From an uncultured Alphaproteobacteria bacterium (GTDB taxonomy: Bacteria; Pseudomonadota; Alphaproteobacteria; HIMB59; GCA-002718135): a stretch of DNA of 64,000 nt. A program made the position numbers and the translations under genes. Location of the stretch: the NCBI GenBank assembly GCA_902522865.1, contig CABYXC010000002.1, positions 1 to 64,000 on the forward strand, written 5' to 3'. Below, piece after piece: positions 1 to 64,000 of this stretch; position 1 is the first letter of the stretch, and each line of letters opens with the position of its first letter. The notes under the pieces are model-generated. The model ran no database searches. It worked only from the letters and a program-made list of their open reading frames with translations, and was not told the origin of the DNA.

Positions 1-191
1 TTTTTAATATCATTTGAGAATTCTGCATCTGAGTCATAAATGCTTTGATTTTGACATGTCATGCATCGCAACTCTAAGGTTAATTTTTTTACTCTCTCAT
101 CAATATTTTCAACTGCAAATATTTTAAAAGTAAAAAACACAAAACTTAAAATTATTATATGTAAAAATTTATAGAAGTGGCTCAATTTCAT
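1..191 (-). CDS. ccmH: Cytochrome c maturation protein CcmH, N-terminal part (cut by window edge)
   Basis: Sixty-three codons are visible before the window ends. The ATG at 191 lies inside the end of ccmG (23-base overlap). An N-terminal hydrophobic stretch (about residues 8-26) should be a signal or anchor segment. It is followed by LRCMTCQNQSIYDS (residues 41-54), the CcmH hallmark with the CxxC pair at 43 and 46. CcmH is a periplasm-facing thiol-disulfide protein that keeps apocytochrome c haem-binding cysteines reduced for ligation. The ATG was chosen because it gives an intact signal segment; no Shine-Dalgarno is obvious, so coupling to ccmG is likely. The C-terminal half and any CcmI domain lie outside the window. 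Confidence 0.9.
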   Translation of the reverse strand, partial: MKLSHFYKFLHIIILSFVFFTFKIFAVENIDERVKKLTLELRCMTCQNQSIYDSDAEFSNDIK

Positions 192-693
192 TTTTTAAAA
201 TATCCATTGTTATCGGACCCATAAATTTATAGATAATCTTACCATCTTCATTAATTAGATATGTTTCTGGTAGACCAAAAACACCAAATTCTAATGCAAT
301 TAAACCATCAGAGTCTACACCAACAAAATCGTATGGATTTCCATCATCCTTCAAATATTTTTTTGCATCAGAAGTTGGATCTTTGTGGTTAAATCCCAAC
401 AAATATAGTTCAGGATATTTTCTACGTATTTCAAAAAAAAGTGGATGCTCTATTTTACAAGGACTACACCAAGAAGCAAAAAAATTAATTAAGGTCTTCT
501 TATTTTTTATATCTTTTGTTTTGATTATATCCTTTGCATTGTACAAAGAACTACTTTCAAAAATAGGAACATCTTTATTTAAGAGTGCACTTGGCGGTTT
601 ATTAGGATCTTTACCACTTAATAAATAAACTAGTGAAAAAATACATATGATTAAAAGTACTATTAATGGTGTTAAAATAAAAATCCTACTCAT
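169..693 (-). CDS. ccmG: Thiol:disulfide interchange protein CcmG/DsbE
   Basis: A 174-residue membrane-anchored thioredoxin. One N-terminal hydrophobic segment (about residues 3-25) precedes a thioredoxin fold with the redox motif WCSPC (W75, C76, C79) and a cis-proline motif GVFGLPET (P142). In the System I cytochrome c pathway CcmG passes reducing equivalents to CcmH or directly to apocytochrome c. The gene overlaps ccmF by four bases (ATGA) and contains the start of ccmH, so the three are one translation-coupled operon. Length is normal for the family. Confidence 0.95.
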   Translation of the reverse strand: MSRIFILTPLIVLLIICIFSLVYLLSGKDPNKPPSALLNKDVPIFESSSLYNAKDIIKTKDIKNKKTLINFFASWCSPCKIEHPLFFEIRRKYPELYLLGFNHKDPTSDAKKYLKDDGNPYDFVGVDSDGLIALEFGVFGLPETYLINEDGKIIYKFMGPITMDILKNEIEPLL

Positions 694-2552
694 CTTCTAG
701 AAACTGCTATTAAACCTGCATAAACCATTATTATCACTCCAAGCCATATAAAGCTAACAAATGGATTAATTAAAACTTTTACAAACCACTCATTATTTTT
801 TTGATCACCAAGGATAAAATATATATCCTTATTCCACTGATGTAAAATACCGGCTTCAGATGTAATCATCTTTGACACTGGATAATAATTTTTTCCAGCC
901 TCTATTTCTTTTGATTGATTATTTTCAATATCAAACAAAAATTTTCCTCTTAAAGATTGAAAATTAATTTCATTAGTTGTTTCTATTTTTTCAAACAAAA
1001 CTGTTTTTCCATTTATATTAAACTTATCTCCCTCATTAAGGTTAAAATCTAGCTCATTTTGAAAAACACTAGAACAAGTGATACCAATTATAGCAATACC
1101 AACACCAATATGCGCTACATGAGGATTAATTACTTGAAAAAATTTAAAAGAAAATTTAATTTTGTACGAAGTAAATATTGCAATCATTGATGCTAATATT
1201 ATCCATAAACCTAAAAGTAGACCGATGAAACCCCATGTATTAAAGTTCAGAAAATAGGATTGTAATAGAACAACTACACTCAAAACAATAAAACTAAGAA
1301 CATATTTTTTTGAACTTTTTATTTTATTCGTTTGCCAAGATAAAATAGGCGCAATACTCATTAATAAAAAACCTGGGATCATGATGGGAATCACAGTTGA
1401 ATTAAAATAAGGACCTCCTACCGATATTCTCTTATTATACAAAACTTCAATTATAATTGGGTATATAGTTCCTAAAAGAATAGTTAAGATTGCTATAATC
1501 ATTAAAATATTATTTATTACAAGTGCTGAAACCTTATTGATAAATAACAAGTTTAAAGCATTTGATTTTTTGGGTTCTTTTAACAAAAAAACTAAAAAAC
1601 CAAATCCAGTTACAATAAAGAAAATTAGCAATATAAATATTCCTCTAGACGCATCTGCTGCAAATGAATGTACGCTTGTTAAGATTCCAGATCTTACCAA
1701 AAATGTTCCAAACACACTTAAGGAAAAACATAATATCGATAAAAAAACTATCCACTTTTTTATAGCTTGTTCGCCTCTCACCATCATTAGGGAGTGTACT
1801 AAGGCAAGTCCTGCAATCCATGGCATGAGAGAAATATTTTCAACTGGATCCCAAAACCACCAACCACCCCATCCTAATTCATAATATGCCCAATATGAAC
1901 CTAGAGCTATTCCACCAGTTAAAAAAGTCCAACTAATTAATGACCATTTCTTAGCAACATATAGCCATTCATCATCTGTATTTTGAAATAAACCAGCTAT
2001 TGCAATACTGAAAACTATAGAATAACCAACATAACCTGCATATAAAATTGGAGGATGAACAGCCAACCCAGGATCTTGTAAAATAGGATTTAAACCTAAA
2101 CCCTCATTTACTAATATTGAATTAACTAGAAAAGGATTAGAGGTAAAAACTATAAATAGACCAAACAAAATATGAAGAAAAGCTTGTATAATCAAAGTTA
2201 ATTTCTGAAAGTCATCTTCTATATTCTTAGTAAAAGAAAAAAAGAAGCTAAAGATAGATAATATACAAAGCCACAGAAGCATCGAACCTTCATGATTCCC
2301 CCAAGTACCTGAAATTTTATATATTAATGGTTTATTTGAGTGAGAGTTTTGAAAGACATTATAATTTGAGAAATCAGATATTACATAGGCATACATCAAT
2401 GAAAAAAAAGATAATAAGGTTAACAAGGATGAAAGGCGAATAAAAAAGTTAAATTTCTGTTTTTGAAATTTAAATATGTATCTAGATAAAAATAAATAAA
2501 AATTAATAACTATGGCAAAAATTAAGCTTAAAAATCCAACTAATGAACTCAT
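690..2552 (-). CDS. ccmF: Haem lyase subunit CcmF
   Basis: A 620-residue polytopic membrane protein, slightly shorter than the usual 640-660. The tryptophan-rich WWD motif WGGWWFWDPVEN (residues 228-239) defines the family and faces the periplasm. The HPP at 166-168 and surrounding conserved loops are also typical. CcmF, with CcmG and CcmH, takes haem from holo-CcmE and ligates it to apocytochrome c. It overlaps ccmE (upstream) and ccmG (downstream) by four bases each. No missing motif or frame disruption is seen. Confidence 0.96.
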   Translation of the reverse strand: MSSLVGFLSLIFAIVINFYLFLSRYIFKFQKQKFNFFIRLSSLLTLLSFFSLMYAYVISDFSNYNVFQNSHSNKPLIYKISGTWGNHEGSMLLWLCILSIFSFFFSFTKNIEDDFQKLTLIIQAFLHILFGLFIVFTSNPFLVNSILVNEGLGLNPILQDPGLAVHPPILYAGYVGYSIVFSIAIAGLFQNTDDEWLYVAKKWSLISWTFLTGGIALGSYWAYYELGWGGWWFWDPVENISLMPWIAGLALVHSLMMVRGEQAIKKWIVFLSILCFSLSVFGTFLVRSGILTSVHSFAADASRGIFILLIFFIVTGFGFLVFLLKEPKKSNALNLLFINKVSALVINNILMIIAILTILLGTIYPIIIEVLYNKRISVGGPYFNSTVIPIMIPGFLLMSIAPILSWQTNKIKSSKKYVLSFIVLSVVVLLQSYFLNFNTWGFIGLLLGLWIILASMIAIFTSYKIKFSFKFFQVINPHVAHIGVGIAIIGITCSSVFQNELDFNLNEGDKFNINGKTVLFEKIETTNEINFQSLRGKFLFDIENNQSKEIEAGKNYYPVSKMITSEAGILHQWNKDIYFILGDQKNNEWFVKVLINPFVSFIWLGVIIMVYAGLIAVSRR

Positions 2553-2989
2553 TTATATTTTTTATTCCAATAACCTGTATCTTTCAGATCTTCTTTTATT
2601 GATGCTGGCATATAATTTTCATCATGTTTTGCAAAAACATTGGTTGCATTAAAGATATTTTTATCAACAAAAGCACCCTCTATCACTGCACCTTGTCCTT
2701 CTCTAAATAAATCAGGAAGAATCCCATTAAAAGTAACAACTATAGATTTTTTTTCATCAGTAATTCTAAATTTAAATGAACTTGAAGAAATTTTATTAAA
2801 GCTATCATTTTCTACAAAACCACCTATTCTAATTATTTTATTTATTGTGATATTTGATTTATCAATTTCAGATGGTGTATAAAAATATGATACATTTTCT
2901 CTGGTATTATATAAAATTAGTAAAACAGCACTTAGTATTATAGCCAAAGTAAGCAAAATTAGAAGCAATCTTTGAAAGCGTAAACTCAT
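2549..2989 (-). CDS. ccmE: Haem chaperone CcmE
   Basis: A 146-residue membrane-anchored haem chaperone. A hydrophobic N-terminal anchor (about residues 8-27) is followed by a beta-barrel OB-like domain and the family motif AKHDENYMP, whose histidine H122 is the expected covalent haem attachment site. CcmE receives haem through CcmABCD and carries it to CcmF. It starts on an ATG that overlaps the stop codon of the small ccmD gene (ATGA), and it overlaps ccmF by four bases at its other end. Confidence 0.95.
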   Translation of the reverse strand: MSLRFQRLLLILLTLAIILSAVLLILYNTRENVSYFYTPSEIDKSNITINKIIRIGGFVENDSFNKISSSSFKFRITDEKKSIVVTFNGILPDLFREGQGAVIEGAFVDKNIFNATNVFAKHDENYMPASIKEDLKDTGYWNKKYK

Positions 2990-3090
2990 TTACTTTTTAT
3001 TCTTCTAAATTTTAAGTAACTAAAAAAAAATAACAAAAAAATTAAAAGAAAGGTTGTAATATAAGATCCTAAAATATACCAAAAATACAT
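2986..3090 (-). CDS. ccmD: Haem exporter small subunit CcmD
   Basis: A 34-residue reading frame that standard length cut-offs miss. It reads MYFWYILGSYITTF..., then a run of Leu, Ile and Phe forming one membrane span (about residues 6-24), and ends in a basic tail (KFRRIKSK). CcmD proteins are short single-span proteins with a YxWxxxGSY-like start and a basic cytoplasmic tail, and they sit between ccmC and ccmE exactly as here. CcmD helps release holo-CcmE from CcmC. The stop codon overlaps the ccmE start (ATGA), which supports real translation. The remaining doubt concerns the exact start only. Confidence 0.85.
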   Translation of the reverse strand: MYFWYILGSYITTFLLIFLLFFFSYLKFRRIKSK

Positions 3091-3151
3091 AGTTTCTAAT
3101 ATCAAAAATATTTAGGAATGATACTTAATCAAATGGACTAAAAGTCACAAA

Positions 3152-3850
3152 TTAACCTAGATTAGATTTTCTTGAAATTATCTCTGTTTTTATTCTTAAA
3201 ATAGCTATTGATAAGCCAATTGATATAAATGCTAATGTCATAATTATTAATGGTGTCATCATTGAAGGATCAATGCTAGGCTTTGATAATTTACTTATTG
3301 TTGCAGGTTGATGTAGTGTATTCCACCAATCAACAGAAAATTTAACTATTGGCAGGTTGACTGATCCAACAAGAATAAATATGGCAACAACTTTTTCTCT
3401 TACATTTCTATTTTCAATAGATAAATTCATAAAAATTATTATTAGGTAAATAATAAAAAGTATTGCCACGGAGGTTAAACGTGCATCCCATACCCACCAA
3501 GTACCCCACATAGGTTTTCCCCATAAAGATCCACTTATTACACATATTAAAGTAAAAACTGCTCCTATTGGAGCAACCGCAGTATTAAAAATAAAACCAA
3601 ATGGTATTCTAAAAGCAAGTGCTGCAATACTATAAAGAGTCATTATTGCATAAGTTAGCAGAGCTAACCATGCGCTTGGGACATGTACATACATTATTCT
3701 TACCGTTGATCCTTGCTGATAATCATCTGGCGAAAGATAAAAAGAAAACAATAATCCTAAAGCAAACAATAAGATTGATAGAATCAATACTGGCTTAAAT
3801 ATATAATCAGCCAACTCATTAAATTTACTTGGATTAACTAAAAATTTCAT
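3152..3850 (-). CDS. ccmC: Haem-handling membrane protein CcmC
   Basis: A 232-residue protein with about six membrane spans. The WWD motif WGTWWVWDARL (residues 115-125) and the histidines in VHVPSAW (H56) and in the WWNTLHQ segment match the haem ligands of the family. CcmC presents haem to CcmE and forms a complex with CcmA, CcmB and CcmD. It begins two bases from the ccmB stop and is followed, 61 bases on, by ccmD. It looks intact. Confidence 0.95.
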   Translation of the reverse strand: MKFLVNPSKFNELADYIFKPVLILSILLFALGLLFSFYLSPDDYQQGSTVRIMYVHVPSAWLALLTYAIMTLYSIAALAFRIPFGFIFNTAVAPIGAVFTLICVISGSLWGKPMWGTWWVWDARLTSVAILFIIYLIIIFMNLSIENRNVREKVVAIFILVGSVNLPIVKFSVDWWNTLHQPATISKLSKPSIDPSMMTPLIIMTLAFISIGLSIAILRIKTEIISRKSNLG

Positions 3851-3851
3851 A

Positions 3852-4523
3852 TCAATTATTTTCTATTGAAAGTTTAAGGCACAAACCGCTTGCCCAAGGA
3901 TTTATAGCAAAAACAATTAATAATATTCCAAATAATATACTTATAAGAGAATTAAAGCTTTCTTCTATATTAATAATACTTACAGAAAAAATAATTATCG
4001 GAATACTAAATATCATAACTATTACACTACCTAGAAGAAAATTTCTCTGATTCATCAGGTTCATTGAAGATGAAATTGAACCTAGACATGATAGAGTTAA
4101 AGATCCCACCGCAAAACTGGCTACCAAGTAGATAATTTTGTCATTTGCAATATTTAATATGATACATGCTATCGGTATAGATAATAAAAAAGGCACTTGT
4201 ACAAACAAAAAATGGGAAAAAGTTTTTAAAATAGCAATAAAACCAAAACTAAATCCATTTAAATGCATAATCAACAGACTACCATTCTCAAAATCATCTT
4301 GATAAAACTTCCTTAATGATAATGTTGAACTTAATAATAACAATGTCCACACAATTCCTATACTTAAAGTAGAAATCTTTTCCTTGTCTGGTCCAATAGA
4401 AAAAATAAATATAAAAATTGATACAAAGAAAAAAATTATATTTGTTAAAATATCTTGAAAGCCACTTAGATTTAATTTGTACTCTCTGTAATAAAAAGAA
4501 ATTATTTTATTTAAAATTATCAT
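3852..4523 (-). CDS. ccmB: ABC transporter permease CcmB
   Basis: A 223-residue polytopic membrane protein with about six hydrophobic segments. The N-terminal REYKLNLSG region and the segment FYQDDFENGSLLIM match CcmB of cytochrome c maturation. CcmB pairs with the ATPase CcmA; ATP hydrolysis by CcmAB is needed to release holo-CcmE from CcmC. The gene lies five bases after ccmA and directly before ccmC on the same strand. Confidence 0.92.
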   Translation of the reverse strand: MIILNKIISFYYREYKLNLSGFQDILTNIIFFFVSIFIFIFSIGPDKEKISTLSIGIVWTLLLLSSTLSLRKFYQDDFENGSLLIMHLNGFSFGFIAILKTFSHFLFVQVPFLLSIPIACIILNIANDKIIYLVASFAVGSLTLSCLGSISSSMNLMNQRNFLLGSVIVMIFSIPIIIFSVSIINIEESFNSLISILFGILLIVFAINPWASGLCLKLSIENN

Positions 4524-4528
4524 TTTGT

Positions 4529-5134
4529 TTATAATAGAATTTCTTCTGAAACATTGATTTCTGACTTTTGATGAGAACTAAATATTATAGAACCTTCTTT
4601 AGAGCGATGATCTTCAAAAGTCTGACCTAATACCTCAATTGATTCACTATCTAAGTTAGACAAAGGTTCGTCTAAAATCCAAATTTTTTTGTTTTCTAAA
4701 ATCAGTCTTAAAAACTCCAATTTCTTTATTTCCCCAAATGATAATGAATTTACTTTTTGAAATAAATAAGTATCTAATTTTAAAGTACTTAAAATATTCT
4801 CAATTTGAGAATCACTAATATTTGATAAAAATATTCTTTTCCAAATATTAATATTTTCCTGAACTGATAACTTGCCTAAACTCGATGTTTTGTCAGCAAT
4901 ATATGTAACATTATTAAAAAAATTGTATAAATTTTTTTTTAATAATTTTCCTTTCCAATATATTGCACCAGCCGAAGGTTCTATTAGGTTAAGCATTGCT
5001 TTTAATAATGTAGTTTTTCCAGAACCATTTTTACCTTTTAATAAAATTATTTTTCCAGATCCAACAGCTAGATTAATATTCTCAAATATTTTTTTATTTG
5101 ATCTTTCAATAGATAAGTCTTTAACAAGTATCAT
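4529..5134 (-). CDS. ccmA: ABC transporter ATPase CcmA
   Basis: A 201-residue ABC ATPase. The Walker A is GKNGSGKT (34-41), the signature is LSFGE (131-135, a common variant of LSGGQ), and the Walker B is WILDEP (152-157). It powers the CcmABCD haem-handling complex. It is the first gene of the minus-strand ccm run and is separated from the upstream lysine-repeat gene by two terminators, so the operon probably has its own promoter close to 5140-5170. Size is typical for CcmA. Confidence 0.95.
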   Translation of the reverse strand: MILVKDLSIERSNKKIFENINLAVGSGKIILLKGKNGSGKTTLLKAMLNLIEPSAGAIYWKGKLLKKNLYNFFNNVTYIADKTSSLGKLSVQENINIWKRIFLSNISDSQIENILSTLKLDTYLFQKVNSLSFGEIKKLEFLRLILENKKIWILDEPLSNLDSESIEVLGQTFEDHRSKEGSIIFSSHQKSEINVSEEILL

Positions 5135-5172
5135 TATTTAGATCTAATTAATTTTTGATTTAAAACAATAAA

Positions 5173-5195
5173 AAAACGGGGCAGAACCCCGTTTT
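5173..5195 (-). terminator. Rho-independent terminator (AAAACGGGG stem)
   Basis: A perfect 9-bp inverted repeat, AAAACGGGG / CCCCGTTTT, encloses the loop CAGAA. Read on the minus strand it is followed by a run of seven T residues, so it should end transcripts coming from the lysine-repeat gene before ccmA. It is one of very few GC-rich stems in the window. Confidence 0.85.
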
Positions 5196-5220
5196 ATCTT
5201 TTTGAAAAAGATAAGAAAAA

Positions 5221-5243
5221 GAAAACTTTAAATTAAAGTTTTC
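5221..5243 (-). terminator. Second, AT-rich terminator hairpin after the lysine-repeat gene
   Basis: The inverted repeat GAAAACTTTAA / TTAAAGTTTTC lies 20 bases past the stop codon of the lysine-repeat gene. On the minus strand it is followed by TTTTTCTT. Together with the GC-rich hairpin at 5173 it makes a tandem terminator. The stem is weak in GC, so it may act more as a 3' end stabiliser. Confidence 0.6.
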
Positions 5244-5262
5244 TTGAAAAAAAGAAATATTA

Positions 5263-5436
5263 CTATCTTCTCTTCTTCTTCTTAGCAGCTTTTTTCTTTT
5301 TCTTTTTAGGAGCTGCTTTTTTCTTTTTTTTAGGAGCAGCTTTTTTCTTTTTCTTTTTAGGAGCTGCTTTTTTCTTTTTCTTAGGAGCTGCTTTTTTCTT
5401 TTTCTTTGGAGCAGCTTTCTTTTTCTTCTTAGCCAT
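5263..5436 (-). CDS. Small lysine-repeat protein (KKKKKAAP repeats)
   Basis: A 57-residue protein that is almost a pure repeat: MA, then blocks of five or six lysines separated by AAP five times and AA once, ending KKKKRR. Thirty-six of the 57 residues are lysine. The start at 5436 is set by a good Shine-Dalgarno (AAGGAG, six bases upstream); a longer in-frame opening back to 5547 has no such support. It has its own candidate promoter (5497-5525), a hairpin in the leader and two terminators behind it, so it looks like a monocistronic and well expressed gene. Histone-H1-like tails and AlgP-type proteins share this composition, which suggests nucleic acid binding or compaction. That is inference: no enzyme domain is present. 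Confidence 0.8.
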   Translation of the reverse strand: MAKKKKKAAPKKKKKAAPKKKKKAAPKKKKKKAAPKKKKKAAPKKKKKKAAKKKKRR

Positions 5437-5463
5437 AAAATACTCCTTGTATTTTGTTACCCC

Positions 5464-5479
5464 GGAGGAACCTCCCTCC
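5464..5479 (-). promoter_or_regulatory. Leader hairpin GGAGG/CCTCC upstream of the lysine-repeat gene
   Basis: In the minus-strand transcript GGAGG, a six-base loop GAGGTT and CCTCC form a GC-rich stem, followed by GGGGTAAC, about 28 bases before the start codon. In such an AT-rich genome this cluster stands out. It contains several Shine-Dalgarno-like GGAGG runs that pair with CCTCC, so it could influence ribosome access or RNA stability. The function is not known. Confidence 0.45.
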
Positions 5480-5483
5480 ATTA

Positions 5484-5494
5484 TCACTAAGTGA
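5484..5494. promoter_or_regulatory. Short palindrome TCACTAAGTGA at the likely transcription start
   Basis: A perfect inverted repeat with five-base arms and one central base. It lies two bases downstream of the candidate -10 box of the lysine-repeat gene, where a repressor operator would overlap the start of transcription. Support is positional only. Confidence 0.3.
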
Positions 5495-5496
5495 CA

Positions 5497-5525
5497 ATTA
5501 TAAAAGGCTAGACATTTATTCCCAA
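5497..5525 (-). promoter_or_regulatory. Candidate sigma-70 type promoter for the lysine-repeat gene
   Basis: On the minus strand TTGGGA (5520-5525) and TATAAT (5497-5502) are separated by exactly 17 bases. The perfect -10 box and spacing place the transcription start near 5490 and give a leader of about 55 bases containing the GGAGG hairpin. The rest of the 303-base gap up to acnA at 5740 shows no further gene or clear RNA. Confidence 0.55.
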
Positions 5526-5739
5526 AACTTACGCTTAAAGTCAACAATATAGCAATATTATGAAATAAATTTGATTTTAGAATTAAATAATTAATATTAA
5601 AAAAATTAACTTAGTATAAAAAAAATTAATAAAGTAAATTTATGTTTTTTGGCAGAAAACTAATAATAAATAAACATTTTGCTATACAAAAATTTATCTT
5701 CATACTATTTAAATATTATAATTATTAATCAATTTTAGC

Positions 5740-8382
5740 ATGAAAAATATAAATTCTTTTAATTCTGAAGATATAATTGAGATAAATAAACAAAAATTTA
5801 AATACTTTGATTTAAATAAAGCCGCAGAGTATTTTGATTTTGATCTTAGCAAAACTCCAATTTCAATTAAAATAATAATTGAAAATCTTCTTAGAAATGA
5901 AGATGGGGAGAATATTAATAAAGAAATGATTTCTAAGGTTTTCGCTTCATTAAAACAAATTAAAAAACAAGAAGAAAAAATTGAAATAGCTTTTTTCCCA
6001 ACGCGAGTTTTAATGCAAGATTTTACAGGTGTACCTGCTGTTGCCGATCTTGCTGCCATGCGAAATGCATTAAAATCAAGAGGAATTGAACCAAAAAAAA
6101 TTAATCCACTATCTAGAGTAGATCTGGTTATTGATCATTCAGTTATGGTGGATAATTATAAAGATAATAATGCCCTGAAAGAAAATGTTAAAAAGGAATT
6201 TGAAAGAAATAAAGAAAGATATGAATTTCTAAAATGGGGGCAAAGTTCGTTTGATAACTTTTACCTTGTACCTCCTGGAGCAGGAATTTGCCATCAAGTA
6301 AATTTAGAAAATATAGCAAAAACAATATGGTTAAAAGAAATTGATAATCAAAGCTATTTGTATCCAGATTCTGTAGTAGGCACCGATAGTCATACAACAA
6401 TGGTTAATTCTCTTTCAGTTTTAGGATGGGGAGTTGGAGGAATAGAGGCCGAGGCAGCTATGCTAGGCCAAGCAATTTCAATGAATATTCCTGATGTAAT
6501 TGGTTTTGAACTTAAAGGATCATTAAAGGAAGGAATTACTGCAACTGATTTAGTTTTATCTATTACTAAAATTTTAAGGGATAAAGGTGTTGTTGGCAAG
6601 TTTGTAGAATTTTATGGATCAGGTTTAATAAATTTATCATTAGCTGACCGAGCAACAATTTCTAATATGGCTCCAGAATATGGTGCAACTTGTGGTTTTT
6701 TTCCAACAGATGAAGAAACAATAAATTATTTAAAACTAACGGGAAAAGATAAAAAACACTTAAATATTGTTGAAGAATACTCAAAAAAACAAACCCTTTG
6801 GGCTGATGAAAATTATGCCCCTGAATATTCAGATCAAATATTGTTAAATCTAGATTCAATAGAACCTTCCTTAGCCGGACCAAAAAGACCACAAGATAAA
6901 ATTCTTTTAAAAGAAGTTCCAATTGAATTTAGTAAGATAGACAATCAAAAAATTAATAATAAAAATAAATTAAATACTGGTGATATTGTAATTGCAGCAA
7001 TTACTAGTTGCACAAATACATCTAACCCCAATGTAATGATAGCAGCAGGACTAGTTGCTAAAAAAGCAATTGATTTTGGTTTAGAGGTTAAGCCTTGGGT
7101 TAAAACCAGTTTAGCTCCAGGTAGTAAAGTTGTTAGCGACTATCTCAATAAAGCTGGATTAACAAAATACCTTGATATTCTAGGTTTTAATACCGTTGGC
7201 TATGGATGTACAACTTGTATTGGTAATTCTGGCCCTCTAGATGAATGGGTATCTGAAGAAGTTAAAAAAAATAATTTAACTGTTTGTTCAGTTTTATCTG
7301 GAAATAGAAACTTTGAAGGAAGAGTTCACCAAGAAGTTAAAGCTAATTTTCTTGCTTCACCTCCACTTGTAGTAGCATATGCTATTACAGGTAATATTAA
7401 TGTTAATCTTACATCTGATTCTTTAGGCAAATCTAAATCTGGAAAAGATATTTATTTAAAGGACTTATGGCCGACAAACAAAGAAATTAATCAAACACTT
7501 AATTTATGTTTATCTCCAGAAATGTTTAAAGAAAGATATCAAGAAATTTACAAAGGTGACGATAACTGGAAATCAATTAATTATTCTAAAAATACCACCT
7601 ATGATTGGAATGACTCTAGCACATATATAAAACATCCACCTTTCTTTGATGCAAAAAATAAATTTGAATTGAAAGATATTAAAGATGCAAGAATATTAGC
7701 ATTATTAGGTGATAGTGTAACAACAGACCATATTTCACCCGCTGGAAGCATAAAAGATAGTAGTCCTGCAGGAATTTATTTAACAGAAAGACAAATTAAT
7801 TCTAGAAATTTTAATTCATACGGATCTAGACGTGGTAATCATGAGATTATGATGAGAGGTACTTTTGCAAATATAAGAATTAAAAATCAGATCTTAGAAA
7901 ATATTGAAGGAGGTTATACCAAATCCTTTCTTTCTAATAAACAAATGTCAATATATGATGCAGCTCAAGAATATATAAAAAGTAGCATTGATACAGTTAT
8001 AATTGCAGGAAAAGAATATGGCACCGGATCATCAAGAGATTGGGCTGCTAAGGGCACAAGACTTTTAGGTGTTAGAGCAGTAATTGCAGAAAGTTTTGAA
8101 AGAATACATAGATCTAATTTGATTGGAATGGGAGTTTTACCTTTAGAATTTGTTAATAATCAAAATAGAATAAATCTTAATATTATTGGAGAAGAAACCG
8201 TCTCCATATCTGGTTTGTCAGAATTGAAACCTGGAATTATGTTAAATTGTGAAGTTAATTCTACGGTAACTAAAAGTATAAATTTAAAGTGTAGAATAGA
8301 TACAAATAAAGAACTTGAATATTACAAAGCTGGAGGAATTTTAAATTACGTTCTAAATGAAATAATATCAGACGCAGCATAA
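5740..8382 (+). CDS. acnA: Aconitate hydratase A
   Basis: An 880-residue aconitase that interconverts citrate and isocitrate in the TCA cycle in the cytoplasm. The three [4Fe-4S] cysteines are visible: C424 in TSCTNTSNP, and C490 and C493 in GYGCTTCIGNSG. Their spacing (66 and 3) equals that of E. coli AcnA. The swivel-domain motif GSSRDWAAKG lies near the C terminus. Aconitase beside the ccm genes, on the opposite strand, is a familiar alphaproteobacterial arrangement. The 5' flank is AT-rich and no convincing promoter box was picked. Confidence 0.97.
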   Translation: MKNINSFNSEDIIEINKQKFKYFDLNKAAEYFDFDLSKTPISIKIIIENLLRNEDGENINKEMISKVFASLKQIKKQEEKIEIAFFPTRVLMQDFTGVPAVADLAAMRNALKSRGIEPKKINPLSRVDLVIDHSVMVDNYKDNNALKENVKKEFERNKERYEFLKWGQSSFDNFYLVPPGAGICHQVNLENIAKTIWLKEIDNQSYLYPDSVVGTDSHTTMVNSLSVLGWGVGGIEAEAAMLGQAISMNIPDVIGFELKGSLKEGITATDLVLSITKILRDKGVVGKFVEFYGSGLINLSLADRATISNMAPEYGATCGFFPTDEETINYLKLTGKDKKHLNIVEEYSKKQTLWADENYAPEYSDQILLNLDSIEPSLAGPKRPQDKILLKEVPIEFSKIDNQKINNKNKLNTGDIVIAAITSCTNTSNPNVMIAAGLVAKKAIDFGLEVKPWVKTSLAPGSKVVSDYLNKAGLTKYLDILGFNTVGYGCTTCIGNSGPLDEWVSEEVKKNNLTVCSVLSGNRNFEGRVHQEVKANFLASPPLVVAYAITGNINVNLTSDSLGKSKSGKDIYLKDLWPTNKEINQTLNLCLSPEMFKERYQEIYKGDDNWKSINYSKNTTYDWNDSSTYIKHPPFFDAKNKFELKDIKDARILALLGDSVTTDHISPAGSIKDSSPAGIYLTERQINSRNFNSYGSRRGNHEIMMRGTFANIRIKNQILENIEGGYTKSFLSNKQMSIYDAAQEYIKSSIDTVIIAGKEYGTGSSRDWAAKGTRLLGVRAVIAESFERIHRSNLIGMGVLPLEFVNNQNRINLNIIGEETVSISGLSELKPGIMLNCEVNSTVTKSINLKCRIDTNKELEYYKAGGILNYVLNEIISDAA

Positions 8383-8386
8383 TTTC

Positions 8387-10933
8387 ATGCCTCATCAAGA
8401 TGAAAATCTATTAGCCATACTTGGGCCCACTAACACAGGTAAAACTTATACAGCTTTTGAAAAATTATTTTCTTATTCTTCTGGAATTTTTGGTTTCCCA
8501 CTAAGATTACTTGCAAGAGAAAATTATGATAAAGCTGTAAAAAAAATTGGTCTAAGCAATGTAGCATTAATCACTGGTGAAGAAAAAATTATTCCAAAAG
8601 AAGCAAAATATTTTTTTTGTACAGTCGAATCAATGCCAAACAACATATCTGTAGATTGTATAATTATTGATGAAATTCAACTAGCTGCTGATTATGAAAG
8701 AGGCCACATTTTCACTGATAGAATTTTAAATTTAAAAGGTAATTACCAAACAATTTTTCTAGGATCATTGAATATAGAAATAATTTTAAAAAAAATTTAT
8801 CCAAATATTATAATAGAAAAAAAAAATAGGTTTTCTCAACTAACATTTCTTAGAAAACAAAATTTTTCTAAACTCGAACCTAGATCTGCGATAATAGCTT
8901 TCAATATTAATAAAGTTTATGAAATTGCAGAAAATATTCGGACTCATAAAGGTGGTACCGCAGTAGTTTTAGGATCTCTTAGCCCAAGAACTAGAAATGC
9001 TCAAGTTGAAGTATATGAAAATAAAAATGTTGATTATCTTGTAGCTACAGATGCTATTGGTATGGGTCTAAATCTTAATATTAATCACGTAAGTTTTTCA
9101 TCATTGGAAAAATTTGATGGTAGATATAACCGGAATCTTGCCCCCAATGAACTAGGCCAAATTGCTGGAAGGGCAGGCAGATATAAACAGGATGGCACTT
9201 TTAGTTATACTAAGGAAGCTGGGAATTTGGACCCACTAACTATACAACAAATAGAAACACACAACTTTGACAATATTCAAAAAATTTATTGGAGAAATAG
9301 TAATCTAGATTTTAAATCTATCGATGCATTATTTACATCATTAAAAAAGTACCCAATACAGAACTATTTTATACATAAAAAAAATGCTCTAGATGAAATT
9401 AATTTACGTAATTTAATTGAAGATAATGAAATAAAAAAAACTCTTAAATCAAAAAAAAATTTGATGTTATTATGGAACGTTTGTCAGATCCCAGACTTTG
9501 AAAAACTATTTAATGATAATTATTTAATACTTTTAAAAGATATATACCTTATTTTGATAGAAAATAATTATGAGATTCCTGAAGAATGGATTGATAAAAA
9601 AGTTAGCAGACTTAATAATTTTGGGGGAGGAATTCCTGAGTTATCAATCAAAATTTCACAAATAAGAACTTGGACGTATATATCAAATAATCACAATTGG
9701 CTTAAAAATGCGTATTACTGGAAAGAAAAGACCCAGCAAATAGAAAATGAATTATCTGATCAATTACATAATAGTCTTACAAAAAAGTTCATAGATTATT
9801 CTTCTAAATTTTTTATTCAAAATTTAGATTATCAAAAAAACCAAGATATACTTATAAAAAGTAATAAAGAAATATTTTTAGATAACAACAAATATGGGAT
9901 TATAAGGGGTTTTGATCTAATTAAAGATAAAAAAATATTTTCACAATCTCTTTTTTCGATTAGTAATATGAAAAAATCAGTAAGAAATATGATAAATAAT
10001 AAAGTTGAAAACTTTTTGAATGCACCTTTAGATTCTATTAATTTTGGTGATATTAGTAAATTAAAGATAAAAGATGAAACCTTTATTTATTGGGGAGATG
10101 AACCTGTTGGTAAATTGAAAAAAGGTGAAAGTTTATATAAACCTCATACAGATGCTTTAAATTCTGAATATTTAAGTTCAGAAAATAAATTATTAATTTC
10201 TGCAAAACTTCAAAAATGGTTAAATGAACAAATAAATGATACACTTTACCCTCTCAATAAAGATTTAAATGATGATATGAGTTCAGATGCTAGAGCAATA
10301 GCCTTTAATTGCCTTGAAAATTTTGGTAAATACCCAATTGAAAAATTTAAAGATACACTTAAAAATATCACACAAGAAAGTAAATTACATCTTTCAAAAT
10401 TAGGAATTAGAATTGGAGCTAAATACTTATTTATACCAAACTTATTAAAGAAAAAACCTTTAGAACTTTGTGCAATCTTATGGAAAACATTTTATCAAAA
10501 TGAAACAGATAAACTCCTACCACTTCCAACAAATGGTAGAGTATCTTTTATATCAGAAATTAGTATGCCAGATAAATATTGGCAATCTATAGGTTATATA
10601 AATATCAATAACTTTATTTTCAGAATTGATGTTTTTGAGAAGATTTTTTTTCTTGCTAGACAAAAATTAAAAAAAGGACCCTTTTTAGAGTCTTCAGATC
10701 TTATGAACCCTATTGGATGTAATAGTGATCAGCTAAAAGATATAATGGTTTTCTGCGGTTATGAATACATAACTATTTCTGATGAAAAGAAACTTTATTT
10801 TCTCAATAATAGAAAAAAAGAAACAAAGAAAATTATCAATAAAAAATCTAATAAAAAAATAAATAAAAGTAAAAATAATAAAATAAAAAGAGATCCTAAT
10901 TCTCCATTTGCGGTTTTAGAAAAACTTCTTTAA
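8387..10933 (+). CDS. Suv3-like ATP-dependent RNA helicase
   Basis: An 848-residue superfamily 2 helicase. Walker A is GPTNTGKT (13-20), motif II is DEIQ rather than DEAD (95-98), motif V is ATDAIGMGLN (220-229) and motif VI is QIAGRAGR (258-265). This combination is that of Suv3, the helicase of the mitochondrial RNA degradosome, and its alphaproteobacterial relatives. A long C-terminal part of about 550 residues ends in a lysine-rich tail (about residues 805-835). It probably unwinds structured RNA for decay; the partner nuclease is not encoded here. It starts four bases after acnA and leads into terB-like, fdxA and carD. Confidence 0.88.
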   Translation: MPHQDENLLAILGPTNTGKTYTAFEKLFSYSSGIFGFPLRLLARENYDKAVKKIGLSNVALITGEEKIIPKEAKYFFCTVESMPNNISVDCIIIDEIQLAADYERGHIFTDRILNLKGNYQTIFLGSLNIEIILKKIYPNIIIEKKNRFSQLTFLRKQNFSKLEPRSAIIAFNINKVYEIAENIRTHKGGTAVVLGSLSPRTRNAQVEVYENKNVDYLVATDAIGMGLNLNINHVSFSSLEKFDGRYNRNLAPNELGQIAGRAGRYKQDGTFSYTKEAGNLDPLTIQQIETHNFDNIQKIYWRNSNLDFKSIDALFTSLKKYPIQNYFIHKKNALDEINLRNLIEDNEIKKTLKSKKNLMLLWNVCQIPDFEKLFNDNYLILLKDIYLILIENNYEIPEEWIDKKVSRLNNFGGGIPELSIKISQIRTWTYISNNHNWLKNAYYWKEKTQQIENELSDQLHNSLTKKFIDYSSKFFIQNLDYQKNQDILIKSNKEIFLDNNKYGIIRGFDLIKDKKIFSQSLFSISNMKKSVRNMINNKVENFLNAPLDSINFGDISKLKIKDETFIYWGDEPVGKLKKGESLYKPHTDALNSEYLSSENKLLISAKLQKWLNEQINDTLYPLNKDLNDDMSSDARAIAFNCLENFGKYPIEKFKDTLKNITQESKLHLSKLGIRIGAKYLFIPNLLKKKPLELCAILWKTFYQNETDKLLPLPTNGRVSFISEISMPDKYWQSIGYININNFIFRIDVFEKIFFLARQKLKKGPFLESSDLMNPIGCNSDQLKDIMVFCGYEYITISDEKKLYFLNNRKKETKKIINKKSNKKINKSKNNKIKRDPNSPFAVLEKLL

Positions 10934-10954
10934 ACACATGTTTATAGGTAGAAA

Positions 10955-11404
10955 TTGATAAAACTATTAAAGAATATTTTAAATAATCAGGATTCTAAAG
11001 AAGACAAAGATTATAATCAAAATCTAGAATTACTCTCTGGATTGATGATTGAAGCTGCATATACTGATGGCCAGATTGACAAAAGTGAATTAGATAAAAT
11101 AAAATTAAGTTTAGTAAATATCTTCCAAGAGGATATAAATGAAGTTAATTTAGTTCTCGAAGAAGCAGTAAAAAATAAAAATAATTCTAAATCTCTTCAC
11201 CATTATACATCATATATAAACAAAAATTTTGACAGTGATAAAAAAATTCTTCTTATTGAAGTTTTATGGGAAATTGTTTTATCTGATGGAAAGGTACATG
11301 ATTTTGAGTCAAATCTTATTAGAAGACTAGCAGGATTACTCTATATTTCTGATGTTAACTCTGGAAATGCAAGAAAAAGAGCTCTAGATAAACTTAAGAA
11401 ATAA
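10955..11404 (+). CDS. TerB-family (tellurite-resistance-like) protein
   Basis: A 149-residue, all-helical protein with the two TerB half-motifs: [12 protein letters not shown] (about residues 34-45) and [13 protein letters not shown] (about residues 107-119). Both carry the acidic DG...E pattern that in TerB domains binds metal ions. The start is a TTG preceded by AGGTAG. TerB-like proteins occur in many bacteria in stress or envelope contexts and the cellular role is unclear, so the tellurite name should not be taken literally. It sits 21 bases after the Suv3-like gene and two bases before fdxA. Confidence 0.72.
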
Positions 11405-11405
11405 T

Positions 11406-11741
11406 ATGACTTACGTCGTTGATGAAAAATGTATAAAATGCAAGCATATGGACTGTGTAGAAGTCTGTCCCGTTGACTGTTTTTACGAGGGTGAAAATAT
11501 GTTAGTTATTCATCCAGATGAATGCATAGATTGTGGTGTTTGTGAACCAGAGTGTCCAGTTGAGGCAATATTATCAGACACAGAGGATGGAATAGAAAAA
11601 TGGGCAGAAATTAATAGACAATTCTCCGAAATATGGCCAAACATTAGTGAGAAAAAAGAACCTCCCGCTGATGCTGAACGGTGGCAAGATGTTAAAGACA
11701 AATTCAATAAATATTTCAGTAAAAATCCAGGAGATAAATGA
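11406..11741 (+). CDS. fdxA: Seven-iron type ferredoxin FdxA
   Basis: A 111-residue ferredoxin with two clusters of cysteines: C9, C12, C17, C21 and C25 in the first half, and C40, C43, C46 and C50 in [11 protein letters not shown]. This fits a [3Fe-4S][4Fe-4S] or 2[4Fe-4S] ferredoxin with the long C-terminal extension typical of alphaproteobacterial FdxA. It is an electron carrier; the partner is not identifiable from context. The stop overlaps the ATG of carD by four bases, so the two are coupled. Confidence 0.92.
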
Positions 11742-12241
11742 AAACAAAAAAAAATTCTGAGTTTAAAGTAGGTGAAGTTGTAGTTTATCCAAAACACGGT
11801 GTAGGAGAAATCACAAAAATTGAAAATATGGAAATTTCTAATATTAAAACAAGTTTTTATGTTGTTAAAATGGAGCAATCAAAGCTCATAATTAGAGTAC
11901 CACTTGATAAAAAAGATGAAGTTGGATTGAGGAAAATTTCTCCAAAGAAAATTATTGAAGAAGTCTATAATACTTTAAAGCTGAAACCAAAGATAAGAAG
12001 AATTATGTGGAGCAGGAGAGCTCAAGAATATGAAACAAAGATTTTTTCTGGAGAACCCGTTAAGATTGCTGAAGTAGTCAGAGATTTATTCAGAAAAACT
12101 AGTCAAGCAGAACAATCATATAGTGAAAGACAAATGTTCCAAGTTGCAATTGAACGTTTAGCTAGAGAAGTTGCAGCAGTTGAAAAAACAGATTATTTTC
12201 AATCAACTGAAAAAATAGAACAGATATTGAGTAAAAAATAA
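11738..12241 (+). CDS. carD: CarD/CdnL family transcription regulator
   Basis: A 167-residue protein with an N-terminal RNA polymerase interacting domain ([17 protein letters not shown], about residues 9-25) and a helical C-terminal DNA-binding domain. CarD/CdnL proteins bind the RNA polymerase beta subunit and stabilise open promoter complexes, notably at rRNA and other growth genes. It lies between fdxA and the gene leading to rpoH, an order common in alphaproteobacteria. The start overlaps fdxA. Confidence 0.93.
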
Positions 12242-12245
12242 TATT

Positions 12246-13058
12246 TTGAATAACATTAGTAACTTTGTAAAACTTACAAAATCAAACAAAATTTGGGCTA
12301 TTGGTTCAATTCATTCTAATATAAAATCCTTTACTCAAATTAAAAAATTTATTTTAAATAATTTTGAAGAAAATGATAAATTAATATTTCTTGGTAATAT
12401 TATCGGATTAGGTGAAAGTTCCAAGGAAACTCTAAATAGTGTGATTGACTTAAGATTTAATTTGATGTCAAAATTCAAATTAAAATCAGAATCAATTGTT
12501 TTTTTAAGAGGTGCGCAAGAAGAAATGTTTAGTAAGTTGTTGCAACTACAACTTGCTCCCAATCCAACTGAGATCGTAGAATGGATGTTTGACCATGGTG
12601 TAAATGAAACTATTAAATCATATGGTTTTTCAGAATACGAAGTAAAAAATATTTCCTCATCTGGAACTATAAATATTTCTAAATGGACAACAAATCTAAA
12701 TAAAGCACTTCAAAAAAATCTTGGTCATACAGAATATTTTCTTAATTTAAAACATGCTGCATACTCAAAGAGTGAAAAAATTTTATTTGTTAACAGAGGT
12801 GTTGATATAACTAGACCACTATCGGCACAGAACGACTGTTTTTGGTGGGGTTTTCAAAATTTCTCTAAAATACAACAACCATACAAAACATTTCTAAGAA
12901 TTGTTAGAGGATATGAATCTGAACATGTTAATTGTTTAAAAATATCAAAAAACAATTTTGTATGTACTTTATTTAAACAACCACTATCAAATAAGTCTAT
13001 CTTATGTGGAATTTTTACAGAAAATGGGGAAATTTTAGATATTTTTGAAAATAAGTGA
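12246..13058 (+). CDS. PPP-family phosphatase-like protein lacking catalytic residues (likely pseudoenzyme)
   Basis: A 270-residue protein whose frame matches Ser/Thr-phosphatase-type metallophosphoesterases. It starts on TTG, four bases after carD, and domain homology begins near residue 15. The landmark motifs are present but degraded. GDxHG reads GSIHS (20-24, Asp lost, H23 kept), GDxxDRG reads GNIIGLG (50-56, both Asp and Arg lost), GNHEE reads GAQEE (89-93, Asn and His lost), and the later histidine motifs read VNRGVD (182-187) and VRGYE (220-224). Nearly all metal ligands are gone, yet the frame is intact and motif spacing is kept. I therefore infer a binding or regulatory role, perhaps connected to its neighbours CarD and RpoH, and not hydrolysis. 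Confidence 0.65.
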   Translation: MNNISNFVKLTKSNKIWAIGSIHSNIKSFTQIKKFILNNFEENDKLIFLGNIIGLGESSKETLNSVIDLRFNLMSKFKLKSESIVFLRGAQEEMFSKLLQLQLAPNPTEIVEWMFDHGVNETIKSYGFSEYEVKNISSSGTINISKWTTNLNKALQKNLGHTEYFLNLKHAAYSKSEKILFVNRGVDITRPLSAQNDCFWWGFQNFSKIQQPYKTFLRIVRGYESEHVNCLKISKNNFVCTLFKQPLSNKSILCGIFTENGEILDIFENK

Positions 13059-13089
13059 TCTGATTTAAATCTTTTACGTATAATTATAT

Positions 13090-13956
13090 ATGTCTATCAA
13101 AAATCTTTTCATTTCAAATAATCTTATTGAATTATCAAAAAAAGCTGCAATTCTTGAAAAAGAAGAAGAATTTTATTTAATTAACGACTGGAGAGATAAT
13201 AAAACACCAAAATCACTGCAAAAAATACTTAATTCATATCTTCGTTTAGCAGTATCTTACGCTAGAAAATACTCTAGTTATGGCCTACCAATAGATGATC
13301 TAATTCATGAAGGTGTTCTTGGAATTATGCATGCATTGGAAAAATTTGACACTTCAAAAGATTTTAGACTTTCAACATATGCGTCTTGGTGGATAAGAGC
13401 ATCAATACAAGATTATATCTTAAAGAATTGGTCAGTAGTTCGAACTGGTTCAACCGCATCTCAAAAGGCACTCTTTTTTAATCTTAAGAAAATAAAACAA
13501 AAAATAAATGATGTATCTAGAGAATTTATGGGTCAGAAAGAAATAAATGAAGTATCGAAAATGCTTAATGTTAAATCCTTAGAAGTACAAAATATGGAAT
13601 CCAGGCTTACCGGTGGTGATTTATATCTAAATCAAAAAGTTGACAACGAAACAGAAAATGATCTTATGAGTTTATTAGCTGATGATCGACAAAATCCTGA
13701 AGAGTCTTTCGAGGATTTTAACGATAAAAACATTAAAAAAGATTTTATCAATAAAGCTATAGATACATTAAATGATAGAGAGAAAACTATTATACGCTTA
13801 AGAAAATTTAGAGAAAAAAGTATAACTCTAGATGAGTTAGGGCATAAACTAAAGATAAGCAAAGAAAGAGTTAGACAAATTGAAACTAAAGCTCTAGAAA
13901 AATTAAAGAAATCTTTACTCGATATTTCACAACAAAATAAAGAATTTTTTATTTGA
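13090..13956 (+). CDS. rpoH: RNA polymerase sigma-32 factor RpoH
   Basis: A 288-residue group 3 sigma factor. Region 2 contains DLIHEGVLGIMHALEKFD (70-87) and the RLSTYASWWIRASI stretch. The RpoH box, QKALFFNLKK (125-134), is the diagnostic heat-shock sigma signature. Region 4 ends with a helix-turn-helix (LGHKLKISKERVRQIE). It directs transcription of chaperone and protease genes. It follows the pseudo-phosphatase by 31 bases. Alphaproteobacteria often have two RpoH paralogues; this window shows one. Confidence 0.95.
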   Translation: MSIKNLFISNNLIELSKKAAILEKEEEFYLINDWRDNKTPKSLQKILNSYLRLAVSYARKYSSYGLPIDDLIHEGVLGIMHALEKFDTSKDFRLSTYASWWIRASIQDYILKNWSVVRTGSTASQKALFFNLKKIKQKINDVSREFMGQKEINEVSKMLNVKSLEVQNMESRLTGGDLYLNQKVDNETENDLMSLLADDRQNPEESFEDFNDKNIKKDFINKAIDTLNDREKTIIRLRKFREKSITLDELGHKLKISKERVRQIETKALEKLKKSLLDISQQNKEFFI

Positions 13957-13970
13957 TAGCCTTATCAAAT
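13951..13970 (+). repeat. Inverted repeat over the rpoH stop codon
   Basis: ATTTGATA and TATCAAAT, perfect eight-base arms with a GCCT loop. It covers the rpoH stop codon and lies 17 bases before the start of the PagL-like gene. The stem has only one GC pair and no T run follows it on the plus strand, so it is not a standard terminator. It could be an operator or a processing hairpin. Confidence 0.4.
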
Positions 13971-13987
13971 AATTATAAGATATTTAA

Positions 13988-14518
13988 ATGTTCAGAATAT
14001 TTCTATTATTAACATTAATTTTATTTTCAAGAGAAGCTATTACAAAAGGTACGAATGTTTTTGGTCTAGGGATATATGATATTAAATTTGATGGTTCTGA
14101 TAAAAATCAATCTGTTGACTTCAGATACGAATATAGAAGTGATTACACATTAATTGATATTGGACCAAAAGAAGATAATTTTTTTTTCTTGAAACCTTTC
14201 TTTGGAGTTGAATATACCAATGACTCCGCATCTTATTTTTTAACTGGGATATATTTTGAGGATAACGTCGGCGAATTATTTGAAGGAAATAAAAGTAAAC
14301 TTTTTTTTACACCAAGTTTTGGAGCCGGTTTTTATAATGATGGGTCAGGAAAGAAACTAGGAAATGATTTACAATTCAGAACATCTTTAGAAATAAGTTA
14401 TCAATTAAAAAATAAAAATAGAGTTGGAATCTCTTTTAGTCATATTTCAAACGCAAATTTAGGTGACAAAAATCCAGGTGTTGAAATTTTAAGTATTTCA
14501 TACCATGTGCCTTATTAA
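13988..14518 (+). CDS. Lipid A 3-O-deacylase of the PagL family
   Basis: A 176-residue outer-membrane beta-barrel protein with a signal-like N terminus (about residues 1-19). Alternating hydrophobic strands follow, and the end is an aromatic C-terminal strand (SYHVPY). The catalytic motif FSHISNANLGDKNPGVE gives H152, S154 and E166. The spacing +2 and +14 equals the His-Ser-Glu triad of Pseudomonas PagL (H126, S128, E140). PagL enzymes remove the 3-O acyl chain of lipid A at the outer membrane. It follows rpoH on the same strand and ends four bases from the convergent dusA. Confidence 0.8.
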   Translation: MFRIFLLLTLILFSREAITKGTNVFGLGIYDIKFDGSDKNQSVDFRYEYRSDYTLIDIGPKEDNFFFLKPFFGVEYTNDSASYFLTGIYFEDNVGELFEGNKSKLFFTPSFGAGFYNDGSGKKLGNDLQFRTSLEISYQLKNKNRVGISFSHISNANLGDKNPGVEILSISYHVPY

Positions 14519-14522
14519 AATA

Positions 14523-15497
14523 TTAAGTTAAGTTTTTTTCACTAATAAATTTAATTAGTAAGTCCTCAATTAAGTTTATTTTTTGATCTTTCATGTATTC
14601 ATTAATTTTAGATCTATAAATTTTACTATTAGGAACAGAAAAAAATATATTAAGTAGTGGACTTAATAATCTAAATATAGATTCAAAATCTAATTTTGGC
14701 CTTATATACTCAAAATAATTATATATTATTGATTCATCAATTAATTTATTCTTTTCATTAAAAATTTTTTTATCTACCTCTTTCAAAATGAAGGGATTAT
14801 TTTTAATCAATCTTCCAACCATTACACCATCATATTCTTTTAGTAATTTTTCTGCTTTATCAAGATTATCTATCCCTCCATTAAGAATAAATACGATATC
14901 TGGGTATTTTCTTTTAATTTTTTTTACAAAATTATAATTTAGAGGAGGTATTGTCCTATTTCCCTGTGGGCTAACACCACTTAATATTGCATTTCTTGCA
15001 TGAACATAAATAACTCTAATACCAGTCTTTGATATTTCATCTATAAATTCTTCAAAAAATTCATAATTTAATTCTTTACCTATTCCCAATCTACATTTTA
15101 ATGTGGCTTCAATCTTATCATTTTGTAAAGCTTCCATACAATTTCTAACAAGAATTTTATCTCTCATAAGACATGCGCCAAAACTTCCTTTTTGTACTGC
15201 TTTGCTTGGACAACCAACATTTAAATTAATTTCATCATAATTATAATCTATTGCTATTTTTGAGGCCTTTGTTAAATCTTCTATGTCAGAACCACCTACC
15301 TGAAGTGCAACAGGGTTATTAAAGTCATTATCAATAATATTTTCTCTACTTTTTGAATAAATAAGTGATTTTGTTGCTATCATTTCACTAAATAAAAAAC
15401 TATTGTTTGATAAAATCCTATAAAGTTTCCTAGCATATGGAGTTGTATATCCCATCATTGGAGCTACACAGAATTTTCTACTAATTTCCTTTTTCAT
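14523..15497 (-). CDS. dusA: tRNA-dihydrouridine synthase A
   Basis: A 324-residue flavoenzyme that reduces uridines in the D-loop of tRNA. The N terminus FCVAPMMGYTTPYARKL is the FMN-binding barrel start; DusA usually has MMDWTD here, so MMGYTT is a divergent version. LNVGCPSKAVQKGSFGACLM carries the catalytic cysteine, and VHARNA, LNGGI and VMVGR are further barrel motifs. The mixture is closest to DusA. It is convergent with the PagL-like gene and divergent from the carbonic anhydrase gene 40 bases away. Confidence 0.9.
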   Translation of the reverse strand: MKKEISRKFCVAPMMGYTTPYARKLYRILSNNSFLFSEMIATKSLIYSKSRENIIDNDFNNPVALQVGGSDIEDLTKASKIAIDYNYDEINLNVGCPSKAVQKGSFGACLMRDKILVRNCMEALQNDKIEATLKCRLGIGKELNYEFFEEFIDEISKTGIRVIYVHARNAILSGVSPQGNRTIPPLNYNFVKKIKRKYPDIVFILNGGIDNLDKAEKLLKEYDGVMVGRLIKNNPFILKEVDKKIFNEKNKLIDESIIYNYFEYIRPKLDFESIFRLLSPLLNIFFSVPNSKIYRSKINEYMKDQKINLIEDLLIKFISEKNLT

Positions 15498-15537
15498 TTA
15501 ATTTTGCTATATAAATAATTTTTAAAATAATAATAAT

Positions 15538-16170
15538 ATGGAAATACCAAAATTTTTAATTGAAAGATATCAATTCTGGAAAAAGAATACCTTTGAAGAT
15601 TATAAAGGTATATATCAACAAGCTTCTAAAAATCCACAAAAGCCAATTGCTATGATTATTACTTGTTGTGATTCTAGAATTCTTGAAAACACAATTTTTG
15701 GCGGAAGTATTGGAGATTACTTTATTCATAGAAATATTGCGAATATAGTTCCTTCTAAAAATCATAAGGAACAAAATATACAAACCCTGTCTGCTATAGA
15801 ATATGGATTAAAAGTTCTAAAAATTCAAAACTTAATTATTTTAGGCCACTCAGATTGTGGAGGAGTTGAGTATTCTTACAAAACATTATTTGATAAAAAA
15901 AATATAAAAAATTTTGAATACATAAATCAATGGACAAGTTGTTTACAAAATTCTTATAATAATATTCCTAATAATCTTACAGAAATTGAAAAAATAACTT
16001 TTTTTGAGCAAGAAAATATAAAACAATCAATTAAAAATTTACGTGAATATGGTTTTATAGATAAATTAATTAATGAAAATAAATTGAATGTAGTTGGTTT
16101 GTGGTATCAAATTAATTCTGGTTTAATCAAGTTTTTAGATAATAATAATAGCTTTATAGATTTAGATTAA
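15538..16170 (+). CDS. Beta-class carbonic anhydrase
   Basis: A 210-residue zinc enzyme interconverting CO2 and bicarbonate. Zinc and active-site residues are C43, D45 and R47 (TCCDSR), and H104 and C107 in GHSDCGG. No signal peptide is seen, so the protein is cytoplasmic, likely supplying bicarbonate to carboxylases. It is convergent with panB and overlaps its end by four bases. Length is normal for bacterial beta carbonic anhydrases. Confidence 0.94.
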   Translation: MEIPKFLIERYQFWKKNTFEDYKGIYQQASKNPQKPIAMIITCCDSRILENTIFGGSIGDYFIHRNIANIVPSKNHKEQNIQTLSAIEYGLKVLKIQNLIILGHSDCGGVEYSYKTLFDKKNIKNFEYINQWTSCLQNSYNNIPNNLTEIEKITFFEQENIKQSIKNLREYGFIDKLINENKLNVVGLWYQINSGLIKFLDNNNSFIDLD

Positions 16171-16952
16171 TTGTAAGTAAATTTAGCACTAGGAAATTTT
16201 TTAAGCTTAACTTCTTGATTATATTTTTTAACTACATTGCTAGCAATTTTATTAAAATTAAAATAATTTTTTACAAATTTTGGTTTTTTATCATTTGTGG
16301 TTAGATTTATTAAGTCATCAAATACCAAAACTTGACCATCACAATATTTTGAAGCACCTATACCTATTGTAGGTATCGAAATATTTTCTGTAATTAGTTT
16401 AGCTGTATTGGTTGTAATACATTCTAACAATACTGCTTTAGCTCCAAGTTTTTCAGATTCTTTTGCTAATTCTAATAAATTTTGTTTTTCTTTATTAGTT
16501 TTTCCTAAAACTTTAATTTTATTAAAATTCTTATAACTTTGTGGTGTTACTCCTATATGAGAAATAACATTTACTTTTTTATCTACTAAGTGTTTTAAAA
16601 TAACTAATTTTTTTTCATTAATTTCTATCTTTAATAAATCAGGCCTACAGTGATTTAAAAGTATTTTAGCATTTTTGTATGCATCAATTTTATTATCATA
16701 TGTTTTATAAGGCATATCTAGTACTTTTAAACTTTTTTTAATTGCTTTATTTACAGCTGCCCCATGATTTTTCATCATATCCATAGTAACTCCTTGAGTA
16801 TTATTCATCCCATAGAGCGTTGAACCAATAGAGTCTCCAACTAGTATTAAATCAATTTTTCCATCTAAAATTTTTGCAATTGATGGAGAGTATGCAGTCA
16901 AACAGCTTATTGGTTTAGAAAAACTTTTGTGTAAAATTTTAATTTTCTTCAT
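16167..16952 (-). CDS. panB: 3-methyl-2-oxobutanoate hydroxymethyltransferase
   Basis: A 261-residue TIM-barrel enzyme making ketopantoate for pantothenate and coenzyme A synthesis. The motif ILVGDSIGSTLYG (36-48) holds the magnesium and substrate residues. HIGVTPQS, VLLECI and the late IPTIGIGAS motif also match PanB. PanC and PanE are not in the window. It is transcribed after dxs with a 31-base gap and ends inside the convergent carbonic anhydrase gene. Confidence 0.94.
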   Translation of the reverse strand: MKKIKILHKSFSKPISCLTAYSPSIAKILDGKIDLILVGDSIGSTLYGMNNTQGVTMDMMKNHGAAVNKAIKKSLKVLDMPYKTYDNKIDAYKNAKILLNHCRPDLLKIEINEKKLVILKHLVDKKVNVISHIGVTPQSYKNFNKIKVLGKTNKEKQNLLELAKESEKLGAKAVLLECITTNTAKLITENISIPTIGIGASKYCDGQVLVFDDLINLTTNDKKPKFVKNYFNFNKIASNVVKKYNQEVKLKKFPSAKFTYN

Positions 16953-16983
16953 TTTTAAATTTCAATTAAATTTTTATTAAGAA

Positions 16984-18900
16984 TTAAACTTTTGATTTAA
17001 AATTCTTTATATCAACAATTTTATTTTCATAAAAATTATTAATTTCTCTGATTATTGATTCAGTATCCATTTTAATATCTTGATATTGTTCATCTGGTGT
17101 CATATGTTCAACAAAACGATCTGGAAAAATCAAATTTTTTATCACAACATTATCCTTTTTTGATCTTATATTATGGACATAATGTAAAACATGAGATGAA
17201 AATCCACCTATAGAACCTTCTTCTATAGTTAAAATATACTTATGATTATTTAATAAGTCATCTATTAATTGTGTGTCTAATGGTTTTGCAAATCTTGCAT
17301 CTGCAATAGTAGGATAAATATTATTTTGATTAAGAAACTTACTAGCTTCAATACATTTTTCAAGTCTTGTTCCTAAATTTAAGATTGCAACATCATTACC
17401 CTCAATTAGAATATATCCTTTACCTATGCTGATATCTGTAGGCTGATTATTATATAGTTCATCTGATCCTGTTCCTCTTGGAAATCTAAAAGCAGATGGT
17501 CTGTCATTAATCTCAGAAGATAACTGTATCATATTAGATAACTCTTTTTGGTTACTAGGCGCCATAATTATAAAATTTGGTAATGTGGCTAAATAAGTAA
17601 TATCAAATGAACCAGCATGAGTAGGGCCATCTGATCCTACTAACCCCGCTCTATCAATTGCAAATCTAACAGGTAATTTTTGAATAGCTACATCATGTAC
17701 TATTTGATCGTAAGCTCTTTGTAAAAATGTTGAATAAATTGCAACAAATGGCTTGAAACCCTCAGTAGCCAATCCAGCTGCCATCGTAACCGCATGTTGT
17801 TCAGCAATCCCAACATCAAAAAATCTTTTTTCAAATTTTTGTTGAAATAATTTTAATCCTGTTCCAGACATCATAGCAGCTGTTATTGCCACAATTTTTT
17901 CGTCATTTTCAGCAAGTTTTGTTAGTTTTTCCCCAAATACATTTGAGTAAGATTTTAGATTTGTTTTTTTAACTGAGTTACCTGTATTAATATCAAACTT
18001 TTCTACACCATGAAATTTATCTTCTGACTTTTCAGCAGGATTATAACCTTTACCTTTTTTAGTTATACAATGAAGAAAGACTGGTTTATTAAATTTATTA
18101 TCTCTAATGTTTTCTAGAACTGACACCATATCGTCTATATTGTGACCATCTATTGGACCAAGATAATAAAAACCTAATTCCTCAAATAAAGTACCTCCAG
18201 AGATAAGCCCTTTAGAATATTCTTCTGTTCTATAAAGAGTCTTTGAAAGATTTGACGGTAATGTTTTAGAAATTTTCTTTATAATATTTCTTAAGCTTGA
18301 GTAAGATTTAGATGAAAGCAATCTAGTAAGATATGTACTCATAGCGCCAACTGGTTTATCTATTGACATTTTGTTATCATTTAAAATGACAATTAAACCT
18401 TTTTTTTGTGCACCTGCGTTGTTTAATCCTTCATACGCTAAACCAGCACTTAAAGCACCATCTCCAACAACACAAATAACTTTTGAGCTGTCTTTATTTA
18501 TATCTTTTGCAGCTTTAATTCCTAACCCTGCTGATACTGCTGTTGAACTATGGGCTGTGCCAAAGGGATCATATTCACTTTCTGACCTTCTTACAAAACC
18601 ATAAACACCATCTTTCTTTCTAAGTGTATCTATATTTTTTTTTCTTCCTGTAATGATTTTATGAGGATAAGCTTGATGCCCCACATCCCAGATTAATTTA
18701 TCATGTGGAGTGTTAAAGACATAGTGTATTGCTACAGTTAATTCAACAACACCTAATCCAGCACCTAGATGACCGCCAGTTTTTGAAACAGTCTCAATTG
18801 TTTTAGCTCTTAATTCTTTAGAGATTTGCTTTAGATCTTTCTTTTTAAATTCTCTTAAGTCAGATGGAAAATTAATTTTATCTAAAAGCTCATAATCCAT
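16984..18900 (-). CDS. dxs: 1-deoxy-D-xylulose-5-phosphate synthase
   Basis: A 638-residue thiamine diphosphate enzyme, the entry point of the MEP isoprenoid pathway, joining pyruvate and glyceraldehyde 3-phosphate. GGHLGAG (42-48), the thiamine diphosphate motif GDGALSAG (146-153) with a downstream Asn, and DRAGLVGSDGPTHAG in the transketolase pyrimidine domain are visible. Full length. The 183-base gap upstream, shared with the divergent aminopeptidase gene, is very AT-rich and shows no clear promoter or RNA. Confidence 0.97.
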   Translation of the reverse strand: MDYELLDKINFPSDLREFKKKDLKQISKELRAKTIETVSKTGGHLGAGLGVVELTVAIHYVFNTPHDKLIWDVGHQAYPHKIITGRKKNIDTLRKKDGVYGFVRRSESEYDPFGTAHSSTAVSAGLGIKAAKDINKDSSKVICVVGDGALSAGLAYEGLNNAGAQKKGLIVILNDNKMSIDKPVGAMSTYLTRLLSSKSYSSLRNIIKKISKTLPSNLSKTLYRTEEYSKGLISGGTLFEELGFYYLGPIDGHNIDDMVSVLENIRDNKFNKPVFLHCITKKGKGYNPAEKSEDKFHGVEKFDINTGNSVKKTNLKSYSNVFGEKLTKLAENDEKIVAITAAMMSGTGLKLFQQKFEKRFFDVGIAEQHAVTMAAGLATEGFKPFVAIYSTFLQRAYDQIVHDVAIQKLPVRFAIDRAGLVGSDGPTHAGSFDITYLATLPNFIIMAPSNQKELSNMIQLSSEINDRPSAFRFPRGTGSDELYNNQPTDISIGKGYILIEGNDVAILNLGTRLEKCIEASKFLNQNNIYPTIADARFAKPLDTQLIDDLLNNHKYILTIEEGSIGGFSSHVLHYVHNIRSKKDNVVIKNLIFPDRFVEHMTPDEQYQDIKMDTESIIREINNFYENKIVDIKNFKSKV

Positions 18901-19083
18901 AATTTAGTTTACTATTTTTGCCTAGATTTGATATTTTTATATCCGGAAAAAAACAAGAGTTTGTGGAAAGATTTTATTAAAAAATTTGAAATATTTAAGT
19001 TATTTTTCCATAAAATTATTAAAAATAAATTTTAAGTCAAAATTTCTAGACTTTTTAGAATATAAAAACTAATTATAAAATTA

Positions 19084-20322
19084 ATGTTTTACGATATAGA
19101 TCCAAAAAAAATTGATAAACTTGCACATCTATCCATTAAAAGAGGTGTCGCGCTTCAAAAAGGTCAAAATCTTTTAATAACGGCGCCCTTAGAGTCTTTA
19201 CCTTTGGTTAGAAAAATAGTTGAATATGCTTACAAAGAAGGTGCTGGGCTTGTGACTCCACTTTTCAATGATTCTGATATTACATTGTCGCGTTTCAAGT
19301 ATGGAAACGATGAATCTTTCAATGTTGCAGCAAATTGGCTTTATAATGGAATGGGCGAAGCCTTTGATAACAATACAGCTAGAATGGCTATTGCTGGTGA
19401 TGATCCTATGCTATTATCTGAAATTGATCCTGATAAAGTTTCGCGAGCAAATAAAGCTAATGCTATCGCATACAAACCAGCTAGAGAAAGAATTACTGAA
19501 TTTAAAATTAATTGGAATATAATTTCGTGGCCAGGAAAAGCATGGTCAAAAAGAGTCTTTCCAGATCTTGATGATAGTGAAGCAATTAAAAAATTAGGAG
19601 ATGCAATATTTCAAGCATCAAGAGTTAGCAATGATGATCCTGTAGCTGAATGGGATCAACATAATAAAAATTTAAGAGATAAAACAGTTTGGTTAAATGC
19701 TAAAAATTTTCATTCTTTAAAATATTCTGGTCCTGGAACATCTTTAACTGTAGGTCTTGCTGATGATCATGAGTGGATGGGAGGTGCTTCAGAAGCACAA
19801 AATGGAATTATTTGTAATCCAAATATTCCATCTGAAGAAGTATTCACAACCCCTCATGCAAGTCGCGTAAGTGGAGAAGTTTGCTCAACTAAACCTCTAT
19901 CATATCAAGGAACATTAATAGAAGATATTAATGTACGTTTTGAAGAAGGTAAAATCGTTGACGCAAAATCTTCTAAAGGACAAGATGTTTTATTAAAAGT
20001 TCTTGATTCAGATGAAGGATCAAGAAGACTTGGAGAAGTAGCCTTAGTTCCTAATAGTTCACCTATATCGCAATTAGGAATAACTTTTTATAACACTCTA
20101 TTTGATGAAAATGCTGCTTCTCATATTGCTTTAGGGCAGTGTTACTCTAAATGTTTCAAATCCAAAAAAGACTTATCTAAGGATGAGATCAGTCAAAGAG
20201 GTGGTAATTCAAGTATGATACACATTGATTGGATGATTGGCTCAGGTAAAATTGATGTCGACGGTGTTGATAAGGATGGTGCTGTTACACCAATATTTAA
20301 ACAAGGAGAATGGTGTAACTAG
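19084..20322 (+). CDS. M29-family aminopeptidase
   Basis: A 412-residue metallo-aminopeptidase of the thermophilic aminopeptidase (M29) family. The N-terminal domain shows LAHLSIKRGVALQKGQNL and the C-terminal domain carries the metal site stretches EVALVPNSSPIS, FDENAASHIALG and HIDWMIGSG with the family His, Glu and Asp ligands. The likely role is peptide turnover in the cytoplasm. It starts on ATG at 19084. It is convergent with the small membrane gene at 20328, five bases away. Confidence 0.92.
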   Translation: MFYDIDPKKIDKLAHLSIKRGVALQKGQNLLITAPLESLPLVRKIVEYAYKEGAGLVTPLFNDSDITLSRFKYGNDESFNVAANWLYNGMGEAFDNNTARMAIAGDDPMLLSEIDPDKVSRANKANAIAYKPARERITEFKINWNIISWPGKAWSKRVFPDLDDSEAIKKLGDAIFQASRVSNDDPVAEWDQHNKNLRDKTVWLNAKNFHSLKYSGPGTSLTVGLADDHEWMGGASEAQNGIICNPNIPSEEVFTTPHASRVSGEVCSTKPLSYQGTLIEDINVRFEEGKIVDAKSSKGQDVLLKVLDSDEGSRRLGEVALVPNSSPISQLGITFYNTLFDENAASHIALGQCYSKCFKSKKDLSKDEISQRGGNSSMIHIDWMIGSGKIDVDGVDKDGAVTPIFKQGEWCN

Positions 20323-20327
20323 TTTTT

Positions 20328-20450
20328 CTATTCTTTTAAATATGGTCCAAAGCTAAGATCTAAACCTACACCTACTCTTGCTAATGAATAAATAATTACT
20401 AAGAAAAAAATCACTATAATTAAGTTTCGTATAATCTTTTTTTCATCCAT
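20328..20450 (-). CDS. Single-span membrane microprotein, 40 residues
   Basis: A short frame beginning ATG four bases after the stop codon of the MFS gene on the same strand. The product has a charged start (MDEKKIIRN), one strong membrane span (LIIVIFFLVIIYSLA, residues 10-24) and a short tail ending in LSFGPYLKE. The charge pattern, the tight spacing to the transporter gene, and the fact that it fills the only gap before the convergent aminopeptidase gene support a real gene. I do not recognise the family. A role as accessory subunit of the transporter is possible. Confidence 0.6.
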   Translation of the reverse strand: MDEKKIIRNLIIVIFFLVIIYSLARVGVGLDLSFGPYLKE

Positions 20451-20454
20451 AAAA

Positions 20455-21708
20455 CTACGCTGTTTGTATATTTGTATTAGATAATGGTTTTTCTCTAATT
20501 GGTAAATGGATTATTGCAGAAAATGCACCAACTCCTATCCCAACCCACCATACAATATCATAACTTCCATAGATATCATAAAACAGACCACCTAACCAAA
20601 CACCCACAAAAGATCCTAGCTGATGAGAAAAAAACACAATGCCATACAATGTACCCATAAATTTTAATCCATAAATATGACCAATAATCCCTGACGTTAA
20701 AGGAACTGTTGCTAACCATAAGGCACCCATGACTATTGAAAATATAGCAATAGAAGTTGGTGTAATAGGAAGTAAGATAAATAAAATTGCTGCGATAGTT
20801 CTCCCAGTATAAATTAAAGATAAAAGATATTTCTTATAATGTCCCTTTCCTAAGGCTCCAGCAATCAAGCAACCAATTATATTAAATAATCCTATAAGAG
20901 CCATAGATAAAGCTCCTAAACCTTCTACAGAATTACAAACTAAACTTATTAAGCTTCCTTCTATAATTGGACTACTAGATTCAACAATAAATGCTGGAAA
21001 GTGTGCAGTAATAAATGCTAACTGAAAGCCACAAGAAAAAAAACCAAAGAACAACATTGAATAAGTTGGGTCTTTTAATGCAACAAATAGGGCATCAGTA
21101 ATTTTTTCATTTTCAATATTAATATTTGAATTTGATAATTCTGTTTTTAAAATTGGAACAAGAATTAGTGTTATTAGTAATATAATTGAAAAGATTTCAA
21201 ACACTGATGACCAAGGCAAAAAAGATAATAAAATAGAGGCAAGTGGTGGACCAACCACTTGGCCAGCTGATCCTGCGGCAGTTGTAATACCTAGTGCTAG
21301 AGATCTTTTTTCTGGAGGTGTAGCTCTTCCAACTACTGCCAAAATTGGACCAAACCCACTACCAGCTATTCCAAAACCAATTAATAAATTTAAAGTCTGA
21401 TGCGCTTCTGGAGTTGTAGCGGTACTACTAATGAAAATTCCAATTGCATAGAGAATTAAGCCTAGCGCTATTGCTTTTTTATCACCATATTTTTCAGCGA
21501 AAGCACTAAATAGAGGAGTACCTATGCCCCAGGCTAAATTTTGAATAGCAATGGCAAAAGAGAATTCAGAGCGGTCCCATAAAAAATCTGAAGCAATAGG
21601 AATTTGAAATAGACCAAATGTTGAACGGATTGCAAAACTAATTAAAAGAATTAAGCTCCCACCAATCAGAATAGGAGTAAATACAGAATTAATTTTCTCA
21701 CCTTTCAT
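20455..21708 (-). CDS. MFS transporter
   Basis: A 417-residue transporter with about twelve membrane spans. The loop after span 2, FAEKYGDKKAIALG, is the MFS signature position (GxLaDrxGrk type). The sequence resembles the monocarboxylate/oxalate-formate branch of MFS, but the substrate cannot be read from sequence. It is followed four bases later by a 40-residue membrane microprotein on the same strand. The upstream neighbour is gcrA, 49 bases away, with no terminator between. Confidence 0.85.
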   Translation of the reverse strand: MKGEKINSVFTPILIGGSLILLISFAIRSTFGLFQIPIASDFLWDRSEFSFAIAIQNLAWGIGTPLFSAFAEKYGDKKAIALGLILYAIGIFISSTATTPEAHQTLNLLIGFGIAGSGFGPILAVVGRATPPEKRSLALGITTAAGSAGQVVGPPLASILLSFLPWSSVFEIFSIILLITLILVPILKTELSNSNINIENEKITDALFVALKDPTYSMLFFGFFSCGFQLAFITAHFPAFIVESSSPIIEGSLISLVCNSVEGLGALSMALIGLFNIIGCLIAGALGKGHYKKYLLSLIYTGRTIAAILFILLPITPTSIAIFSIVMGALWLATVPLTSGIIGHIYGLKFMGTLYGIVFFSHQLGSFVGVWLGGLFYDIYGSYDIVWWVGIGVGAFSAIIHLPIREKPLSNTNIQTA

Positions 21709-21757
21709 ATTTTAACAGATAACAGGAAGAATATTTATTTCTAGAATTTTTATTATA

Positions 21758-22228
21758 TTAAATCGTATTATTTACTTCTGTCTTTTCGTTCTCTTCTTTT
21801 TCAGGAACGACATAAGCAACAGCACAATGATCTAAACAATAAGGCTTATCTTCAAATCTATCTTTACCACAAAAACGAAAGTCAGCTTCATCAGGATGAC
21901 CTTCAGGCCATTCACAACCTCTCTTTGGAGTTGCAGCGAATAAATTTTTAACTACTGGATGGAAAACAGAGGCTTCTGTAGAAACACTCTCTGGTTCTTT
22001 AGTATTTTCAAAATTTAATTTTGGCATTACTGGAGATCTAGCTTTTTTTCTATCAGGCTTAACAGCTGTTCTTCTTATAGGAGATGGTCTTCTTTCAAGT
22101 CCAATTCTATGAGCTTTACCAACAACTGCATTTTTAGTGAAACCTAGTAATTTTCCAATTTGTGCCGTCGGCAGACCTTGGTCCCACAAATCTCTAAGTT
22201 TTGCTACATTATTATCATCCCAAGGCAT
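21758..22228 (-). CDS. gcrA: GcrA-type cell cycle regulator
   Basis: A 156-residue GcrA protein. The N-terminal helix-turn-helix reads MPWDDNNVAKLRDLWDQGLP, then TAQIGKLLG and KNAVVGKAHRIGL, the GcrA DNA-binding signature. A variable linker follows, then a C-terminal cysteine-containing domain (CEWPEGHP...FCGK...YCLDHC). GcrA binds sigma-70 RNA polymerase and activates promoters with methylated GANTC sites. The ATG at 22228 is preferred over a TTG two codons upstream because GGAG lies seven bases before it. It is divergent from pgk. Confidence 0.92.
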   Translation of the reverse strand: MPWDDNNVAKLRDLWDQGLPTAQIGKLLGFTKNAVVGKAHRIGLERRPSPIRRTAVKPDRKKARSPVMPKLNFENTKEPESVSTEASVFHPVVKNLFAATPKRGCEWPEGHPDEADFRFCGKDRFEDKPYCLDHCAVAYVVPEKEENEKTEVNNTI

Positions 22229-22366
22229 TATCAATCTCCATTACTACATTTAGTAGCTTAAAAAAGGTTTAATATACTAAATATATGTATTAAAAAAGAT
22301 AAAACTGCAAATTTTTAAAAAAAATCAATGATTTCCAGCATTTTTTTTATATACATGTGAATAGAA

Positions 22367-23563
22367 ATGAAAGAATTAAGAGATCTAGACTGTAAAAATA
22401 AAAAAATAATTGTTCGAGTTGATTTAAACGTACCAGTCTTGGAAGGGGTAATTACAGATCATTCAAGAATTCATGCTATTTTACCAACACTAGAAAAACT
22501 TATTAAAAATAAAAATAAGGTATTCTTGATTACTCATTTTGGCCGGCCTAAAGGTGAAGTTAATAAAAAATATTCTATTGAGTTTTTATGTTTAGAATTA
22601 AAAAAATTTTTAAATCTAAACACAATTCATTTTTTAGCTAACTGTGAAAAAAAAACAATTGAGACAAAAATTGCTGAAATAGACTCGGGGGAAATTTGTT
22701 TAATAGAAAATATTCGTTTCAATGCTGAAGAAGAAAAAAATGATCTTAATTTTTCAAAATTATTAGCTTCTAGTTTTGACATATATATTAATGACGCTTT
22801 TTCTGCATCTCATCGTAATCATGCATCTATAACAGGTATTACTAAACACTTACCTTCATACGCTGGATTAAGTTTCTCAAAAGAAATTGAAAATTTAGAT
22901 AAGTTTTTAGAAAATTCAAACAAACCAAACCTAGCAATTATAGGCGGTTCAAAGGTTTCAACAAAAATAAAAGTTTTAGAAAATTTAGTAGAAATTTTTG
23001 ACTCTCTAGTAATTGGAGGTGCAATGGCTAATACCTTTTTACTATCAAATAACTATAACGTCGGTTCTTCTTTAGTAGAAAATGATTTTATTGAACTATC
23101 AAAAAAGATACAAAAAAAAGCAGAATCAAAAAATTGCAAAATACTTTTACCAATTGATGCTGTTTGCTCAAAAAAAATAGAAGATAGAGTAAATGTTGAG
23201 ACTTACTTAATAAATAATATTCCAAATGACCAAATGATATTAGATGTTGGTGAACAAACTACAAAATTAATTTCAGATGAAATATTAAAATCTAAATCAC
23301 TATTATGGAATGGGCCTTTAGGTGCATTTGAATATAGTCCATTTGATAAAAGTACAATTTCTGTTGCAAATATTATACAAAATTATTCAAGTAAGTCTCA
23401 ATTAGATGCTTTAGCAGGAGGAGGAGATACACTTGCAGCAATAAAAAAAGCTAATGCGAATGATGCATTTAAATATTTATCTACAGCTGGGGGTGCATTT
23501 TTAGAGTGGCTTGAGGGAAATAAATCACCAGGATTTATAGCATTAAGAGAAAATAATTTTTAA
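22367..23563 (+). CDS. pgk: Phosphoglycerate kinase
   Basis: A 398-residue glycolytic enzyme transferring phosphate between 1,3-bisphosphoglycerate and ADP. The N-terminal substrate motif RVDLNVPVLEGVITDHSRI, LITHFGRPKG, NDAFSASHRNHAS, and the C-terminal LAGGGDTLAAI and GAFLEWLEGN motifs are all present. Full length. It ends one base from the convergent septation gene, so there is no room for a private terminator. The 138-base divergent region shared with gcrA is AT-rich with no clear promoter. Confidence 0.97.
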   Translation: MKELRDLDCKNKKIIVRVDLNVPVLEGVITDHSRIHAILPTLEKLIKNKNKVFLITHFGRPKGEVNKKYSIEFLCLELKKFLNLNTIHFLANCEKKTIETKIAEIDSGEICLIENIRFNAEEEKNDLNFSKLLASSFDIYINDAFSASHRNHASITGITKHLPSYAGLSFSKEIENLDKFLENSNKPNLAIIGGSKVSTKIKVLENLVEIFDSLVIGGAMANTFLLSNNYNVGSSLVENDFIELSKKIQKKAESKNCKILLPIDAVCSKKIEDRVNVETYLINNIPNDQMILDVGEQTTKLISDEILKSKSLLWNGPLGAFEYSPFDKSTISVANIIQNYSSKSQLDALAGGGDTLAAIKKANANDAFKYLSTAGGAFLEWLEGNKSPGFIALRENNF

Positions 23564-23564
23564 C

Positions 23565-24104
23565 TCAATCTTCAATTTGATATTTTTTAATTAAAGGGAA
23601 TTGTGTCATCGTAAAAATAAACGTAATTGGCAAGATACCAAAAACCTTAAAATTTACCCAAACATCAGTACTTTGTGTTCTCCAAACAATTTCATTTAAA
23701 ACAGCAAGTGCAACAAAAAAAGCAATCCATCTTTGAGTTAATATTCTCCATCCATCTTCTTCTAGTTTGAGCGCAGCACCTAAAAGATATTTTAACAGAG
23801 GTTTTTTAACAATCACTCCTCCATATAAAATTAATGCGAAGACCATATTTATTATTGTTGGTTTCATTTTAATAAAAATTTCATTGTCAAAATAAATTGT
23901 TAGACCTCCAAATATTAATACAATTGCAGCCCCTAGAGTTGGCATAATTGGTATTTTTTTCTCTAGTATATATGAAATAATTACTGAAATTACTGTTGCA
24001 ATCATAAGAGGAAGTATTGCGTCCTGAAGACCACTTCTTGTATAAAATATAAAGAATACTGCAAGTGGGCCTATATCAATTAATAATTTATAAACTGACT
24101 TCAT
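23565..24104 (-). CDS. yciB: Inner membrane / intracellular septation protein YciB
   Basis: A 179-residue protein with about five membrane spans. The start (LLIDIGPLAVFFIFYTRSGLQDAI), the KPTIINMVFALIL region and WRILTQRWIAFFVALAVLNEIVWR match YciB/IspZ septation proteins. These are linked to cell envelope synthesis and division-site integrity. It overlaps ftsY by four bases and is the last gene of the minus-strand group dapF-mtaB-ftsY-yciB, an order common in alphaproteobacteria. Confidence 0.92.
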   Translation of the reverse strand: MKSVYKLLIDIGPLAVFFIFYTRSGLQDAILPLMIATVISVIISYILEKKIPIMPTLGAAIVLIFGGLTIYFDNEIFIKMKPTIINMVFALILYGGVIVKKPLLKYLLGAALKLEEDGWRILTQRWIAFFVALAVLNEIVWRTQSTDVWVNFKVFGILPITFIFTMTQFPLIKKYQIED

Positions 24105-25021
24105 TTTCGTTCTTCTAAATTTAAAATAGATCTCGCAAAGTTTTGAGAATTAAAGGTTACAAGGTCCTCAATACTTTCTCCAAGACCAACATAACTTATA
24201 GGGATTTCAAATTTATTTGCAATTGAAATTAATGCTCCGCCTTTTGCTGTTCCATCCAATTTAGTTATTATAAGACTTGATACGTTAAGTTCATTTCCAA
24301 AGATTTCCACTTGCTTAATCATGTTCGAACCATTCGTTCCATCTAAAACTAACACAGTTTCAATACTAAAAGAGGAATTAACTTTTGAGATAACATTCTT
24401 CAATTTAATTAGCTGATTAATGAGGTTAGTATTATTTGATAATCTTCCAGCAGTATCTATAAGTAAAAAATCATAATTTTCTTTTCCAAATTCCTCAGTT
24501 GCCTGATACGCTATACTTGCTGGATCTTGATTACTTTTTCCAGCGATAAAACCATTATTATTTTTTTTCGCCCAATTTTCCAACTGCTCAACAGCTGCTG
24601 CCCTAAATGTATCACAAGCCGCAATCAGAATTTTTTTATTTGATAAAATTTTATTTGCAATTTTACCAATAGTGGTTGTCTTTCCACTTCCGTTTACTCC
24701 CACAAATATTAATATTTTTTTTTCATCATTTTTTTCATTTATCAGAACATGTTCTCTTGGCAGTAATATACTTTCTATATTTTGAGCTAAGATTTCTAAT
24801 ACATTTTTTACTCCATTATCATTTGAAATTTTTATTTTTTTTATAGAATCTATTAGCTGATTTACAACATCCAAACTAATATCAGATGAAATAAGAACAT
24901 TTTCTAATTCTTCTAAAGTTAAATCGTCTATTTTTTTGTTTTTTAAAATCTCTAAAATATTAAAAGAAAGTATATTTGAAGTTTTACTTAACTTATCTTT
25001 AAATATTGAGAACAAATTCAT
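24101..25021 (-). CDS. ftsY: Signal recognition particle receptor FtsY
   Basis: A 306-residue SRP-family GTPase, short because the acidic N-terminal A domain of enterobacterial FtsY is missing. The N domain helices are followed by P-loop GVNGSGKTTT, the DTFRAAAVEQL segment, DTAGRLSNN and TKLDGTAKGG. FtsY docks ribosome-SRP complexes to the membrane translocon. It overlaps mtaB and yciB by four bases each. Its partner Ffh is encoded 2.3 kb away on the other strand. Confidence 0.95.
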   Translation of the reverse strand: MNLFSIFKDKLSKTSNILSFNILEILKNKKIDDLTLEELENVLISSDISLDVVNQLIDSIKKIKISNDNGVKNVLEILAQNIESILLPREHVLINEKNDEKKILIFVGVNGSGKTTTIGKIANKILSNKKILIAACDTFRAAAVEQLENWAKKNNNGFIAGKSNQDPASIAYQATEEFGKENYDFLLIDTAGRLSNNTNLINQLIKLKNVISKVNSSFSIETVLVLDGTNGSNMIKQVEIFGNELNVSSLIITKLDGTAKGGALISIANKFEIPISYVGLGESIEDLVTFNSQNFARSILNLEERK

Positions 25022-26277
25022 GCTATTCTTGCTAATAACGTATCATTTTCTACGCCTGTGTATATACAGGAAATTATATTCCCCTCTTTAAATTCTTCTT
25101 CAAGTTTTACTTTTAAAAAATGCTGATCTTTTCCAAGTGAAAAATTTTCTTTTCTACTTTCAATTAAAATTTGTTCCTTCTTTCCAATATTTTTTTTTAA
25201 ATGTTGTTTTAATTTTTCCATACCTTTTTCTCTAAGTCTTCTTGCTCTATCTTTGATAATACTTTTTTGAACTTGAGGCATTCTAGATGCTGGAGTGTTT
25301 TCTCTTGGTGAATATGGAAAAATGTGAAGATGAGTTAAATTACACTCTTCAATTAGCTTAATTGAATCTTGAAACATTGTTTCTGTCTCTGTTGGAAAAC
25401 CGGCAATTATATCAGCACCAAATGTTGCATCTTTCCTAATGAATAAAATTTTTTTACAAAAATTAATTGCCATTTCCCTTGAATGTCTTCTTTTCATTCT
25501 TTTTAAAATTAAATTGTTTCCAGCCTGCAAACTTATATGAAAATGAGGCATCAATCTTTTGTCCTTTAAAACATCCCAAAAATCTTTGTCTATTTCAGCG
25601 CAGTCAATTGAAGACAAACGCAGTTGTTTTAACTCAGGTACTAATTTTAGAATTCTTTTAATTAAGTTAGAAAAAGTAGGTTTTGCAGGAAGATCTTTTC
25701 CATAATCAGTTATATCTACTCCTGTTAAGACTACTTCATTATATCCATTGCTAACAATTTTTTTTATTTTATTTACTATTTCTCCAGCAGGTACACTTCT
25801 ATTATTGCCTCTGCCAAATGGAATGATACAAAAAGTACAGCGATGATTACAACCTTGTTGTATTTCAATATAAGCTCTTGATTTTCCTTCAAATTTTTCA
25901 ATTGAATTAGGTACTGTTTTACTTTCTTCTAATATATTTCCTACTTTAAAACTTTTAGACTGATCGATATTTTTCCATGTTAAAGTTTCTAATTTTTCTG
26001 TGTTCCCAATTACTGAGTCTACTTCTTTTAAATCTTTATATTTTAATGGATTAATTTGAGCTGCACATCCTGTAACTACTATTTTATTATTAGGAAATTT
26101 TTTTTTTGCCTTTCTAATTTCATAAGAAACTTTTTTCTCAGCTTCTTCAGTTACTGCACATGAGTTTATGACTGTAACATTATTTAAATTATTTGTTTTA
26201 AGATGGTTTTTAATAATTTCACCTTCATAAATATTCAATCTACAACCCAGATTGACTACGTAGTTTTTATTTCTCAT
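25018..26277 (-). CDS. mtaB: tRNA t6A37 methylthiotransferase MtaB
   Basis: A 419-residue radical SAM enzyme that adds a methylthio group to t6A37 of tRNAs decoding ANN codons. The N-terminal UPF0004 domain has cluster cysteines C12, C40 and C71. The radical SAM motif CNHRCTFC gives C143, C147 and C150, and a TRAM-like C-terminal domain follows. The NLGCRLNIYE start is more like MtaB than MiaB or RimO. It lies between dapF and ftsY with tight spacing. Confidence 0.93.
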   Translation of the reverse strand: MRNKNYVVNLGCRLNIYEGEIIKNHLKTNNLNNVTVINSCAVTEEAEKKVSYEIRKAKKKFPNNKIVVTGCAAQINPLKYKDLKEVDSVIGNTEKLETLTWKNIDQSKSFKVGNILEESKTVPNSIEKFEGKSRAYIEIQQGCNHRCTFCIIPFGRGNNRSVPAGEIVNKIKKIVSNGYNEVVLTGVDITDYGKDLPAKPTFSNLIKRILKLVPELKQLRLSSIDCAEIDKDFWDVLKDKRLMPHFHISLQAGNNLILKRMKRRHSREMAINFCKKILFIRKDATFGADIIAGFPTETETMFQDSIKLIEECNLTHLHIFPYSPRENTPASRMPQVQKSIIKDRARRLREKGMEKLKQHLKKNIGKKEQILIESRKENFSLGKDQHFLKVKLEEEFKEGNIISCIYTGVENDTLLARIA

Positions 26278-26280
26278 AAA

Positions 26281-27099
26281 TTATATTTCTAAACTACCCC
26301 GATAACTTATTTCTGCAGGCCCTGTCATAATAGCTTCATCATTAATTATATTTATATGCAGTGATCCTTTTTCAAGTTTCACTTCGGCGTTATTTTCAAT
26401 CAATCCTTTTTTCCACGCAGCATATACAGCGGCACAGGCACCACTACCACAAGCTAACGTAATTCCAACTCCACGTTCCCAAACCCTCATTTCAATTAAA
26501 TTTGAATTAATAACTTCAACTATTTCAACATTAGTTTTTTTTGGAAAGAGCTCATGATTCTCTATTCTAGGACCTATACTTTCAAGATCTGTATCTTTGA
26601 TCGATTTTCCCAAAAAAACTACATGTGGATTACCTACATTAACAGCAACTCCACTACTATATCCATCAATTGAAATTGGTATATTCATTGTATCGACTTC
26701 TTTACTTAATGGAATTTTATCCCAAGTATTTTTTATTGAACCCATGTTGACACTTATATTATTATCTATTTTTTTTGATTCTAATATACCTGCATCAGAT
26801 TGAATTTTTAAAATTTCTTTATTTGAATCTTCATCAAATAGTATTTTTGCCACGCAGCGTGTTCCATTACCACAAGCTTCGGCTCTATCACCACCAGGAT
26901 TAAAAATTTCAATTTCAGCATCAGCAATTTGATTATTTGTATTATTAATTGTGATTAATTGATCACACCCTGCCCCAGTTCTTCTGTCACTGAGTCTTTT
27001 AATAATATCTTCAGTAATTGCGATATTGTTAGACCTTTTATCTATGATAACAAAATCATTCCCAAGTCCATGCATCTTTATAAAGTCTACTTTTTGCAT
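26281..27099 (-). CDS. dapF: Diaminopimelate epimerase
   Basis: A 272-residue cofactor-independent epimerase converting LL- to meso-diaminopimelate for lysine and peptidoglycan. The two catalytic cysteines are C76 in GGDRAEACGNGTRC and C217 in LACGSGACAA. The start MQKVDFIKMHGLGNDFV is typical. It is first in the minus-strand group and ends three bases before mtaB. Full length with no anomaly. Confidence 0.96.
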   Translation of the reverse strand: MQKVDFIKMHGLGNDFVIIDKRSNNIAITEDIIKRLSDRRTGAGCDQLITINNTNNQIADAEIEIFNPGGDRAEACGNGTRCVAKILFDEDSNKEILKIQSDAGILESKKIDNNISVNMGSIKNTWDKIPLSKEVDTMNIPISIDGYSSGVAVNVGNPHVVFLGKSIKDTDLESIGPRIENHELFPKKTNVEIVEVINSNLIEMRVWERGVGITLACGSGACAAVYAAWKKGLIENNAEVKLEKGSLHINIINDEAIMTGPAEISYRGSLEI

Positions 27100-27249
27100 A
27101 TTTGTTTTATAACCTAATTTATCGATAAATCTCAGTAAATATGGGAAATTTAAGAATACTTGACTTTCAATTATTCAGCTAATAGAGGTTCACCAACAAA
27201 TCCTATATTTGTAAACGAATTGAGCTTGTTACAATTGTGATAGGTACTC

Positions 27250-27292
27250 TAGCCCACGAGTTTCGTGCCCTGGAGTTAAAAGGCTATTGGAG
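27250..27292 (+). promoter_or_regulatory. Folded leader abutting the ffh ribosome binding site
   Basis: TAGCC (27250-27254) pairs with GGCTA (27282-27286) and encloses a hairpin CACGA-GTT-TCGTG (27255-27267). The ffh Shine-Dalgarno TTGGAG (27287-27292) follows immediately. The 12-base single-stranded segment between the two stems is purine-rich (CCCTGGAGTTAA...). Such a compact fold next to the ribosome site could control translation. I do not recognise it as a known riboswitch class. Confidence 0.45.
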
Positions 27293-27296
27293 ATTT

Positions 27297-28661
27297 ATGT
27301 TTGATACACTGAACACAAAATTTGAAAAAATTGTTCAAAGTATTCGGGGTAAGGCTGTTATATCAGAAACAGATCTTGAAGTTACATTACGTGAAATTAG
27401 AATTGCTCTGTTAGAGGCAGACGTTTCATTAGTTGTAGTAAAAGAATTTATAAATTCCATCAAGTCAAACATTTTAGGAAAAGAAATTCTCAAATCTGTT
27501 AAGCCAGATCAAATGATCATAAAGCTTGTACAAGATGAGCTTGTAAAAATTCTTGGATCAGAAAATAAATCTCTAAATTTATCTTCGTCTCAATTAACTA
27601 AAATATTGTTTTGTGGATTACAGGGATCTGGGAAAACAACATCAATTGCCAAACTTTCCTATTTGCTAAAGAAGTCTTCAAAGAAAAAAATTTTACTAGC
27701 ATCAGCAGACATTTATCGACCAGCAGCACAAGAACAATTAAAAGTATTAGCTGAAGAAACCGGCTCAGATTTCTTTAATCACAATCTAACATCAGCCAGT
27801 AAGATTGTTGATGATTCCATAGACTATGCTCAAAAAAATTTATTTGATATTCTTATTTTAGATACTGCTGGACGACAAGTTGTAGATAAAAAGTTAATGA
27901 GTGAATTAATAGAAATTGAAAATAAGTTTAAACCTGACGAAACATTATTAGTAGCAGATGCTCTAACAGGACAAGATGCTGCAAATGTAGCTAAAAGTTT
28001 TAGTGATGCAATAAATATTACTGGATCAATTTTAACTCGAATAGATGGTGATAGCAGAGGTGGTGCAGCACTATCAATTAAATCGATAACAAACTCTCCT
28101 ATAAAATTTATAGGACTAGGTGAAAAAGTAGAAAATTTTGAACCTTTCCATCCTGAAAGAATTGCACAAAGAATTTTAGGTATGGGAGATATTGTATCTC
28201 TCGTCGAAAAGGCTGCTGAAAATATTGATAAAGAAGAAATGGAAGATATGGCAAAAAAGATCGCTAAAGGAAAATTTGATCTTGAAGATTTTGCCAATCA
28301 ATTAAAGCAAATGGGTAAAATGGGTGGAGTCTCCGGTTTACTCTCTATGATGCCAGGTGTTTCAAAGGCACAGAAGTTAATGGCAGAAAATAAAATTTCT
28401 AATTCAATGATTGATAAACAAATAGCTATAATCAGTTCAATGACAAAAAAAGAAAGGGCTGATCCAGATATTATAAAGGCTTCACGTAAAATTAGAATTT
28501 CAAAAGGGTCTGGAACAAAAGTTCAAGACGTTAATAGGTTATTAAAACAGTTTCTCCAATCACAAAAAATGATGAAGAGAATGAAATCAATGGGCAAAGG
28601 AGGAATTCCCAGTGATTTAATGCAAAAATTACAAGGAAATCTTCCTCCAAACATAAATTAG
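27297..28661 (+). CDS. ffh: Signal recognition particle protein Ffh
   Basis: A 454-residue SRP54 homologue. The P-loop is GLQGSGKTTS, with DTAGRQVVD and TRIDGDSRGGAA. The methionine-rich M domain (from MGKMGGVSGLLSMMPG onward) binds SRP RNA and signal peptides. The ATG at 27297 is chosen because TTGGAG lies four bases upstream and the length then equals the usual Ffh; an in-frame GTG at 27237 would add residues unlike any Ffh. SRP RNA itself was not found in the window. Next gene: rpsP, 12 bases on. Confidence 0.96.
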   Translation: MFDTLNTKFEKIVQSIRGKAVISETDLEVTLREIRIALLEADVSLVVVKEFINSIKSNILGKEILKSVKPDQMIIKLVQDELVKILGSENKSLNLSSSQLTKILFCGLQGSGKTTSIAKLSYLLKKSSKKKILLASADIYRPAAQEQLKVLAEETGSDFFNHNLTSASKIVDDSIDYAQKNLFDILILDTAGRQVVDKKLMSELIEIENKFKPDETLLVADALTGQDAANVAKSFSDAINITGSILTRIDGDSRGGAALSIKSITNSPIKFIGLGEKVENFEPFHPERIAQRILGMGDIVSLVEKAAENIDKEEMEDMAKKIAKGKFDLEDFANQLKQMGKMGGVSGLLSMMPGVSKAQKLMAENKISNSMIDKQIAIISSMTKKERADPDIIKASRKIRISKGSGTKVQDVNRLLKQFLQSQKMMKRMKSMGKGGIPSDLMQKLQGNLPPNIN

Positions 28662-28673
28662 AAAGGAAATAAA

Positions 28674-29129
28674 ATGCCAGTAAGAATAAGATTATCAAGA
28701 GGTGGTGCAAAGAAAAGACCATTTTATAGAATAGTAGTTGCTGATTCTAGAAGAGCGAGAGATGGAAAATTTATAGATCAAATTGGAACTTATAACCCAA
28801 TGCTTCCAAAGGATAGCACTGATAGAGTTAAAATGGATTTAGACAAAGCTAAGGAATGGATTGCAAAAGGAGCAAAACCATCAGATAGAATTTCTATTTT
28901 TCTTAGTAATCTTGGTGTGATGGAAAAACCAGTTATTACTGAAAAAACAAAAAAACATCTACCTAAGAAAAAAGCACAGGAACGTTTAGCAGCTGCTAAA
29001 GAAAAAGAAGAAGCTGTGAAAGCTGCAGCAGAAGAACCAAAAGCAGAAGAAGCAGAAGCTAAGCCAGCTGAAGATGCACAACCTGCTGAAGAACCAAAAG
29101 CAGAAGAAGCAGAAGCTAAAAAAGAATAA
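28674..29129 (+). CDS. rpsP: Ribosomal protein S16 with long acidic C-terminal tail
   Basis: The first ~80 residues are a normal S16 (MPVRIRLSRGGAKKRPFYRIVVADSRRARDG at the start contains the rRNA-binding region). Bacterial S16 usually stops near 80-100 residues; this one runs to 151. From about residue 100 it is Ala-, Glu- and Lys-rich with two copies of [12 protein letters not shown]. Extended S16 tails are known in alphaproteobacteria, but this repeat resembles the tail of L19 three genes downstream. A good Shine-Dalgarno (AAAGGAAA) precedes the ATG. Confidence 0.95.
   Translation: MPVRIRLSRGGAKKRPFYRIVVADSRRARDGKFIDQIGTYNPMLPKDSTDRVKMDLDKAKEWIAKGAKPSDRISIFLSNLGVMEKPVITEKTKKHLPKKKAQERLAAAKEKEEAVKAAAEEPKAEEAEAKPAEDAQPAEEPKAEEAEAKKE
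29031..29119 (+). repeat. 32-base direct repeat inside the rpsP tail
   Basis: The identical 32-base unit occurs at 29031-29062 and 29088-29119, a period of 57 bases (19 codons), so the frame is kept. It encodes EEPKAEEAEAK. This suggests tail growth by recent in-frame duplication; a recombination or slippage origin is inferred. Confidence 0.85.
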
Positions 29130-29143
29130 AATCAATTTTTGCT

Positions 29144-29650
29144 TTGAGTAATAAAGATATTATTCTTGTAGGTCAGTTTGGATCTCCTGTAGGATTAAAA
29201 GGTGAAATAAAAGTTACTATGATGACTACCTCGTTTGAAGTTTTTAAAAATTTAAAAAACTATTATAATTTTGATGGTTCAGTTGCTTGGAATTTTAAAA
29301 ATATTTTATTCAAAAATAATAAGTGTGTTGTTCAAGTTGAAAAATACTTTTCTAGAGAAGATGTTTTAGAGCTTAAAGGTCAAAAAATTTTTTCAAATAA
29401 GAAATTTTTTCCAAAAACAAAAGATAATGAGTTTTACATAAACGATCTAATCGAATGCATGATTTTCTTGAAAGACAATACTAGTATTGGAAAAGTTTTA
29501 AGTGTTCAAAATTTTGGGGCAGGTGATTTATTAGAAGTCAAATATAATACCAAACTTATTCTTATACCTTTTGATAAAACAAATATTTTATCAGTTAATA
29601 TTAATAAAAAAGAAATTATAGCTGATCCAATACCTGGTATTCTTGATTAA
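29144..29650 (+). CDS. rimM: Ribosome maturation factor RimM
   Basis: A 168-residue assembly factor for the 30S head that binds S19. The N-terminal RimM domain shows VGQFGSPVGLKGEIKV and the C-terminal PRC-barrel contains the GKVLSVQNFGAGDLLEV and PGILD motifs. It starts on TTG at 29144, 14 bases after rpsP; no ATG fits the conserved N terminus. It is part of the conserved rpsP-rimM-trmD-rplS operon. Confidence 0.93.
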   Translation: MSNKDIILVGQFGSPVGLKGEIKVTMMTTSFEVFKNLKNYYNFDGSVAWNFKNILFKNNKCVVQVEKYFSREDVLELKGQKIFSNKKFFPKTKDNEFYINDLIECMIFLKDNTSIGKVLSVQNFGAGDLLEVKYNTKLILIPFDKTNILSVNINKKEIIADPIPGILD

Positions 29651-29651
29651 A

Positions 29652-30350
29652 ATGAGAGTAGTAATTTTAACTTGTTATCCTGAGATATTCCCTGGTTCAC
29701 TAGGATATTCTGTAATCGGAAATGCATTAAACAATAAAAAATTTTCTCTCGAGATAGTCAATCTACATAATTTTGGAATTGACAAAAGAGGAAGTGTTGA
29801 TGATGAACCTTTTGGGGGAGGCCCTGGAATGGTTATTCGTCCAGATGTGATTGAAAAAGCATTAAATTCAATCACTTTCAAAACCAATAATTACTGCAAA
29901 ATTTTTCTAACACCGTCAGGTCAAAAATTATCTCAAGCCAAACTTAATAATCTATCAAAATATGATGAAATGCTTATTTTATGCGGTAGATTTGAAGGGG
30001 TTGACCAAAGAGCTATAGAAATTCTTGATTTTCAGGAAATAAGTATCGGTGATTATGTCCTTTCTGGTGGTGAGATTGCTGCCCAGGTGTTAGTTGAAGG
30101 TTGTATTCGTCTCATTCCTGGAGTATTAGGGCAGCCACAAAGTTTATTAGAAGAATCTTTTTCTAATAATCTGCTTGAATATCCTCATTATACCAGACCA
30201 CAAACCTGGGAAGATATTCAGGGAAATACACATGAAGTTCCAGATGTTTTAACATCAGGTCATCATGAAAAAATTGATAAATGGAGAAAAGAAAAATCGG
30301 TTGAAAAAACTAAAGAATTAAGACCAGATCTTTATAAAAAGGAAATATAA
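29652..30350 (+). CDS. trmD: tRNA (guanine-N1-)-methyltransferase TrmD
   Basis: A 232-residue SPOUT methyltransferase that makes m1G37 in tRNAs. It begins [30 protein letters not shown], the [11 protein letters not shown] knot segment and [13 protein letters not shown] are the family motifs. The ATG at 29652, one base after the rimM stop, gives the standard N terminus; an upstream TTG overlapping rimM would add three residues. Translation is probably coupled to rimM since no Shine-Dalgarno is evident. Confidence 0.96.
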
Positions 30351-30351
30351 A

Positions 30352-30957
30352 ATGAGTAATTTATTAGAGACATTTGAAAAACAACAGATTGAAAAGTTAA
30401 CTTCAAAAAAAAGAGTTCCTGCTTTTCGTCCAGGTGATACTCTAAAAGTTACTGTAAGAATTACAGAGGGAAGTAAGTCGAGAGTTCAAGCATTTGAAGG
30501 TATTTGTATTGCAAGAAAAAATAATTCAGTAAACTCTAACTTTACTGTGAGAAAAATATCTCATGGAGAGGGTGTTGAAAGAGTATTCCCTTTATTCAGT
30601 CCATTAGTAGAAAAAATTGAAGTTGTTAGAAAAGGCGATGTAAGAAGAGCTAAGCTATATTATCTAAGAGAATTATCTGGAAAGAAAGCAAGGATCGCAG
30701 ATAAAGATAGGGGCGATGAAGCTGATCAATATGAATATATAGAGGAAGCTCCTCCGTTAGAAGAAACAAAAACTGCAGATACAGATACAAATGCTGCAGA
30801 GGAACCAAAAGCTGAAGAGGTAGAAGCAAAACAAGCAGAGACAAAAGCAGAAGAAGCAGAAACCAAACCAGCAGAAGAATCTAAAGCAGAAGCTGCAGAG
30901 GAATCTAGTAAAGAAGAGGAAAAAGCAGCCGAAAATAAATCGGATGACAATAAATAA
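30352..30957 (+). CDS. rplS: Ribosomal protein L19 with long acidic C-terminal tail
   Basis: Residues 1 to about 120 form a normal L19 ([25 protein letters not shown], then [16 protein letters not shown]-like motifs). L19 usually has 115-130 residues; this has 201. The extra ~75 residues are Ala-, Glu- and Lys-rich and include [13 protein letters not shown] and [12 protein letters not shown], closely like the rpsP tail. The last 14 bases overlap the start of leuC. L19 lies at the 30S-50S interface, so an acidic tail there is unusual. Confidence 0.94.
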
Positions 30958-32347
30958 TCCTAAAACTCTTTTTGATAAAATTTGGGAACATCATCTTGTT
31001 GATAGACAAGAAGATGGAATTTGTCTTATATATATTGATAGACACCTAGTTCATGAAGTTACGAGCCCCCAAGCATTTGAAGGTTTAAGAAATAATAATC
31101 GTAAAGTTAGAAGACCTCAAAGTACATTTGCTGTAGCTGATCACAATGTTCCAACCTCAGACAGATCTAAAGGTATAGAAAATAAAGAAAGTAGAATTCA
31201 GGTTGAAACACTAGAAAAAAATTGCAAGGATTTTGATGTTACACTTTTTCCATTATTAGATAGCAGACAAGGTATAGTTCATATAGTTGGACCAGAACAA
31301 GGCATTACTCAGCCAGGTATGACAATAGTTTGTGGTGATAGTCATACAGCAACACACGGAGCATTTGGTGCATTAGCTTTTGGTATCGGCACAAGTGAAG
31401 TTGAGCATGTATTAGCTACTCAGACCTTAATTCAAAAACCTGCAAAGAATATGCGAATTTCTGTTGAAGGTAAGTTAAACTTAGGTGTTACAGCAAAAGA
31501 TATTATTCTTCATATAATAGGAAAAATAGGAACAGCTGGTGGAACTGGTTATGTTATTGAATATGCTGGTAATGCAATTTCCTCTCTTTCTATGGAAGGA
31601 AGAATGACAATCTGCAATATGAGTATTGAAGCAGGAGCTAGAGCTGGTTTAATCGCTCCTGACGAAAAAACTTTTGAATATATTAAAGATAGACCGTACG
31701 CTCCATCAGGAGATAATTGGAATAAAGCGGTAGAATTTTGGAAATCTCTTCCATCTGATGAGGGCGCAAAATATGATGAAGAAATTTTAATTAATGCTGA
31801 AGATATTTCACCACAAATTACTTGGGGCACAAGCCCACAAGACGTTGTTGCTATAAATGGTATAGTACCAAATCCTCAAGAAGAGAGTAATCCAAATAGA
31901 AAGAAGGCTATGGAGCGTTCTCTTGAATATATGGGTTTAGAACCCAAACAAGAAATACAAAAAATTAAAATTGATAAAGTGTTTATTGGCTCTTGCACTA
32001 ATGGAAGAATTGAGGATTTAAGAGAAGTTGCTAAAGTTGTAGAAGGAAAAAAAGTTTCTGTAGACTCAATGATCGTTCCTGGTTCAGGTCTAGTTAAAAA
32101 ACAAGCTGAAGAAGAAGGTTTAGATAAAATTTTTATTGAAGCAGGATTTGATTGGAGAGAGCCAGGTTGCTCCATGTGTTTAGCTATGAATCCAGATCAA
32201 TTAAAACCGCAAGAAAGATGTGCATCAACATCAAATAGAAACTTTGAAGGTAGACAAGGTAGAGAAGGTAGAACACATCTTGTTAGTCCTGCAATAGCTG
32301 CTGCCTCTGCAATCAAAGGTTCTTTTGCAACAGCAGAGGATTTATAA
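30944..32347 (+). CDS. leuC: 3-isopropylmalate dehydratase large subunit
   Basis: A 467-residue aconitase-superfamily subunit of leucine synthesis, forming 3-isopropylmalate with LeuD. The [4Fe-4S] cysteines are in [15 protein letters not shown] and in [40 protein letters not shown] is the family signature. The start ATG lies inside the end of rplS (14-base overlap), joining leucine synthesis to the ribosomal protein operon. leuD begins directly after the stop. Confidence 0.97.
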
Positions 32348-32950
32348 ATGGAGTCATTTAAAACAATAATTGGTATCCCTGCACCACTACCAATGATTAA
32401 TGTCGATACCGATATGATTATTCCAAAACAATTTTTGAAAACAATTAAGAGATCTGGTTTAGGAAAAAACTTATTTCATGAATTAAGATACGATATTCAA
32501 GGTAACATAAAGAATGATTTTGTTCTTAACTGGGACCCTTATAAAACTTCAACAATTTTAATTGCTGGGGCAAATTTTGGTTGTGGATCAAGTAGAGAGC
32601 ATGCACCATGGTCACTTTTAGATTTTGGTTTTAAGTCAATAATTGCACCAAGCTTCGCAGATATTTTCTATAATAATTGTTTTAAAAATGGAATACTGCC
32701 AATTAAGTTAGATCAACAAAAGGTTGATATATTAATGAACGAAGCAGAAAATAAACATAATATTTCAGTTGATTTAGAAAATCAAAAAATTACTTATCAA
32801 AATGATAAAACAATAGAGTTTGAAATTGATGCATTTCGAAAAAAATGTTTGCTAGAGGGTTTGGATGATATTGGTTTGACTCTCCAAAAAAATAAAAAAA
32901 TTGATGTTCACGAAGAAAAAATACACAGTATCCAACCCTGGATAGTGTAG
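32348..32950 (+). CDS. leuD: 3-isopropylmalate dehydratase small subunit
   Basis: A 200-residue swivel-domain subunit that pairs with Leu[15 protein letters not shown] near the start and [21 protein letters not shown] in the middle form the substrate-binding signature. It begins one base after the leuC stop and ends six bases before leuB. Length is as usual for the bacterial protein. No regulator or leader peptide is seen ahead of leuCDB. Confidence 0.96.
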
Positions 32951-32956
32951 TCAAAA

Positions 32957-34069
32957 ATGAGTAATAAAAAAATTTTAATTTTACCTGGTGATGGAATTGG
33001 CAATGAAGTTATGGCTGAGGTACTAAAAATAATTGATTGGATGGAAAAAACTAAATCTTTATCTTTTGATATTTCTGAAAGATTAGTTGGGGGTACGGCA
33101 TACGATAAAGAAGGTAATTCTATTAGTGATGAAACAATGCAAGTAGCTATGGATTGTGATGCAGTATTATTTGGTGCGGTAGGAGGTGCTAAATGGGATA
33201 ACGTAGAAAGAGATAAAAGACCCGAAGCAGCCTTATTAAGATTAAGAAAAGACCTTGATCTGTTTGCTAATCTAAGACCAGCGGTTGTTTTAGATGCTCT
33301 TTCGGATTCATCATCTTTAAAATCTGATCTTGTTAAAGGATTAGATATTTTGATAATAAGAGAGTTAACAAGTGGTGTATATTTTGGACAACCAAGAGGT
33401 ATATCAAAAATTAGTGAGACTGAAAGTAAGGCAGTTGATACTCAACTGTATACCACATCAGAAGTTAATAGAGTTTCACGAGTGGCATTTGATTTAGCAA
33501 AGTTGCGTAGTAATAAAGTTACATCAGTAGAAAAATCAAATGTAATGGAAACAGGTTTATTTTGGAAACAAACCGTAACAGATTTACATAAAAAGGAATA
33601 TTCTGATGTTAATTTAGAACACATGCTTGCGGATAATTGTGCAATGCAGTTAGTTCGTTATCCAAAACAATTTGATGTCATACTCACAGATAACTTATTT
33701 GGTGATCTTTTAAGTGATACTGCAGCTATGCTAACAGGATCTTTAGGTATGCTTCCTTCAGCAGCTCTTGGACCAGTAAAAGATAATGGAACTAGGGCAG
33801 CAATGTATGAGCCCGTTCATGGTAGTGCACCAGATATAGCTGGGCAATCTAAAGCAAATCCTTTAGCAATGATCATGAGCTTTGCTATGATGTTGAAATA
33901 TAGTTTTGACATGCAAGAAGATAGTCAAATGATTGAGAAAGCTGTACAGAATGTATTACTAAAAGGTTTAAGAACAGCTGATATAAAAGATGGAGCAGAA
34001 AAAATTATCTCAACTCAAGAAATGGGCAATGCTGTTATTGAAGAATTAAAAATTCTATCAGGAAATTAA
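32957..34069 (+). CDS. leuB: 3-isopropylmalate dehydrogenase
   Basis: A 370-residue NAD-dependent decarboxylating dehydrogenase of leucine synthesis. The start [18 protein letters not shown], the substrate-binding [15 protein letters not shown] segment, [25 protein letters not shown] and [13 protein letters not shown] match LeuB. It is followed directly by asd (no gap). LeuA is not in the window. Confidence 0.97.
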
Positions 34070-35113
34070 ATGACTCAAAAATACAACATAGCAGTAGCAG
34101 GAGCAACAGGTGCGGTAGGTACAGAAATAGTTCAAATATTAGAGCAAAGGGATTTTCCAATAGACAATTTATATTTGCTTGCATCATCAAAATCAAAAGG
34201 CAAAAAAGTAGAGTTTAAAGATAAAGAAATTGTTGTAGAAGACTTATCAGAATTTGATTTTTCAAAAGCTCACATTGGTTTATTTTCACCTGGTGGTAAA
34301 ATTTCTGCAGAATATGCACCAAAAGCAGCTAAAAAAGGATGTATTGTTATAGACAATACCTCTCATTTTCGAATGCAACAAAATATTCCTTTAATCGTTC
34401 CTGAAGTAAACGCTAATGCACTTGATGAATTTTTTGATGATGAAAACAGAATTAATATTATTTCAAATCCTAACTGTTCAACTATACAAATGGTTGTTGC
34501 ATTAAAACCACTTCATGAAAAAGCAATTATAAACAGAGTTGTTGTATCAACATATCAGGCTGTTTCTGGAGCAGGGAAAACAGGTATGGATGAATTATTT
34601 AATCAGACTCAAAATGTTTATGCAAACCAAGAATTAAAAAAAGAAAAGTTCACAAAACAAATTGCGTTTAATGCCATTCCACACATTGGAGCTTTTTTAG
34701 AAAATGGTAATACTGAAGAAGAGCAAAAAATGATTGATGAAACAAAAAAAATTCTAGACGAGGGAATTAATGTTTCAGCAACATGTGTTCGAACAGCTGT
34801 ATTTATTGGCCATTCAGAAGCTGTAAATATAGAGTTTGACTCGCCATTAGATGAAAAAGAAGCTAACGAAATATTATCTAACTCTGAAGGTATTTCAGTA
34901 ATTGATCATCGAAAAGACGAAGGTTATGTGACTCCTGTTGAAATTGCAGGAGAGGATAAAGTTTATATTAGTAGAATTAGAAATGATCAATCAATAGATA
35001 ATGGTTTGAATTTGTGGGTAGTCTCAGATAATTTGCGCAAAGGAGCAGCACTTAATGCTGTTCAAATTGCTGAGTTAGTAATTTCAAAGTACTCAGAAAA
35101 AATAACTATTTAA
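34070..35113 (+). CDS. asd: Aspartate-semialdehyde dehydrogenase
   Basis: A 347-residue NADP enzyme that reduces aspartyl phosphate to the semialdehyde, feeding lysine, threonine, methionine and diaminopimelate. The nucleotide motif is GATGAVGTE (11-19) and the catalytic cysteine is C136 in SNPNCSTIQ. It starts at the base after the leuB stop, so leuCDB-asd is one transcription unit. Its stop is one base from the 3' end of the convergent tRNA-Arg. Confidence 0.96.
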   Translation: MTQKYNIAVAGATGAVGTEIVQILEQRDFPIDNLYLLASSKSKGKKVEFKDKEIVVEDLSEFDFSKAHIGLFSPGGKISAEYAPKAAKKGCIVIDNTSHFRMQQNIPLIVPEVNANALDEFFDDENRINIISNPNCSTIQMVVALKPLHEKAIINRVVVSTYQAVSGAGKTGMDELFNQTQNVYANQELKKEKFTKQIAFNAIPHIGAFLENGNTEEEQKMIDETKKILDEGINVSATCVRTAVFIGHSEAVNIEFDSPLDEKEANEILSNSEGISVIDHRKDEGYVTPVEIAGEDKVYISRIRNDQSIDNGLNLWVVSDNLRKGAALNAVQIAELVISKYSEKITI

Positions 35114-35114
35114 T

Positions 35115-35189
35115 TGGCGGTCTCGTAGGGACTCGAACCCCAAATCCATGTTCCGAAGACACGTGTGATATCCATTTCACCACGAGACC
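35115..35189 (-). tRNA. tRNA-Arg (anticodon UCG)
   Basis: A complete cloverleaf on the minus strand. The acceptor is GGTCTCG/CGAGACC with G discriminator and encoded CCA. The D stem is GTGA/TCAC, the anticodon stem CGTGT/ACATG with loop CTTCGGA (T33, anticodon TCG, G37), and the T arm TGGGG/CCCTA with loop TTCGAGT. It should read CGN arginine codons, mainly CGA and CGG. No integrase or att-like duplication is seen beside it. Confidence 0.95.
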
Positions 35190-35200
35190 ATTTATTATAA

Positions 35201-36127
35201 TTATTTATTATTGAAATTTTCTAATTTTTGAATGAAATCTTTAATAATAGGATCTCTTTTTATTTCATAGACTATTTTAATTGGGTGCCTATTTTTACCT
35301 GAAGCCCATTTCATATCATCTAAAAGAATTGGAGATGGAATTGTTTTAGTTGGTGCCCAGTCTTCGTTTAATACATAACCAACAGCTGCCATATCCCAAA
35401 TTTCCTTTGACCAACCTTTATGGATACTATTGTACTCTTTAAATCGCATTGCAAGAAATTTACCGATTTCACCTTGAGGTTCTATGTATTCTTCTATTTC
35501 TGGAACTGTTGAAATAAGATGTGAAGTTACTCCCTTACAAGGAACCATAACCAGAGAAACGCCGCTATCAAATAAAACTTGAGCACCTCCAATATCTTGC
35601 TTCAAATTGAATTCCAAATTTTGTGGCCAATAAAGCGCGTTACCTCCCAACCAAACTACAACAATTTTTTTTATAATTTCTGGCTCTTTTAACAAAGCAG
35701 AGGCAACATTTGAAATAGCCCCAATAGCCAATACGTATAGAGGATCTTCCTCAGAACATTTTAAAGCACTTTCAATGATGTTATCCGCTGCAGGTGAATT
35801 AATTGGTTTTTTTTCAAAACCTACATATCTTGTTGAGCCTTTAAAAACAAAATTATTTTTTTTAAAATTTATTTTTTCTAACAATCGATAGATTTCATCA
35901 TAACTAAGCTCCATTCCCTTCTTTGGATTATCTGAACGATTATTCATTGAAAAAGGAGCGGCATTTATACTTTGCACTTCTATTTTTTCTTTTGAAAACA
36001 ACATTTGCACTAAAGCAAACTGATCATCAATTTCATTGTAGGTGTCTGTATCAAGAATTGCTTTAATTTTCCCTTTTTTAAACTTAAGTTGTTTTAAAAT
36101 ATCTGAAAAATTTCTTTCTAAAAGCAT
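35201..36127 (-). CDS. Inosine-uridine-type nucleoside hydrolase family protein
   Basis: A 308-residue protein of the nucleoside hydrolase fold. The N-terminal calcium and ribose motif reads LDTDTYNEIDDQFAL (about 25-39), a version of DTDPGxDDAxA with two extra residues between the Asp pairs (D26, D28 and D34, D35). LAIGAISNVASAL, VVWLGGN and the late WDMAAVGYVLN (active-site Asp) also fit. It probably cleaves the N-glycosidic bond of ribonucleosides for salvage, but the substrate is uncertain. It ends 12 bases from tRNA-Arg and follows the DUF924 gene by eight bases. Confidence 0.85.
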   Translation of the reverse strand: MLLERNFSDILKQLKFKKGKIKAILDTDTYNEIDDQFALVQMLFSKEKIEVQSINAAPFSMNNRSDNPKKGMELSYDEIYRLLEKINFKKNNFVFKGSTRYVGFEKKPINSPAADNIIESALKCSEEDPLYVLAIGAISNVASALLKEPEIIKKIVVVWLGGNALYWPQNLEFNLKQDIGGAQVLFDSGVSLVMVPCKGVTSHLISTVPEIEEYIEPQGEIGKFLAMRFKEYNSIHKGWSKEIWDMAAVGYVLNEDWAPTKTIPSPILLDDMKWASGKNRHPIKIVYEIKRDPIIKDFIQKLENFNNK

Positions 36128-36135
36128 ATCTTAAT

Positions 36136-36729
36136 TTACCAAGAACTATTCGGTTTTGTTAAAAATACCTCTTCTTCATTTGTTGATTTTCTATTTAGTA
36201 TTTTATTTCTATGCGGATACCTTCCAAATTTTTTAATTGCTACGCTATGATCATTCCAAGCTTTTTTTATATTAGTATATTCTGGATGATTATTTAAATA
36301 TTGATCGACTAATTTATGACCAAGCTCATGATCCATGATGTCCTCACTATGAATTAATGGCAGTAATAAAAAATGTATTTTATTAATTTCTAGGCTATCT
36401 AAATATCTTTTATTTATTGCTTCTTTAACAATTAAAACACACTTAGTATCCTGGTCATAAGCTTTTGAATTATTTCTGAAAAAATTTCTTGATAGTTGAT
36501 CAAGTAATATAACCAAAGCTACACATTCTTCAGCATCATTTCTCCAATTATCATACTCATTATTAATAGCCTTAACGTAATCATCCATAAAACTACTTTT
36601 CAATATATTATCAAACTCATCATCTTTTTTAAACCACTGCTCAAGTGGAGTTTTAATGAAACAAAATTCTAGAATAGCTTTAGCTCTTTCATTAATCACA
36701 GAGCTGTAATATAAATATATATCTTCCAA
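36136..36729 (-). CDS. DUF924 family protein
   Basis: A 197-residue helical protein matching DUF924. AILEFCF...PLEQWFKKDDEFDNIL stands near the N terminus, then ALVILLDQLSRNFFRN, LLLPLIHSEDIMDHE and a final FGRYPHRNKIL motif. The fold resembles tetratricopeptide-like helices; the function is unknown. The open frame starts at a TTG at 36729, which touches the ATG of the divergent glycosylase gene. A GTG at 36699 would give the more usual short N terminus and leave 30 bases between the genes. Neither has a clear Shine-Dalgarno. Confidence 0.82.
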   Translation of the reverse strand: MEDIYLYYSSVINERAKAILEFCFIKTPLEQWFKKDDEFDNILKSSFMDDYVKAINNEYDNWRNDAEECVALVILLDQLSRNFFRNNSKAYDQDTKCVLIVKEAINKRYLDSLEINKIHFLLLPLIHSEDIMDHELGHKLVDQYLNNHPEYTNIKKAWNDHSVAIKKFGRYPHRNKILNRKSTNEEEVFLTKPNSSW

Positions 36730-37401
36730 ATGACATTAAGTAATTTAAACAAATCCATTATTCATTGCAGAAAGTGTGAACGCTTAGTTAACTTCCGTGA
36801 AAAAATTGCTAAAGAAAAGAGAAAACAATATATCGATCAAAGTTATTGGGGTAAGCCCATTACTGGCTATGGAGATGAAAAAGCTAAATTATTAATGGTA
36901 GGTCTTGCGCCAGCAGCGCATGGAGGAAATAGAACAGGTCGAGTTTTTACAGGGGATAAATCTGCAGATTTTTTATTTTCCTGTTTATATAAAACTGGAT
37001 TTGCAAACCAACCAGATTCAGTAGATAGAGGTGACGGTTTGGAACTTCAAAATATGTACTTAACTACTGCTCTTAAATGTGTACCCCCAGAAGATAAACC
37101 TACTTCACAAGAATTGAAAACATGTTTTAATTTTTTTAATCAAGAAATTGCTTTTTTAAAAAAAATAAAAGTCATTGTTGCCCTTGGTAAAATCGGTCAT
37201 GATGCCTGTGTAAATTATTATAAGCAACAATATGAAATACGAAATAAAGATTTTATTTTTTCTCACGGATCTATGAATATTTTACCCGATAAGAAAATTT
37301 TAGTTGGTAGTTATCATCCAAGCCCACGAAATGTTAACACAGGAAGAATAGATAAGAGTAAAATGGTAAAACTTTTAAATAGTATTAAAAAATTGCTTTA
37401 A
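36730..37401 (+). CDS. Uracil-DNA glycosylase, family 5 (UdgB type)
   Basis: A 223-residue iron-sulphur uracil-DNA glycosylase. The [4Fe-4S] cysteines are likely C13 and C16 (HCRKC) with C117 and C132. Motif A is GLAPAAHGGNRTGR (58-71), the family 5 version that lacks the usual catalytic Asp or Asn, and motif B is SYHPSPRNVNTGR near the C terminus. It removes uracil, and in family 5 also hypoxanthine, from DNA in base excision repair. It lies head to head with the DUF924 gene and seven bases before an MFS gene. Confidence 0.92.
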   Translation: MTLSNLNKSIIHCRKCERLVNFREKIAKEKRKQYIDQSYWGKPITGYGDEKAKLLMVGLAPAAHGGNRTGRVFTGDKSADFLFSCLYKTGFANQPDSVDRGDGLELQNMYLTTALKCVPPEDKPTSQELKTCFNFFNQEIAFLKKIKVIVALGKIGHDACVNYYKQQYEIRNKDFIFSHGSMNILPDKKILVGSYHPSPRNVNTGRIDKSKMVKLLNSIKKLL

Positions 37402-37407
37402 ACATTA

Positions 37408-38598
37408 ATGAAAAAATTTTTTTTACATGATCCTAATCTCTTAGTATACGGATTTGCCATGGTCTTCTTTGCAAGTTTTGGGCAAACTTTTTACATTGCA
37501 TTATTTAACGATGATATTCGAAATCTATATAAAATAACAGATGGTGAGTTTGGATTAGTTTATGCCATAGCAACACTTGTCAGTTCATTTTTATTTATGA
37601 ACTTTGCTAAATTAATAGATAAAATTGATTTAAGATTATACTCCATAGGTATTATTTTTGGTTTAGCTTTTGCCTGCATTGGTTTTTATTTTATTTTCAA
37701 TAATATTTTTCATCTTTTTCTTATTTTATTTTTATTACGTTTTTTTGGACAGGGGGCTATGACACATGCTGGCTCAACTTCAATGGCAAGATATTTTTTA
37801 ATTGATAGAGGTAAAGCAATATCTGTTGCAACACTTGGAGGAATGTTAGGTATAATGTTTTTACCAAAGATTGTCGTTAATTTGGACTCATACTTTAGTT
37901 TTAAAACTCTTTGGTTTTTAACAACTTTGACTCTTTTGATCTTAATTCCAATAATATACTTTATTCTTCATAATCAAAAAAGAAGGGATTCTGCTCTTCA
38001 AAAAAATATTGATAATGAGAAAACACATAAAAGTTGGACCATTACAGAAATTTTAAAAGACCGAGTTTTTTTCATTTATTTTCCATTAGCTGCAGCCTTT
38101 CCATTTATTGGTACTGGGCTAATGTTTCATCAGATTTATATTTTTGATGCTAAAGGCTGGACAATGGAAATGCTTGGGAACGGTTATATATATTTTGGAT
38201 TATTTTCTATTTTAGGTTTATTAATAGGAGGCCCTTTAATAGATAAGATAAATACAAAGAAAGCAATACCTTTTGTGCTATTACCTTTGTTACTCTGTAT
38301 CACCATTCTTTTTTTCTTTAATAATTATTGGTCATTCGTGCTTTACATGTCTTTATTTGGATTTAACCTAGGTTTATCAGCACCGTTTATGGGATCACTC
38401 TGGGCAGAAATTTACGGAGTGAAAAGTATTGGAACTGCTAAAGCTTTACTGCACGCAGTTGGGGTTTTTGCGAGTGCCTTATCGCCTGTAGTTTTTGGTT
38501 ATATTATTGATTGGGGTTATGGAATATCACTTATATTTTTAATCAGCTCCATTATGATTGTTGTATCATCAATTTTACCTATAATTTATAAAACATGA
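37408..38598 (+). CDS. MFS transporter
   Basis: A 396-residue transporter with about twelve membrane spans and a central basic cytoplasmic loop (HNQKRRDSALQK region). The start FFASFGQTFYIALFNDDIR and LLIGGPLIDKINTKKA fit a general MFS permease; no substrate can be assigned. Its TGA stop overlaps the ATG of a 46-residue gene (ATGA). It is probably cotranscribed from the glycosylase gene through to the hydrolase at 39769. Confidence 0.85.
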   Translation: MKKFFLHDPNLLVYGFAMVFFASFGQTFYIALFNDDIRNLYKITDGEFGLVYAIATLVSSFLFMNFAKLIDKIDLRLYSIGIIFGLAFACIGFYFIFNNIFHLFLILFLLRFFGQGAMTHAGSTSMARYFLIDRGKAISVATLGGMLGIMFLPKIVVNLDSYFSFKTLWFLTTLTLLILIPIIYFILHNQKRRDSALQKNIDNEKTHKSWTITEILKDRVFFIYFPLAAAFPFIGTGLMFHQIYIFDAKGWTMEMLGNGYIYFGLFSILGLLIGGPLIDKINTKKAIPFVLLPLLLCITILFFFNNYWSFVLYMSLFGFNLGLSAPFMGSLWAEIYGVKSIGTAKALLHAVGVFASALSPVVFGYIIDWGYGISLIFLISSIMIVVSSILPIIYKT

Positions 38599-38735
38599 AT
38601 AAACAAATAATGGAGAGTCTTAATTTTCTAATCAAAGAATATAAAAGATTAAAAAAGAAAAAAGAAAATAGAAGCATCAGCAGTGGTGAACTAGAAACTT
38701 TAAAACAACTTGAACAGTACTTAGGTAAAAAATAA
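38595..38735 (+). CDS. Basic helical microprotein, 46 residues
   Basis: A short frame with coupled junctions on both sides: its ATG overlaps the MFS stop (ATGA) and its TAA overlaps the zapE start (TAATG). It reads MNKQIMESLNFLIKEYKRLKKKK, then ENRSISSG, then ELETLKQLEQYLGKK. That predicts two amphipathic helices with a lysine-rich hinge and no membrane span. The tight overlaps make it very likely to be translated. I do not recognise a family; an RNA- or protein-binding helical hairpin is a guess. Confidence 0.7.
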   Translation: MNKQIMESLNFLIKEYKRLKKKKENRSISSGELETLKQLEQYLGKK

Positions 38736-39769
38736 TGTTTAATGTTATTGACCAATACAATAGTTTTGTTGAAAATAATTTTATTAAAAAAAATAAAGAT
38801 CAAATTGAATTTTTAAAACAAGCAGATAATGTATGGTCATCTTTTAGTAAAACAAAGTTATTTTTTAAGGATAAAATTTTCGAAGGAATTTATCTTTATG
38901 GTCAAGTTGGAACAGGAAAAACATTTTTATTAAATTTATTTTATCAAAATACTAAGATTGGAAAAAAAATTCATTTTAATAACTTAATGAATGAAATCCA
39001 TGAACAAGTTAAAAGATCAGAAAATAAAGAGCTTGCAATCGAAAACTATGTAAAAAATTTAAGTAGAGATTACAAAATAATATTTATTGATGAATTACAT
39101 ATTTTTAATATTGTTGACGCACTAATAATAAAAAAAATATTTAATTATTTTTCAAAATATAAAATATTTGTATTACTGTCGTCAAATTTTCATCCAGATA
39201 ATTTATATAAAGATGGTTTGCAGAGAAATGACTTTCTGCCTTTTATTGATTTAGTTAAAAAAAATTTTTTTCTCTATGATATTAGTATTAAAACTGATTT
39301 TCGTCGACAAACATTAAATCAATCAAAGACATATTTCACACCTATAACAACTGAAACGTCAAATGAATTTGAAAAATTATTTAATCGCTTTGTTGATCCC
39401 TCCCATTTAACAACTGTAAAAATAAAATCTAAAAGTCGTGAACTAGAGTTTGATAAATGCACATCAAATCTAATGATGATAGATTTTGAAAATCTTTGTG
39501 AAGTAAATTTTGGTAATGAAGATTACAAAAATATTGCAGATAAATTTAAGTTGGTATTTTTAAAAAATGTTCCTGAATTTGATAATCAGAAAAAAGATGC
39601 GTGCAGAAGATTTATTGGATTAATTGATATGTTATATGAAAATAATTGTTCAATAGTAATTTTAGCTTCAAAACCTATAAATTCATTAAATAATATAAAT
39701 ACTCTAGCAGAAGAATTTAAAAGAACTGCTAGCAGATTATATGAAATGACTATAGTAAAACCAGATTGA
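38735..39769 (+). CDS. zapE: AFG1-like ATPase ZapE
   Basis: A 344-residue P-loop ATPase of the AFG1/ZapE family. Walker A is GQVGTGKT (56-63) after IYLY, Walker B is FIDELH (117-122), and DFRRQTL and a late RTASRLYEM motif match the family. In E. coli ZapE acts at the division ring under stress; the mitochondrial homologue Afg1 handles respiratory complex subunits. It overlaps the hydrolase gene start by one base. In many alphaproteobacteria zapE lies close to sdh and mdh, as here. Confidence 0.9.
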   Translation: MFNVIDQYNSFVENNFIKKNKDQIEFLKQADNVWSSFSKTKLFFKDKIFEGIYLYGQVGTGKTFLLNLFYQNTKIGKKIHFNNLMNEIHEQVKRSENKELAIENYVKNLSRDYKIIFIDELHIFNIVDALIIKKIFNYFSKYKIFVLLSSNFHPDNLYKDGLQRNDFLPFIDLVKKNFFLYDISIKTDFRRQTLNQSKTYFTPITTETSNEFEKLFNRFVDPSHLTTVKIKSKSRELEFDKCTSNLMMIDFENLCEVNFGNEDYKNIADKFKLVFLKNVPEFDNQKKDACRRFIGLIDMLYENNCSIVILASKPINSLNNINTLAEEFKRTASRLYEMTIVKPD

Positions 39770-40755
39770 TGAAATACATAATCAGATTTTTAGTAAGCAC
39801 TGTAGCTTTATTAACAGTAGTTTATTTTACTGCAGGCTTTTATGTTGCTTATCAAATTTTAAAAATAGATCCAACTTGTGGTTTACACGAAGGATCTCTT
39901 CCTAATTCATGGAGTACAACAGTTGACTCACATGAATATTCTATTCTTGCACGACAAAAAGTAAGAGAAAATTTTAACTTTAAAGACTATTATTTAGATG
40001 AATGGCAAGATGTATACTTTCAATCTCGAGACTCAGACATTAAGATTAATGGATGGCTGTTTAATTATTTTCCAAATAGACCAATTATAATTGTAACACA
40101 CGGTATAAGCCCGAATGGTAAATGTAAGTCTGAAGCAAATCTTATTGCAAGTTTTTTAGTTAATAAAAAATTTAATGTTCTTACGATAGATTTAAGAAAC
40201 TATGGCCAAAGTGATACTGTAAGTAGTTATGATGATTTAGGTTTAAAGTCATATAATGATATTCTTGGTGCATTTGATTTTTTAAAAAAAATTGGTTTCA
40301 AGTCTAATAGCATTGGATTACATGGAATATCTCTTGGTGCAAGCACATCTATTTTTGCAGCTTATGCAGAGCCGGAAATACGGGCAGTGTGGGGAGATAG
40401 TTCACTTGCTGAATTTAATATGATTTTAAAAGATGAGATAGCAAGATATGGTCTTGCTATAGAATTTGGGCCAGTAGTTAGTTTAGCAGGAAGAATCTTA
40501 ACTGGAACAGATCCAAGAGAATTATCTCCGGCTAAAAAATTATCAAAGAACCAATATTATTTTTTTACTCATGGCGACTCTGATACAAGAATCTTAACAA
40601 GACACTTTAATTATTTTAAAGAATACACAAATCAAAATAAAATTAATGCTGAGTTTTGGTTAGTTGAAAACTCTTATCATGTAGATGCTATGTTTAAATA
40701 TCCCGAAGTATACTCAAAAAAGATGGAAGAATTTTTTAATAAAAATTTAAAGTAG
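39769..40755 (+). CDS. Membrane-anchored alpha/beta hydrolase
   Basis: A 328-residue hydrolase with an N-terminal membrane span or uncleaved signal (residues 4-24). The oxyanion region is VTHGISPNG (109-117), the nucleophile is S188 in HGISLGAS, and late HGDSDTR and SYHVDAM supply likely Asp and His. It resembles the BEM46/YqkD-type hydrolases, whose substrate is unknown. The ATG at 39769 shares one base with the zapE stop. Its stop codon lies within the closing stem of the structured RNA that follows. Confidence 0.8.
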   Translation: MKYIIRFLVSTVALLTVVYFTAGFYVAYQILKIDPTCGLHEGSLPNSWSTTVDSHEYSILARQKVRENFNFKDYYLDEWQDVYFQSRDSDIKINGWLFNYFPNRPIIIVTHGISPNGKCKSEANLIASFLVNKKFNVLTIDLRNYGQSDTVSSYDDLGLKSYNDILGAFDFLKKIGFKSNSIGLHGISLGASTSIFAAYAEPEIRAVWGDSSLAEFNMILKDEIARYGLAIEFGPVVSLAGRILTGTDPRELSPAKKLSKNQYYFFTHGDSDTRILTRHFNYFKEYTNQNKINAEFWLVENSYHVDAMFKYPEVYSKKMEEFFNKNLK

Positions 40756-40896
40756 GCCGGACTCTAAAACTAGTTTGTACCTTGGCAGACACCTCTCTAG
40801 AATAAGAAACTCAACTAATTATCAAACGGCGGGTAAGATAATTAAAAATTCTTGGCGTTCCTCCGAAGCTAAGAAACGAGTATTATCCGGCTTATT
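40751..40896 (+). ncRNA. Structured RNA candidate with 6S-like outline
   Basis: About 146 bases fold into one long rod. The closing stem is AGTAGGCCGGA/TCCGGCTTATT (40751-40761 with 40886-40896). Then come ACTAGTTT with AAACGAGT (one mismatch), CTTGGC with GCTAAG (40781-40786 with 40868-40873), a large central bubble, AAGAA/TTCTT, and an apical stem TAATTATC/GATAATTA (40816-40823 with 40837-40844) with a 13-base loop AAACGGCGGGTAA. Three of the pairs are G-U on the plus strand and would be A-C mismatches on the minus strand, so the plus strand is favoured. Rod, bubble and size recall 6S RNA; a leader element for the sdh operon is the alternative. Confidence 0.5.
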
Positions 40897-40937
40897 AAGA
40901 CTAATATCTATCTATTTAAAATTCAAGATTTTTAGTT

Positions 40938-40979
40938 AAATTTGGCATTAAATTTGGATGATTTTCATAAAATTTGGCA
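40938..40979 (+). repeat. Three AAATTTGG direct repeats ahead of sdhC
   Basis: AAATTTGGCA at 40938 and 40970 and AAATTTGGAT at 40950. The offsets are 12 and 20 bases, all on the same strand. The last copy contains TTGGCA, which with TACAAA 16 bases downstream could be a weak promoter for the TCA operon. They could be regulator sites; the remainder of 40897-41042 is AT-rich without a gene. Confidence 0.4.
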
Positions 40980-41069
40980 CTTTTTATCAACATTTTACAA
41001 ACTTCCGTGATAGTAAGAAAAAATAACTAAACCATTAATATTTTGAAATTTGAAGAAAAATACTTACTT

Positions 41070-41465
41070 ATGAAACATAAAAAAATGAAAAAAATGACTG
41101 ATAATAGACCATTATCACCTCACCTATCTATTCACAAAAGAGTACTTACAGCAGTATTTTCAATTTTTCATAGGATATCTGGAATAGGATTAAGTGTGGG
41201 TGCACTATTAATTTCAATCTGGTTTTTCTTAATTAGTTTTGGCCCCGAATTTTATATTTATTTTGAAATTTTATCTAAGAGTATTTTGTTCAAACTAGTT
41301 CTGATGATTTGGACTTTTGGTATTTTTTACCATTTATTTAATGGATGTAGAAAATTATATTGGTCATTCGGTATTGGAATGGAATTATCTCAAGTATATA
41401 AATCTGGTTATGCTGTAATATGTTTAACTTTAATTTCTAGTTTAGTTGTCTGGTACTTCGCATGA
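41070..41465 (+). CDS. sdhC: Succinate dehydrogenase cytochrome b556 subunit
   Basis: A three-span membrane anchor of complex II. RPLSPHLSIHKR near the start and FHRISGIGLSVG (ubiquinone and haem region with conserved Ser and His) and YHLFNGCRKLYW are the SdhC motifs. The frame is open from a TTG at 41043. I give the first ATG (41070), but ATGs at 41085 and 41094 lie closer to the conserved RPLSPHL start and none has a Shine-Dalgarno. It overlaps sdhD by four bases. Confidence 0.92.
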   Translation: MKHKKMKKMTDNRPLSPHLSIHKRVLTAVFSIFHRISGIGLSVGALLISIWFFLISFGPEFYIYFEILSKSILFKLVLMIWTFGIFYHLFNGCRKLYWSFGIGMELSQVYKSGYAVICLTLISSLVVWYFA

Positions 41466-41791
41466 AAAATTATGCTTTTAAATGGTTAACTCAAAGAATT
41501 ACTGCTTCAATTTTGATACCATTGACGTTTTGGTTTATATACTCTGCAATATCATTATCAAAGATGACTTACTCTGAAATAGAAATTTTTTTTCAATCCT
41601 ATTTTAATGCATTCTTATTTTTTGTGATGATGCAATCTATGCTTCTGCATTCAAAATTGGGACTGCAAACAATTATTGAAGATTATGTCACATCTAAAAA
41701 GACAGCCAAATTCATTAAAGTATCAATAAATTATATTATATATTTTATCATGATTTTAATTACTGTTAACTTAGTGAGAATGGTTTTTTAG
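41462..41791 (+). CDS. sdhD: Succinate dehydrogenase membrane anchor SdhD
   Basis: A 109-residue three-span protein. WLTQRITASILIPLTFWF opens the first span, and LLHSKLGLQTIIEDYV contains the haem b ligand His and the adjacent conserved Asp-Tyr pair. With SdhC it binds haem and ubiquinone. It overlaps sdhC by four bases and ends directly before sdhA, so sdhCDAB is tightly coupled. Confidence 0.92.
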   Translation: MKNYAFKWLTQRITASILIPLTFWFIYSAISLSKMTYSEIEIFFQSYFNAFLFFVMMQSMLLHSKLGLQTIIEDYVTSKKTAKFIKVSINYIIYFIMILITVNLVRMVF

Positions 41792-43585
41792 ATGACTAAT
41801 TCATACAAAATTATTGATCACCATTATGACGTTGTAGTTGTTGGAGCTGGAGGATCAGGACTGAGAGCTACGCTTGGATGTGCTGAAGCTGGATTAAAAA
41901 CAGCCTGTATATCAAAAGTGTTTCCAACAAGAAGTCATACTGTTGCAGCACAAGGTGGAATTGGAGCAGCTTTAGGTAATATGGGTGAAGATAATTGGAA
42001 GTGGCATATGTATGATACAGTTAAGGGTTCCGACTGGCTTGGTGATCAAGATGCAATTGAATACTTATGTTCTAAAGCCCCTGAAGCAGTAATTGAACTT
42101 GAAGAATATGGCATGCCTTTTAGTAGAACAGATGATGGCAAGATCTATCAAAGACCTTTTGGTGGACACTTAACCAATAATGGCGAGGGAGCTCCTGCTA
42201 TGAGAGCTTGTGCAGCAGCTGATAGAACGGGACATGCTTTACTCCATACACTTTATCAGCAATCACTTAAAAATAATGTAGAATTTTATATTGAATATTT
42301 TGTTTTAGATTTAATTTCTGATGATCAAGGTAATTGCATTGGTGTGGTAACATGGTGCTTAGAGGATGGATCAATCCATCGATTTTTATCTCATCAAACA
42401 ATTCTAGCTACTGGTGGATATGGAAGAGCTTACTTCTCATCCACGAGTGCTCACATTTGTACTGGTGACGGTAGTGCAATGGCTTTAAGACAAAACTTAC
42501 CTCTTTCTGATATGGAATTTATTCAATTTCATCCAACAGGAGTTTACGGTGCAGGAGTGTTAATCACTGAGGGAGCAAGAGGAGAAGGTGGATATTTAAC
42601 TAATAGTGATGGTGAAAGATTTATGGAAAGATATGCTCCAAATGCAAAAGATCTAGCATCAAGGGATGTAGTAAGCCGAGCAATGACTATTGAAATTAGT
42701 GAAAATAGAGGTTGTGGAGATAATGCCGATCATGTGCTACTTCATCTTGAGCACATTGATGCTGATACATTACATAAAAGATTGCCTGGTATTTCAGAAA
42801 CTGCAAAAATATTTGCTGGAGTTGATCTAACTAAAGATCCAATACCAGTTCTTCCAACAGTTCATTATAATATGGGTGGTATACCGACAAATTATAGAAC
42901 AGAAGTTCTAAGGCCAACAAATGAAAATCCAGATAATGTATGTGAAGGTTTAATGGCTGTTGGTGAGGCTGCATGTGTTTCTGTACACGGTGCTAATAGA
43001 TTAGGAACAAATTCATTAATTGATCTTGTTGTTTTTGGCAAGGCAGCTAGTCTAACATGTAAAGAAAAAGTAAAACCAAATTCTAAAAAAATTGAAATTA
43101 CTAAATCAAAAACAGATAACATTATTGAGCGATTTGATAAGATTAGAAACAGCAAAGGAAACTCTACAACTGGAGAACTTCGTACTTCCATGCAACATAT
43201 AATGCAGCAAAAATGCGCAGTATTTAGAACACATGATCTCATATCAAAAGGTATTGAAGAATATTCAAAAGTTGAGAGCTCAATGGATGACATAGATATT
43301 AAAGACAAATCATTAATCTTTAATACGGACTTGGTCGAAGCTTTAGAGTTACACAATTTAATGGCACAATCAAAAGTTACTCTTCATTCTGCGTTAAATC
43401 GAACTGAAAGTAGAGGCGCACATGCAAGAGAAGATTATAAAGAAAGAGATGATAATAATTGGTTAGTTCACTCTTTAGCCTGGCTAAACGATAAGGGAGA
43501 TGTGAGTATGGGTTCCAGAGGTGTTCATATGAATACTCTAACTAATCATGTTCAACCAATACCACCTAAAAGAAGAGTTTACTAA
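41792..43585 (+). CDS. sdhA: Succinate dehydrogenase flavoprotein subunit
   Basis: A 597-residue FAD protein oxidising succinate to fumarate. The dinucleotide motif is [11 protein letters not shown] (17-27), the covalent FAD histidine is H49 in [11 protein letters not shown], and [15 protein letters not shown] and the C-terminal [11 protein letters not shown] motif form the active site and FAD contacts. The C terminus WLVHSLAWL...PPKRRVY is typical. It shares one base with sdhB. Confidence 0.97.
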
Positions 43586-44373
43586 TGGCTCAGTTTACAC
43601 TCCCTGCTAATTCAAAAATAACTAAAGGGAAAACTCACCAATTAAAAGAACCTGCAAATGATCCAAAGAAACTTGCAATCTACAGATGGGATCCCGAAGA
43701 TGATAAAAATCCTAGGATAGATAATTATGAGATAGATCAAGAAAAGTGCGGCCCAATGGTGTTAGACGCACTTATGAAAATAAAAAACGAAATTGATCCA
43801 ACTTTAACATTTAGAAGGTCTTGCAGAGAAGGAGTTTGTGGATCCTGCGCTATGAATATTGATGGTGTTAACACATTAGCATGTTTGAAAAGTATGTCTG
43901 ATGTTAAGAATGAAATAAAAATTTACCCTCTTCCACATATGCGTGTAGTAAAAGATTTAGTTCCTGATCTTAGTAAGGCTTATGAACAACTGGCTTCCAT
44001 TAAACCTTGGTTACAACGTGAAAAAACAAATGAAGAAAAAAACTCAGGAGACGAAAAAAAACAATCACCAAAAGATAGAGAAAAACTAGATGGTAAATGG
44101 GAGTGTGTATTATGTTTTTGCTGCACTACTTCTTGTCCAAGTTATTGGTGGAATGGAGATGAATATCTAGGACCTGCAGTCCTTTTACAAGCAGCAAGAT
44201 GGGTAAGTGACTCTAGAGACTCAGAAAGAAAAGAGAGATTAAAAGCAATAAATGATTCATTAAAACTTTATAGATGTCATTCAATAATGAATTGTACTAG
44301 GTCTTGTCCTAAAGGTCTAAATCCAGCCAAAGAAATTGCTGGACTTAAAAAGGCTATTGTTACAGAATTGTAA
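43585..44373 (+). CDS. sdhB: Succinate dehydrogenase iron-sulphur subunit
   Basis: A 262-residue protein with three clusters. The [2Fe-2S] cysteines lie in [16 protein letters not shown] and the later LAC. The [4Fe-4S] and [3Fe-4S] cysteines lie in [17 protein letters not shown] and [17 protein letters not shown]. Between the halves is a lysine- and glutamate-rich linker (about residues 148-170). Electrons pass from FAD to ubiquinone. It follows sdhA with a one-base overlap, and mdh starts 18 bases later. Confidence 0.97.
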
Positions 44374-44391
44374 TTAAAGTATAAAACTTAA

Positions 44392-45354
<963 letters not shown>

Positions 45355-45395
45355 TTGTATTTTTCATCTAATCTAACTATTACCTTTTTATCAAA

Positions 45396-46580
45396 ATGAA
45401 TTTGCATGAATACCAAGCTAAAGATCTACTAAGAAAATACAATCTACCTATACTTGAAGGCAAAAGTTACATTGAAAATGTTGATGATTTAGAAAAAGAT
45501 TTACAAAATATAAAAGGACCACCCTGGGTTATCAAATCACAGATACATGCTGGAGGAAGAGGAGCAGGGAAATTTTTAAAACCATTTAATTCAAGAGGTG
45601 GAGTACAAATAACAGAATCAATTGATGATGCACAAAAAATTGCAAAAGGAATGATGGGTAACATATTGATTACAAAACAAACAGGTAATGATGGAAAGTT
45701 AGTAAATAGAATTTATTTAGAAGCTGGATGTGAAATTGATAGGGAATATTATTTAAGTATTCTTCTTGATAGGAATCAATCAAAATTAATGATGATGGTA
45801 TCTGATGCTGGTGGTGTAGACATAGAAGATGTAGCTGAGAAAACACCAGAAAGAATTCAATATGTTTATTTTGATAACTTAGAAGATTTTACAATTAGTG
45901 ATAGTCTTCAAAATAAATTAAATTTTTCTATTAATGAGTTTAACCAATTTAAAGAAATTGTTTCAAATTTATGTAAGGCCTATGTCGAAATAGATGCTTC
46001 TTTAATTGAAATTAATCCTCTTGTTGTGACAAAAGATGAAAAACTAATTCTTTTAGATGCTAAAATTAATATTGATGATAATGCTCTGTATAGACAGGCT
46101 GATATTGAAAATTTAAAAGATACCTCAGAAGAAAATGATTTAGAACTTGAAGCTTCTGAAAACGATATGGTTTACATTAAACTAGATGGAAAAATAGGCT
46201 GTATGGTTAACGGAGCTGGGCTAGCTATGGCAACTATGGATATTATTAAACAATTTGGAATGGAGCCAGCCAATTTTTTAGATTTAGGTGGTACAGCAAA
46301 TAAAGAAAGAGCCATTAAAGCTTTCAAGATTATTCAATCAGATAAAAATGTGAAATCTGTCTTCATAAATATTTTTGGAGGAATCATCCATTGTGATATG
46401 ATTGCTAATGGCATCATTGATGCAATTAAAGAATTAGATTTTAAACTTCCTGTTGTTGTACGTTTTCAAGGAACAAATTCTAAAGAGGGAAGAGACATTA
46501 TAAATAATTCATCATTAGGATTAATTTCAATTGATGATTTTTCAAATGCAGCTCAGAAAGCTGTGGAGTTATCAGAATAG
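45396..46580 (+). CDS. sucC: Succinyl-CoA synthetase beta subunit
   Basis: A 394-residue ATP-grasp subunit that binds nucleotide and succinate. The start [31 protein letters not shown], and the C-terminal [16 protein letters not shown] and [13 protein letters not shown] motifs match. The tag stop at 46578-46580 shares a base with the GTG start of sucD. The product makes ATP or GTP from succinyl-CoA in the TCA cycle. Confidence 0.97.
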
Positions 46581-47464
46581 TGTCAATTTTAGTTAATAAA
46601 AATACAAGACTTATTTGCCAAGGCTTTACCGGTTCACAAGGAACATATCATTCTGAACAAGCTATAGCATATGGTACAAACCTTGTAGGTGGTGTAACGC
46701 CTGGTAAAGGAGGGCAGACCCATTTAAATTTACCGGTGTTTAATACTGTTGCGGATGCAGTTAAACAAACTGAAGCAAACGCAACTGTCATTTATGTGCC
46801 TGCTAAGTTTGCTGCTAAAGCAATCAATGAGGCTTTAGATGCAAATATTGAATTAATTGTTTGTATTACAGAAGGTATTCCAGTCTTAGATATGATTGAT
46901 ATAAAAAAAAGAATTATTAACAATAAAACATATTTGATTGGGCCAAACTGCCCAGGTTTAATAACACCTTCCGAATGCAAGATTGGTATTATGCCTGGTT
47001 TCATCCATAAAAAAGGTAAAATAGGTATAGTGAGTAGATCAGGAACATTAACTTATGAAGCTGTTGCACAAACAACAGAGGTAGGATTAGGTCAATCAAC
47101 ATGTGTTGGTATTGGTGGAGACCCAATACATGGTATGGATTTTGTAGATTGTATAAAGTTATTTTTAGAAGATGATGAAACCGAGGGAATATTAATGATA
47201 GGTGAAATTGGTGGCGAAGAGGAAGAAAATGCGGCAGAATTTATTTCAAATTCAAAAAGAAAAAAACCAGTTTCAGCATTTATAGCTGGACAATCTGCCC
47301 CTAAAGGAAAACGTATGGGTCATGCAGGTGCTATCGTTTCAGGCTCAAAAGGTACAGCACATTCCAAAATTAAATCTTTAGAAAATGCTGGAGTTTTGGT
47401 GTCAAAATCCCCGGCATCATTAGGAAAAACTATGAAATTAGCAATGCAAAATGGGAATAATTAG
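46580..47464 (+). CDS. sucD: Succinyl-CoA synthetase alpha subunit
   Basis: A 294-residue subunit that binds CoA and carries the phosphohistidine. [20 protein letters not shown] is the CoA-binding start, [10 protein letters not shown] follows, and H248 in [11 protein letters not shown] is the phosphorylated residue (E. coli H246). It starts on GTG at 46580 because that codon begins within the sucC stop and gives the standard N terminus. sucA follows after 51 bases. Confidence 0.97.
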
Positions 47465-47515
47465 TTTCCATTAGTATGATTGTTATGCGAAATGGTTTTA
47501 GTTTAATAGAAATCT

Positions 47516-50419
47516 ATGAATGATACTTTCTTAAATAGCGCTAATGCTCCATATGTAGCCGAACTATATTCTAAATTTAGAAATGACCCTGAAAGTGTGG
47601 ATACAACTTGGAAAGATTTTTTTAATAATTTAAATGAAGATGACTATTCTGTTCTTAAAGATTTTGGAGGACCAGAATGGAAAGAACGTCCATCAAGTAT
47701 AATAGATAAAAATTACATAACTAAGGTTATAAAATCAAATGCGAATTACAATTCTGAGGAATTTAGAATATCAACCTTAGATTCAATTAGAGTATTAAGA
47801 TTAATCAGAGCTTTTAGAATTAACGGACATTTAATTGCAGATCTTGACCCCTTAGGAATATCTGAAAGAGAGTATCCTCAAGAATTAGATTATAAAAGCT
47901 ACGGTTTCAATGAATCAGATTTAGAAAAAGAAATATTCATTGATGGAAGTTTAGGTTTAGAAAAAAGTAAATTAAAAAATATTATTAAAATATTAAAAGA
48001 AACTTATTCTGCTTCAATTGGTGTTGAATTTTTACACATACAACAAGCTGATCAAAAACAATGGGTCCAAGAAAGAATTGAAGAAGTAAGAAATAAAACA
48101 AATTTTACAAATGAAGGAAAAAAAGCAATCTATAAAAGATTAGTTGAATCAGAACTATTTGAGCAGTTTTTAGATAAAAAGTTTTTAGGTACAAAGAGAT
48201 ACGGTATCGAAGGTGGTGAAGCGATGATACCTGGGATAGAGCAAATTGTTAAACAGGCATGTTTGTCTGGAATTGAAGATATTATTATTGGAACAGCTCA
48301 TCGAGGGAGACTAACACTTCTATCAAGTGTTTTGGAAATGCCTTACAAAAAAATATTATCAAAATTCCAAGGATCTTTAAACGATCCAAATGAGGTACTA
48401 GGTTCAGGTGATGTAAAATATCATTTAGGAGTTTCTGCTGATCGTGAATTTGAAAAAAAGAAAATTCATTTATCGCTCACTTCTAACCCATCACATTTAG
48501 AAGCAGTTAACCCAGTTGTGGCAGGAAAAGTAAGAGCTAAACAAACTTTAGCTAAAGATAAAACAACAGATAAAGTTATAGGTTTGTTAATTCATGGAGA
48601 TGCAGCAATAGCTGGACAAGGAGTTGTGGCCGAAACATTTGCTATGTCACAATTAAGAGGGTTTAAAACAGGTGGTACCATTCACTTTGTAATTAACAAT
48701 CAGATAGGTTTTACAACTATGCCACAATATGGACGATCAGCACCTTATTGTACTGAAATTGCAAAAATGGTCCAGGCACCAATATTTCATGTTAATGGTG
48801 ATGACCCAGAAGCAGTAGTTCATGTTTGTAGACTTGCAACGGAATTTAGAAATAAATTTAAAGTCGATGTTGTTGTAGATATGTTTTGCTACAGAAGATC
48901 AGGACATAACGAAGCTGATGAACCTTCTTTTACTCAGCCACTAATGTATAAGGCTATCAAAAAACAAATTACTACAAGAAAAAAATATGAAAAAAAACTA
49001 ATTGAGAATAATACTCTTTCAGAAGAAGAATCTAGAGACATTGTAGATTCTTTTAAAAATTTTTTAGATAAAGAATTTGAATCAACTAAAAATTATAAAC
49101 CAAATAAAGTAGATTGGTTAGAGGGAACTTGGACAGGTTTATCTACTGCAACATTTGATGCAAGAAGAGGAAAAACATCTGTAAAAGAAAAAACATTAAT
49201 TAACGTTGCAAAAAAAATTCATCAAATACCTGCAGATTTTAATGCGCATAGAAGAATAAAAAAAATTTATGGAGATCGATTAACAAGTGTCATCAATGGA
49301 AAAGGTATTGATTGGGCAACCTCTGAAAGTTTAGCTTTAGCGACACTTTTAGATGAGGGATACGGTGTTCGAATATCTGGACAAGATGTTGGAAGAGGAA
49401 CATTTAGTCATAGACATGGTGTACTATACGATCAAGAAAACGAAAATCGTTTTGTTCCATTAAGACACTTTCAAAACAAACAAGGTTACTTTGAAATTAT
49501 AGATAGTTTTTTATCTGAGTTTGGTGTTCTTGGTTTTGAATATGGATATTCGCAAGTTGATCCTAAGACACTTGTTATATGGGAAGCACAGTTTGGTGAT
49601 TTTGCAAATGGTGCACAAATTATGATTGATCAATTCATAAGCTCTGGAGAAAGAAAATGGTTGAGAATGTCTGGTTTAACGATGCTTCTTCCCCACGGAC
49701 ATGAGGGCCAAGGTCCTGAGCATACAAGTGGAAGATTAGAAAGATTTTTACAGATGTGTGCAGAAGATAATATGCAAATTGTTAATTGCACAAGTCCTGC
49801 TAATTATTTTCATGTTTTAAGAAGGCAGCTACATAGAAACTTTAGGAAACCTCTAATTATATTTACACCAAAATCTACACTTAGACATAAATCTAATGTT
49901 TCTAATATTGAGGATTATATTAATGGATCAACTTTCCATAGAATTCTTACTGATAAATTATCTCTTAAAGAAAAAAGGAAAAATAAAAGATTAATCATTT
50001 GTTCTGGCAAAATATATTTTGAACTTGCAGATCACATAGCAAAAAATAAAATTAAAAATCTCTCCATAATAAGATTAGAGCAGATTTATCCATTTCCTTA
50101 CGAAAACTTTAGAGATGAATTAAAACAATATACAGATGCTGAAATTATTTGGGCACAAGAAGAGCCAAAAAATATGGGTGCCTGGGGTTTTGTGAAAGGT
50201 AGATTGGAAAGTGTTATGCAGGAAGCCAAAGTTAAACAAGAAAAAATATTCTTTGTTGGTAGAAGTCCAGCTGCGTCTCCTGCCGCTGGTTCTTTAGAAA
50301 GACACTTAAGTAACCAAGAAACTATTATAAAAATGGCAACTGAAGATTCGATTAGCAAAATTATCAAATCTTGGGCAGGTATTTCAACAAAATTAAAGAC
50401 TAATCTGCCAATTGAATAA
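47516..50419 (+). CDS. sucA: 2-oxoglutarate dehydrogenase E1 component
   Basis: A 967-residue thiamine diphosphate enzyme that decarboxylates 2-oxoglutarate and loads the succinyl group on SucB. The N-terminal NSANAPYVAELYSKFRNDPESVD, the thiamine site GTAHRGRLTLLSSVL, HGDAAIAGQGVVAE and the late GRGTFSHRHGVLYDQ, LPHGHEGQGPEHTSGR motifs are present. Full length. It is followed by sucB and lpd, so all three components of the complex are adjacent. Confidence 0.97.
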   Translation: MNDTFLNSANAPYVAELYSKFRNDPESVDTTWKDFFNNLNEDDYSVLKDFGGPEWKERPSSIIDKNYITKVIKSNANYNSEEFRISTLDSIRVLRLIRAFRINGHLIADLDPLGISEREYPQELDYKSYGFNESDLEKEIFIDGSLGLEKSKLKNIIKILKETYSASIGVEFLHIQQADQKQWVQERIEEVRNKTNFTNEGKKAIYKRLVESELFEQFLDKKFLGTKRYGIEGGEAMIPGIEQIVKQACLSGIEDIIIGTAHRGRLTLLSSVLEMPYKKILSKFQGSLNDPNEVLGSGDVKYHLGVSADREFEKKKIHLSLTSNPSHLEAVNPVVAGKVRAKQTLAKDKTTDKVIGLLIHGDAAIAGQGVVAETFAMSQLRGFKTGGTIHFVINNQIGFTTMPQYGRSAPYCTEIAKMVQAPIFHVNGDDPEAVVHVCRLATEFRNKFKVDVVVDMFCYRRSGHNEADEPSFTQPLMYKAIKKQITTRKKYEKKLIENNTLSEEESRDIVDSFKNFLDKEFESTKNYKPNKVDWLEGTWTGLSTATFDARRGKTSVKEKTLINVAKKIHQIPADFNAHRRIKKIYGDRLTSVINGKGIDWATSESLALATLLDEGYGVRISGQDVGRGTFSHRHGVLYDQENENRFVPLRHFQNKQGYFEIIDSFLSEFGVLGFEYGYSQVDPKTLVIWEAQFGDFANGAQIMIDQFISSGERKWLRMSGLTMLLPHGHEGQGPEHTSGRLERFLQMCAEDNMQIVNCTSPANYFHVLRRQLHRNFRKPLIIFTPKSTLRHKSNVSNIEDYINGSTFHRILTDKLSLKEKRKNKRLIICSGKIYFELADHIAKNKIKNLSIIRLEQIYPFPYENFRDELKQYTDAEIIWAQEEPKNMGAWGFVKGRLESVMQEAKVKQEKIFFVGRSPAASPAAGSLERHLSNQETIIKMATEDSISKIIKSWAGISTKLKTNLPIE

Positions 50420-50450
50420 ATTGACGTAAATGTTATTAAGCATTTAATTA

Positions 50451-51641
50451 ATGAGCACTGAATTAATAGTTCCAACACTTGGAGAGTCAATTACTGAAGC
50501 AACTGTTTCAAAATGGCTTAAGAATATAGGCGATAATTTTGAAGCTGATGAACCTTTAGTTGAAATTGAAACTGACAAAATTACAGTTGAAGTACCAGCC
50601 CCTCATGCAGGATCTCTAAAAGAAATAAAAGTTTCTGAAGGCACTGACGTTGAAATTGGAGGTATCTTAGGAATCTTAGTTGAATCAAAAGGCAAAACAT
50701 CAAGTCTTAAAAAAACTGAAACTAAAGAGGAAAAAGTAAAAGAAGAAGTAAAAGAAGTAAAAGAAGTTAAGGTTGAAACAAAATCTTCGCCTGCCAAATC
50801 TTCACCATCTGCAAGAAAAATAGCTGAAGAGAACAATATTAAACTTGAAGATGTTACCTCATCCCGTTCTGATGGAAGAATTAATAAAGAAGATGTAGTT
50901 TCTCATCTCTCTTCTTCAAATAAAACAACCACTAACAAAGGTGAAAGAGAAGAAGTTGTTAAAATGTCAAAAATCAGACAGACAATATCTAAACGCTTAA
51001 AGGAGGCTCAAAATACAGCAGCCATACTTACAACTTTCAATGAAATTGATATGTCAAAAGTTATGGAAATTAGAAAATCAAAAAACCAAGAATTTCAAAG
51101 TCGGTATGAGGTCAAATTAGGTTTCATGTCATTTTTTGTAAAAGCTGTAGTAAAAAGTTTGCAAGAGTATCCCGCTGTTAATGCTGAAATTAAAGATGAA
51201 AATATAATTTATAAAAACCATTTTGATATAGGTATAGCAGTTGGAACTGAAAAAGGATTAGTTGTACCAATACTTAAAGACGCTGATCAATTGAGTTTTG
51301 GAGAAATAGAAACTAAAATCATTGATCTTAGCACAAAAGCCAAAGATGGAACTTTAACAATGGACGATTTGACTGGTGGAACCTTTACAATTTCAAATGG
51401 GGGAGTTTATGGATCAATGCTCAGCACCCCAATAATCAACAGACCTCAATCTGGGATTTTAGGGATGCATAATATTCAAAAAAGAGCAGTAGTTGTAAAT
51501 GATGAAATAGTAATTAGACCAATGATGTATGTTGCATTAAGTTACGATCACAGAATTATTGATGGAAAAGAAAGTGTTGGATTTTTGGTGAAAGTGAAAG
51601 AACTTCTAGAAGATCCATCCGAATTAGTATTAGGAATATAA
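50451..51641 (+). CDS. sucB: 2-oxoglutarate dehydrogenase E2 (dihydrolipoyl succinyltransferase)
   Basis: A 396-residue transferase with one lipoyl domain (lipoylated K43 in [11 protein letters not shown]), a linker, a peripheral subunit-binding domain ([18 protein letters not shown]) and the catalytic domain with H367 in SYDHRIIDG. The linker around residues 84-112 is made of Lys, Glu and Val repeats where most relatives have Ala and Pro. It lies between sucA and lpd; lpd starts two bases after its stop. Confidence 0.97.
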
Positions 51642-51642
51642 A

Positions 51643-53040
51643 ATGGAAGATTTTGATTTAATAGTAATCGGGGCGGGACCTGGCGGATATGTAGCTGCAA
51701 TCAGAGCAGCTCAACTTGGAATGAAGGTTGCTTGTATAGAAAAAGAGCCATCACTTGGTGGAACTTGTTTGAACATTGGATGCATACCTTCTAAAGCATT
51801 ATTAAATTCATCAGAAAAATTTGTTGAAATTTCAAATCATGCTGCAGAGCATGGCATAAAAACATCAAAGATAGATTTAGATTTAAATGTTTTGATGGAT
51901 CGCAAAACTAAAATTGTAAAAAAACTTACAACAGGGATTGGTTTTTTATTTAAGAAAAATAAAATAACGCATATTCCTGGCATTGCCTCGTTTGTAGATA
52001 AAAATACTATTTCTATTACAAATGGAAAAAATGAAATAACTGCTAGTGCTAAAAATTTTATTATCGCAACAGGATCATCTTCGATTGAAATACCAAATAT
52101 TCCTGTCGATGAAAAACAAATAGTATCTTCAACAGGTGCTCTTTCCCTATCTAAAATACCAAAATCACTCCTAGTTATTGGTGGTGGATATATTGGATTA
52201 GAGATGGGTTCAGTATGGAGTAGATTAGGTTCAAAGGTAACAGTTGTTGAAGCTCTTGACAGAATTGTTCCAACTATGGATGGTGAAATTGCTAAAGAGT
52301 TTATGAAAATGTTAACTAAACAAGGATTAGAATTTAAATTATCGCATAAAGTGAGTTCTGCAAAATCTGGCAAGTCTGGTGTAGATGTTGAAATGGTAAC
52401 ATCAGATAAAAAGAAAATAAAAGAAAACTACGAAATAGTTTTAATGTCAGTAGGAAGAAAACCAAACACAGATGGACTGGGTCTCGAAAAAATTGGTATT
52501 AAATTAACCGAAAAAAAATCCATTGAAATTAAAGATAACTTTCAAACTTCTGTTGAGGGAATCTATGCAATCGGCGATGTAGCGCCGGGACCAATGCTAG
52601 CACACAAAGCTGAAGAAGAAGGAGTTGCTTGTGTTGAATTTATAAATGGTCAAAAACCTCATATAAACTATGACGCTATACCAGCCATTGTTTATACCAA
52701 TCCAGAGATTGCATCTGTAGGTAAAACAGAAGAACAACTCAAGCAAGAAAAGAAAGACTTCAAGGTTGGAAAATTTCCTTTTATGGCAAATGGTCGTGCA
52801 CTAACCACTTCAGCATCAGAGGGATTTGTTAAAATTTTGGTTGATAAAAAAACAGATGAAATCTTAGGCGCTCATATAATTGGTCATGATGCTGGACAAT
52901 TGATTGCAGAAATTGTTACAACAATTGAATTTGGGGGCAGCGCAGAAGATATTGCTAGAGTGTGTCATGCTCATCCAACAACTAGTGAAGCAGTAAAAGA
53001 AGCAGCTCTAAGCGTTGATGGTAGAGCAATTCATATTTAA
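51643..53040 (+). CDS. lpd: Dihydrolipoyl dehydrogenase (E3)
   Basis: A 465-residue flavoprotein reoxidising lipoamide with NAD. FAD motif IGAGPGGYVAAIRAAQ (9-24), redox disulfide C42 and C47 in GGTCLNIGCIPSK, NAD motif GGGYIGLEMGSVW, and the interface histidine H444 in CHAHPTTSEA are visible. Its place directly after sucAB suggests it mainly serves the 2-oxoglutarate complex, though E3 is often shared with other complexes. It is the last gene of the TCA run. Confidence 0.97.
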   Translation: MEDFDLIVIGAGPGGYVAAIRAAQLGMKVACIEKEPSLGGTCLNIGCIPSKALLNSSEKFVEISNHAAEHGIKTSKIDLDLNVLMDRKTKIVKKLTTGIGFLFKKNKITHIPGIASFVDKNTISITNGKNEITASAKNFIIATGSSSIEIPNIPVDEKQIVSSTGALSLSKIPKSLLVIGGGYIGLEMGSVWSRLGSKVTVVEALDRIVPTMDGEIAKEFMKMLTKQGLEFKLSHKVSSAKSGKSGVDVEMVTSDKKKIKENYEIVLMSVGRKPNTDGLGLEKIGIKLTEKKSIEIKDNFQTSVEGIYAIGDVAPGPMLAHKAEEEGVACVEFINGQKPHINYDAIPAIVYTNPEIASVGKTEEQLKQEKKDFKVGKFPFMANGRALTTSASEGFVKILVDKKTDEILGAHIIGHDAGQLIAEIVTTIEFGGSAEDIARVCHAHPTTSEAVKEAALSVDGRAIHI

Positions 53041-53095
53041 TATTATTTAATTCAAATAGTTTAAATATATTTAAAAAAGTTAATATAAATATTTT

Positions 53096-54244
53096 ATGTC
53101 TGACGAAAAATCATATTTTAAGGCACTCTTTTCTTGTTTTCAAAATGCATATATTTTCTTTTTTACACTTGGAATAGCTTTTGTTTATGTGCCATGGAAC
53201 TTAGATCGTTTAAATCTTAAAGAAACTGATTTAGGATTGTGGTTGTTTATTTTTGGAGTAACTAATCTAATAAGCAATCAAGTTACAGGTAGAATTATTG
53301 TACCTAAAATTGGTACTAAAAATATAATAATGATAGGCACTGCAGTTCTTGCCTTCTGTCCTTATTTTCTTCTTACAGTAAACTCATATCTAAATTTTAT
53401 GCTTGTTGCTTTACCATTCGGAGCAGGAATTGGATTTATGATTCCAAGTAATCAAACCCAAATTTCAAATATAGAGAGTAAAACAAATAAGATTTATACA
53501 CCAATGTACCAAGCATTCTTTAGTGCAGGCTCTCTTTCAGGTGCATTAGCTGCAGCATATTTGATACGCAATGAAATACAACCTGAAGATACTTTTCTTG
53601 TAATGGGTATAGTTATTATTTTATCAATAACTTTGATATTTTTTTTTAGCTTACCAAGAAGTGAGGATATGAATGATCCAATAGATAAATTCCAATTTCC
53701 AAAAAAAAGAATTTTAATATTTGGAATTTTACTTATGTTTAATTTTGCAACAATAGGAATTATTATTGATTGGTCCTCTTTATGGTTAACTAAAGATTTA
53801 ATGGCCCCACTTTTTTTAGGTGGTCTGGTTATTGTTTTTTTTAATACTGGAGAAATCATAGCTCGGCTTACAGCTAGTTTTTTCATTAATAATTTAGGAG
53901 AAAAAATAGTTGGTGGTCATTTATCAATTTTAGGCGCTGCAATTCTGTTTGTTAGTATTCTAACTGGTAATTTATATTTTATAATTCCTTCGTTAGTAAT
54001 TTTTGGTTTATTTACTGCAAATTTTATAGCTATTGTAATTAGACAGGCAATAATTGTTTCTTCAGATCCCATTTCTCTAACGGTTTCAAATCTTACAACG
54101 TTGGGTTTTTCTGGTTTTATATTTGGCCCTGCAATTGTAGGGTATACTGCTCAATATATAGGTTTAACATTTAACATGTATCTACTTTGTGTCATTTGGG
54201 GATTTAATGGCTTATGTCTTATTTATCTTATGAATAAGAAATAA
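53096..54244 (+). CDS. MFS transporter
   Basis: A 382-residue transporter with about twelve hydrophobic spans and a start MSDEKSYFKALFSC in the cytoplasm. The loop between spans 2 and 3 (GRIIVPKIGTKNIIMIG) occupies the MFS signature position, and spans 5 and 6 contain PMYQAFFSAGSLSGALAA. It resembles the general sugar- or drug-type MFS proteins, but no substrate is evident. It lies 55 bases after lpd with no obvious terminator and is convergent with the DUF1737 gene. Confidence 0.82.
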   Translation: MSDEKSYFKALFSCFQNAYIFFFTLGIAFVYVPWNLDRLNLKETDLGLWLFIFGVTNLISNQVTGRIIVPKIGTKNIIMIGTAVLAFCPYFLLTVNSYLNFMLVALPFGAGIGFMIPSNQTQISNIESKTNKIYTPMYQAFFSAGSLSGALAAAYLIRNEIQPEDTFLVMGIVIILSITLIFFFSLPRSEDMNDPIDKFQFPKKRILIFGILLMFNFATIGIIIDWSSLWLTKDLMAPLFLGGLVIVFFNTGEIIARLTASFFINNLGEKIVGGHLSILGAAILFVSILTGNLYFIIPSLVIFGLFTANFIAIVIRQAIIVSSDPISLTVSNLTTLGFSGFIFGPAIVGYTAQYIGLTFNMYLLCVIWGFNGLCLIYLMNKK

Positions 54245-54280
54245 TAATAATTTCTTGCCTAAATTTTAAATTTAAAAAAA

Positions 54281-54484
54281 TTACACATCTCCTAAATCCA
54301 TACCTTTTTTATATTTTTTTGATGACCTTTTTACAATTGCTTGACCACACCTCATAACTTTTCTTTTATGATCAAAAGTCATTTTTGGCTCTCCATGTAA
54401 TTTCCAGCCATTAGATAATGCCTCTGTTACTCTTTGACAAAAATCAATAGTATCATCATCTGTAATAAATCTATAACCTTTCAT
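54281..54484 (-). CDS. DUF1737 domain protein
   Basis: A 67-residue protein that is almost entirely a DUF1737 domain: YRFITDDDTIDFCQRVTEAL, then GWKLHGEPKMTFD. The C-terminal end is basic (KRSSKKYKKG). A strong Shine-Dalgarno (AAAGGAGA) precedes the ATG at 54484. The function of the family is unknown; members are small, often near phage or metabolic genes. It follows the DUF484 gene by 17 bases on the same strand. Confidence 0.82.
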   Translation of the reverse strand: MKGYRFITDDDTIDFCQRVTEALSNGWKLHGEPKMTFDHKRKVMRCGQAIVKRSSKKYKKGMDLGDV

Positions 54485-54501
54485 TTATTCTCCTTTAATT
54501 T

Positions 54502-55164
54502 TTATTTTATATTCAATAAATTTATTTCTATAATTTTAATTAAATATTCTACAAGATCAGTTTGCATATCAATTGTAAATTTATTTTTATCTTTTGATCC
54601 CATTGCCAAGATAATACTATCTTCATGAAATTTAATTTTTAATAATATATATGATTTTACTATTGCTGATTTATTAGGAAAAAATAAAAGTAAACCTTTT
54701 GGATTTTGATTTAAATTTGTAACCATTTTGTTTTTAAAATAACTATTTACGATTTTAGTATCAAGTTGAGACAAGTTTTCTGCATTAATATTTTCATTTG
54801 TAACAAAACAATTCATTTCATCACAACCTAAAATTATTTTTAGATCATTTTTAATTAAGCTTATTAATTTTGGTAAGCTTTTAATATTTAAAATTCTAAT
54901 TGTAGATTTAAGAATTCTTTTCTGAGCATTTAAATGACTTTTTCCTGCAAGTAGTACTCTTGTCATTTGATTTTGTAAGTCTATATTTTGTTGAGATATT
55001 TTTTTGTATCTATAAGCCTCCAAATCAATAACCTTATCTGAACTATTATCTAGATTTGGAAAATTTAGTTCATTAACTAACTCTGAATTTTTAATAAAAA
55101 AATTTTTATTTTTTTTTAAAAAATTTATTATTTCTTTTTCTCTAATTTCATCTTCATTTGCCAT
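54502..55164 (-). CDS. DUF484 family (GAF-like) protein
   Basis: A 220-residue protein matching DUF484: an N-terminal helix with EKEIINFLKKNKNFFIKNSELVNELNFPN, then a conserved DLEAYRYKKI stretch, a coiled-coil-like helix (about residues 55-85), and a GAF-like C-terminal domain. The family is found next to xerC and priA in proteobacteria and its role is unknown. The ATG at 55164 is chosen, six bases past the tal stop; the open frame reaches 55206 inside tal without support. Confidence 0.82.
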   Translation of the reverse strand: MANEDEIREKEIINFLKKNKNFFIKNSELVNELNFPNLDNSSDKVIDLEAYRYKKISQQNIDLQNQMTRVLLAGKSHLNAQKRILKSTIRILNIKSLPKLISLIKNDLKIILGCDEMNCFVTNENINAENLSQLDTKIVNSYFKNKMVTNLNQNPKGLLLFFPNKSAIVKSYILLKIKFHEDSIILAMGSKDKNKFTIDMQTDLVEYLIKIIEINLLNIK

Positions 55165-55169
55165 GATGA

Positions 55170-55829
55170 TTATTTTGGCAAAATTTGTTGTCCTGTTTTT
55201 GCCCAATCATCAAGAAATGCTTTAAGCCCTTTATCTGTGAGAGGGTGCTTATATAATTCATGAATAACTTTTGGCGGCAAGGTTGAAATATGTGCACCAA
55301 TCACAGCAGCATCAATCAAATGTTGTGTGTTTCTTACCGAAGCAACTAATACTTCAGTATCAAAACCATAATTTTCATACATTATTACTATATCTGAAAT
55401 TAGATCCATACCTTTTTCACCAATATCATCGAGTCTTCCCACAAATGGAGAAATAAATGTTGCACCAACCTTAGCGGCTAGTAATGCTTGAGCAGCACTA
55501 AAACACAACGTTACATTTACCATGATATCTTTTTCTCTAAGAGCTTTGCATGTCTGAAGACCAGCAGGTGTGAGAGGAACTTTTACAGCAACATTCTTAG
55601 CTAATGATGCTAAGTATTTACCTTCTTCAAGCATCTTGTTATATTCCGTTGCTGTCACTTCTGCACTTACTGGACCAGATACTATTGAACAAATTGTTTT
55701 AATTGTTTCACCCATATCTTTACCACTTTTTGCAATTAGAGAGGGGTTTGTCGTAACACCGTCTATTAATCCACTAGGCATTAACTCTTCGATCTGAGGT
55801 ATATCGGCAGTGTCTATAAAAAATTTCAT
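55170..55829 (-). CDS. tal: Transaldolase, TalC / fructose-6-phosphate aldolase type
   Basis: A 219-residue short transaldolase. [29 protein letters not shown], the Schiff-base lysine K83 in [11 protein letters not shown], and [13 protein letters not shown] are the motifs of the small (subfamily 3) transaldolases. It transfers dihydroxyacetone units in the non-oxidative pentose phosphate pathway; an aldolase activity on fructose 6-phosphate is the alternative within this family. It is divergent from priA, with a 17-base palindrome in the gap. Confidence 0.92.
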
Positions 55830-55835
55830 TGTTTG

Positions 55836-55852
55836 TTGTATACCATATACAA
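55836..55852. promoter_or_regulatory. 17-base palindrome between tal and priA
   Basis: TTGTATA-CCA-TATACAA, perfect seven-base arms with three central bases, lies six bases before the tal start codon and 40 bases before priA. A repressor bound here would cover the tal translation start and probably its promoter. No Shine-Dalgarno is seen for tal, so its transcript may be very short-leadered. Confidence 0.45.
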
Positions 55853-55892
55853 GTTATTTAGAAAGTTAACATATAAAAAATACATAAATATA

Positions 55893-57848
55893 ATGTTGTA
55901 CGATGTAGTAGTAACAAGACCTTTCGACAAAGTTTTCACTTATTCTTCAACAAATGAGCAACTTGAAATTGGTCAAGTAGTTTTAGTTCCATTTGGAAAA
56001 AAAATAGAAGCTGGAATTATTTGGAAGAAGAATGTAAAAAATCCTGGATACGAAATTAAAGAGGTTACAAAAATTTGTAATGATCTTATCCTTCAGAATT
56101 CTTCAATCGATTTTATAAATTGGATCGCAAGCTATACTTTAGCTCCACTAGGAGCGGTTTTAAAATTATTTCTTATTAATAGTGACACAGTTGAATTTGA
56201 TAAAGAAAAATTAGATAGTTTCAATAATACCGAACCTTCTTTAGTGACCTTGAGTGAAGAGCAAGCAAATTCATTTAAAGAAATCACCCAATCATTTAAC
56301 AAATCAAACAAACCTGTTTTATTAGAAGGAGTAACAGGCTCTGGTAAAACTGAAGTATATTTTGAAATAATAGATAAATTTTTAAAAGAAAAAAAACAAA
56401 TATTAATAATGGTTCCAGAAATTAGCTTAACACCGCAATTAGAGACAAGAGTAAAGAAGCGTTTTGGAATGGAAGTGTGTTTATGGCATTCTAAAATTAC
56501 AAAAAAAAATAGGCAAAAAATTTGGCATAAATGTTTTGCAGGAGATCCAGTTATTGTTATTGGTGCTCGTTCAAGTTTATTTCTTCCTTATACAAACTTA
56601 GGATTAATTGTTGTCGATGAAGAACATGATTCTAGTTATAAACAAGAGGACAATATACGTTACCAAGCTAGAGATCTTGCAGTTGTAAGAGCTAAAATTG
56701 AAAAAAATTTTATATTATTAGCCTCGGCAACACCATCTTTAGAAACAATAAATAATGTTAAAATTAAAAAATATGATCAAGTCTATTTATCAAAACAATT
56801 TTCTGGAACTCCATTACCTGAAATTTCTATAATTGATTTAAATAAATATAAACTTGATAAAGATAAATGGATATCACAATCAATTATAGATTCTATTTCA
56901 CAGTGTTTAGACAATAAGGAACAAATTCTTATTTTTTTAAATCGTAGAGGATATTCTCCATTAACCTTATGTAACAGTTGTGGATTCAGGTATGAATGTG
57001 ATCAATGTTCATCATGGATGGTAATGCATCAACACAAAAAAGTTTTCTTATGCCATCAATGCGGAACTATAAAAAAATTAAATTTAGATTGTCCTAAATG
57101 TAATGAAAAAGATAGTATAAAATTTGTTGGTCCTGGAGTTGAGAGAGTTGCAGAGGAGTTAAAAGAATTCTTTCCTGGAAAAAATATTTCCATCATGTCT
57201 AGTGACAATGTTAACACACCAAACAAAATTAAAAAATTTATTACTGATATAAACAACAAAGATATAGATATAATTGTAGCCACACAAATTATGGCAAAAG
57301 GATATGATTTTCCAAATTTGTCATTAGTAGGAATCGTTGATGCAGACGCAGGTTTATTTGGTGGTGATCCTAGAGCTATAGAAAAAACTTTTAACCTACT
57401 TCAGCAAGTTGGAGGAAGAGCTGGTAGAGGAAAAAAAATTGGTAAAGTTTTTCTTCAAACATATTTTCCAGATCAAGAAATAATTAAGTCGATTCAACTT
57501 CGAGAAAGAGAATCTTTTATTGAAAGAGCTTTAGAAGAAAGAAAGAATTTTAATATTCCTCCTTTTGGTTTTATGACTTCAATAATTCTTTCTAGTCATA
57601 CAAAAGCCTTAGTTCTTAAACATGCTTCAAGACTGGCTCAACAAGATCAAAATAGTAAAAATATTAAAATTCTAGGTCCAGTTGAAGCTCCAATTTTTCT
57701 GCTTAGAGGACAATATCGATACAGAATATTATTGAAGAGTAATAGTAGAAAAAATCTGAATAAATTCACAAAAAAAATTGTCGAAAACACTAAATTACCT
57801 TCTTCTGTAAAGTTAATTATTGATGTCGATCCCTATTCATTTATGTAA
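55893..57848 (+). CDS. priA: Primosomal helicase PriA
   Basis: A 651-residue helicase that restarts stalled replication forks. The start MLYDVVVTRPFDKVFTY is the DNA-binding domain, then Walker A GVTGSGKT (146-153), DEEH box VVDEEHDSSYKQ, eight zinc-binding cysteines between LCNSCGFRYECDQC and CPKC, and GRAGRG motif VI. The ATG at 55893 is chosen; a TTG-started frame from 55833 would add 20 residues not found in PriA. Full length for alphaproteobacteria. Confidence 0.95.
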   Translation: MLYDVVVTRPFDKVFTYSSTNEQLEIGQVVLVPFGKKIEAGIIWKKNVKNPGYEIKEVTKICNDLILQNSSIDFINWIASYTLAPLGAVLKLFLINSDTVEFDKEKLDSFNNTEPSLVTLSEEQANSFKEITQSFNKSNKPVLLEGVTGSGKTEVYFEIIDKFLKEKKQILIMVPEISLTPQLETRVKKRFGMEVCLWHSKITKKNRQKIWHKCFAGDPVIVIGARSSLFLPYTNLGLIVVDEEHDSSYKQEDNIRYQARDLAVVRAKIEKNFILLASATPSLETINNVKIKKYDQVYLSKQFSGTPLPEISIIDLNKYKLDKDKWISQSIIDSISQCLDNKEQILIFLNRRGYSPLTLCNSCGFRYECDQCSSWMVMHQHKKVFLCHQCGTIKKLNLDCPKCNEKDSIKFVGPGVERVAEELKEFFPGKNISIMSSDNVNTPNKIKKFITDINNKDIDIIVATQIMAKGYDFPNLSLVGIVDADAGLFGGDPRAIEKTFNLLQQVGGRAGRGKKIGKVFLQTYFPDQEIIKSIQLRERESFIERALEERKNFNIPPFGFMTSIILSSHTKALVLKHASRLAQQDQNSKNIKILGPVEAPIFLLRGQYRYRILLKSNSRKNLNKFTKKIVENTKLPSSVKLIIDVDPYSFM

Positions 57849-57896
57849 TTTACCCACAATTTTAAAAATATCTTCAATTTAACTCATTTGACGCAC

Positions 57897-57909
57897 AAAC
57901 TGACAGTTT
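57897..57909. promoter_or_regulatory. Palindrome AAACTG-A-CAGTTT ahead of the atp operon
   Basis: A perfect inverted repeat with six-base arms, four bases after a TTGACG that could be a -35 box (57888-57893). It would lie in the promoter spacer of atpHAGDC. A matching -10 is poor, so this is a candidate operator or attenuator site only. The remaining 118-base gap holds nothing else recognised. Confidence 0.35.
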
Positions 57910-57966
57910 ACCTACTTTTTCTGATGTGTTAATAGCCTATCTCTAAACTTCTTATGAACTTAATTT

Positions 57967-58524
57967 ATGGCATCTAATACATTGTCTGGAGACCTAATAT
58001 CTGAAAGGTACGGAGCAGCTCTCTATGATCTTGCTTCTGAAAAAAAATGTATTGATAATATTCTAAATGACTTTGGATTAGTGCAAAAAGCATTGAAAGA
58101 AAGTTCAGAATTGAGACAAGTAATTAAAAGTCCATTAGTAAATTCAGATGAGAAGCTTAATATTTTGTTGAAATTATTTTCTAAAGCAAATTTACATAAT
58201 CTTACGACAACTTTTTTAAAAGTTCTTGATAACAATAAAAGAATTTCAAATATCGGTTCTATTATTTTACAATTTAAAAAAATAAACTCTGAAAAAAGAG
58301 GTGATATTACTGCTGACATAACATCAGCAAACATATTATCTGATGATGAAAAAAATAATATTACAAATCAACTTAAAAAATCTTTAGGTGAAAAATTATC
58401 TCTAAATTTTGATGTTGATGAAGACATTATTGGTGGTTTAATTGTTAAGGTTGGTTCCAAAATGATTGATACATCTATAGCTAATAAAATTAATAAACTT
58501 AAAATTGCAATGAAGGGGGCATAA
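57967..58524 (+). CDS. atpH: ATP synthase delta subunit
   Basis: A 185-residue peripheral stalk protein linking F1 to the F0 b subunits. [19 protein letters not shown] at the N terminus and the C-terminal [21 protein letters not shown] motif are the delta (OSCP) signatures. It is the first gene of the F1 operon, as usual in alphaproteobacteria where F0 genes are elsewhere. It overlaps atpA by one base. Confidence 0.95.
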
Positions 58525-60059
58525 TGGAAATTAAAGCTGCAGAAATATCTTCTGTAATTAAAGACCAAATAGCTAATTTTGAAACTAAAGCGGATGTTGC
58601 TGAGGTTGGAACAGTACTAAGTGTTGGAGACGGAATTGCACGTGTGTATGGTCTTGATCAAGTACAAGCTGGAGAGATGGTAGAATTCCCAGGCGGCATT
58701 AAAGGTATGGCCCTCAACCTTGAAATGGATAACGTTGGTGTTTCAATCTTCGGTGATGATACTGGAATTAAAGAAGGTGATACAGTTAAACGTACAGGAG
58801 AAATTGTTGACGTTCCTGTTGGAAAAGAATTGTTAGGACGTGTTGTTGATGGTTTAGGAAATCCTATTGATGGTAAAGGTCCTATTCAATCTTCTGAAAA
58901 GAGAAGAATTGAATTAAAAGCCCCAGGCATTATTCCTCGTCAAAGTGTATCTGAACCTATGCAGACAGGTATTAAAGCACTTGATGCTCTTGTTCCAGTT
59001 GGAAGAGGACAACGTGAATTAATCATTGGTGACAGACAAACAGGTAAAACTGCTGTTGCTATTGATACAATCTTAAATCAAAAATCTGTAAATCAATCAG
59101 ATAATGAAAAAGAAAAGTTATATTGTATCTATGTCGCAATTGGTCAGAAAAGATCAACAGTTGCTCAAATTGTAAAAACACTAGAAGATAATGGTGCAAT
59201 GGAATATACAATTGTTGTATCTGCAACTGCATCAGAGCCTGCACCGTTGCAATTTTTATCTGCTTATACTGGCTGTACAATGGGTGAGTATTTTAGAGAT
59301 AACGGTATGCATGCATTGATTGTTTATGATGATTTATCAAAGCAAGCTGTTGCTTACAGACAGATGTCTCTATTGTTAAGAAGACCTCCAGGACGTGAAG
59401 CATATCCCGGAGATGTATTTTACATTCATAGTCGTCTTTTAGAAAGAGCTGCCAAAATGAGTGATGAACATGGCGGTGGAAGCTTGACCGCCCTGCCAAT
59501 TATTGAAACTCAAGCAGGAGATTTATCTGCTTATATTCCAACAAATGTTATTTCCATTACTGATGGACAAATATTTTTAGAAACAAACTTATTTTTTGCT
59601 GGTATTCGTCCTGCGATTAACGTTGGTCTTTCTGTAAGTCGTGTTGGTTCTGCAGCTCAAACAAAAGCAATGAAAAAAATTGCTGGTCCTGTAAAACTTG
59701 AATTAGCTCAATATCGTGAGATGGCTGCTTTTGCACAGTTTGCATCAGACTTAGACGCTTCAACGAAACAATTACTTGATCGTGGTGCAAGACTAGTTGA
59801 AATCTTAAAACAAGGTCAGTATTCACCACTAACGGTTTCAGAGCAAGTTGTATCTATTTATGCTGGTGTGTGCGGATATCTTGATAAAGTTGCAGTAGGC
59901 GATGTAGTCAAGTTTGAAGCAGAAGTTTTAAATGAGATTAGAACTAAGCATAGTGATTTATTAGACGCAATTGCCAATGAAAAAGAATTATCTAAAGAAA
60001 ATGATGATAAATTAAAATCAATCTTAGATGATTTGGTTGGAAAGTTTGCAAGTAACTAA
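58524..60059 (+). CDS. atpA: ATP synthase alpha subunit
   Basis: A 511-residue F1 subunit, non-catalytic nucleotide site. Walker A is GDRQTGKT (169-176); the [10 protein letters not shown] lead-in, [13 protein letters not shown] and the arginine-finger region [17 protein letters not shown] are present. A run of G (GGGGG) before the ATG gives a strong Shine-Dalgarno. It starts within the atpH stop and ends three bases before atpG. Confidence 0.98.
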
Positions 60060-60062
60060 CTT

Positions 60063-62387
<2,325 letters not shown>

Positions 62388-62388
<1 letters not shown>

Positions 62389-62786
62389 TGGCAACAATTT
62401 CTTTTGATTTAGTTTCTCCAGAAAACCTCATCTTTAATGATGATGTTGGAACTATTATTGTTCCAGGTAAAGATGGTGATCTGGGTGTCTTACCTGGACA
62501 TAGTCAAGTAATGTCCTCATTAAGACCTGGTAGAGTGATGGTTTATAGTGAGGATAAAAATTTAGTTAAATCATTTTTTGTATCAGGTGGTTTTGCTGAA
62601 ATTAATCCAGAGAAATGTATCGTTCTTGCAGAAAGTGTAGTTGAACTAAATTCTTTAGACAAGTCTTCAATTGAAAAAGAAATTGAAGAATTAGGTAGTA
62701 AGGAAAGTAAAGAGTCAGAAGAGCAACTGTCGATAGCAAAAGCTAAATTAGAAGCTATAACTGTAAGTTTTTATGATAAGATTTAA
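62388..62786 (+). CDS. atpC: ATP synthase epsilon subunit
   Basis: A 132-residue F1 stalk and inhibitor subunit. FDLVSPENLIFNDDVGTIIVPGKDGDLGVLPGHS at the N terminus is the beta-sandwich signature; the C-terminal part has the helical hairpin. It is the last gene of atpHAGDC and its end overlaps the convergent amidohydrolase gene by four bases, so no independent terminator fits between them. Confidence 0.95.
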
Positions 62787-63817
62787 TTTCTAGAATTAAC
62801 AGAGTCTATTAAATTTTTTGCATTATTATAAAAAAGATCCTGCTTTTCACTTACCGTTATTTTGCTATTTCGAATTCCTCTTTTCATTGCTCTTAATTGT
62901 TCGTATCTAATAAATGTCATTCGATCATCACAATGACTTAGAGCTAAATTATGATTATCAGAATTTATTGCAGACCAAGCTTTCCCAAAAGTAATATATT
63001 TCCCTCTCATTCTCCCTATCATATCATCAGATCCATACATTATTTTTTCAAGACCAACACCTTGATACAGAGCATCAATTGAATCAGATTCACATACTGT
63101 AGAACAATCATACCAAATATTTTTTAAATCTCTAATTTTCTTAATTCCTTTTTCTAACGCCCAAGCAGAATAACTTCTAGCACAGTGAGCAAGTATCCAT
63201 TTAACGTTAGGATATTTATCACTCAAATAAATTAGGTCATTAATATTATCATCATCGGCAATTGCATCCTTTTTTGCTAAATGCATCATAATGATAAGTC
63301 CAAATTTATCTGCAATTTCTATTTGCTCTTCAGTTATAAAATCTAAAATTTTGCAATTAATTGTATCCTTTGTTTTTGAATAAAATCTATATGGTTTAAA
63401 GCCTTTAATGTTATTTTTTAATAAAAGCCCTTCAATATAATTTTTATCCATATTTGGGTTAATTAAAATTAAGCACTTATTTTCAGTAAGTGTTTTAGTT
63501 TGTTCTAAAATATATTCATTTGAACCTTCAAAGTTACATGGATATTTGAATGGAAAAGGAAAACTTAATCTGTTTACAACTCTATTAGGCATAAGTAATT
63601 GATCTACTTGATCTGCAAATCTCATAGATACTTCACTAAAATATTTTCCTTGAAAATTTCTTTCACCAATATCTTTTTTAGGATCTTGATTAAAGCTCCA
63701 TTTATAAATATGGGTATGAACATCAAAAATATTTTTAGGAACAAAGTTTTCTAACTCTTCATCCCATATTTGTTTATCTAAGCTTGTGATTATTAATTCA
63801 GGATTTTCATTAAACAT
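62783..63817 (-). CDS. Amidohydrolase-2 family metal-dependent hydrolase
   Basis: A 344-residue TIM-barrel protein. FDVHTHIYKW (H34, H36) gives the first two metal ligands, IIMMHLAKKD and ILAHCARSY (barrel strands 5 and 6) carry further histidines, and MYGSDDM contains the late catalytic Asp. This fits the amidohydrolase-2 family, which includes decarboxylases and lactonases; the substrate is unknown. It starts within the end of rppH (eight-base overlap) and ends inside the convergent atpC. Confidence 0.82.
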   Translation of the reverse strand: MFNENPELIITSLDKQIWDEELENFVPKNIFDVHTHIYKWSFNQDPKKDIGERNFQGKYFSEVSMRFADQVDQLLMPNRVVNRLSFPFPFKYPCNFEGSNEYILEQTKTLTENKCLILINPNMDKNYIEGLLLKNNIKGFKPYRFYSKTKDTINCKILDFITEEQIEIADKFGLIIMMHLAKKDAIADDDNINDLIYLSDKYPNVKWILAHCARSYSAWALEKGIKKIRDLKNIWYDCSTVCESDSIDALYQGVGLEKIMYGSDDMIGRMRGKYITFGKAWSAINSDNHNLALSHCDDRMTFIRYEQLRAMKRGIRNSKITVSEKQDLFYNNAKNLIDSVNSRN

Positions 63818-64000
63818 CTGTTAGAACTTTTTTAAATTCACTTTGAATTTTCTGATAAACATTTTTTTTAAATGGCACTGCATTATGAGTAATTTCGTCG
63901 TAATTCATCCATTTCCAATCACTAAATTCAGGATTTTCTGTTCCTACATTTATATCTCTATCATCTCCATTAAAGTTAAATAAAAACCATTTTTGAATTT
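63810..64000 (-). CDS. rppH: RNA pyrophosphohydrolase RppH, C-terminal part (cut by window edge)
   Basis: Sixty-two codons and the stop are visible. The frame reads IQKWFLFNFNGDDRDIN, then ENPEFSDWKW and VPFKKNVYQKIQSEFKK, the C-terminal half of RppH (Nudix family), which converts 5'-triphosphate ends of RNAs to monophosphate to start decay. The Nudix box itself lies beyond the window. The stop is seven bases inside the amidohydrolase gene, showing tight coupling. The neighbour atp operon and rppH are close in many alphaproteobacteria. Confidence 0.88.
   Translation of the reverse strand, partial: IQKWFLFNFNGDDRDINVGTENPEFSDWKWMNYDEITHNAVPFKKNVYQKIQSEFKKVLTDV

Follow-up and report, generated by a model that had tools for sequence, protein, structure and literature searches.

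A protein with the outline of a phosphatase and with most of its metal ligands replaced is encoded between carD and an rpoH-type gene of an uncultured alphaproteobacterium, and a protein altered in the same way recurs across many alphaproteobacterial families, in most cases beside carD. The window, i.e., the whole stretch of 64,000 nucleotides analysed, carries the open reading frame at 12246..13058 (plus strand); its 270-residue product is referred to below as X, and genus means the window's own genus. From the ORF and from homologue and structure comparisons, X was annotated as a pseudophosphatase of the PPP fold. The frame opens with TTG (12246..12248, plus strand), 4 nt past the carD stop codon, and has no internal stop, so the intact frame described in an earlier sequence-only reading of this DNA stood. 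A weak start at or near the carD stop (12242-12248 in the window) was conserved: the first possible X start, counting ATG, GTG and TTG, was TTG or GTG in 78 of the 79 genus loci with carD, and it lay 4 bases past the carD stop, the commonest spacing, in 50 of them. The first possible start of carD itself was ATG in 79/79. The TTG/GTG starts, mostly 4 bases behind the carD stop, suggest coupled, low-dose translation of X. The promoter scan gave 38 promoter-like sequences versus 37.7 in shuffles, and the terminator scan gave three terminator-like ones versus 1.4 (sd 1.4).

At the level of single sequences X was hardly recognisable. No Pfam model scored above its cut-off for window X or nine other X proteins, and no NCBIfam cut-off was reached by any of them. 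PF00149 did not reach its gathering score and was unlisted for window X; it was listed for one of the nine others, at 14.6 bits versus a gathering score of 21.5. The sole match of window X, a weak one, was to the ApaH model (E 0.00096, 18.5 bits), for which the equivalog cut-off (NF001204, symmetrical Ap4A hydrolase) stands at 176 bits, and the nine other proteins scored at most 20.3 bits against it. A sequence search of solved structures returned no match up to E 10. Plasmid records searched with the X protein of locus L115 yielded four matches of at most 34% identity, annotated as metallophosphoesterases. The closest named relatives of X (among the best 80 of 200 matches) came from uncultured Alphaproteobacteria, with Pelagibacterales or Pelagibacteraceae in the titles of some records; we take these organisms to be marine.

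Since single-sequence searches barely detect X, a profile or structure test was needed, and both succeeded. When the X family profile from across the class (28 rows) was aligned with 21 canonical PPPs in hhalign, the probability was 99.7 and the E-value 5.6e-27, and the main motifs were aligned to one another. With a canonical PPP as the query, X was retrieved from the genome of the window (E 2.1e-7) and from carD-linked positions in other genomes. The AlphaFold model of X, built with 58 sequences, had a mean pLDDT of 82.7 and a pTM of 0.84, the mean pLDDT ranging from 67.9 to 82.7 across the five models. Foldseek matched the model to PP5 (E 8.8e-9), at an rmsd of 7.6 and TM-scores no better than about 0.5. 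In the VIA comparison the best solved match was 5vjv, Rhizobiales-like phosphatase 2 (Z 17.0, 219 residues, rmsd 4.1), and ApaH was matched at Z 13.2. X is thus, as the sequence-only reading had proposed, a member of the PPP-fold superfamily of calcineurin-like metallophosphoesterases by both common fold and sequence homology. In a quick tree X formed one clade, separate from the 21 canonical PPPs (SH-aLRT 100).

The canonical PPP motifs are named GDxHG, GDxxDRG, GNHE, VHAG and HGH, and their positions in X (all on the plus strand) were checked against an alignment of canonical PPPs. The altered landmarks GSIHS, GNIIGLG and GAQEE were found in order, with their first residues at G20, G50 and G89, just as the sequence-only reading had placed them. 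GSIHS (residues 20-24, 12303..12317) replaces GDxHG, the metal-1 Asp being lost and the His (H23) retained; the claim that the metal ligands are gone thus holds for most of them, though not for H23. GNIIGLG (residues 50-56, 12393..12413) stands in place of GDxxDRG, and RGAQEE (residues 88-93, 12507..12524) in place of xGNHEE. Behind the latter, the alignments and hhalign revealed a stretch conserved in X, KLLQLQLAPNP (residues 97-107, 12534..12566), which is about five residues longer than in canonical PPPs. VNRGVD...RPLSAQNDCFWWG (residues 182-202, 12789..12851; alignment and model) replaces VHAG...WIR; it is highly conserved, and the model confidence is low from residue 185 onward. The canonical WIR Arg is absent, and the FWWG region is found there. 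VRGY (residues 220-223, 12903..12914) takes the place of VHGH. The later histidines were said to have become Asn and Tyr, which is right for N183, at the His position of VHAG, and for Y223, at the second His of VHGH, but the first His of HGH is Arg221. Residues 185-212, with the almost invariant FWWG, were modelled at low confidence, perhaps a sign that this segment needs a partner.

The same sites were then scored in 62 X proteins of the class from outside the genus. The metal-1 Asp was found in 0/62 (Ala in 41, Ser in 15) and the His of GDxHG was retained in 53. The bridging Asp had become Asn51 in 59 and the second Asp of GDxxDRG was Gly54 in all 62, with Arg at the DRG position in only 19. 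The Asn of GNHE occurred in none; the adjacent His position was Gln91 in 57 and His in two, flanked by Arg88 in 59/62 and Glu92 in 62/62. Position 183, that of the VHAG His, was occupied by His in 34, Ser in 13 and Asn in 11 proteins. Gln195 (61/62), Asp197 (58/62), Trp200 (60/62) and Trp201 (61/62) were nearly constant. The first His position of HGH was Arg221 in 58 and His in none, and position 223 was Tyr or Phe in 55 and His in one. The WIR Arg, which aligns to position 202 (MAFFT) or 203 (hhalign), was gone in at least 61 of the 62, the six commonest residues at either position accounting for 61 rows with no Arg among them. No member kept more than three of the eight canonical ligands, three members having that many, and in none of the 62 was the metal ligand set of an active PPP phosphatase (GDxHG, GDxxDRG, GNHE, VHAG, HGH) complete. 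X is therefore probably without catalytic activity, judged by the residues lost.

Within the genus, where counts refer to the best 80 of 200 matches, an alignment of 58 rows (the window plus 57 of the 80 kept matches) was examined. All 58 carried the same ligand replacements, S21, H23, N51, A90, Q91, N183, R221 and Y223 being invariant. A relative at the same locus with the canonical ligands was found neither in these 58 rows nor among the 62 class members. The median NG86 dN/dS of X in the genus was 0.149 (2178 of 3240 pairs), about three times that of carD (0.056), with rpoH at 0.044. Twelve former active-site positions had a mean entropy of 1.11 versus 1.79 for random columns (p 0.012), an average that hides several positions, e.g., 55 and 90, that were no more conserved than an average column. 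A frame artefact was considered and rejected, the frames being open in relatives and dN/dS standing at 0.15. The class-shared losses, the conserved replacement residues and the low dN/dS argue for a rebuilt protein rather than a relic. Altogether, a pseudophosphatase family is well supported, and the sequence-only reading was right that an inactive-looking PPP-fold protein is kept by selection beside carD, with ligand losses shared by homologues at the same locus.

Of 190 alphaproteobacterial genomes, 64 yielded X (E below 1e-30; three weak class matches, G142, G150 and G067, are not counted), 62 of them outside the genus. In the genus, 28 of 37 genomes had it. The other nine likewise showed no carD, and since genus assemblies are partial (56-82% complete), the carD-X locus is probably just missing from them; a scattered absence of X within the genus is thus unsupported. 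One apparent match, in genome G016, was discarded as a canonical PPP encoded elsewhere in the genome (L029, 1420-2139, minus strand) with all ligands; that assembly shows neither carD nor X. With the window protein as a query, X was not found in 24 genomes of f2, the other family of the order. In two f2 genomes (G037 and G040; loci L175 and L176) CarD bears a lysine-rich N-terminal extension, and no rpoH match lay within 1.5 kb of carD. In a phylum sample of 398 genomes all 13 strong matches (E below 1e-80) fell inside the class, and among genomes labelled "same phylum" the top match reached E 1.8e-19. Six weaker matches, two of them from outside the class (L328, L332), all carried GDIHG, GDYxDRG and GNHE; the loci inspected in this sample comprise neither weak rows beyond these six nor the strong class match G586. 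On a CarD tree of 129 rows (134 less the five below 130 residues) with few well-supported branches, X presence changed 16 times versus 42 in shuffles. This distribution fits descent with repeated loss, a count of changes being blind to gain versus loss, and the family would be ancient in alphaproteobacteria.

The window places X in a tightly packed series of genes: a Suv3-like helicase gene at the head (8387..10933; PF22527, 6.5e-28), a TerB-domain gene (10955..11404; PF05099, 1.4e-24), an fdxA-like ferredoxin gene (11406..11741), carD for a CdnL-type RNA polymerase-binding factor (11738..12241; CarD_C 1.5e-21, CarD_TRCF_RID 6.2e-14) and X, followed by the rpoH-type sigma-32 gene (13090..13956), all on the plus strand. 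The rpoH-type product scored 270.6 bits with PRK06596 (cut-off 241), 312.3 with PRK07500, just below 315, and 264.2 with TIGR02392, below 323.1. Behind it, at 13988-14518, is a gene for a PagL-like lipid A deacylase (PF09411, 2.7e-18).

The two transcription genes that the sequence-only reading had named as the setting of X differed in how closely they accompany it, and the carD link proved the firmer one. Among the 80 genus loci kept (best 80 of 200), carD adjoins X in 79, the 80th being cut by the contig end. In the 62 class loci carD lies within 600 bp upstream of X in 51 and in the fetched flank in 53; the linkage also held in four of four further phylum-sample loci. In the nine class loci without carD in the fetched flank, carD was located elsewhere in six genomes and was present in G152, and none was seen in G246 and G225. 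The rpoH link was weaker, rpoH being found behind X in 70/80 genus loci (of the same best 80 of 200) and within 900 bp of X in only 23/62 class loci. The other ten genus loci (L088, L093, L095, L096, L100, L102, L104, L106, L107 and L109) have carD-X without rpoH behind X and retain the genes beyond rpoH. Directly behind X in these ten stands a gene with an N-terminal sequence similar to that of the PagL-like gene.

Covariation of evolutionary rates pointed in the same direction. The X-CarD correlation was 0.69, or 0.59 given ferredoxin (42 genomes) and 0.67 given RpoH (20 genomes), and of CarD, ferredoxin, TerB and rpoH it was CarD with which X covaried most strongly; these are pairwise values, the control proteins are short and noisy, and no genome-wide tree underlies them. 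CarD was found in 62 of 64 genomes with X and 102 of 126 without it (p 0.0016, uncorrected for kinship).

We consider that, with about an even chance of being right, X represents an ancient pseudophosphatase family that serves CarD-dependent transcription as a binding partner with no catalytic role, the evidence for CarD as the partner being confined to gene order and rate covariation. One PPP gene, ApaH or PrpE-like, would have become established behind carD early in the history of the alphaproteobacteria; with metal binding and phosphate handling lost, it would have been rebuilt as a binding module with a conserved surface of its own. The conserved surface of X comprises N51, R88-G-x-Q91-E-E, KLLQLQxAPNP, R-W-T, PGH, FWWG and R221-G-Y/F. 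Expression would probably be from the carD operon and at a low level, with the weak TTG start coupled to carD translation. The target of X would most likely be CarD, or the RNA polymerase initiation complex with CarD bound, and X would adjust CarD availability or output by a non-catalytic route, a direction of effect that we infer; it may respond to a small molecule bound in the former active-site cleft. Two observations weigh against the partnership: the cluster also contains the helicase, TerB and ferredoxin genes, so neighbours may be passengers, and the 102 carD-bearing genomes without X found in the class sample mean that CarD does not need X.

CdnL/CarD is described as binding RNA polymerase and promoting housekeeping transcription (PMC11034885) and as stabilising the open complex (PMC6994171). 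Caulobacter CdnL is reported to be cleared by ClpXP in starvation and the stringent response, with a C-terminal Ala-Ala as the ClpXP signal; the authors do not settle on a trigger of turnover and name two possibilities, the ATP level and a (p)ppGpp-sensitive adaptor (PMC11034885). X would be a carD-linked candidate. It could be pictured as a dedicated CarD/CdnL regulator in many alphaproteobacteria that binds CarD, or polymerase carrying CarD, and links CarD turnover or activity to nutrient or stress state by way of a ligand, an alarmone or another, in the emptied cleft. Outside the genus the Ala-Ala tail ends 100 of 134 CarD proteins, 51/59 in genomes with X versus 49/75 in those without (p 0.005, uncorrected, with only four phylogenetic pairs). 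In contrast to Caulobacter CdnL, none of the 12 commonest CarD endings in the genus (75 of 79 loci) has Ala-Ala. A degron hypothesis tying X to Ala-Ala CarD is not claimed, the genus lacking the tail and the phylogenetic test being powerless. Because genus CarD lacks Ala-Ala and the phosphate-handling arginines of X are mostly gone, which count against an adaptor, we rate the ligand-driven regulator as doubtful and well below the general reading. Likewise, since the WIR Arg is gone in nearly all class members and the DRG Arg is kept in under a third, there is no preference for a phosphate or nucleotide sensor over a scaffold that binds protein; the sequence-only reading had suggested a binding sensor, possibly for a nucleotide or phosphoprotein.

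The strongest competitor keeps the pseudophosphatase and changes its partner: X would serve a different process, whether one encoded in the operon (RNA helicase, TerB or ferredoxin) or one unlinked to it, and its place beside carD would reflect inherited operon order. Such an arrangement is possible, if clearly less probable than the CarD partnership; a ferredoxin gene is present no more than 2.5 kb upstream of X in 43 of the 62 class loci, X directly follows the ferredoxin gene with no carD between in L217, and carD often occurs without X. The survival of the carD-X adjacency after rpoH has departed and the preferential rate covariation of X with CarD speak against it.

Less probable still, and in our opinion unlikely, is a retooled enzyme with the same fold and a new chemistry, which would draw on the conserved Arg, Gln, Glu, Asn and Trp residues and use another metal or no metal at all. 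The average conservation of the former active-site positions would agree with it, as would the frequent retention of H23 and of the VHAG His, but the small number of ligands kept by any member and the loss of most of both phosphate-handling arginines do not, and position 183 varies among His, Ser and Asn in a manner unusual for a catalytic residue.

A role of X in regulating the neighbouring RpoH sigma factor, in heat or oxidative stress, seems very improbable. It would account for the rpoH genes found behind X in most genus loci and some others, but not for the ten genus loci in which X has no rpoH behind it; these genomes, all partial, encode an RpoH 50-61% identical elsewhere in six cases and only a 43-45% type in four. 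Moreover, X and rpoH rates were uncorrelated given CarD (0.014, 20 genomes), and rpoH follows carD directly in 22 of 75 loci without X (75 of the 102 carD-bearing genomes without X were covered, the other 27 being left out). A decaying phosphatase copy, for which the lost catalytic residues and a dN/dS above that of the neighbours might be quoted, has next to no probability, being already contradicted by class-wide losses, open frames, the dN/dS of 0.15 and many conserved replacement residues.

Of the known bacterial PPP metallophosphatases (ApaH, PrpE, Rhizobiales-like phosphatase 2; PF00149), X shares the fold over most of the protein, the order of the main motifs and homology; it differs in having other residues in place of most metal ligands, of the general-acid His and of the phosphate arginines, in falling below the PPP model cut-offs and in its own KLLQLQxAPNP and FWWG segments. 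Eukaryotic pseudophosphatases keep a phosphatase fold under selection without the catalytic residues, and to our knowledge conserved pseudophosphatases are best known from eukaryotes; X, in contrast, is bacterial, class-wide and carD-linked. A search of titles and the opening lines of abstracts, mostly outside subscription journals, found no description of the X family or of a bacterial counterpart, and the family is apparently undescribed. Genes for X, if annotated at all, may be labelled as active metallophosphoesterases, which is our guess, and would in that case be credited with a wrong activity. A class-wide bacterial pseudo-PPP that no Pfam or NCBIfam model fits, tied to a global initiation factor, offers a lead on the control of CarD. 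If the ligand-driven regulation of CarD were true, X would be a candidate for the missing factor sought by the CdnL field.
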